Assembly: GCA_001920875.1 (NCBI GenBank)
Contig: MNKP01000027.1
Span: 1-35,974 of the forward strand
Origin: Acidobacteria bacterium 13_1_20CM_2_55_15
GTDB taxonomy: Bacteria; Acidobacteriota; Terriglobia; 20CM-2-55-15
Direction: 5' to 3'
Length of the DNA: 35,974 bases
Below are positions 1 to 35,974 of the stretch, one piece after another. The number at the start of each line of letters is the position of its first letter. Within the stretch, counting starts at the first letter, position 1. The position numbers were made by a program, and so were the translations under genes. The notes beneath the pieces are model-generated. The model saw only the letters and a list, made by a program, of their open reading frames with translations, did not search any database and was not told the DNA's origin.

Positions 1-2513
1 AAGTAAGTCACGATTGAGCTGAGGTGAATCCCAAAAGGAATTTGTTTGATGGCTGCTACCTTTGCCACGTATGCCCGATCGAAGAAAAGCCGGCCTCGGG
101 AGTTGATGATGGTGTTGGGATTATCAAAGAGTGTACCGATAACGCCGGCATCGTTCTCGAAAACGGAGTTTCCTGGATTGCCGTTTCCGGCTGACTTATA
201 CGCATTGAAAGAGATGGAAAGAAGATCTCCCCTGGCAAAGCCTGCGGTGACATTTGCTTCAACGCCTTTGTACTCCGCGCGGAGTCCTGCCGGGTTGCTT
301 AGCAGGTATCGGTCTTCGCCGAATGTCCGGACATCTTGATTAAAGACAGTTAGAGGCCGGTCATCACGTGTTCCCGGAATACCGTCATCCCCGGGGTCAA
401 GGACCGTTACCGGAGTGTAAGCTGATGCAGGAACACCTACGTTGACGGTGTGAATGAGACGTTTGGAATCCCGTTCGAGCAAACGAATACCCATGCGAAC
501 ACTGCGGCTGAAATCATGCTCCACAGCCAAGCCCCACTCATCGGTGAAGGGCCGTTTCAGATTGGGATCGACAGAAGAATATGGGCCGCCGAATACCCGC
601 AGCAGCGTTCCTTCTTCGCCTTTTTGAAACGCCCCATCCTGATCCCGATCGTTCCACCGATAGAGCGCTCCGCCCAAAGCGGTGGGATTCGCAAAGTCGG
701 CATAGGAAGCCGGCAACAGATGATAGTAACGGGAATATCCGGCGATGATTCTCGTGTCTCCGAAACGCATGTTGAGCGGAACCACAATCTTGGCGCGAGG
801 TGATATTGACGTCCATGAAACGACATGATCCGCACCCGCGAATGTCCGAACCGGCGCGAATGTGCCGGCGCCGCTGACCTGTTTGGGAAGGAAAGCGTTG
901 CTGGAATCCAGGTTGAAACCGGCGCGTAAAAAGATCTTGTTAACAACTTGCAAACCGTCTTGAGCAAAAAACGAAAGCTCGCGCAGCCGCTGCATAGCGT
1001 GGCTGGGCGTATTGAATTCCGCGACTTCGGCGGGAGCCGTTCCGGGGAAGAGAAAAAGTTGCAAACCGTTGAACATGCGCCGCTCTTCGGTCGCGAGCGA
1101 CTCTTCCAGATCGAAGCCGGCGAGCAGTTGCTGGCTCCATCGATTGCCATTCGTCCGAAAGGTCTGTGTTTGTCCGAGCAATGAAAAGCGGCTCAGTGCC
1201 GAATCGGACTCGAGCGGCGCCGAGCCTGTGATTTCTCCTGTGAAAAGCCGCGTGTAACTCGGTGTCGTTACTCCATGTTGAAGTGTATCGGTGGGAGACG
1301 AGTGAGAAAACCCGAAACTCAATTCCGCAATCGACCGATCGCTGTGGCGGTGCACCCAATGGCCCTGAAGCAACTCGAAACGGTCGTTGCCCAGAAGTGT
1401 GGCCGATGGATCGATTCCCGGCCGCGCGTCAAGATGGGAATTCTTCACAATCTGTCCGGAGATGATGCCGGTGACCTGATTTTTTGCGTTCAGCGTTCCG
1501 TCCAGGCGCGCGAGAGCCGAGCTGACCGTTGTCGTAGGAACCACCGCGAAATCCGGAATCATCTTCGAAAGGTGTTGCAGGCCGAATGACGCGAAGTAGG
1601 ACCATTGTGGCCCGCGAACAGGCCCGCCCAGAGAGAATTCTCCCTCTGGAAATCGCTTGAAGTGCGGCGTCGTTTGAAAGCCAAAACTGCGAAGACGGCT
1701 GTCAAGGTTGCTGCTTTCGAATGGTTTTCCCAGGTAGTACGCCTCGGCCTGACCGTGGAACTTTTCCGGGCTGCGCCGGCTGATCATTTCAAAATCCGCA
1801 CCGGCCGCTGAAATTTCTGCGGAGTGGAAAGTGCTAACGGCATTCATCTCTTCGAGAGTCCCAAGCATGGGATATGTCAAAGGCTTTCCAGGTTCGTAAG
1901 GATTGGTGATGTTCATGCCGTCCCAACGATAACCATTCTGGGTCCAAGTGGCCCCGTGGACTCCCAGCAATTGAATGATACCGGTCTGAAATCCTCCTTC
2001 ATCGATGTTGCTCGGAACACTGGAGAGATGTTGTGTCTCGAGCAGGTTCCAGATATTTCTGGCGATGGGAAAACGATCCATCCGTGTTCGATCGAATCGG
2101 TCCAAAATGCACGACCACAACTCCGGCGCGCTTTGCCACTGGGCGGCCGCGGTGGATTGGGCCTGCGACTGCCGTGTTTCCATTTGTCCGCTAATCGTGC
2201 CGGCGCATCCGGCTCGAACTCTGGCCTGCGTTATGTACTCAGGGAAGGCCGGCTTCCGGAATCGAAGCTCATACTCGCCCGATGGAATACCCGCCACCAG
2301 AAACTCTCCTGAATCGTCGGTCTTCGTGCGAAGTATCTCCATGCCGGCTGCGTCAAAGATCACAACTTCAACGTCTCCGATGGCGGCGCCTGAGATCCTG
2401 TCCCTAACCTTCCCCTGGAGCCAACCGGTCTCGATCTGAGCGTACAGCCCGGCGTGCCAACAACAGACAACGATGAAGGAGAGGAACGTGATGTAATAGC
2501 GGATTTTCATCAT
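1..2513 (-). CDS. TonB-dependent receptor with N-terminal carboxypeptidase-regulatory-like domain (Oar-like), partial, runs off left edge
   Basis: Minus-strand reading frame open from ATG at 2513 to the window edge: MMKIRYYITFLSFIVVCCWHAGLYAQIETGWLQGKVRDRISGAAIGDVEVVIFDAAGMEILRTKTDDSGEFLVAGIPSGEYELRF..., then porin-like Gly/aromatic-rich beta-barrel text. Absent from the ORF track probably because there is no stop in the window. Confidence 0.85.
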   Translation of the reverse strand, partial: MMKIRYYITFLSFIVVCCWHAGLYAQIETGWLQGKVRDRISGAAIGDVEVVIFDAAGMEILRTKTDDSGEFLVAGIPSGEYELRFRKPAFPEYITQARVRAGCAGTISGQMETRQSQAQSTAAAQWQSAPELWSCILDRFDRTRMDRFPIARNIWNLLETQHLSSVPSNIDEGGFQTGIIQLLGVHGATWTQNGYRWDGMNITNPYEPGKPLTYPMLGTLEEMNAVSTFHSAEISAAGADFEMISRRSPEKFHGQAEAYYLGKPFESSNLDSRLRSFGFQTTPHFKRFPEGEFSLGGPVRGPQWSYFASFGLQHLSKMIPDFAVVPTTTVSSALARLDGTLNAKNQVTGIISGQIVKNSHLDARPGIDPSATLLGNDRFELLQGHWVHRHSDRSIAELSFGFSHSSPTDTLQHGVTTPSYTRLFTGEITGSAPLESDSALSRFSLLGQTQTFRTNGNRWSQQLLAGFDLEESLATEERRMFNGLQLFLFPGTAPAEVAEFNTPSHAMQRLRELSFFAQDGLQVVNKIFLRAGFNLDSSNAFLPKQVSGAGTFAPVRTFAGADHVVSWTSISPRAKIVVPLNMRFGDTRIIAGYSRYYHLLPASYADFANPTALGGALYRWNDRDQDGAFQKGEEGTLLRVFGGPYSSVDPNLKRPFTDEWGLAVEHDFSRSVRMGIRLLERDSKRLIHTVNVGVPASAYTPVTVLDPGDDGIPGTRDDRPLTVFNQDVRTFGEDRYLLSNPAGLRAEYKGVEANVTAGFARGDLLSISFNAYKSAGNGNPGNSVFENDAGVIGTLFDNPNTIINSRGRLFFDRAYVAKVAAIKQIPFGIHLSSIVTY

Positions 2514-2705
2514 CACGATTGTTAGGGAATAGCCGCAAAAAGGCACAAGAAATCACCGTAACAAACTAGAGCTAAGCGTAAGCAAATATCAAGTAGTCGT
2601 GTCCCACTGCAAATGGCTTGGCGCGCCTCTGGAAATCTATCCCGCCGGCCATACTTTCTTTCATGCGGGCTGCCACTGAACTGTTTGAATGAGGAGGTGG
2701 GAGGA

Positions 2706-2954
2706 ATGGCTCGACAAGGTTGGAGCATGTCTGAAATGGAGATCCGCAGGATTGCTTACCTTCTGTCGGAAACCGATCTCGTAGTCGCGGCTATCGCCGA
2801 ACGGATGGATTGCAGCAAGAGCGCGATCATGTCCATCAATCGGCGATTCCAGATCCGCGACTACGGGAAGCATCGGAATATATGGAATGTACGGTCCGCG
2901 ATTCGGGAAGAGCGCGATGATGACGCTCATTTTGAGAAGTCACAGGCCAATTGA
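2706..2954 (+). CDS. small HTH-like hypothetical protein
   Basis: MARQGWSMSEMEIRRIAYLLSETDLVVAAIAERMDCSKSAIMSINRRFQIRDY...; helix-turn-helix-like AIAERMDCSKSAIMSINRRF; purine-rich ggaggtgggagga upstream of ATG 2706. Confidence 0.5.
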   Translation: MARQGWSMSEMEIRRIAYLLSETDLVVAAIAERMDCSKSAIMSINRRFQIRDYGKHRNIWNVRSAIREERDDDAHFEKSQAN

Positions 2955-3089
2955 AGCTCATTGTGGGCAAGGTAAGACTGCCGGACCTGAGTTGAAATTG
3001 CCTGTTGTCTTACGCACGTGGGTTATGTATCTTACACACACATCGATTCTGCACAACATGGACAGGGCTGCATCAAAGGGCAAAGGGAC

Positions 3090-3311
3090 ATGCCGGAAGT
3101 GACAATCGTGCCAAAGACCGGGGACATCAACAAGCAATTCGGCGTCTACTCGAACGTGTGTTGCGGATACGAAATCATCATTCGAGAAGGTGCCAGCTTT
3201 CCTAATTGTCCGAACCATCGGAAGTCTGAGACCACTTGGAATTTCGTAGAAACGGAAAAGATCCAGCAGGTCGTTATTCGGAAGCAGAGCCAGTCTAATC
3301 CCGCTGCTTAA
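3090..3311 (+). CDS. small putative Zn-ribbon protein
   Basis: MPEVTIVPKTGDINKQFGVYSNVCCGYEIIIREGASFPNCPNHRKSETTWNFVE; paired CC..C-P-x-H knuckle-like residues. Confidence 0.5.
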   Translation: MPEVTIVPKTGDINKQFGVYSNVCCGYEIIIREGASFPNCPNHRKSETTWNFVETEKIQQVVIRKQSQSNPAA

Positions 3312-3330
3312 TCGCGACGGCAAGCCGCCA

Positions 3331-3373
3331 GCCGCATGCTCCTCGTTTAGGTGCCGCCTGCAGAGCATGCGGC
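3331..3373. terminator. inverted repeat GCCGCATGCTC...GAGCATGCGGC followed on + strand by a T-run
   Basis: 3331-3341 and 3363-3373 are perfect reverse complements; tttttt follows at ~3389. Lies between convergent genes and overlaps the 3' end of the minus-strand ORF. Confidence 0.4.
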
Positions 3374-3925
3374 GCGGGCTGCGCGGGCTTTTTTCTTGTA
3401 CTCGAACGTAAAGACGCCTGATTCCAGTGCTGCTACAGCGCAGCGGTCACAAAAAACAGTCCCAATTTCATCATCAAGATTAGTGCGGTACAACTTGACA
3501 AAGGCAGGCCGCAAACAACCGCGATGGCAAACCGGACAGTTTAAATCCGGACATCTGCAAGGTAGGACCATGCTTGCTGCTCGATCAGCTGAAGCCGTGT
3601 CTGCGTCTGCAACGGCTCGCTCAGTGCTCCGTGCGTCGGTGTAATCGCCATTATCAACCGTTTCGGCCAATTCAGAACGAGCGGCAACGATTGTCCCTTG
3701 TCGATTTATACTGGAGCCATCGGTCGCTTTAATTTTGTGCTGAGCGATTTTGCGTGCCAGGGTGTTGCGGTGGATGTGGAGTAATTGCGCGGCCTTGCAT
3801 TGATTGCCGCCGCTTCGGCGAAGCGCGGTCTGGAGGAACTGCTTTTCAAATTCTTGCAATGCTTTGTCCAGGCAAACATTCTGTTCGAGCATTTCAGCGA
3901 CGAGCGCCTCCAAGACTTGTTTCAC
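3347..3925 (-). CDS. Fis-type HTH regulator with C-terminal Cys-rich segment
   Basis: EFEKQFLQTALRRSGGNQCKAAQLLHIHRNTLARKIAQHKI matches the Fis/NtrC C-terminal HTH pattern; C-terminal half CRCPDLNCPVCHRGC...VFCDRCAV. Confidence 0.6.
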   Translation of the reverse strand: MKQVLEALVAEMLEQNVCLDKALQEFEKQFLQTALRRSGGNQCKAAQLLHIHRNTLARKIAQHKIKATDGSSINRQGTIVAARSELAETVDNGDYTDARSTERAVADADTASADRAASMVLPCRCPDLNCPVCHRGCLRPAFVKLYRTNLDDEIGTVFCDRCAVAALESGVFTFEYKKKARAARAACSAGGT

Positions 3926-4364
3926 AAAACGCTACCTCGAAATTGGGAACATTGAATCAATATGGTTACGGGGAGATGGAACCTGCAAGACGGCAGCCAC
4001 TTCCCCAAGGTGTGAATTTTTCCATCCGACAGGACTCGTGAGGTGCTCGAAACTTCAGGTGACTGACACTTTAGAAGTCCGGCTGGTTAAAGGAACACCG
4101 CTTGCACTACCCGTTGAAAGCGGCCACAGGGGCAAAGCCGGGTGGGGAAGTTTTCCATTCGTGACGTTGTACAGAGTGCTGAACCTGCCGTTAACGAGGC
4201 GCCAGACGTGCTAGGCTTTACGTCGGCCGCCGGCGCCATCCTCCGGAGGCGATCCTCGTCGGTGTTTGCATAAACGCTGGACAGCAGTTCGGGGACTCGC
4301 GTTGGGTTTGCGTTATCGCGCGTGCGCTGCACAGCCCGCTTCTCGAGCGTGCTATCATCGGCGC

Positions 4365-4628
4365 ATGGATTGGGGTCAGGTCCGCCGAAATATCGCAGAC
4401 TTCTTCCATGGGATGGCGTTAGCGGGCTATGAAAAGAGGCTGCGCGAGCAGCTCATGGACTTAAACGACCTCTTCATGCTCCTCTGCTTTATGGAGCTGG
4501 TCGGGCTGCCGAATCCTGCGACGATTTACTTGCTCGAAATCTATCCGTACTTCCTCGAAGAATTTCACCTCTGGCATCGACGAATGGGCATGGATCATTC
4601 CCCGCTGGGCGCCCTTCCCTGTTGCTGA
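4365..4628 (+). CDS. small protein with C-terminal Cys-Cys, coupled to ArsA-family ATPase (resembles the 'cory-CC-star' type)
   Basis: MDWGQVRRNIADFFHGMALAGYEKRLREQLMDLNDLFMLLCFMELVGLPNPATIYLLEIYPYFLEEFHLWHRRMGMDHSPLGALPCC*; stop ends 2 nt before the ATG of the ArsA-like gene. Confidence 0.7.
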   Translation: MDWGQVRRNIADFFHGMALAGYEKRLREQLMDLNDLFMLLCFMELVGLPNPATIYLLEIYPYFLEEFHLWHRRMGMDHSPLGALPCC

Positions 4629-4630
4629 CC

Positions 4631-5587
4631 ATGTTGGATCTTCTCAAGAAAAGAATTCTTTTTTTCGGAGGAAAAGGAGGAGTGGGCAAGACGACGTGCG
4701 CGTCGGCACTGGCGCTCGCAGCCGCGAGAAAAGGGAAGCGTGTTCTTCTGGTATCGACCGATCCGGCGCACTCGACCTCGGATATCTTCGAGCGGCTTTT
4801 TAGCCGTGAGGAGGAGGAGATCTATCCGGGAATTGTCGGCGTTGAGGTCGATGGTGATTTTGAAGCGCGCCGGTACATCGAAACAGTCAAGAATCAAATC
4901 GCCAAGCTTTTCAGTTCCTCGGTCCTGAAGGAAGCGGAGCGCCAGATCGAGCTTGTCTCCACCATGCCAGGAGTCGAGGAGGTCGCGCTGTTCGATCGCA
5001 TGGGGGACCTGATTGTCACGTGCGTCGACTCTTATGACTTGATTATTTTCGATACCGCTCCAACAGGACATACGATGCGGCTGCTGCGCATGCCCGAACT
5101 GATGATCTCGTGGATTGCGGCGTTATCGAAACGGCGGAAAAATCTCATTACGCTGAATCGGAATATCGAAAGGGAAGAATCCGGCGAAGCCGATCCCATC
5201 TTGACGACTTTGGAACGCCGAAAGGAAAAACTCGAGCTGGTACGCGCCCGGTTGATGCAGCATAACTTTACCGGATTTGTACTCGTTCTCGTTCCGGAAC
5301 GGCTGCCAATCGAAGAAACCCTCCGTGCGGCGGGATCGCTCCGCGATTCCAATATGAACATCTGCGGGATCATCGTGAATCGCATCCTGCCGGAGAATCT
5401 GAACGGGGCTTTTTACCAGGCGCGCCGCAAGCAAGAACAAACCTATTGCGAAGAAATTCGCCGCAGATTTGCGGAATATCCTGCGATCTGGATTCGGCAG
5501 TTCGAGACGGACATCTACGGAATCAAAAATCTAGAGCGGCTCAGTGAAGTGTTGACGGGCCCAAATGACGGCGCCCCATTCGGGTGA
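4631..5587 (+). CDS. ArsA/GET3-family ATPase
   Basis: Deviant Walker A FFGGKGGVGKTTCASALALAAA; STDPAHSTSDIF; DTAPTGHTMRLLRMP. ATG at 4631 preferred over the TTG at 4622. Confidence 0.9.
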   Translation: MLDLLKKRILFFGGKGGVGKTTCASALALAAARKGKRVLLVSTDPAHSTSDIFERLFSREEEEIYPGIVGVEVDGDFEARRYIETVKNQIAKLFSSSVLKEAERQIELVSTMPGVEEVALFDRMGDLIVTCVDSYDLIIFDTAPTGHTMRLLRMPELMISWIAALSKRRKNLITLNRNIEREESGEADPILTTLERRKEKLELVRARLMQHNFTGFVLVLVPERLPIEETLRAAGSLRDSNMNICGIIVNRILPENLNGAFYQARRKQEQTYCEEIRRRFAEYPAIWIRQFETDIYGIKNLERLSEVLTGPNDGAPFG

Positions 5588-6391
5588 ATGGCGGGGCTGT
5601 TCGAATTCAAGACCCATGAGTTCCCGCATAACGGGATGGGCCGCAACCGAGCCGCTTAATGACCTCCGCCAGTCGTCCAAACCGACCCGCTTGGACGCGA
5701 TCTCGACCATTGATCTCAAATGCGATGCGGCTTGAGTCAAAATGCTCTTGGAGGGCTCCTGCGGGTACATTGAAACCACTTCCGGAAAGAGTCCGGCTAT
5801 CTCGGGCACACCGATTTTGCCTGAAGCCCACCCGCTGACAACCTCGGAGATGCTCTTCAATCCAAGCCGGCCGGCAATGCGGTTCGAGAACTCTGTAGAC
5901 GCTTGCAGGTCCAGCGAGCGAAGCGCCTCGCGTACGGCCTCACGCCCAATCCAAAAACCGCTGCCTTCGTCGCCGAAGTAAGGTCCCCAGCCGCCGATAC
6001 GAAACATATTGCGGGCTTTATCGCGCCCAATCACGATTGAACCTGTGCCGGCGATCAACAGGATTCCGGGATCTACGCCTATGGCTCCAATCGAGGCGAT
6101 GAACGCGTCGCTCTCGATAATGATCTGAGCTTCGGGAATGAGTGACTCGAGGACTTCCTTGTAAAACGCGGCACTATCGTGACGGGCGGCGCCGGCGAAT
6201 CCGGCGCATACAATGTTGGGACGCTCCGTTAGATAGGATATTCCCTGCGTGATGGCTTGCGTTGCGGCATCTGCCCCGACCGACAACCAATTCGAAGGAC
6301 CGCTCTCGATATGACAGATTTCGTTGTAATACTCGTCGACAAGAAGGAAAGAGGTTTTCGATCCCCCTCCGTCAATTCCGAGGTATCGCAC
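5531..6391 (-). CDS. BadF/BadG/BcrA/BcrD-type ATPase, N-acetylglucosamine kinase-like
   Basis: MRYLGIDGGGSKTSFLLVDE...; GILLIAGTGSIVIGRD; GGWGPYFGDEGSGFWIGREAV. GTG start. Confidence 0.85.
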   Translation of the reverse strand: MRYLGIDGGGSKTSFLLVDEYYNEICHIESGPSNWLSVGADAATQAITQGISYLTERPNIVCAGFAGAARHDSAAFYKEVLESLIPEAQIIIESDAFIASIGAIGVDPGILLIAGTGSIVIGRDKARNMFRIGGWGPYFGDEGSGFWIGREAVREALRSLDLQASTEFSNRIAGRLGLKSISEVVSGWASGKIGVPEIAGLFPEVVSMYPQEPSKSILTQAASHLRSMVEIASKRVGLDDWRRSLSGSVAAHPVMRELMGLEFEQPRHSPEWGAVIWARQHFTEPL

Positions 6392-6903
6392 TAGCGCGCC
6401 CAGCCGGGCAGTCCGCCCGAGCGTCGCAGCTCGTCCTCCAGGTCGGTGATTTTCTTTTTGGCTTGATCGACTGCTTTGCGGGACTCATCGAGTTGCTTCT
6501 GAGTGTCCGCGATTTCCGGGCCCAGCCGGTATTCACGATTGTAAATATCGCTCTGGCGCAGAACCTGCGTGTTTAGCTCCTTGACCTTCAAATCCAGGAG
6601 CTGAACTCTCTCTTCCGCTTTCCTGACATCATCACGGGCCTTTTGAAATTGGGCTCGCCAATATTTTTCATCCCGGCTCTTATTGTCGCTCGGAGCGGCC
6701 GGCGCTGCTGGTGCGACAACCGCCGCGGTCGAGCCGGTCGAGGCGGTTGTTGTTGTCGTCGTGCCACTAGCAACCACAACCTGGCTATGCAGCCGTTTCT
6801 GCCGCTCCCGCTCTTGCCGCGCCACGTCGGCAAGCGTTTGCGCCGAGCAATCCAACGCGAAAAACACCAGGCATAAGGTGAACAATTTGGAACTCAGTCT
6901 CAT
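6391..6903 (-). CDS. secreted coiled-coil protein, unknown function
   Basis: MRLSSKLFTLCLVFFALDCSAQTLADVARQERERQKRL...; signal peptide, poly-Thr/Ala linker, coiled coil. ATGA overlap with the upstream PBP gene. Confidence 0.7.
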   Translation of the reverse strand: MRLSSKLFTLCLVFFALDCSAQTLADVARQERERQKRLHSQVVVASGTTTTTTASTGSTAAVVAPAAPAAPSDNKSRDEKYWRAQFQKARDDVRKAEERVQLLDLKVKELNTQVLRQSDIYNREYRLGPEIADTQKQLDESRKAVDQAKKKITDLEDELRRSGGLPGWAR

Positions 6904-9056
6904 TTCACCAGCGCTGTAATCGCCTTCGGCGTCGTATCGAATTGTTCGACCGGTTTGTCCTTGTAAACTTCTTTCATGAAATCGATCCACATCGGCAGAG
7001 CTGCTTTACCGCCGGTCTCTTTATCGCCGAGGGTCACTTTTTCGTCAAATCCAATCCAAGCGCCCGCCACTAGGGACGGCGTATAACCGATGAACCATGC
7101 ATCCGTGAAATCATTTGTCGTACCGGTCTTGCCTGCGACAGGACGTTTGAGCTCTTGTGCCTTGGTTGAGGTCCCACCCGGAAAGCGCACAGGCTCTTGC
7201 ATCAAATCGACCATTATTCGCGCGGTTTCGGCCGGGATGACATCGCGTAGTTCGGGCAGGTTTTCTTCAAGAACATTTCCTTCGTAATCGGTGACCCGCA
7301 GGATCGTCTGTGGAATCACGCGCACGCCGTCGTTGGGGAATGTCGAATAAGCGGAAACCATCTCCATCAGAGTAACGTCCGCAGCACCCAGCGCAATGGG
7401 CAACACCGGTTCAATCCTGGACGTAATGCCGAAGCGCCTCACGTAGGGAATCAAATTTTGCACGCCCAGTTTCGCGAGTGTTTTCACCGCCGGTATGTTT
7501 CGCGATTCTGCAAACGCCTGGCGAATGGGTATCGTTCCTTTGAACTTGCCGTCGTAGTTGCCGGGCGAGTATCCGCCAAAGCTGACGGGAGCATCGACGA
7601 TCGTGTCGTCCGGCCGCAGGCCATTGTCCACCGCCGCGGCATAGACGAGTGGTTTAAAGGAAGAACCCGTTTGTCTCATGGCCTGAGTCGCGCGGTTGAA
7701 TTTACTCTCATCGAAGTCATAGCCGCCGACCATGGCTTTCACTTCTCCGGTTTGCGGCTGAATGGCACCGAAAGCTGCCTGGATGTTTGGCTTCTGTTCC
7801 AGCGAGACCTCAACCTTGCGCTCCGCAGGATTCATTGAGCGAATCATGAACAGCGCCACATCACCGCGTTTGAGAATGTCGGAAGCGACCTTCGCCTTCG
7901 TCCAGGCGATGTCTTGGGGTGTAAGGAGTGCCTGATAGCCACCGATTTTGACTGCAGCAGCGCCGTTCTTGGCCGGGTCGAGAACAATGCCGGGAACTAT
8001 ATCATTGGTGCGGATAGGCAGCTTCCAATCCGGCAGCTCGGCCGATTCGACGTCCTCTACGCCTTCATCTATCAGGTTGCGATCGGCCCCACGCCAGCCG
8101 TGGCGTTTGTCATACTCGCGAGTTCCAGCCCGAATGGCCGCATTAGCCGCCTTCTGCATTTCAACGTTCAGGGTGGAATACACCTTTAAACCGCCCTCAT
8201 GGACCGCAGAGGTACCGTATTTCTTCTCGAGATAACGCCGGAGTTCTTCCACGAAGTAAGGAGCGAGTTCGTTCGGCCGCTGCTTCTCGACCAATTTGAT
8301 CGGATGCAACTTCGCTTCTTCACCATGGGCGACCGTGACCTTCTTCTCGGCGACCATGCGGTCAATGGCGTAATTGCGCCGGGTCAGCGCTTTATCTGGA
8401 TGCAGGATCGGCGAATAGTTCGGCGGCGAGCGCGGAATCGCCGCGAGCATCGCCGCTTCTTCGATATTCAGGTCCTTGAGCTCCTTGCCGAAGTAATATT
8501 CCGCCGCCGCTGCAAAACCGTATTGTCCGCTGCCCATATAAACAAGGTTGCAGTACATGGTGAGGATCTGCTGCTTGGTGTAGTAACGTTCGATCTGGAT
8601 GGCTAGCATCACCTCTTGTATCTTCCGGCGGAAGGTCCGCTCTGGAGTCAGAAAGAGGTTCTTAGTCAACTGCTGGGTCAATGTGCTTCCGCCCTCGACC
8701 ACTCGGCCGGCCATGAGATTCTTCATGCCGGCGCGCGCCATGCCGACAAAATCGATGCCCCAATGCGCGTAAAAATTCTGATCTTCGACAGAGGTGATCG
8801 CATCTTTGACAACCTGCGGGATTTGTTCCCAGGTGATGACAACCCGGCGCTCCAGAGCGAACGATCCGATCACACGGCCGTCATCGGAGTAGACCTCGGT
8901 AATGAGGCTGGGATGATAATCCTCCAGCGAACTCACCTGAGGCAAATCACTGTTGTACACAAACAAAACGCCAGCCGTAGCGCCAACTGCAATAGCCAGA
9001 CAGAGCAGAAACACGAAGACCAGCGAACCCAGGTAACGCCGTAGCTGCGATCTCAT
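6900..9056 (-). CDS. penicillin-binding protein 1A (bifunctional transglycosylase/transpeptidase)
   Basis: VEDQNFYAHWGID, EGGSTLTQQLTKNLFL, RKIQEVMLAIQIE; transpeptidase TGSSFKP, SRN, KTGTT motifs. Confidence 0.95.
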   Translation of the reverse strand: MRSQLRRYLGSLVFVFLLCLAIAVGATAGVLFVYNSDLPQVSSLEDYHPSLITEVYSDDGRVIGSFALERRVVITWEQIPQVVKDAITSVEDQNFYAHWGIDFVGMARAGMKNLMAGRVVEGGSTLTQQLTKNLFLTPERTFRRKIQEVMLAIQIERYYTKQQILTMYCNLVYMGSGQYGFAAAAEYYFGKELKDLNIEEAAMLAAIPRSPPNYSPILHPDKALTRRNYAIDRMVAEKKVTVAHGEEAKLHPIKLVEKQRPNELAPYFVEELRRYLEKKYGTSAVHEGGLKVYSTLNVEMQKAANAAIRAGTREYDKRHGWRGADRNLIDEGVEDVESAELPDWKLPIRTNDIVPGIVLDPAKNGAAAVKIGGYQALLTPQDIAWTKAKVASDILKRGDVALFMIRSMNPAERKVEVSLEQKPNIQAAFGAIQPQTGEVKAMVGGYDFDESKFNRATQAMRQTGSSFKPLVYAAAVDNGLRPDDTIVDAPVSFGGYSPGNYDGKFKGTIPIRQAFAESRNIPAVKTLAKLGVQNLIPYVRRFGITSRIEPVLPIALGAADVTLMEMVSAYSTFPNDGVRVIPQTILRVTDYEGNVLEENLPELRDVIPAETARIMVDLMQEPVRFPGGTSTKAQELKRPVAGKTGTTNDFTDAWFIGYTPSLVAGAWIGFDEKVTLGDKETGGKAALPMWIDFMKEVYKDKPVEQFDTTPKAITALVK

Positions 9057-9129
9057 AAGATTCTCATTATAACAGGGAGGCGGACGGCAACTCCGTTTCG
9101 CCTGAAAGCCGGTGCTCGTTAAGGAAATT

Positions 9130-10929
9130 TCACGAGCCCACCTTCAATACCGCAAGAAACGCCTCTTGAGGAATGTCCACCTTCCCAACGCGTTTCATTC
9201 GCCGCTTTCCCTCTTTCTGTTTCTCCAGCAACTTGCGTTTGCGGGTAATATCCCCGCCATAACACTTGGCCAGAACGTTTTTCCGGATGGCGGGAATCGT
9301 TTCTCTCGCAATGACGCGATGGCCGATGGCCGCTTGGATGGCGACCTCAAACATCTGTCGCGGGATAAGTTCTTTCATCTTCTCCGCAAGAGCCTTGCCG
9401 CGCGCGTAAGAGGAATCACGATGAACGATCCAGGAAAGAGCGTCGACAGGTTCACCGCTGACCAGGATGTCCAACTTGACAAGGTCGGCCTCGCGATATC
9501 CCGCGGGATGATAGTCAAATGACGCGTACCCGCGAGAGACAGACTTCAACCGGTCGTAAAAATCCAAAACAATCTCGTTGAGAGGCATTTCATAGGTGAA
9601 AAGGACGCGTCCGGTCGCGACGTATTCGAAGCCCTTTTGGACACCGCGCTTTTCTTCGACCAGTTTCAAGATCACACCCACGAATTCATCTGTACTGAGA
9701 ATCAACGCCGTGATGATCGGTTCTTCAATCTTGGCGATGAACTGGGATTCAGGGAATTTCGTGGGATTGTCGATCTCCTCAACATCGCCGTTCGTTCTGG
9801 TAAGCCGGTATCGCACGCCGGGAGCTGTTGTGATCAAGGAAAGCTCAAATTCCCGCTCGAGGCGCTCCTGAATGATCTCCATATGCAGCAGCCCCAGAAA
9901 GCCGCACCGGAACCCAAATCCGAGCGCAGTGGATGTTTCCGGTTCATAGAAGAATGACGAGTCGTTCAGCCGGAGCTTTTCAAGCGCATCACGCAGGGCT
10001 TCATATTGGTTGGGCTCGACCGGATACAAACCTGCGAAGACCATCGGTTTGATTTCCTGAAAGCCGGGGAACGGCCTGACGGTCGGATTGTCGTGCTCTG
10101 TGATCGTATCGCCGATTTTCGTATCGGCGACGACTTTGATATTCGCAATGAGATAGCCGACCTCGCCCGCCGAAAGGCGATCGACTTCCTTCATCTTCGG
10201 CGTCAGCACGCCGACGCTTTCGACCGGATAGACCTGTCCATTAGACATCAACCTTATCTTCATTCCCGGATGAACTTCGCCGTCGATGAGACGGACCAAC
10301 ACGAGGACGCCGCGATAAACGTCGAACCATGAATCAAAAAGAAGAGCCTTCAGCGGGGCATCCGGATCGCCTTTCGGAGACGGAATACGTTTGATAATGG
10401 ACTCGAGAACTTCTTCGACGCCGTTTCCATATTTTGCGCTGATCAGCAATGCGTCTTCGGGATTCATTCCGATGATCGAATTCAGCTGCTCGCGAGCTCG
10501 CGCAATATCTGCGCCGGGAAGGTCGATCTTATTGATGATCGGCAGGATCTCGAGATGGTGATCGAGTGCAAGATAGGTGTTGGCGAGGGTCTGCGCCTCC
10601 ACTCCTTGAGATGCATCCACAACAAGAAGAGCGCCCTCGCAAGCTGCAAGGCTTCGCGAGACTTCATAACTGAAGTCGACGTGGCCTGGCGTATCGATCA
10701 AATTCAAGATGTAATCACTGCCGTCCCTTGCGCGGTAATTCAACCTCACGGCTTTCGCTTTGATCGTGATGCCGCGCTCACGCTCCAGATCCATCGCGTC
10801 AAGCACCTGCGCAGACATCTCCCGCTTGGTGAGAGCGCCTGTCAGTTCGAGCAGACGGTCGGCGAGTGTGGACTTGCCATGATCGATGTGAGCAATGATG
10901 GAAAAATTACGAATGTGAGACAGGGGCAT
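9130..10929 (-). CDS. lepA: elongation factor 4 (LepA)
   Basis: [31 protein letters not shown]...[39 protein letters not shown]...; C-terminal [41 protein letters not shown]. Start set at the internal Met (10929). Confidence 0.97.
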
Positions 10930-10949
10930 ATACTGATTCGCACTCAGCA

Positions 10950-11873
10950 CTAGCGGTCGCGCGCCAGCAGTGCTGCTCCAATCATGCCGGCATCCGGCCA
11001 CAACCTTGATTGTACTATCTGGCAATCGGCGAATGAGGAGGCGAACGCATGCTGTCTTGCGATTTCGATGGCGCTGCCTAACAGGACTTCTCCCGAAGCC
11101 ATGACCCCACCGCCGATGACGATCATTTCGAGATTCAGCAAATTAATCAGGTTCGCGCATGCGAGACCAAACCAGCGGCCTGTCTCGGCAAACACCTCGC
11201 GCGCTGTTTCATCGCCGCGAACGGCGGCCTCATAAATTTTTTCGGCCGTTAATGGGGGCGCAATTTCGTTCAGCAGGCTATGAGGTGCGATTTTGAGTCG
11301 CTCTCTTGTTGTTGTCACAATCCCCGTGCCGGATGCGACAGTTTCGACGCAGCCTTGTCTTCCACACGCGCAGAGGCGTCCGTTGGGATCGATCACGGTA
11401 TGGCCAAATTCGCCGCCGTACCCCGATGCGCCCGCGTATAGGCTCCCATTTAGGATCAACCCCGACCCGAGACCGGTCCCGAGAGTTAAATAGGCCAGAT
11501 GCTGCATCCCGGTTCCAGCGCCACAAATGAATTCAGCGTACGCACCGGCATTTGCGTCATTTTCGCTGACGACTTTGAGGTGGACCTGATCCGCCACGCT
11601 CGCTTCTAAATTGATATTCGTAAGACATGGAATATTCGGGGAAGTCGCAATCACGTGCGTCTTCGTGGAACGCAGGCCCGGAACGCCAATGCCGACAGCG
11701 TCGATGGACCCGGATTTTTGAAAATCGCGGATCAGTTCTGTTAGTTTTGAAATGAGAGACCCGAGATCGTCTATGACTGTGGGCACCTTGCGCGATTCCA
11801 ACACGCGGTTCGCTTCATTGATCAGACCAGCTTTGATTGTCGTGCCCCCAATGTCGAGGCCGAGATAGTACAT
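10950..11873 (-). CDS. ROK-family sugar kinase (glucokinase-like)
   Basis: [51 protein letters not shown] (ROK signature). Confidence 0.92.
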
Positions 11874-11902
11874 GAACTTCTCAATATAGCACCTGGGCAA
11901 TT

Positions 11903-12916
11903 ATGGCAATTATCACGATTTCCCGTCTGACCGGCAGCGGCGGCCGCGAAATCGCGACTGCCACCGCTGAAGCTCTGAACTTTCAGCTCATCGATCGGTC
12001 GGCGATGGATATGGTGATCGACCAGCAGTTTCCCGTCCGGACCGAGCAGCTTTCTCGAATCAAGAAGGATCGCAAGGTATACGACGAGATGATGCGCTCG
12101 GCAATTGCCGAACTCGCAGCCGCGCACAACGTTGTGATCCTCGGCAGCGGAGCACAGTTTCTCTTTGCCCGAGTCGCTGCTTCGCTACACGTTCAAATCG
12201 TAGCGCCATTGCCCTATCGAATCGCCCGAGTCATGCGAACCGCTCAGGTCGATCGGCAGGAAGCCGAAAAAATAATCGCCGACCGGGATCGGGAGAAAGA
12301 GACATTCATCCGCACACTATACGGCAAGGACTGGCGCGATCCCGCCCATTACGATCTTGTTGTGAACATCGATCACTTCTCGAATGAAGTCGCCGTACAA
12401 ATCATCGTGAGGGCTGCGCGGGCAAAAGGTATTGAAGCAAAGCCGGTGGAACTGCCGCCACAGTTACGGGAAGAGATTCTGACGACAAAGCTTGATGTCG
12501 CGCAAATGGCCGATCTTGAACCCATCGAGGACAAGCTTCCCGAGTTTGCGCACCAGAGTGAGCGGGAATTTGCGCGTGTCATGGACTTCTACCGCATTCG
12601 TTGGCAGTACGAGCCCAAGACCTTCCCGATCGAATGGGATGAAAATCACAATGTCGTCAAAGCGTTCACCCCGGATTTTTATCTCCCGGATCTGGATCTT
12701 TTTATCGAGCTGACGACGATGAAACAAAGCCTCGTCACAAAAAAGAACCGCAAAGTACGGTTGCTTCGCGAACTCTATCCCGACGTGAATATCAAGATTC
12801 TTTACGAGCGCGATTACAAGAATCTGATTTGGAAGTATGGGTTAAACAACGGCGAGGAGAATAATGGGAACGGCGACGAGAAAATGAAAATTGAAAGACG
12901 AGAAAATGAAAATTGA
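11903..12916 (+). CDS. cytidylate-kinase-like protein with C-terminal PD-(D/E)XK-like domain
   Basis: N-terminus MAIITISRLTGSGGREIATATAEAL...; C-terminal SEREFARVMDFYRIRWQYEPKTFPIEWDENHNVVKAFTPDFYLPDLDLFIELTTMKQSLVTKKNRKVRLLRELYPDVNIKILYERDY. Confidence 0.8.
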   Translation: MAIITISRLTGSGGREIATATAEALNFQLIDRSAMDMVIDQQFPVRTEQLSRIKKDRKVYDEMMRSAIAELAAAHNVVILGSGAQFLFARVAASLHVQIVAPLPYRIARVMRTAQVDRQEAEKIIADRDREKETFIRTLYGKDWRDPAHYDLVVNIDHFSNEVAVQIIVRAARAKGIEAKPVELPPQLREEILTTKLDVAQMADLEPIEDKLPEFAHQSEREFARVMDFYRIRWQYEPKTFPIEWDENHNVVKAFTPDFYLPDLDLFIELTTMKQSLVTKKNRKVRLLRELYPDVNIKILYERDYKNLIWKYGLNNGEENNGNGDEKMKIERRENEN

Positions 12917-12918
12917 AA
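12875..12918 (+). repeat. 22-bp tandem duplication GACGAGAAAATGAAAATTGAAA x2
   Basis: 12875-12896 and 12897-12918 are identical; forms the C-terminal codons of the preceding CDS. Confidence 0.85.
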
Positions 12919-12943
12919 AATGATTAATGGATAAGGATCAATG

Positions 12944-13200
12944 AAAAGGTCCCGAGTGACCTTTAAGTTTCTGTCAAACTCCGCCGTGCGGCGGATGCCC
13001 ATCTCGGCTCTACGTTTTCTTGAATCGCCTTGACGCTTTGGGTTTCGAACTGGCGTCCGCCACCCTAAAGTTGCTCTGTATCGCTACCTAGCTCAGCGTT
13101 TCAGTAACAAGCCGCCTCGGTACTTTCTAGGGTACGTCAACGGCAACCTGCTCCGTAGTCTCGAGTCCGACTCGACCGAAACCGGAATCTCTCGGGACCT
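12944..13200 (-). ncRNA. candidate structured non-coding RNA, family not recognised
   Basis: 5' AGGUCCCGAG (13200-13191) is perfectly complementary to 3' CUCGGGACCU (12956-12947), followed by UUU; a consensus-like sigma70 promoter lies at the right distance upstream; several internal helices; no credible ORF. Confidence 0.7.
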
Positions 13201-13206
13201 GTTTTC

Positions 13207-13234
13207 AGTCTAGCACTCTGCAATTTTGTGTCAA
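13207..13234 (-). promoter_or_regulatory. sigma70-type promoter for the 12944-13200 RNA
   Basis: Minus strand: TTGACA (13234-13229), 16-nt spacer, TAGACT (13212-13207); predicted start ~13200 coincides with the 5' end of the closing stem. Confidence 0.65.
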
Positions 13235-13243
13235 GATCAAGTC

Positions 13244-13765
13244 GTGGCCGATGAGGTACTCGAAATTCTTTTTGACGAGCAACAAATTCGGGCCCGAGTT
13301 GCTGATCTCGCTCGGGAGATCACGAAAGAGTACGCGGGCCGCCGGCTCGTGTTGGTTTCCATTCTTCGCGGTTCGGTTTTCTTCGCTACGGACCTCGCTC
13401 GCCAGATCGAACTACCGCTCTCGATGGATTTCTTGTCGATTTCCAGTTACGGAGAGGACAGTGAAGGAGTTGTCAGAATCACAAAAGATCTGGAAGAAAA
13501 CATTGCCGGTAAAGATGTTCTTGTAATCGAAGACATCATCGATACCGGTTTTACGCTGAAATATCTTCTCCGCACGCTGGCCAGCCGAAATCCGAAGTCT
13601 CTCGAAGTCTGCGCGCTGTTGGACCGGCGCGCCCGCCGCATCATCGAAATTGAACTGAAATATATCGGCTTTGAGATTCCCGATAAGTTCGTTGTAGGGT
13701 ATGGTCTCGATTACCGGCAACGTTACCGGAACCTGCCGTACATCGGAGTGCTGAAGCCGGATTAA
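13244..13765 (+). CDS. hpt: hypoxanthine phosphoribosyltransferase
   Basis: VADEVLEILFDEQQIRARVADLAREITKEYAGRRLVLVSILRGSVFFATDLAR...VLVIEDIIDTGFTLKYLLRTL (PRPP motif). GTG 13244 preferred; the TTG at 13226 is an alternative. Confidence 0.93.
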   Translation: MADEVLEILFDEQQIRARVADLAREITKEYAGRRLVLVSILRGSVFFATDLARQIELPLSMDFLSISSYGEDSEGVVRITKDLEENIAGKDVLVIEDIIDTGFTLKYLLRTLASRNPKSLEVCALLDRRARRIIEIELKYIGFEIPDKFVVGYGLDYRQRYRNLPYIGVLKPD

Positions 13766-13766
13766 T

Positions 13767-13825
13767 TAATCATTAATCAATTCTCATTTGTCCATGAATG
13801 TGAAATGAGAATTGATTAATGATTA
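13767..13825. terminator. long perfect AT-rich hairpin between convergent genes
   Basis: 23-bp perfect inverted repeat (13767-13789 / 13803-13825), 13-nt loop; sits between hpt (+) and cdd (-). Confidence 0.7.
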
Positions 13826-14214
13826 TTGATTAATGAATCGCTATCAAAGGGATGCGGGAGCAGCTCGGCGAGCCGATATTCTTGGTCGAGTCCCCTCAAT
13901 GAGTGCAGGTGCACCGGCAAGTTCCCGCAGTACTCCCACAGCAGCTGCCGGCATGCGCCGCATGGCGGTGTCACAACCGCGGCATCGGTGACGATCACGA
14001 TTTGCCGAAATTCACGGGCCCCTTCGCTCAGTGCTTTCCACAAGGCGACACGCTCTGCGCAGACGGTTAGTCCGTAAGAGACATTTTCGATATTGCATCC
14101 GGTATAAACACGGCCGTCTTTTGTTTCGAGTGCGGCGCCCACTTTGAATCCGGAATAGGGAGCGACGGCGTTGGCGCGCGCGGCAGCCGCTTTTGCGGTC
14201 AGTTCAGGATTCAT
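13816..14214 (-). CDS. cdd: cytidine deaminase
   Basis: AVAPYSGFKVGAALETKDGRVYTGCNIENVSYGLTVCAERVAL...TPPCGACRQLLWEY. Confidence 0.95.
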   Translation of the reverse strand: MNPELTAKAAAARANAVAPYSGFKVGAALETKDGRVYTGCNIENVSYGLTVCAERVALWKALSEGAREFRQIVIVTDAAVVTPPCGACRQLLWEYCGNLPVHLHSLRGLDQEYRLAELLPHPFDSDSLINNH

Positions 14215-15025
14215 AGGTGTCGAAGAACCGTTGCAGCAGCGTACCGAGATCGGCGTTCATCTGGGTGGCGGTCTCGAGAACTTCGGAATGATCGATAGGC
14301 TTGCCCAAAATTCCGGCCGCAACATTGGCTACCATTGATAGACCTGCCACCCTCATTCCCATGTGTTTGCCCACGATGGCTTCGGGAACCGTCGACATTC
14401 CGACCACGTCGGCGCCAATGGCCCGCAGAAATCGGATCTCGGCGGGCGTTTCGTAAGTTGGGCCCGACATCGCAGCGTAAACACCTTCGCACATACCGAT
14501 GCCGCAATATTTGCCGGCAGTTTTAAGTTCCTGACGAAGCTCCGGGTCGTAGACTTGTGTCTGATCGACGAATCGCGGTCCCCACCGGTCTTCGTTCGGA
14601 CCGGTCAGCGGATTCGCGCCGAGCAAATTGATGTGATCCGTAATGATCATGAGATTCCCTCGCGCGAAATCCAGATTGATCGCGCCGGAAGCATTCGTGA
14701 GGATCAAGATTTTCACGCCAAGCCGGCCAATGACGCGCGTACAGAAGGTGACCTCCGCCATCGTATTGCCTTCGTAGTAATGCACCCGGCCTTCAAAGAC
14801 GACGATTTGATGATTGCCGGCTTTGCCGTACACGACTTGCCCCCGGTGGCCTGCGACCTTCGGTACGGGAAAATGCGGGATCGTGACGTAATGGAGGCGG
14901 TGAGGTCCGGACAAAATCTCATCCACAGCCGACAAACCGCTTCCCATTATGACGGCAATTTCAGGCGCGGCGCCTATCTTGTCGAGCAAATATTTTTTAG
15001 CCTGTTCTACGAGTTCGAATTTCAT
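14204..15025 (-). CDS. purine nucleoside phosphorylase
   Basis: EIAVIMGSGLSAV; GHRGQVVYGKAGNHQIVVFEGRVHYYEG; TNASGAINLDFARGNLMIITDHINLLG; GPTYETPAEIRFLRAIGADVVGMSTVPE. Confidence 0.96.
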   Translation of the reverse strand: MKFELVEQAKKYLLDKIGAAPEIAVIMGSGLSAVDEILSGPHRLHYVTIPHFPVPKVAGHRGQVVYGKAGNHQIVVFEGRVHYYEGNTMAEVTFCTRVIGRLGVKILILTNASGAINLDFARGNLMIITDHINLLGANPLTGPNEDRWGPRFVDQTQVYDPELRQELKTAGKYCGIGMCEGVYAAMSGPTYETPAEIRFLRAIGADVVGMSTVPEAIVGKHMGMRVAGLSMVANVAAGILGKPIDHSEVLETATQMNADLGTLLQRFFDTYES

Positions 15026-15027
15026 CC

Positions 15028-16338
15028 CTACCCTTTAAGCACCGCGTGGATCAGCGGACGCCGTCGTGGAGGCTTACTCTCGATTTGATACGCTTGTTCA
15101 ATCAGCGGCACTGCACCGGTGAAACGTCTTTCGTCATTCCAATGAATCCGGCAAAGCACCTCGCCTTTAACCACGCGGTCACCAAGCTTTTTGTCTAAAT
15201 AGATGCCCACTGCAAGATCAACATGATCCTCAACGCGATGACGCCCAGCCCCAAGCGCGTTTGATGCCAGGCCCAGGAATTTCGCATCGCAGCGCGTGAC
15301 GAAACCCGATGTCTTCGCGCGAAAACCCGTTGTGTTTGCGGCTCGCGGCAACAGATCCGGATTATCCACGACCCGTTCGTCGCCGCCTTGAGCGCGGATG
15401 ATCTGCCGGAACCGACGCGCAGCTTCGCCTCTCGCGACCGATTGGTATGCAAGCTTCGAGGCGTGATCAAGCGACCGCGCCTGTCCGCCCAAACGAATCA
15501 TATGGGCCGCGAGGGCGATCGTGACGGTCTCGAGATCCTCAGGAGTCTGGCCATTTAAGAATTCGATGCATTCGCGGATCTCCAGAGCGTTTCCAATGGC
15601 GCGCCCGAGCGGCTGTTCCATATCGGTGATCAACACGACGATTTTCGTTTTCATCGCGCGGCAGACATCGACGATGGAACGCGAAAGGCTTGTTGCAGCC
15701 TTCAGCGTCGGCATAAATGCCCCCGAACCGGCCTTGACATCCATCACCAGGCCGTCGATTCCTTCGGCAAGTTTCTTACTCAAAATGCTGGCGGTGATCA
15801 GCGGAATCGACTCGACAGTCGCCGTCACATCACGCAGTGCGTAGATGCGCCGGTCTGCCGGAGCCAGATCATCTGTTTGCCCCATAATGGCAGCGCCGGT
15901 ACTCTTCAATATCTCGATGACCTTTCCCGGAGAGGGTTTCGGATTAAAACCGGGAATCGACTCGAGTTTGTCCAGTGTTCCGCCGGTGTGTCCAAGCGCG
16001 CGGCCCGTGATCATCGGCACGGTAACACCGCAGGCGGCCGCAATGGGTGCGAGCATCATGGAGGTCTTGTCGCCAACGCCTCCGGTGCTGTGCTTGTCGA
16101 TTTTCTTCCCAGGGATCGCGGACAAATCCAAAACCTTCCCCGAGTCTCTCATTTCGCGCGTGAGCGCAAGCGTCTCATCCGTGCTCATGCCGTTCAGATA
16201 AACGGCCATGAGCCAAGCAGCGACATGATAATCCGTAATCTGCGACGACATGTAACCGCGTAGGAAGGAAGAGATTTCTGACGACGTCAGCTTTTGCCGG
16301 TCTCTCGTCTTTTGGATGACGTCGCGGGCAGTGATCAT
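15028..16338 (-). CDS. thymidine / pyrimidine-nucleoside phosphorylase
   Basis: MITARDVIQKTRDRQKLTSSEISSFLRGY; DKHSTGGVGDKTSMMLAPIAAACGVTVPMITGRALGHTGGTLDKLESIPGF. Confidence 0.96.
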   Translation of the reverse strand: MITARDVIQKTRDRQKLTSSEISSFLRGYMSSQITDYHVAAWLMAVYLNGMSTDETLALTREMRDSGKVLDLSAIPGKKIDKHSTGGVGDKTSMMLAPIAAACGVTVPMITGRALGHTGGTLDKLESIPGFNPKPSPGKVIEILKSTGAAIMGQTDDLAPADRRIYALRDVTATVESIPLITASILSKKLAEGIDGLVMDVKAGSGAFMPTLKAATSLSRSIVDVCRAMKTKIVVLITDMEQPLGRAIGNALEIRECIEFLNGQTPEDLETVTIALAAHMIRLGGQARSLDHASKLAYQSVARGEAARRFRQIIRAQGGDERVVDNPDLLPRAANTTGFRAKTSGFVTRCDAKFLGLASNALGAGRHRVEDHVDLAVGIYLDKKLGDRVVKGEVLCRIHWNDERRFTGAVPLIEQAYQIESKPPRRRPLIHAVLKG

Positions 16339-17219
16339 TTACTTGGCGGTGGTGTGCGCGGGGGCTCGGCGCTTTCCAGCCAGGCCGTGTACCAAAGTGC
16401 AGCCAACATCGTGCCCGCGCGCGCGAGTTCTGCGCTAATGAAATCCGTGCCTTTGGCGCGGGGCCGGTCAGGATTGAACTCGCCGGCCCTTTCGAGCTCA
16501 TACAGTGGGACGACTTCGAGGAATGTCTGCGATAGATACTGCTTGATGGAATCCCACACATTCGCGAGGCGCTGTGGCGAGCGAACCGTGCGCCGGACGG
16601 TATTGGCATCAATTGCGGTGTTCACATAGGCCGCTTCGTATCGGCTGTGAATGCCAGTGTCCCTCGTAAGGCGTTTTGGGTTAGAAACCGTTGCCGCCCA
16701 GCCGTGGTGATGGATGGTCAAATGCATCGGCTGCGAGGCGTCGCCGACATAGTGGCCCAAGACTCCGGCAACATAGATCGCGTTGGCGCTTGCCGATTGA
16801 CGGTCACTAGGAGTCTTTGCGTTGCGCCAGAATCGAAACGCATTAACCAAACGCCCGTAGTTTTCGATGATTGCATAAGGAACGTAGCCGATCTTGAGAT
16901 CACCTTTTCTTTCGACAAGCTGCTGGAGAAACAAATAGCGGTCCGAAGGAATTGTCGAAATTGCGCCCCATTTTTCCGAATCGAAAAAATGGTCGACCTC
17001 CTGCGCATTATTCATCGGCGTTTGCTCTTCGCGGCGCCAGCGATCAGGCTCGAATCCGTTGTAGATGATTTGCTCGCGAGCAGCATTCATGAATTCCGGC
17101 AGCTTGGGGGCCGCAACATCCATTGCAAGCTGATTGATCATCAGGTGACCTTTTTCGCCCCACGCGGAAACAGATACTGGAATAAACACGATCAGCAGGA
17201 TTGCAATCGGGACGCGCAT
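16335..17219 (-). CDS. secreted S1/P1-type nuclease
   Basis: Signal peptide then WGEKGHLMINQLA; YVAGVLGHYVGDASQPMHLTIHHHG zinc-ligand motif. Confidence 0.88.
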   Translation of the reverse strand: MRVPIAILLIVFIPVSVSAWGEKGHLMINQLAMDVAAPKLPEFMNAAREQIIYNGFEPDRWRREEQTPMNNAQEVDHFFDSEKWGAISTIPSDRYLFLQQLVERKGDLKIGYVPYAIIENYGRLVNAFRFWRNAKTPSDRQSASANAIYVAGVLGHYVGDASQPMHLTIHHHGWAATVSNPKRLTRDTGIHSRYEAAYVNTAIDANTVRRTVRSPQRLANVWDSIKQYLSQTFLEVVPLYELERAGEFNPDRPRAKGTDFISAELARAGTMLAALWYTAWLESAEPPRTPPPSK

Positions 17220-17263
17220 AGCGGCGAATTCTAGCAGAATTTATGCGGGCGTATAATCAAAGT

Positions 17264-17794
17264 ATGGTGATTACCATCGGGCAAGCTTCCCTGGAAACCG
17301 AGCGCGGAGATATCAGCCAGGCGAAGGTGGATGCCGTGGTGAACGCGGCGAATAATCATCTTTGGATGGGTTCTGGAGTAGCAGGCGCGCTCAAGCGAGC
17401 GGGCGGCCTTGAGATCGAGCGCGCAGCGGTCGCGAAAGGTCCGGTCCAAGTTGGTGAAGCCGTTGTTACAAACGGCGGTGCCCTTCCAGCCAGGTATGTC
17501 ATCCATGCCGCAGTCATGGGGCAGGATCTCCGAACCGATCAATCCAAAATCCGCCAGGCGACGAAGAATGCCCTCATGCGCGCGCGTGAACTGGGCATCG
17601 GCAGCGTCGCGTTTCCCGCACTCGGAACCGGGGTAGGCGGTTTCCCGCCGGAGGAGGCGGCGGAAGCAATGATCGACGAATGTGTGTCATTCATTTCCAG
17701 CGAATCCGCGCCTTCCTTGAAGAAGATTCTGTTTGTCCTATTCTCTGATGACGTCCTCCGTGCGTTTGAGAGGCGGCTCCATGGAAGAAATTGA
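17264..17794 (+). CDS. macro-domain protein (ADP-ribose binding / O-acetyl-ADP-ribose deacetylase-like)
   Basis: GDISQAKVDAVVNAANNHLWMGSGVAGALKRAGG; VAFPALGTGVGGFPPEEAA. Confidence 0.93.
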   Translation: MVITIGQASLETERGDISQAKVDAVVNAANNHLWMGSGVAGALKRAGGLEIERAAVAKGPVQVGEAVVTNGGALPARYVIHAAVMGQDLRTDQSKIRQATKNALMRARELGIGSVAFPALGTGVGGFPPEEAAEAMIDECVSFISSESAPSLKKILFVLFSDDVLRAFERRLHGRN

Positions 17795-18296
17795 GATAAA
17801 GTTTGCCGTCAAAGATACGAAGATTATTACAGAGAAACTTAGAAAGTTGGGTTTTCGGGTCACGGTCGGCCGTCACCTCGAAAAAAATTATCTTCTCGAT
17901 GACCACGACGGCAATTTGCAGAAGGCGGGAAAGGTATTTCGCATCCGCAAGACTCCTTCGGGGCGAACCCTCACATACAAGGGACCGATTTCCGCGGCTT
18001 CAAAATTGAAGCATCGCGAAGAGATCGAATGCCGCATCGAAGACGCCGACATTTTGCTCCCCATGTTCGAGCAGAGCGGTTTTAAAATTCGCACGGAATA
18101 TTCGAAGCACCGGACGGTCTTTGAAAAGAATGGGTTCGAAATTTCGCTCGATGAAACCGAAGCCGGCAATTATTTGGAAGTCGAAGGACCGTCCGACGCG
18201 GACATTACGAAGCTTGGGGAAAAATTGGGGTATTCGGAAACGGATTTTGTCCGTCGAACCTATGCAGAGCTAATTGGTGAGAAACGAAGCGGCTAA
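17781..18296 (+). CDS. CYTH-domain protein (class IV adenylate cyclase / triphosphatase-like)
   Basis: MEEIEIKFAVKDTKIITEKLRKLGF...; KVFRIRKTPSGRTLTYKGP; EIECRIED; ISLDETEAGNYLEVEGP. Confidence 0.85.
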   Translation: MEEIEIKFAVKDTKIITEKLRKLGFRVTVGRHLEKNYLLDDHDGNLQKAGKVFRIRKTPSGRTLTYKGPISAASKLKHREEIECRIEDADILLPMFEQSGFKIRTEYSKHRTVFEKNGFEISLDETEAGNYLEVEGPSDADITKLGEKLGYSETDFVRRTYAELIGEKRSG

Positions 18297-18312
18297 GGAA
18301 AAGGAAAATGGC

Positions 18313-18633
18313 ATGAGGAATGAAAAGCATTTGCCGGAAGACGAGCCTCTCAAAATGATTGCCGTCAGCGGACCCACCGAGGCGCAGATGATCGAAGAGA
18401 TGCTCGAAAACAATGGTATCGACTGCACGCTGCAAGGCGACGTGGTGTCCACGCCCTGGCCGACGAAAAGCGATCTCGACGAAGTTCGCATTTTCGTGAG
18501 GTCCGAAGATGCGCCACGTGCGGAAGAATTGGTCGAGGCCTTCTTCACTCCCGTCGGTAATGACGAACTGACGGAGGGCGATCCGGAACTGGGCGTGAAA
18601 GATCCGGATGAACCAGGCGGCTTCACAATTTAA
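18313..18633 (+). CDS. DUF2007-type small protein
   Basis: LKMIAVSGPTEAQMIEEMLENNGIDCTLQGD...EVRIFVRSEDAPRAEELVEAFF. Confidence 0.7.
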   Translation: MRNEKHLPEDEPLKMIAVSGPTEAQMIEEMLENNGIDCTLQGDVVSTPWPTKSDLDEVRIFVRSEDAPRAEELVEAFFTPVGNDELTEGDPELGVKDPDEPGGFTI

Positions 18634-18664
18634 TTCACGCCCGCTATGATAGCTGAAGAAGCTT

Positions 18665-18802
18665 ATGGATAATTTCACTCTATTTGTCATCGTTACCGAT
18701 GTCCTCATGTGCGTGGCTTTCATCACATTGATGGTTTTGGATAAGCCGCAAAAACCCGCGCCCGCCGAGCCATTTAAACCCGCCGGCAAAAAGCCGGCGT
18801 AA
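18665..18802 (+). CDS. small single-pass membrane protein, 45 aa
   Basis: ATG 18665 to TAA 18802: MDNFTLFVIVTDVLMCVAFITLMVLDKPQKPAPAEPFKPAGKKPA. Confidence 0.45.
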   Translation: MDNFTLFVIVTDVLMCVAFITLMVLDKPQKPAPAEPFKPAGKKPA

Positions 18803-18853
18803 CGAGATTCACCAACGAGCAATCTCTTTGACGAACCTCGGGATTCCACGGGA

Positions 18854-19702
18854 ATTCTACGCGTCGGTACCAGTGGCTGGAGTTATCCGCTGAATACAGG
18901 CCCCGGTTCATGGACGGGCGTTTTTTATCCCTTCAAGAAAGCCGACGAGTTGAAGTTCTACGCGCGTTACTTCAATGCCGTCGAGATCAATTCCACCTTC
19001 TATCGTCCCTGCGGAGCGAAGACAGCGGAAAGCTGGGCAAAACGCACGCCGGACGACTTCGAGTTCACGGTGAAGGTGTGGCAGCAATTCACTCACGGCA
19101 AAACCGAATGGACTACCTTGGAAGTCGAGAATTTCAAGTCGGGCATCGCGCCATTGGCCGAGGCGGAGAAGCTTGGATGCTTGTTGTTTCAGTTTCCCGC
19201 AAGCTTTAAACACACGACGGAAACGATGAACCGCCTGACGGCGTTGCTTGACATCTTTCAGGATTACCCAAAGGCTGTAGAGCTGCGGCACCGCTCGTGG
19301 ACAGATGTGCTTCCAGACCTGCACGACGCCGGCGCCGCCCCCACTTTCATCGACGAGCCGAAATTCAAAGACTCCATTCGCCAGGATATTGCAATTCCGG
19401 GTAGCCGCTTACTTTATGTTCGCTTCCACGGACGTAAATTCGATAAGTGGTGGCGTCACCAGCATCGCGACGAGCGATACGATTACCTTTACACTCGGGA
19501 AGAGCTGCAGCCATACGTGGTTCAACTCAAATCGGTCCTGGAAAACAAGGACATCCAGCGCGCCTATATCTTCTTCAACAACCACCCCGGCGCAAAGGCG
19601 GTCGCCAATGCCGTCATGATGCGCGCCCAATTGGATATCCCGGTCAAGACAGAATTGCCGGATAAACTCGTCGAGACCTATCCGGAGTTGATTTCCAAAT
19701 AG
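18854..19702 (+). CDS. DUF72 family protein
   Basis: Frame ILRVGTSGWSYPLNTGPGSWTGVFYPFKKADELKFYARYFNAVEINSTFYRPCGAKTAESWAKRTPDDFEFTVKV... . The frame is open back to the TAA at 18800-18802; no ATG/GTG/TTG before the TTG at 18950. Confidence 0.85.
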   Translation: MLRVGTSGWSYPLNTGPGSWTGVFYPFKKADELKFYARYFNAVEINSTFYRPCGAKTAESWAKRTPDDFEFTVKVWQQFTHGKTEWTTLEVENFKSGIAPLAEAEKLGCLLFQFPASFKHTTETMNRLTALLDIFQDYPKAVELRHRSWTDVLPDLHDAGAAPTFIDEPKFKDSIRQDIAIPGSRLLYVRFHGRKFDKWWRHQHRDERYDYLYTREELQPYVVQLKSVLENKDIQRAYIFFNNHPGAKAVANAVMMRAQLDIPVKTELPDKLVETYPELISK

Positions 19703-19750
19703 CAATAGGGCCAGAATGACGGAAACCATTTCAGCCACAGGAGGTATGCC

Positions 19751-20728
19751 ATGAGCTCGAGGGAACCGGACCGTCGCGAGTTTTTGGGCAGCACTTTGGG
19801 GATGCTCGGAGCTGGAGTACTCGCAGCGCGGGCCCAGGAAAAAAGAAATACTCCAATCCGAAGACCGGATCGCTATGATGATACCTTCATCTTCGAGCGA
19901 AAACCGTTCACATGGCCGGGAGGGAAAACGCTCGCGGTTTGGATCATTCCTAATGTCGAGGTGTGGCAGTTTGATTCGCCTGCCGGCGCCGCCATCTCGC
20001 CGAATGCCGGCAATCGCGTTCCCGATGTCATCAACTATGCCTGGCGCGATTATGGCATGCGTGTAGGTCTGTGGAGAATTGCGGACGTGCTCGGTGAAGC
20101 AGGGATTCGCGCGACCGTGGCCTTGAACGCATACGTCTGCGACGTGTTTCCCAAAGCGGTCGAAGAAATGAAGAGACGAGGCTGGGAATTGATGGGTCAC
20201 GGACTAACCAACAGCCGTGACCTGGCAAAGCTCGCTTTAGATGAGGAGAGGGACGTCATCCAGACGACTCTGCGTACCATTGAACGCGCAACTGGAAAAC
20301 GCCCCCGCGGATGGCTTGGACCCGGACTCGCGGAGACTTTCAATACCCTGGATCTACTCGCAGAAGAAGGAGTCAATTACGTCGGCGACTGGAACAATGA
20401 CGATCAGCCGTTCGGAATGAAGGTTAAAAAGGGAAGACTCTTCGCCGTTCCCTACGGCATGGACATCAACGACATGTCCCTCATTAACCGGATGGGCTAC
20501 ACCGGCGATCAATACCTAAAGGCACTGACGGACCAATTCGACACGCTTTACGCCGATAGCCAGAAAACCGCCCGCGTTATGGGCATTCCGTTACACCCAT
20601 TTCTGATGGGCGAACCCTGGCGTACGCCATATCTGAAGAAAGCCATCGCGTATTTCAAGCAACACGACCGGGTGTGGTTCACCACCGGCAGCGAGATCGT
20701 TGACGCGTTCCAACAGATTCGATCGTAA
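19751..20728 (+). CDS. Tat-exported polysaccharide deacetylase family protein
   Basis: DRREFLGSTLGMLGAGVLAARAQ Tat-like signal; TVALNAYVCDVFPKAVEEMKRRGWELMGHGLTNSRDL (NodB-like fold text). Confidence 0.85.
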   Translation: MSSREPDRREFLGSTLGMLGAGVLAARAQEKRNTPIRRPDRYDDTFIFERKPFTWPGGKTLAVWIIPNVEVWQFDSPAGAAISPNAGNRVPDVINYAWRDYGMRVGLWRIADVLGEAGIRATVALNAYVCDVFPKAVEEMKRRGWELMGHGLTNSRDLAKLALDEERDVIQTTLRTIERATGKRPRGWLGPGLAETFNTLDLLAEEGVNYVGDWNNDDQPFGMKVKKGRLFAVPYGMDINDMSLINRMGYTGDQYLKALTDQFDTLYADSQKTARVMGIPLHPFLMGEPWRTPYLKKAIAYFKQHDRVWFTTGSEIVDAFQQIRS

Positions 20729-20802
20729 AGGGAGGAATTATTATTCTCCTCTGCGGAAGGTGTGAATGAATTGGCAAATGAATAATTGCTTAATCTTCTA
20801 AG

Positions 20803-21090
20803 AACTCTTCGATGAGCTCGGCCGAGCGCGCAGGATGCTCTAATCCCAGCAGGTGACCCGCACGGTCGATCATCCCCATCTTCGCGTCTTTGTTTCAGTG
20901 TGGCGAACGCCTGGCCGACCATCGGGTTGCGTAGCGAGTTGGATAGGCTCTGGTAATCCTGATGGCCGGGTATTCCAATCCACTCGATAGGGATGTGCAA
21001 ACAGCTTGTGATAGAGATATTCCACGTGTTTGGAATAATCCTGTTCCGCCTGCTCGCGGCAAAGACACCGTTCACTGATTCCACGTCAAA
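20803..21090 (-). pseudogene. decayed C-terminal fragment of an alpha/beta hydrolase
   Basis: Minus strand frame gives ...MGMIDRAGHLLGLEHPARSAELIEEFLED*, a typical hydrolase C-terminus; upstream homologous-looking text (SKHVEYLYHKLFAHPYRVDW) is in a different frame. Confidence 0.5.
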
Positions 21091-21153
21091 TCACATTTCG
21101 GTTTTTCGCCAATCGGCGTAGGATGAGAGAACTTCAAAGCAGGAGGTCCAAAC

Positions 21154-21675
21154 ATGGAACGTTTCATCGCCGATCTGGTGCAAGATTTCGAGAGCGGCAA
21201 GATCAACCGGCGTCAATTTTGTGAGACCGTAGCGCTTGCGGCGACCGTCTACGCGGCTGGTGAAGAAGCCGCGAATGCGGCACCCTCACAGGGCTTCAAG
21301 ATGATCGCGGTCAACCATATTTCCTATGCCTGTCCGGACTACCGCAAGGCGCGCGATTTCTACACGAGCGTGCTGGGCATGCAAAACGCGAAAGACGATC
21401 AAAAGTCGAGGGCCAATCTGGCGTTCGGCCCCCGCAGTGGCGGCAACTATTTCATCGCGCGGAACGCTAACGAGAATGCGAATACGGCGCCGGCAAAATC
21501 GGTCGTCGATCACATTTGTTATACGATTCCCAATTGGGACGATGCGCGCGTGAATGCAACGCTCAAAGCGCAGGGACTGAACCCGACTGGGCGCAGCGGA
21601 AGCGTCAACGTTCTGGATCCCTTCAACTACCCGGTACAGCTCGCCTCGATCGAGGCGGAGAACCCCTTTATTTAA
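21154..21675 (+). CDS. VOC (glyoxalase-like) protein with RR-type N-terminus
   Basis: MERFIADLVQDFESGKINRRQFCETVALAATVYAAGE...MIAVNHISYACPDYRKARDFYTSVLGM. Confidence 0.8.
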   Translation: MERFIADLVQDFESGKINRRQFCETVALAATVYAAGEEAANAAPSQGFKMIAVNHISYACPDYRKARDFYTSVLGMQNAKDDQKSRANLAFGPRSGGNYFIARNANENANTAPAKSVVDHICYTIPNWDDARVNATLKAQGLNPTGRSGSVNVLDPFNYPVQLASIEAENPFI

Positions 21676-21692
21676 GCAAAAGGAGAATCGCT

Positions 21693-22274
21693 ATGCTAGG
21701 TTTCGTCGCAACGAAGCTTCAAGAGTTCGAGCAGGGCAAGATCAGCCGCCGCCGGCTTATCGAAGTATTGACTGTAGCAGCGACCTCCGTTCGTGCCGCC
21801 AGTGCTGCTCAGAAAGCGCCTGCAGGTCAGCCCGGCCTGAAAATCGCGCTGGTGAACCATTTCTCTTACACCTGCCCCAATTTCAAGCAGGCTGGCGACT
21901 GGTATTCAAAGGTCTTCAACCTCGATCAAGTCGGGCTCAAGGATAACGAGGTCACTCTGCCATTCGGGAAGAAGGGAGAGAAGCCCTACGGTGTCACCGC
22001 CAAAGATGTGCCGCTGACCTTCATCATCTGCCGTACGCGTAATCTCAATGCGCCTCCAGCGAACGGCCAGCCGCGGCCGAAAAGCCAGGCCGTAGTGAAC
22101 CATATCGCGTACACGATTGCTGATTACGATCGAGATAAAGTACTGGCCGAACTGAAGCGGCTGGGCTTCGACAATCCCCGCGAAGATACCGAACACAGCT
22201 TTCACATTGCCGACCCGTTTGGTTATGACGTGCAGATTAGCGGCATCAAAATGACAGCCCTGACCAGTGGGTGA
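21693..22274 (+). CDS. VOC (glyoxalase-like) protein with RR-type N-terminus, tandem paralog
   Basis: aggag SD then MLGFVATKLQEFEQGKISRRRLIEVLTVAATSVRAAS...ALVNHFSYTCPNFKQAGDWYSKVFNL; ADPFGYDVQISG. Confidence 0.8.
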   Translation: MLGFVATKLQEFEQGKISRRRLIEVLTVAATSVRAASAAQKAPAGQPGLKIALVNHFSYTCPNFKQAGDWYSKVFNLDQVGLKDNEVTLPFGKKGEKPYGVTAKDVPLTFIICRTRNLNAPPANGQPRPKSQAVVNHIAYTIADYDRDKVLAELKRLGFDNPREDTEHSFHIADPFGYDVQISGIKMTALTSG

Positions 22275-22360
22275 GGGCTCGCCAATGCAAGTTCACCGGC
22301 TCTGCCGAACAAATCGGAAAGGTACACAAAAGGCTTAGCGCGGCAAAGCCGCAACCGAAT

Positions 22361-22552
22361 ATTCCCCTCCTCGCAGAGGAGGGGTGGCGCGCAGCGCCGG
22401 GGTGGTCAGCTCGGCGAAGCGTTGTTGCCGGTCTTCTATTGAGGCTTCGCCCTGCCGGGCTCGCGCTTCGCGCCACCTCGTCTGCGCCGCTGCGGTGGCT
22501 TCGCGGCATTTTCTTTGTGGCGCAGCCTCCCCTCCTCTGCGAGGAGGGGAAT
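22361..22552. mobile_element. MITE/REP-like element, copy 1, with self-palindromic terminal inverted repeats
   Basis: Left end ATTCCCCTCCTCGCAGAGGAGGGG (22361-22384) is the exact reverse complement of right end CCCCTCCTCTGCGAGGAGGGGAAT (22529-22552); interior shared with 26100-26273. Confidence 0.8.
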
Positions 22553-22559
22553 GTTTCCC

Positions 22560-22694
22560 TCAAGATTTTTCTTTAAGGCGTTGCTTAAGCTCGTCGAGTT
22601 TTTTCTCGAGGCGGCTTTGGCGGGAAATCAGTAGCCAGGTAAAGATGAAGATAATGATGAAAGCGAGCGTGTACGCGACGAAAAGATTAGTCAT
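22560..22694 (-). CDS. ccmD: CcmD-like small membrane protein
   Basis: MTNLFVAYTLAFIIIFIFTWLLISRQSRLEKKLDELKQRLKEKS*; overlaps the 3' end of ccmC; position and topology fit CcmD. Confidence 0.7.
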   Translation of the reverse strand: MTNLFVAYTLAFIIIFIFTWLLISRQSRLEKKLDELKQRLKEKS

Positions 22695-23355
22695 GGGCCA
22701 GGATCGCGTGTTCGAGGTACTCGACTTCTTCTTCGACTCGGGCGATGGCCATGCGCCGGTCGAGCAGGTAAGCGTATAACGCGGCGAAGGCGCAAAATGA
22801 AACCATCATCACCTTCCACATATCCCAATCCAGACCGCCGCCAAGGATGACGGGTTGGGGATGCTGGGTACGCCACCAGCGAATCGATAGATAGTTGAAT
22901 GGGACGTCCACCATGGCAAGGATTCCGAAGACGGCGCCCAGCGCGGCTTTCTTCTCGCGTTCGGGTAAATAAGCGCGGAGCATTAAATATGAAAGAAAAA
23001 TCAGACCGAGGAGGAATTGAAGTGTCAGTCGCGCGTCCCAAGTCCACCAGATACCCCATACCGGCTTTGCCCACAGGGCGCCGCTCATGATCGACATGCT
23101 GGTAAACAGGATTCCCATTTCGCCGGCAGAGGCTCCCAGACGGTCCCATTTCAAATCATGTTTGATGAGATACATGATGCTTGCGAAACCCAACAAGTAG
23201 GCCGACAAATAGGACGAAACTCCGAAAGGCAGATGAAAATAAAAGATGCGCTGGATCACGCCCATGGTGGCTTCGTTTGGAGCAAAGACGAAAATCATAT
23301 AGAGGTTCGCAATCATCAGTACGAGGACAAGTACTCCGAGTATCTTCGAGCGCAT
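22687..23355 (-). CDS. ccmC: heme exporter protein CcmC
   Basis: IFYFHLPFGVSSYLSAYLLGF; AKPVWGIWWTWDARLTLQFLLGLIFLSYL (WWD-like motif). Confidence 0.95.
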   Translation of the reverse strand: MRSKILGVLVLVLMIANLYMIFVFAPNEATMGVIQRIFYFHLPFGVSSYLSAYLLGFASIMYLIKHDLKWDRLGASAGEMGILFTSMSIMSGALWAKPVWGIWWTWDARLTLQFLLGLIFLSYLMLRAYLPEREKKAALGAVFGILAMVDVPFNYLSIRWWRTQHPQPVILGGGLDWDMWKVMMVSFCAFAALYAYLLDRRMAIARVEEEVEYLEHAILAHD

Positions 23356-23356
23356 T

Positions 23357-24022
23357 TCACTCCTCCACGACGAACTCAAACACGAGGTAGGACACGGTCA
23401 GGTAAACAATACTAAACCCCGCTAAAAGATATAGCCAAGAGGAAATTCCCTTGGTGTCGCCGCTCAGCACCATGCTGGTGGCTTCAACGGAAGAAATCAC
23501 GACGGGAACCGTCAGCGGGATTTGAAGCACTGGAAGCATCACTTCTTTCATGCGTGTATTTGCAGAAATCGTCGACAGGATCGAGCCGATCGCGGCGATG
23601 GCGAAAGTGCCGAGAACGGCAATACCGGCAATCTCCAGGAACTGGAGATTGAACTTAAGATTATTGAAGATGACGAAGATCGGCAAAACAATCACTTCAG
23701 CGATCATCATGAACGTGAAGTTGCTTGCCACCTTTCCAATATAAAGATTGCCACGGTCCACGGGTGCGAGCAGCAGCCCCTGCAGGCAATCGTTATCGAT
23801 TTCCATTGCCAGAGAGCGGTTCAGGCCAAGAATGGCGGCAAACGAAAATGCCACCCATAAGGTGCCGGGAGCAATGAGCGATCGTTCGATACTGCTTGGT
23901 TCGAACGCGAAACTGAATATCGTCAGAACAAGCACGCCGAACATCAGCATCGAACTGACGGATTCTTTGCTGCGCATTTCAATAACGATGTCCTTGAAGA
24001 CGATGGCAATGACCGGACTCAT
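23357..24022 (-). CDS. ccmB: heme exporter protein CcmB
   Basis: IVFKDIVIEMRSKESVSSMLMFGVLVLTIFSFAFEP...WVAFSFAAILGLNRSLAMEIDNDCLQGLLLAPVDRGNLYIGK. Confidence 0.95.
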   Translation of the reverse strand: MSPVIAIVFKDIVIEMRSKESVSSMLMFGVLVLTIFSFAFEPSSIERSLIAPGTLWVAFSFAAILGLNRSLAMEIDNDCLQGLLLAPVDRGNLYIGKVASNFTFMMIAEVIVLPIFVIFNNLKFNLQFLEIAGIAVLGTFAIAAIGSILSTISANTRMKEVMLPVLQIPLTVPVVISSVEATSMVLSGDTKGISSWLYLLAGFSIVYLTVSYLVFEFVVEE

Positions 24023-24735
24023 CGGCCAACTCCGAGGCGGATGTAAGCAGCGTAGGCGTCACGGATCGCGGGATCTTTAGCGCCGCTGTCGAACACGATT
24101 TTTCCGCGATCGATGATGGCGGCCCGTGTCGCTGCCCGCAGGCCCTGTTCGAGGTCGTGCGACGTGAGGATGATCGTCTTCCCGGCGCTTGCGGCCTGGT
24201 CGAGAATTTGGTTCAGGATTTCGACGGCATTGGCGTCGAGCCCGGTGTAGGGTTCGTCCAGCAGAATGACCGACGGATCGTGAAGCATCACGCGAGCAAT
24301 GCCAAGCCTCTGATGGAGACCTCGCGAGAATGCGCGGACCGGATCGGAAGCGCGCCGCCGGAGTCCGACACGGTCGAGCAGCGCCAGGATGCGTTCTTCC
24401 GAATCCGGCATTCCGTATAGACGTGAGAAGAAGCGGAGGTTTTCGACTGGATTCAGATCACGGTAGAGATATGTGTTGTGGGAAAGAAATCCGATGTGGC
24501 GCCGCGCCCTCTCGGGTTCTTCGCGAGTATCGATGCCCTCGACGCGAAGCTTGCCCTGCGACTGGCGAACGAGTGTGGCGGCGATTTTCAAAAACGTGGT
24601 CTTGCCGGCGCCATTGCGTCCGAACAAGGCCAGGAACTCGCCACGCTTGACGCCGAGCGTCACGCCTGCCAGCGCGGTGAAATGGCCAAATGTTTTGCGG
24701 ATGTCCTCGGATTCGAGTGCGAATGTATCGGGCAT
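24019..24735 (-). CDS. ccmA: heme exporter ATP-binding protein CcmA
   Basis: LFGRNGAGKTTFLKIAATL Walker A; FSRGLHQRLGIARVMLHDPSVILLDEPYTGLD. Confidence 0.93.
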   Translation of the reverse strand: MPDTFALESEDIRKTFGHFTALAGVTLGVKRGEFLALFGRNGAGKTTFLKIAATLVRQSQGKLRVEGIDTREEPERARRHIGFLSHNTYLYRDLNPVENLRFFSRLYGMPDSEERILALLDRVGLRRRASDPVRAFSRGLHQRLGIARVMLHDPSVILLDEPYTGLDANAVEILNQILDQAASAGKTIILTSHDLEQGLRAATRAAIIDRGKIVFDSGAKDPAIRDAYAAYIRLGVGR

Positions 24736-24748
24736 GTGAGCAGATCAC

Positions 24749-24891
24749 CCTCTCCCTCTGGGAGAGAGCGACGCGCGAAGCGCGTCGGGTGAGGGTGCAA
24801 GATTTGCCGACTCCTTCAACCCTCACCCGGCGCTTTTATTCGTCGCGGCCTTCGGCCGCTCGCTGGCGCCGGCCTCTCCCAGAGGGAGAGG
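24749..24891. mobile_element. MITE/REP-like element with self-palindromic terminal inverted repeats (second type)
   Basis: CCTCTCCCTCTGGGAGAG (24749-24766) and CTCTCCCAGAGGGAGAGG (24874-24891) are exact reverse complements. Confidence 0.75.
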
Positions 24892-25230
24892 CTACACTTT
24901 AGTCCCCAGCTTCTCCAACACCTTCGCCAGATGAAACTTCAAATCCTTCAGATCCTGTTTGTATTTTTTCTCTGCGATCGCACCCGATTCTTTTTGCGTC
25001 TCCAGGTTGGCGATCTGATCGATCAGTTCTTCCTTGCGGTGGACAAGATCCTCCCGGCCTTTCTTTCGAGCCAGCGCTTCTTTGTGAAGCTCGATCGAGT
25101 AACTGAGGCTCCAAAGCAGAAATGCGCCGACTGCGAGGATGATAAACCACGTGTGCGCACCCATTGCGTTGGGGACATCGACAGTTCGCGTTCCCTCGAC
25201 TTGCAGGAAAAGCAGCAGCAACGTCATCAA
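24892..25230 (-). CDS. ccm-cluster small membrane/coiled-coil protein
   Basis: MGAHTWFIILAVGAFLLWSLSYSIELHKEALARKKGREDLVHRKEELIDQIANLETQKESGAIAEKKYKQDLKDLKFHLAKVLEKLGTKV. Confidence 0.75.
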   Translation of the reverse strand: MMTLLLLFLQVEGTRTVDVPNAMGAHTWFIILAVGAFLLWSLSYSIELHKEALARKKGREDLVHRKEELIDQIANLETQKESGAIAEKKYKQDLKDLKFHLAKVLEKLGTKV

Positions 25231-25643
25231 CGCTTCAGTTTAGCCCCGCAGTCTGCACAAAACTTATTTGTGTTTGGATTCTTGCTGGCACAGGAAGGGC
25301 AAGTGGTTGTGGACCGATCCTTGCGCGCCGAAATCTCCCGGCGGATCAACGCGTCGAGATCTTTGGACGATTCGAGGGTCTCGATTTGCTGAAAGACTAC
25401 GGCGGCTTCGGCATTCATTTCGGCACGGACCTTTTGGTAATCCTCCGCAGAAAGTTTGCCGCATTTGTATTCGAAATCGAGATCCTGAATATTGCCGAGA
25501 ATGACCTCCTTCTTGCGTTGAAGTAGATCCCACTCGGTCTCTTCGATAATTGCGGATTCCAACGTCTCCTCTTTGCGGAACAGCGGTGCACATATGGCCG
25601 CAAGAACCGCTCCACTGAGGATGCCGCAGAATAAATAGAGCAT
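25227..25643 (-). CDS. ccm-cluster membrane protein with C-terminal zinc ribbon (CcmI-like position)
   Basis: MLYLFCGILSGAVLAAICAPLF...GNIQDLDFEYKCGKLSAEDYQKVRAEMNAEAA...TCPSCASKNPNTNKFCADCGAKLKR. Confidence 0.75.
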   Translation of the reverse strand: MLYLFCGILSGAVLAAICAPLFRKEETLESAIIEETEWDLLQRKKEVILGNIQDLDFEYKCGKLSAEDYQKVRAEMNAEAAVVFQQIETLESSKDLDALIRREISARKDRSTTTCPSCASKNPNTNKFCADCGAKLKR

Positions 25644-26329
25644 CAGTCTTCCGGAATAAATTTCTTCAGTTCTTCTTCGACCTTTTGCTGATACTTTGTG
25701 ACGTCGACGTCAGCCGGAACGGAAGCCCATTTTGCGCGAAACTGGCGGACGAAGTAAACGACCAGCAGAGCTCCAAAGGCAAGTGCGATGAACGGCATGA
25801 CCCACGCAGTCAGATTGAAGCCGGCAGCCGGCGGCGACGACAGCACCGTCAGACCGTACTTCTCGGCGAAACGCGCGATGATGGATTCATCGCTGTTGCC
25901 TTCATCGATCTGCGCGGCAAGTTCCGCCAACATCGGACCCGAGCTTGGACACCCGAAGTGATTGCACGTGGTCAGCATCTGATTGCACGTGCCGCAAACA
26001 CAGATGAACTTCTGGCCGAGTTCCTTGACGTGCTGGCGGTCGGCCGCAAGCGAAACAGGTGTGGCTGCGATAAGCAGAGACAGCAGCAGCTTGCTGATTA
26101 TTCCTCTCCTCCGAGAGGAGGGGTGGCGCGCAGCGCCGGGGTGGTCGGTTTGGCCGGAACGTCTCGCCGAGCTTTTATTGAGGCTTCGCCCTATCGGGCT
26201 GGCGCTTCGCGCCACCCCGTCTGCGCCGTTGCTTCGCTCGGCGCATCCTCGCCTCCTCTCGGAGGAGGGGAATAATAAAACAGAGCTAAACCTTCTCTTC
26301 AACCTCTTTGCGTTCCTCTTTGGACTCAA
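25643..26329 (-). CDS. ccmH: cytochrome c-type biogenesis protein CcmH (true N-terminus uncertain, see findings)
   Basis: ELGQKFICVCGTCNQMLTTCNHFGCPSSGPMLAELAAQIDEGNSDESIIARFAEKYGLTVLSSPPAAGFNLTAWVMPF. Native-looking sequence starts near 26101; the ORF continues upstream through an element. Confidence 0.9.
   Translation of the reverse strand: MSPKRNAKRLKRRFSSVLLFPSSERRRGCAERSNGADGVARSASPIGRSLNKSSARRSGQTDHPGAARHPSSRRRGIISKLLLSLLIAATPVSLAADRQHVKELGQKFICVCGTCNQMLTTCNHFGCPSSGPMLAELAAQIDEGNSDESIIARFAEKYGLTVLSSPPAAGFNLTAWVMPFIALAFGALLVVYFVRQFRAKWASVPADVDVTKYQQKVEEELKKFIPED
26100..26273. mobile_element. MITE/REP-like element, copy 2 (same family as 22361-22552)
   Basis: ATTCCTCTCCTCCGAGAGGAGGGG (26100-26123) versus CGCCTCCTCTCGGAGGAGGGGAAT (26250-26273), near-perfect inverted repeats; interior TGGCGCGCAGCGCCGGGGTGGTC and TATTGAGGCTTCGCCCT..CGGGCT.GCGCTTCGCGCCACC shared with copy 1. 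Confidence 0.8.
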
Positions 26330-28322
26330 TTTCGGGACGCCTTCTAAGAATAGTCTTTTTATTGGGCAGTAGCGCTATCAACGTTCCCGCGACCAGTACG
26401 ATCCCGCCGATCCACACCCACATCGTCAGCGGGTTATAGAAAACCTGGATGATCGCTTTCTTGCCGTCACGCGTGCCGCCCTGGAAGACCAGATAGACGT
26501 CATTTTTGGCAGTGGAATAGATCGAGACCTCGGTCGTCGGTTGCTTTTCCTGTCCTGCCTTGTAGAGCCGCTTTTCAGGATAGAGGTTGGCGACCTTCTT
26601 GCCGTACTCGAAGAGGCTGATGGTTGCCTTATCGGATGCGTAATTGGGGGTGTCCTCGATGCCGAGTTTGTCAACCCGCAACGTATATTCGCGGATGGAC
26701 AAGGTGTCGCCGACACCCATCTCGCCTTCGGCATCCGTCGTGAAGGCCTGCCCTGTCCAGCCGATAAACAGGAGGACAAAACCGAAGTGCACAACATAAC
26801 CGCCATAACGCCGCGTGTTCCGGAGCGTCAGATTCACGATCGCCTCGAGGAACGTTTCGCCGGTTCCGGAACTTCGGGCCGCTGCGCCCTTATAGAATTC
26901 GCGAATGATCGTGAGGGTCACGAAGATCGACATCACAATGGACAGCCAGGCGTAAAAGTGCTGGACTCCACGAAAGTAGAGAGCAACTCCGGACGCCAGC
27001 GCAATCACAGCGGGCGACAGGAAATTCCGTTTCAAGCTGTTCGTTGACGCTCTTCGCCACGCCAGCAGTGGTCCAACACCTGTCAAAAACATGAGGAAAA
27101 TCGCGATAGGCACATTTACTTTGTTAAAAAACGGCGGCCCAACCGTGATCTTGGACCCTGTTGCTGCCTCGGAAATAATAGGGAACATCGTTCCCCAAAA
27201 AACCGCGAAGCAGGCGGCAAGCAAAATCAGGTTGTTGAACATGAAGCTGCTTTCTCGGGAGACGATCGATTCCATCTGATTTTCGCTTTTCAGATACGGC
27301 AGCCGATCAAATAGGAGATAAAGCGCTCCCGAAAGAGCAACGATGATGAATGCGCGGAAGTATCCGCCGACCGGCGACTGGGCAAACGCATGGACGGACT
27401 GCACCATGCCGCTGCGTGTCAGCAGAGTTCCGAAAATCGACATGATAAAGGTAAGGATGATCAACACCATATTCCAGACCTTCAGCATGCCTTTCTTTTC
27501 CTGGACCATGACGGAATGCAGAAACGCGGTTCCAATCAGCCAAGGCATCATCGAGGCGTTCTCAACCGGATCCCATGCCCAGAAGCCGCCCCAACCCAGT
27601 TCGTGGTATGCCCATTTACCGCCAAGCATGATTCCGATACTCAGAAACATCCACGCGACCATCGTCCAGCGGCGCGTCGTACGAATCCATGTATCGCCAA
27701 GCTGCTTGGTAATCATGGCGGCGATGGCGAATGCAAAGGGAACCGCAAAGCCGACAAAACCGAGATACAGCATCGGCGGATGAATCACCATATAGGGGTC
27801 TTGCAGCAGGGGATTCAGACCATTCCCGTCGTGGGGCACGAACGGCAACGGCGATGCGTCGCTTTGCAGGAACACCGTCTGGTTGAAGGGGTTCACGATG
27901 AACAAATGCATCGAGGTGAAGAAGAACGACGTCCCCATCAGCACGGCAACGACGTACGGCATCATCGCGCTGTGTTTTCGCCAATTCTGAACAATGACCA
28001 GCGCCGAATAGGCCGTGAGCAGCCACCCCCAGAACAACAACGATCCTTCCTGCCCGCCCCAGATCGAGCTGACCTTGAAATATATCGGCAAGTCGCGATT
28101 GGAATGCGCCGCGATGTACTTGATCGAGAAATCACTGACGGCGAACAGATACCCGAGGCAAGCGATCGCCGACGTGATGCACACAAACGTGCCGAGCGCG
28201 GCATTCCGGCCGCTGGCGATCAGGTTGTCGTGTTTGAGACGAATTCCAAGCAGGGAGGCAACGATCGAATACGCCGTCACCACCCATGCGAGGGCCAAGG
28301 CGAACTGGCCGATTTGTGCCAT
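26286..28322 (-). CDS. ccmF: heme lyase CcmF/NrfE family
   Basis: SSIWGGQEGSLLFWGWLLTAYSALV; HPPMLYLGFVGFAVPFAFAIAAMI; WAYHELGWGGFWAWDPVENASMMPWLIGTAFLHS. Confidence 0.97.
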   Translation of the reverse strand: MAQIGQFALALAWVVTAYSIVASLLGIRLKHDNLIASGRNAALGTFVCITSAIACLGYLFAVSDFSIKYIAAHSNRDLPIYFKVSSIWGGQEGSLLFWGWLLTAYSALVIVQNWRKHSAMMPYVVAVLMGTSFFFTSMHLFIVNPFNQTVFLQSDASPLPFVPHDGNGLNPLLQDPYMVIHPPMLYLGFVGFAVPFAFAIAAMITKQLGDTWIRTTRRWTMVAWMFLSIGIMLGGKWAYHELGWGGFWAWDPVENASMMPWLIGTAFLHSVMVQEKKGMLKVWNMVLIILTFIMSIFGTLLTRSGMVQSVHAFAQSPVGGYFRAFIIVALSGALYLLFDRLPYLKSENQMESIVSRESSFMFNNLILLAACFAVFWGTMFPIISEAATGSKITVGPPFFNKVNVPIAIFLMFLTGVGPLLAWRRASTNSLKRNFLSPAVIALASGVALYFRGVQHFYAWLSIVMSIFVTLTIIREFYKGAAARSSGTGETFLEAIVNLTLRNTRRYGGYVVHFGFVLLFIGWTGQAFTTDAEGEMGVGDTLSIREYTLRVDKLGIEDTPNYASDKATISLFEYGKKVANLYPEKRLYKAGQEKQPTTEVSIYSTAKNDVYLVFQGGTRDGKKAIIQVFYNPLTMWVWIGGIVLVAGTLIALLPNKKTILRRRPEIESKEERKEVEEKV

Positions 28323-28323
28323 G

Positions 28324-28758
28324 TCAGTCGCTCTTTCTCACGCCGGCTGCGGACTCTTTCTCATACTTCGACGCGCACTTGGCCTGCATCTTGTTCGCGA
28401 CGAACACTCCATCACGGCCAAGCTGGCCTTCGACCACAGCCTGCGCGCGGTCAACGAATGTATCTGGAGGGGCATCGTTGCCCACGTATTTTACGGTGAG
28501 GGTTTCCACTTGTTTCGTCTTCTCGTCCTGCTGGCTGATCATGAAATTAATGCTCTTGCCTTCGCGCTGGATGGATCCGGGCACCACGTCGCCGGCGACC
28601 TTCAGCCGGCGAGTGTAGGCCTGATCCTTTGACGCGTAGAGCTCCGAGACCGTCTGGTAATACGCATTACCTTCTTTGAATCCCGAGTATGCGAGGTAGG
28701 CGAGTGTGAGAATGATCACAACCGAACCAGCGACAAACTTAAGCTGTTTGCGTTTCAT
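28324..28758 (-). CDS. ccmE: heme chaperone CcmE
   Basis: KFVAGSVVIILTLAYLAYSGFKEGNAYYQTVSEL...RLKVAGDVVPGSIQREGKSINFMIS...VVEGQLGRDGVFVANKMQAKCASKYE. Confidence 0.93.
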   Translation of the reverse strand: MKRKQLKFVAGSVVIILTLAYLAYSGFKEGNAYYQTVSELYASKDQAYTRRLKVAGDVVPGSIQREGKSINFMISQQDEKTKQVETLTVKYVGNDAPPDTFVDRAQAVVEGQLGRDGVFVANKMQAKCASKYEKESAAGVRKSD

Positions 28759-28831
28759 GGATTTACCCCTTCAAAGTACCAAATATTATAGCACGACCAA
28801 ATTGTAGGAAGGCTATTTGAGCACAGCAAAC

Positions 28832-28923
28832 GGAAATAGCCAGAAAAAAGCACAAAAATCACGAGAAATGATTCCCAATTCATTCGACATCTTGTGTTCT
28901 TGCGCCTTTTGGTGGCCATTTCT
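28832..28923. repeat. imperfect inverted repeat GGAAATAGCCAGAAAAAAGCACAAAAATCAC / GTGTTCTTGCGCCTTTTGGTGGCCATTTCT
   Basis: Arms at 28832-28864 and 28888-28923 are imperfect reverse complements; one arm-like copy also at ~2525-2556 (ggaatagccgcaaaaaggcacaagaaatcac). Confidence 0.5.
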
Positions 28924-28972
28924 CTTCGCTCGACGAACGCCGTAGTACACTGGTTTGGTGAAGCGTTATCCA

Positions 28973-30055
28973 ATGTTCGATCCGCCGGAGTACGTGAATT
29001 GGAAGCCCGATCCCGGCATTATCGCGGAGTTCGAACAGACGCTGACGCGTGATTCTCAACGCGCCTCCATTATCTCAGAGTTAACCGAAAAGCAGCTTCT
29101 CGATATGTATGCCGGCCTGCTTCGCTTTCGGCTTCACGACATCACATTGCGCCGGTGGGTGAAACAGGGCGTCATCGCAAAAGCGTGGCTGGCAACCGGC
29201 GAAGAAGCAGTAACCATTGGCAATGTTCACGGTCTCGATCGCGCGATCGACAAGGTCGGACCGATGATTCGGAACGCCGGTGCATGCCATGAAATGGGGA
29301 TCTCGGTCGCCGATATGTTCCGTGAATACCTGGCAACCGCGGATTCTCCCAGTAAAGGCAAAGACCTGCATGTCGGCAGTACGACCAACGGCGTAATTGC
29401 TCCGGCCAGTCAAGTTGGAGCATTAACCCCGGTATTCGCAGGCATGGCTCTCGCCATCAAAAAGCGTGGAGAGAAAGCCGTTGTTCTTACATGGGTCGGA
29501 GATGGCGCGACAAAGACTACGGCTTTCCACGAAGGTATGAATCTGGCGGCTGTGCTTCACGTCCCCGCAATTTACGTTTTGCAAAATAACCAGATCGCGC
29601 TGGGGACCCGATTCGAGCAACATCAAGCGGGACCATTCACTGCCTGGGCGAAGGCTTATGGCGTCACCGGCCTGTCATGCGCCGGAAATAATGTTCTAGA
29701 CACGTACGCGGCAACAAAACTGGCGGCTCAACTCGCACGAACCGGGCATGGCCCCGTTATCATTTTTGCGGAGACTTTTCGAATGGGCGGCCACGTCACG
29801 CATGACGAAATTGACGCACGGCAGATTATTTCCAAAGCGATGTTCGAATACTGGGGCAAACGCGACCCGATCGGAATGTATGAATCTTACCTGGAGCGTC
29901 ACGGAGTTCCAAAAACCAATCTCGAGCAAGCTGAAGCGAAGGTCATTGAAGAGATCGCCAGGGCAGAGAAAGAGGCGCTCGAGAGCCGCGACAGAAAGAT
30001 GCCGGAACCGGAGACGGCTATTGAGGGAGTTTACGCCGGGCAGGACTCGGAGTGA
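28973..30055 (+). CDS. thiamine-diphosphate-dependent 2-oxoacid/acetoin dehydrogenase E1 alpha subunit
   Basis: MYAGLLRFRLHDITLRRWVKQGVIAKAWLATGEEAVTIG; VLTWVGDGATKTTAFHEGMNLAAVLHVPAIYVLQNNQIALGT (GDG..N ThDP motif). GTG 28955 is an alternative start. Confidence 0.88.
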   Translation: MFDPPEYVNWKPDPGIIAEFEQTLTRDSQRASIISELTEKQLLDMYAGLLRFRLHDITLRRWVKQGVIAKAWLATGEEAVTIGNVHGLDRAIDKVGPMIRNAGACHEMGISVADMFREYLATADSPSKGKDLHVGSTTNGVIAPASQVGALTPVFAGMALAIKKRGEKAVVLTWVGDGATKTTAFHEGMNLAAVLHVPAIYVLQNNQIALGTRFEQHQAGPFTAWAKAYGVTGLSCAGNNVLDTYAATKLAAQLARTGHGPVIIFAETFRMGGHVTHDEIDARQIISKAMFEYWGKRDPIGMYESYLERHGVPKTNLEQAEAKVIEEIARAEKEALESRDRKMPEPETAIEGVYAGQDSE

Positions 30056-30446
30056 GAAGAAACATCGACAAGACCAAGGCGGCCGAAAGCAAACAGTATT
30101 CGCAAAATGCCTTCAATATAAACGCCTGAATTCCGACCAGGAGAGACGAAATCACCAAAGCCGCGCCGGCAAGATAGAAGATCAATCCGGTTAGCCCGTG
30201 CGATGGATATTGGGGGTCTTCGAAGACTTTGAACGCCGCCAGACTGAACATCACGATATAAAAACCAACTCCAAACCAGGAAATCGGGATCCCTACGATT
30301 TCAGAATACCTGCTCGTCAGGACATCCGTGCAGCCGCGAGTCACATGGCAGGGAATCGGGCCCGCATTTCTCTTGATGGAAAGGTAGAGCGCGTCGACCA
30401 TTCCGATAAACGCGAGAATGGCGATTACCGCGAATCGCGCTTTCAT
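30018..30446 (-). CDS. vitamin K epoxide reductase (VKOR) family protein
   Basis: VDALYLSIKRNAGPIPCHVTRGCTDVLTSRYSEIVGIPISWFGVGFYIVMF; AFILKAFCEYCLLSAAL (CxxC). Confidence 0.9.
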   Translation of the reverse strand: MKARFAVIAILAFIGMVDALYLSIKRNAGPIPCHVTRGCTDVLTSRYSEIVGIPISWFGVGFYIVMFSLAAFKVFEDPQYPSHGLTGLIFYLAGAALVISSLLVGIQAFILKAFCEYCLLSAALVLSMFLLTPSPARRKLPQ

Positions 30447-31090
30447 TTGGGAAGGTGCGCGTCGATGACTTGAACGAAATCTTCCATGCTCAATTTGATG
30501 TGAACGCGTTCGCCGTTGATAAAGAATGTGGGAACCGCATCAACCTTCGCGTTCTGACCCTGCTCGACGTCTCGAAGTATTCGGTCCTGCAATTGAGGGG
30601 AGCGTAGACCTTGCATGAATTTGTTGCTGTCAAGACCCATCTGGCTCGCTAAGGCGACGAATATCGGCTCCGCATTCGGACTATCGGACCATTCTCGCTG
30701 ATGGTCGAACAGCGCGTCGTGCATCTCCCAGTAACGGCCTTGTTCGCCCGCAGCCTCTGCTGCTTTGGACGCCAGCATCGAATTCGGGTGAATAGTGACG
30801 AGCGGAAAATGATGGAACTCGAGCCGGAGCTGTTGCGGATACCGGTTCAGGATTTCCTTCACCAGCGGGTGGTACGCTCCACAGCTCGGACATTGGTAAT
30901 CCCCGAACTCCACCAGCGTCAACGCGGCCTTCTCGGGGCCACGAATATGCCCGCCATCCTTAATGTCTGCGCGGGTCGCCGCGGCGGTTTCTTCCGGCTG
31001 ATCGGGTTGACGGCTCAAGTAAACCGCAGCGCCGGCAGCCAGGGCTACAGCCAGGACGATCACAATTAAGGGCTTCAAGGCTTTTGGCAT
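30443..31090 (-). CDS. DsbA-like membrane-anchored thiol-disulfide oxidoreductase
   Basis: MPKALKPLIVIVLAVALAAGAAVYLSRQ...VEFGDYQCPSCGAYHPLVKEILNRYPQQLRLEFHHFPLVTIHPNSMLASKAAEAAGEQGRYWEMHDALF. Confidence 0.92.
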   Translation of the reverse strand: MPKALKPLIVIVLAVALAAGAAVYLSRQPDQPEETAAATRADIKDGGHIRGPEKAALTLVEFGDYQCPSCGAYHPLVKEILNRYPQQLRLEFHHFPLVTIHPNSMLASKAAEAAGEQGRYWEMHDALFDHQREWSDSPNAEPIFVALASQMGLDSNKFMQGLRSPQLQDRILRDVEQGQNAKVDAVPTFFINGERVHIKLSMEDFVQVIDAHLPK

Positions 31091-31131
31091 GATGTCATAG
31101 TAACAGCCTCGAATTTTTTTGTAAAAATATC

Positions 31132-31159
31132 TTGCAATGGTTATGCCACGAAGTAAAAA
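31132..31159 (+). promoter_or_regulatory. possible sigma70 promoter for the 31166-31363 RNA
   Basis: TTGCAA (31132-31137), 16-nt spacer, TAAAAA (31154-31159); predicted start ~31166 coincides with the first hairpin. Confidence 0.4.
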
Positions 31160-31165
31160 TCGCGT

Positions 31166-31363
31166 CGTCTCGAATCGAGACAAATTTCCTAGTGGAAGTC
31201 GGCTACTCCAGCCAGGGACCGTAGTTGACCACAGCCGGTGGCAGGAAGCTCGCCCTGGGGATGGATCCCAAACGGACAGGATGTCGGTTGTCGCGGCACC
31301 GAATGGTGGTGACGAAGGAGACTAGGGAACGGCCCTTGGGGCGGAGGAGCCCCAGGGGCTTTC
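31166..31363 (+). ncRNA. candidate structured RNA (leader or independent sRNA), family not recognised
   Basis: GUCUCGAAUCGAGAC hairpin (31167-31181); closing helix UUUCCUAGU (31185-31193) / ACUAGGGAA (31321-31329); CCAGGG/CCCUGG; GUCGC.GCACC-gaau-GGUG.GUGAC stem; terminal GC-rich terminator. Confidence 0.6.
31332..31363 (+). terminator. intrinsic terminator
   Basis: GCCCTTGGGGC-GGAGGA-GCCCCAGGGGC (11 bp including one G-U), then TTT. Confidence 0.75.
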
Positions 31364-31440
31364 AATTGACAATTGATTATTGAACATTGACAAATTTTTT
31401 GGGGAAATTGTCATTGTTCACTGTTCAATTGTCATTTGTC
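31363..31440. repeat. AT-rich imperfect hairpin upstream of queF
   Basis: GACAATTGA (31368-31376)/TCAATTGTC (31425-31433) and TGAACATTGACAAATTT (31381-31397)/AAATTGTCATTGTTCA (31405-31420). Confidence 0.6.
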
Positions 31441-31461
31441 GTTTTTGTTTATACTGAGTCG

Positions 31462-31866
31462 ATGCCCGAGTATACCGAACAGCATGCCAAATCCGGCATC
31501 GATGTTGAACTGCCCGGTATCGAATGCTGGCCGAATCAATTTTCCGGTTACGAAATCACGATCGCCGCGCCCGAATTCACTTCGATCTGTCCGAAGACCG
31601 GCTTGCCGGATTTCGGCACGATCACGGTTCGCTACCGTCCGGATAAACTTTGCCTCGAATTGAAATCGTTGAAGGGATACTTCCTGGCTTACCGGAATCT
31701 CGGCATTTTTTACGAGAATGCGGTGAATCGGATACTTCGGGATATCGTCAAGACATGCCAACCGTTGTCGGTCAAGGTGACGGGCGAGTTCAACACGCGG
31801 GGCGGAATAAAGTCCCTTATCGAGGCCGAGTACCCCACGCCTTCCATTCCCTCTTCAAATCGGTGA
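31462..31866 (+). CDS. queF: NADPH-dependent 7-cyano-7-deazaguanine reductase QueF
   Basis: MPEYTEQHAKSGIDVELPGIECWPNQFSGYEITIAAPEFTSICPKTGLPDFGTITVRYRPDKLCLELKSLKGYFLAYRNLGIFYENAVNRILRD. Confidence 0.95.
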   Translation: MPEYTEQHAKSGIDVELPGIECWPNQFSGYEITIAAPEFTSICPKTGLPDFGTITVRYRPDKLCLELKSLKGYFLAYRNLGIFYENAVNRILRDIVKTCQPLSVKVTGEFNTRGGIKSLIEAEYPTPSIPSSNR

Positions 31867-32290
31867 CATCGCGCTCATCGAGCAGGTATTCCCAAAAGAA
31901 AGCGTAGAAGTCCAATGGCGTCCGATCCGTCTCGAGAACCAGTTTTTCTATTTCCGCTTTCGTCCCTCCGAATGTTTGAGCGGCGGATTCAGCTTTCAGA
32001 TTGAAGCTTTCAACGTCGAGTTCCGCTTTGACCATCTCATCGCCTAGTGCGCGATAGAGATGAGTTTCCAGACGCGCCATGAGCTTCTTCATCACGGCAG
32101 CACGCATGATCGAATCGAATTTTGCTGCATCCATCCATTCGACGGGCACGTGATCCCGCTTACGGTGGTTGATCAAAGGCCAGAGCCGGCTGACGTCCAG
32201 ATTCAAGAAGCCGACGGGATTGCCATCAACCTCCACAACGACCCGTAGTTCCGACGGCAACGTTTCTTTTTTGGCATTGGTTTGCGACAT
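31817..32290 (-). CDS. conserved-looking hypothetical protein
   Basis: 157-aa ORF MSQTNAKKETLPSELRVVVEVDGNPVGFLNLDVSRLWPLINHRKRDHVPVEW...; 3' end overlaps queF convergently. Confidence 0.6.
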   Translation of the reverse strand: MSQTNAKKETLPSELRVVVEVDGNPVGFLNLDVSRLWPLINHRKRDHVPVEWMDAAKFDSIMRAAVMKKLMARLETHLYRALGDEMVKAELDVESFNLKAESAAQTFGGTKAEIEKLVLETDRTPLDFYAFFWEYLLDERDVTDLKREWKAWGTRPR

Positions 32291-32314
32291 AGGTTTCTCC
32301 CGAACTTTGCGGCG

Positions 32315-32341
32315 ACTCCCCTCCTAACTTAGGAGGGGAGT
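32315..32341. terminator. perfect palindromic hairpin ACTCCCCTCCTAA-c-TTAGGAGGGGAGT
   Basis: 13-bp arms; located just past the stop of the minus-strand transketolase gene; arm resembles the CCCCTCCT ends of the 22361/26100 elements. Confidence 0.55.
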
Positions 32342-32348
32342 TGTGCCG

Positions 32349-34184
32349 CTACAGTGAACTTCTCACGGCTTCCACAATACGGTTCGCGCTGATACCGTAT
32401 TTTTCCAGCAAGGCATCGGGCGGACCGGAATGTGGAATCTCGCGAACGGCCAGTTTCACAACTTTGGCCTGGTTTCCCACTGCATTCAGTACAGCGTCGC
32501 CAAGCCCGCCTTCTTCATAATGATCTTCGACAACGACGATGCGGCCTCCGGTTTCTTTCGCCGCCCTCAAAATGCTTTGCGCGTCGATCGGTTTCACCGA
32601 GTACGCATCGATGACGCGAATGGGCGTGCCGCCGGAGTCCAATCTCGAAGCGGCCTTGAGTGCTTCATGGAGCGTGATTCCAGCCGCAACCACCGTTGCG
32701 CGGTCATGGGGCGACTGACGGAGAACCTTCGATCCACCAATCGGGAACCTTTCATCGTTTGCGTACAACACGGGCGTTTTCGGCCGCGTCGTACGGATAT
32801 AGCAAATTCCGCGATGCCGTGCCGCTTCCACGACAAGCTGCTCGGCCGCTACGGCGTCCGACGGATACAAGATGACCGATCCCGGAACCGCGCGAAACAT
32901 CGCCAAATCTTCCAGACCCATTTGCGAAGGGCCATCTTCTCCGATCGAAACGCCGGCGTGCGATCCGCAAAACTTCACGTTGGATTGCGAAATGCCGGCC
33001 ATTCGAATCTGGTCATAAGCACGTGTCAGGAAACACGCAAACGTCGAAACAAACGGAATCTTTCCGCGTGCCGCTAGTCCCATCGCGACGCCAACCATGT
33101 TCTGCTCGGCAATAAACATTTCCCAAAATCGTTCGGGATGCGCCTTGAACAGCTTTTCGGAGTACGTGGAATTCTTTGTATCACCATCCAAAGCCACAAT
33201 GCGGGGGTCTTTCTCCGCGACTTTCACCAGCGCATCCCCATATGCTTCACGCGTTGCCACGGACGCTCCCGGTTTTCGGCTAATGTCGATTTGTATCGTG
33301 CCTTCGTTTCGTGGACGAGAAGGGCCGCCGGTTCGGGGATTGGGTTTGAATTCGTTCGGGCCAAGCGGATTTGAAAGCTCTTCAAGAGCCCTGGGAAGAT
33401 CCTGTTTGGGAATGGGCTTGCCGTGCCAGCCATCAAGATTTTCCAACATCGACACGCCTTTGCCCTTGAAAGTCTTCGCCACGACGACGCGGGGTTGAGA
33501 ACCGCCATCGCGGCGGCACCGTTCGAAGCCGTCGACGATCTCCGCATAATTGTGGCCGTCGACAATTGTGGCGAACCAGCCGAAAGCTCGAAATTTGTTC
33601 GCGAAGCGATTCACTTCGAAGTGATCCATCGTGCGCTGGCTCTGTCCCAAACCGTTCGCATCGACGATGGCGTACAGATTCGCTGCTTTGTAGTAGCTTG
33701 CCAGGGCGGCCGCTTCCCACACCGAGCCCTCCGCGCATTCGCCATCGCCGAGGAGCACGTACGTGTTGTAAGGGATGTCGTCCATATGGGCCGCCAGCGC
33801 ATTACCCAAACCCACCGAAAGTCCCTGGCCGAGTGAACCCGTTGCCACATCGACCCAGGGCATTCTGGGCGTCGGGTGGCCTTCGAGATTGCTATCAAGC
33901 TGGCGGAGGGTGAGGACGTCCTTTTCATCAATGAGGCCGGCTTCAGCATACGCCGCCCACAGCAATGGAGCGGCATGTCCCTTTGACAAAACGAACCGGT
34001 CGTTCGCTGGATTTCGGGGATCTTTGGGATCAAAGCGCATCTCGTTGAAAAAGACCACCGACATCAGATCTGCCGCAGATAGGCACGATGATGGATGGCC
34101 GGAACCCGCTTCAGTCGTGGCTTTCAGCGAATGAATCCGCAGCTGCCTGCCTTTTTCTTTAAGCGTGTCGATCGATGTGGGCAT
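32349..34184 (-). CDS. tkt: transketolase
   Basis: [97 protein letters not shown]-type motif ([21 protein letters not shown]). Confidence 0.96.
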   Translation of the reverse strand: [611 protein letters not shown]

Positions 34185-34226
34185 TTGTTTTATTTTATAC
34201 CGGCGTTTCGACTCGCCGCTTCTTTA

Positions 34227-34331
34227 AGTCCCGCTCTGGATCACGTTGACTCCACCTTGAGGCTGCGCGCTATCGCGCTTGCGCTGCGCGGGGACGGCTC
34301 CGTGGAGTCGACATTAGTCCTTAGCGGGACT
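34227..34331. repeat. large nested palindromic element inside the 3' end of the FAH-family gene
   Basis: Outer arms AGTCCCGCT (34227-34235)/AGCGGGACT (34323-34331); inner arms GTTGACTCCAC (34245-34255)/GTGGAGTCGAC (34302-34312). Confidence 0.65.
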
Positions 34332-35095
34332 GAGTAAGCCACCGGATTGCGGAGCACGCCGACGCCTTCGACTTCAATCTCGATCACATCGCCCGGGTGC
34401 ATCGGCTTCGTTGTGCCGGGAGTACCCGTATAGATGACGTCGCCCGGCATCAACGTCACAAATTGGCTGATATAGCTGATAATGGTATCGACGGGGAAAA
34501 TCAGTTCACTAGTGCGGCCTGATTGCCGGATTTCACCATTCACCCGGCTTTCTACAGAAAGATTGTTGTAGTCGAGGCCCGTCACGATCGACGGTCCTAA
34601 CACACCGAATGTGTCGCAGCCTTTTGCGCGGAACCATTGCAAATCGTTTTTCTGCCAGTCGCGTTCGCTCACATCGTTTCCGGCGGTGACCCCAAAAATG
34701 TGGTTCGATGCATCGGCCGGCACGACGTTTCTTGTCTTTTTGCCGATGACCACGACCATTTCCGCTTCGTAATGCACGTTTTGGGCACCTTCCGGCAGCA
34801 GGATGTTTTCTTCCGTTCCAATGATCGAGGCGCTTGGTTTCCAGAACAGGCCGGGAAACGGGGCGGGCTGGATATTGCGATCCGCGATGTGACTTCTGTA
34901 ATTTCGACCAACCGCAGCAACGTTCTTAGGGTCACAAGGCGCCAAGAGCGTCGCGTCGCGCAGAGTGAGCGTTTTGCCGGTCGGCTCCGCACCCCCGAAA
35001 ATGTCGCCGTGAAGTTCCCGAATGAGATCGCCTTCGAGAATTCCATAAGAGGTCTTTCCCGCCGCGAAATAGCGGACATATTTTGTGGTTTTCAT
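34241..35095 (-). CDS. fumarylacetoacetate hydrolase (FAH) family protein
   Basis: VAAVGRNYRSHIADRN...PGLFWKPSASIIGTEENILLPEGAQNVHYEAEMVVVIGKKTRNV...FGVTAGNDVSERDWQKNDLQWFRAKGCDTFGVLGPSIV. Confidence 0.93.
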   Translation of the reverse strand: MKTTKYVRYFAAGKTSYGILEGDLIRELHGDIFGGAEPTGKTLTLRDATLLAPCDPKNVAAVGRNYRSHIADRNIQPAPFPGLFWKPSASIIGTEENILLPEGAQNVHYEAEMVVVIGKKTRNVVPADASNHIFGVTAGNDVSERDWQKNDLQWFRAKGCDTFGVLGPSIVTGLDYNNLSVESRVNGEIRQSGRTSELIFPVDTIISYISQFVTLMPGDVIYTGTPGTTKPMHPGDVIEIEVEGVGVLRNPVAYSVPLRTNVDSTEPSPRSASAIARSLKVEST

Positions 35096-35175
35096 GATCG
35101 TGGTCTCCGTCTGCTCAGAAAGGCAACTCCTTGCATCGAACGCTTAGTCCTCGACATAATGCCGCAGAGTGTAAC

Positions 35176-35974
35176 ATGCGATTCGTCCGATTATTCCTCT
35201 TGATGTCGGTTTTGGTGCGGACCGCATTGGCCGAAAACCTCGTCCTGATGAATGGCTGGATCATCGATGGGACCGGAAAACCTCGTGTGGCCGGCAACCT
35301 GCGCATTCGTGATGGAAAAATCGCGGATATCGGTCTATTCAAACCGGCGCCCGGAGAAACTCTGCTTGATGTGAAGGGCATGATCGTCGCTCCCGGCTTT
35401 ATTGATCTCGAGACTCTCTCGATAGCGGCGCTCGAGAAAGACATGGACGCTCGGGCGGCAATCACCCAAGGTGTCACGACGGCGATTTTGGGTTCCGATG
35501 GTGCCGGCCCCTACTCGATCGAAGACTTCATGCAGCCGTTTGATGACAAGCTGCCCGCCGTGAATATCGCGATGCTGGTCGGCCACAGCACGGTCCGCAG
35601 GCAGATCTTAGGGGTGGACTACAAACATCCGGCAAAGGAAGATGAGATCCAGAGGATGGGCGAGCTCGTCGAGAACGCCATGCGCCAAGGCGCGTTCGGT
35701 TTCGCTTCCGATCTCCGCACTGAACCCGCTTCATTCAGCACTGCCGATGAGATGTTGGCTCTCGCCAAAGCCGCAGCCCGTTTCGGGGGCACGCTGTTTC
35801 TTCATCCGCGCGACGAAAAGATTCAGGAGCCGCTTGAACTTGCACGCAATACCAAGGTGGCGCTTCAGCTTTCCTTGAACGCGCTCACGGCAACGGTACT
35901 CGCAGATCTAGATAAGGCTCGAATGCAAGGCATCGATGTGGGTGCTCACATCTATGCATTCGCCGAATCCGGCC
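35176..35974 (+). CDS. secreted amidohydrolase / D-aminoacylase-like protein, partial at right edge
   Basis: MRFVRLFLLMSVLVRTALAENLVLMNGWIIDGTGKPRVAGNLRIRDGKIADIG...MIVAPGFIDLETLSIAALEKDMDARAAITQGVTTAILGSDGAGP; frame open to window end. Confidence 0.85.
   Translation, partial: MRFVRLFLLMSVLVRTALAENLVLMNGWIIDGTGKPRVAGNLRIRDGKIADIGLFKPAPGETLLDVKGMIVAPGFIDLETLSIAALEKDMDARAAITQGVTTAILGSDGAGPYSIEDFMQPFDDKLPAVNIAMLVGHSTVRRQILGVDYKHPAKEDEIQRMGELVENAMRQGAFGFASDLRTEPASFSTADEMLALAKAAARFGGTLFLHPRDEKIQEPLELARNTKVALQLSLNALTATVLADLDKARMQGIDVGAHIYAFAESG

Follow-up and report, generated by a model that had tools for sequence, protein, structure and literature searches.

A probable free-standing structured RNA gene in one genus of soil Acidobacteria

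The locus between a kinase-like gene and hpt

We analyzed a stretch of 35,974 nucleotides (the window) from the genome of Acidobacteria bacterium 13_1_20CM_2_55_15 (G000). Between a kinase-like gene and hpt, it contains a putative noncoding RNA gene on the opposite strand, preceded by promoter elements:

11903-12916, plus strand: upstream gene encoding a Cytidylate_kin2 domain (Pfam PF13189, E 1.3e-34, residues 3-158) and a conserved C-terminal region
12945-13200, minus strand: putative structured noncoding RNA gene of about 256 nt, running from about 13200 (5') to about 12944 (3')
13207-13212, minus strand: -10 element TAGACT, with TG ahead of it and a 16-nt spacer (TAGACT, TATCCT or TACACT in six genomes)
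13229-13234, minus strand: -35 element TTGACA, invariant in six genomes
13244-13765, plus strand: hpt, a purine phosphoribosyltransferase gene (Pfam PF00156), with a GTG start that is likely by comparison with relatives

The first-pass annotation had placed an antisense-oriented RNA between a kinase/nuclease gene and hpt. The kinase and hpt domains were borne out, while the nuclease part has no counterpart in Pfam, as the upstream protein has no match past residue 158. The C-terminal half of this protein is strongly conserved in relatives, and similar proteins occur in Clostridiales. The hpt gene is located among nucleoside-salvage genes, and its likely GTG start is about 10 bp from the -35 element of the RNA. 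Each member of the genus also carries a second hpt-like gene elsewhere, 46-51% identical (G000:C100:7577-8080 and equivalents).

The promoter TTGACA-16-TAGACT is of the sigma-70 type, stops 6 nt ahead of the RNA start and is the only promoter-like match within 12700-13500. Taken by itself the match would mean little, given that shuffled sequences yield 0.6. All five genus mates compared (Acidobacteria Gp5 soil MAGs) have this promoter-RNA unit in the corresponding position, and in all six genomes the promoter spacer is exactly 16 nt, the gap to the RNA is 6-7 nt and the flanking genes are the Cytidylate_kin2 protein and hpt. The promoter proposed earlier (13234-13207, minus strand, with a start at about 13200) is therefore present and kept in six of six genomes. 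The RNA is single copy. Four genus mates have full-length homologues, 72-86% identical in a DNA search, and the fifth (G002), located by synteny, has a short form of 180 nt without one side domain.

In G002 there are about 180 extra bp between the RNA and hpt, and the promoter-RNA unit is intact. Between the promoter of this short RNA and hpt lies a near-perfect palindrome of about 100 bp (L038, 2734-2841), which gave miRNA-precursor scores below cut-off on either strand and is likely a REP or MITE-like insertion. In the window, a perfect 23-bp AT-rich inverted repeat with a 13-nt spacer lies just past hpt (13767-13825). Its core AATTGATTAATGAT recurs at 12911, 13824 and 31371 with at most 2 mismatches (5 matches versus 0.3 expected), which suggests an interspersed repeat. 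Two imperfect GC-rich inverted-repeat pairs of 26-30 nt, with arms 91-120 nt apart, are found at 26097-26276 and 24749-24891.

No credible ORF had been seen over the RNA, and this stands: the sole notable one (62 aa, 12814-13002) was ruled out as a conserved small ORF because its ATG start is missing in the sixth homologue, G002.

In related genomes the two flanking genes are found together. In G008 the kinase and hpt frames share 4 nt, and the matches to both genes are adjacent on the same strand in G021, G028 and G011. By this gene order, the RNA cassette interrupts an ancestral kinase-hpt pair head-on, in this genus only, having either arisen there or inserted.

Conserved fold, RNA ends and transcribed strand

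The minus strand (262 nt) has a minimum free energy of -103.2 kcal/mol (z = -4.86), and none of 200 shuffles was as good; across the homologues, single-sequence z-scores range from -3.3 to -5.3 on the same strand. The consensus is a multi-branched structure of 78 pairs in 12 helices, whose main elements are:

13191-13200, minus strand: closing helix P1 (helix 1), 5' strand AGGUCCCGAG, pairing with 12947-12956; 94.4% of cells paired
12947-12956, minus strand: closing helix P1, 3' strand CUCGGGACCU, pairing with 13191-13200
12945-12964, minus strand: alternative, terminator-like 3' hairpin that excludes P1 (folding energies between -6.1 and -7.8 kcal/mol across the six genomes)
13154-13165, minus strand: 5' strand of helices 4/5, CUCG...CUACG, pairing with 13003-13014, with a variable purine-rich internal loop
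13003-13014, minus strand: 3' strand of helices 4/5, CGUAG...CGAG, pairing with 13154-13165
13106-13152, minus strand: helices 6 and 7, a long arm tipped by GUAC-CCUAGAAA-GUAC, with U-A replaced by C-G and G-C by A-U
13021-13102, minus strand: side domain of helices 8-11, mostly missing from the short homologue G002
13073-13092, minus strand: helix 9 with the GNRA tetraloop GCGA (GUGA, GAAA, GAGA and GAAA in relatives)
13046-13059, minus strand: helix 11, CGGAC-GCCA-GUUCG; paired in 100% of cells, with compensatory changes at two pairs
12981-12994, minus strand: helix 12, a CCGCC-GCAC-GGCGG hairpin with an invariant GCAC loop; in two genomes a C-G pair is replaced by U-A, a compensatory change

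Over the whole consensus, 91.4% of cells are paired; shuffles reach 86.6% and slid controls 29-40%, although the alignment comprises six sequences from one genus and the structure was derived from them, so that the controls are flattered. Helices 2, 8 and 10 are paired in just 75-81% of cells. Compensatory changes affect 18 pairs, compared with a shuffle mean of 9.9, and none of 500 shuffles reached as high a number. Conservation and covariation in relatives, proposed earlier as a check on the RNA, are thus found in the six genomes that share it. Some of the helices first drawn by eye are part of this structure: CUCG..CUACG/CGUAG..CGAG and CCGCCG/CGGCGG were right, and GUUU/AAAC was roughly so. 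Two others were rejected, since the pseudoknot UUGACG/CGUCAA and the helix ACCCUA/UAGGGU both break in relatives without compensation.

The two ends of the RNA are tied to each other. The 10-mer AGGUCCCGAG (13200-13191) is exactly complementary to CUCGGGACCU (12956-12947), which is followed by UUU as first reported, and the pairing is near-invariant in six genomes. We also found a hairpin that was absent from the first-pass annotation, AAAGGUC-ACUCGG-GACCUUUU, which is formed by the last ~20 nt and kept in all six genomes (5-7 bp stem, 6-nt loop). U-rich sequence follows it in five of the six; G002 has no U-run. The hairpin and P1 are mutually exclusive because the 3' strand of the hairpin also forms P1 with the 5' end. 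Read on the plus strand, 12945-12964 is again a terminator-like site, just past the stop codon of the kinase gene, and the hairpin may end both convergent transcripts.

Several measures bear on the transcribed strand. The minus-strand consensus folds at -66.5 kcal/mol and the plus-strand one at -39.1, with covariation terms of -0.94 and +3.19 (unfavourable), respectively; the z-score of the G000 sequence weakens from the value given above to -2.50 on the plus strand. The minus-strand structure contains 63 G-U versus 7 A-C cells, a biased count, since this strand was used to derive the structure. Wherever helix 9 is present (five genomes), a GNRA tetraloop caps it, on a covarying stem and in four sequence versions (GCGA, GUGA, GAAA and GAGA). 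The consensus energies and these loops of varying sequence settled the strand as minus.

These results weigh heavily against a 5' leader or riboswitch of the purine salvage gene hpt on the plus strand. Such an element would be well placed directly upstream of hpt, a neighbour of nucleoside-salvage genes, but the plus strand folds far worse in relatives, the G-U asymmetry and the GNRA loops suit the minus strand alone, the minus-strand promoter keeps its position next to the RNA and the RNA-hpt distance differs in G002. The leader hypothesis is largely refuted, and we consider it very improbable.

The position of the RNA also raises the possibility of a cis-acting antisense RNA, which would pair with read-through kinase-hpt mRNA and, through RNase III, split or damp the operon, or else act by promoter collision. 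The RNA lies on the opposite strand, covers the entire spacer of the kinase-hpt mRNA and sits where an ancient gene pair is interrupted in this genus only, and its terminator-like hairpin reads on the plus strand too. Antisense pairing, however, requires no kept fold, so it leaves the compensatory changes and the GNRA loops unexplained, and G002 keeps the RNA even though hpt is farther away. We regard this explanation as unlikely.

As expected of a free-standing noncoding RNA, a promoter and a terminator-like hairpin of its own are kept with the RNA, and the covarying conserved structure lies on the transcribed strand. Comparison supports a minus-strand RNA gene selected for its fold, and a free-standing noncoding RNA gene at 12945-13200 is, from the sequences, very probable.

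Distribution and comparison with known RNA families

We searched for further homologues with covariance models. The model built from the RNA itself (R1) matches 12945-13200 with 267.6 bits. A model trained without G002 (R2) recovers the short homologue with 88.1 bits, while a sequence-only model (R3) finds it as two fragments that score 39.4 and 19.9 bits. The covariance model found the six genus members alone in scans of 40 relatives, of the class (399 genomes) and of the phylum (396 genomes). These samples overlap and amount to about 800 Acidobacteriota genomes, and filters were stricter in the large scans. Matches of 17-25 bits in the class and phylum samples were mostly a GC-rich hairpin with broken pairs, and the three of these loci whose ORFs were listed (L098, L100 and L101) were called chance because they overlap long ORFs. 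Outside the genus, BLASTN gave nothing but short chance matches of 16-42 nt, and the records that match most of the six loci carry names of Acidobacteria Gp5 MAGs. Plasmids and phages contained no match to the RNA; four viral contigs that match a 17-base motif were unsupported by the structure model. The earlier description of the RNA as "housekeeping-type" is unsupported, since the search of these Acidobacteriota genomes turned up no relative beyond the genus.

Rfam 15 gave no match in the window at the gathering cut-off, and no convincing family match to the RNA locus at E up to 10. On the homologous loci, it gave just miRNA-like matches to the unrelated palindrome and chance matches below cut-off. 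A strong Rfam match, which would have made this a known RNA, was thus not obtained. The hallmarks of RNase P RNA, tmRNA and SRP RNA had been reported as missing, in agreement with the absence of a match to any of these family models at the locus, and ARAGORN detected no tmRNA in the window.

A divergent 6S RNA had been suggested, and the size and long closing helix are indeed reminiscent of 6S. Like 6S RNA (RF00013), the RNA is free-standing, with a long closing helix and a small hairpin on the 3' side of an opened region. However, 6S RNA is a rod with a single large central bubble, whereas the RNA described here has a multi-branched core with three branch points, and the 6S model gives it no score even at E = 10. 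A canonical 6S RNA is present elsewhere in G000 (C132:6886-7076, 58.9 bits, over cut-off), as are canonical SRP and RNase P RNAs over cut-off. A tmRNA was found in four genus mates; G000 and G001, both incomplete assemblies, have no match over cut-off. As not even weak matches of these families occur at the locus, a divergent 6S, SRP, RNase P or tmRNA is a highly implausible identity, and the first three are refuted as sole copies.

Clade-restricted, free-standing structured RNAs are an already known kind, some of them listed for Acidobacteria (PMC2864571). Among these, Acido-1 (RF01686) and Acido-Lenti-1 (RF01687) are structured acidobacterial RNAs that were classed as not cis-regulatory (PMC2864571); both are Rfam families and neither matches the RNA. 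Solibacter-1 and Soil-1 are acidobacterial or soil candidate motifs with no Rfam accession listed (PMC2864571), and resemble the RNA in this origin. Compared with the Rfam families, the RNA appears to form a new family, and in the genomes searched it is confined to one genus. The initial proposal, a structured RNA that is transcribed on its own and belongs to a class not yet described, is supported in six genomes by the locus and promoter together with structure and covariation, and by the lack of an Rfam match.

Possible mode of action

Few bacterial RNAs are large and richly folded, and the understood ones tend to be ribozymes or cores of ribonucleoproteins. In the model that we propose, the main sigma factor would initiate a minus-strand transcript at about 13200, and this transcript would adopt the conserved 12-helix fold. 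The last 20 nt would form the terminator-like hairpin and terminate transcription co-transcriptionally. After termination the hairpin would open and its 3' strand would pair with the 5' end to form P1, giving a compact, end-sealed and stable RNA. In trans, this RNA may be the RNA part of a ribonucleoprotein, either as a scaffold or by sequestering protein. Transcription through the RNA, head-on inside the former kinase-hpt operon, may affect hpt as a side effect.

We favor a ribonucleoprotein over long base-pairing because the RNA is mostly folded and its invariant unpaired bases are in hairpin loops and junctions (the UAGAAA loop, the GCAC loop and a GAAAACG junction). We give a trans-acting role of this kind roughly even chances; for the RNA gene and this mechanism together, a blended judgment is that the account is probably correct. 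The raiA-motif RNA (ModT) offers a works-like comparison: it is described as a conserved structured bacterial RNA, studied as trans-acting and noncoding, in over 2,500 species (PMC11706538). It belongs to other phyla, and the RNA described here matches no Rfam family.

The alternative in trans is an sRNA that base-pairs with target mRNAs through an exposed seed, for which the CCUAGAAA loop is one candidate. The near-invariance of this loop in six genomes would fit a seed, and a promoter of its own with a terminator-like end is sRNA-style. Yet the RNA is bigger and more folded than typical base-pairing sRNAs, and the loop differs in G004 (UAGCAA). We consider a base-pairing sRNA improbable, to the same degree as the cis-antisense explanation. 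The UAGAAAG loop also appears complementary to the 16S 3' tail, a candidate pairing that was set aside since it is broken in G004.

The side domain (helices 8-11) is dispensable or modular because G002 lacks most of it. Tentatively, and with rather low confidence, this could be a new class of large, intricately folded RNA, either a ribonucleoprotein core or catalytic, that was born in one soil acidobacterial genus within an ancestral operon. Its side domain would be modular, and the terminator hairpin and the end-sealing helix would be the two states of a switch.

The RNA comes from an uncultivated soil lineage and has no Rfam family. Because related genomes show the site without the RNA, the locus is useful for studying the origin of RNA genes and would give a direct view of the birth or landing of a complex RNA gene inside an operon. 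The six homologues, one of them naturally trimmed, already define a testable core.
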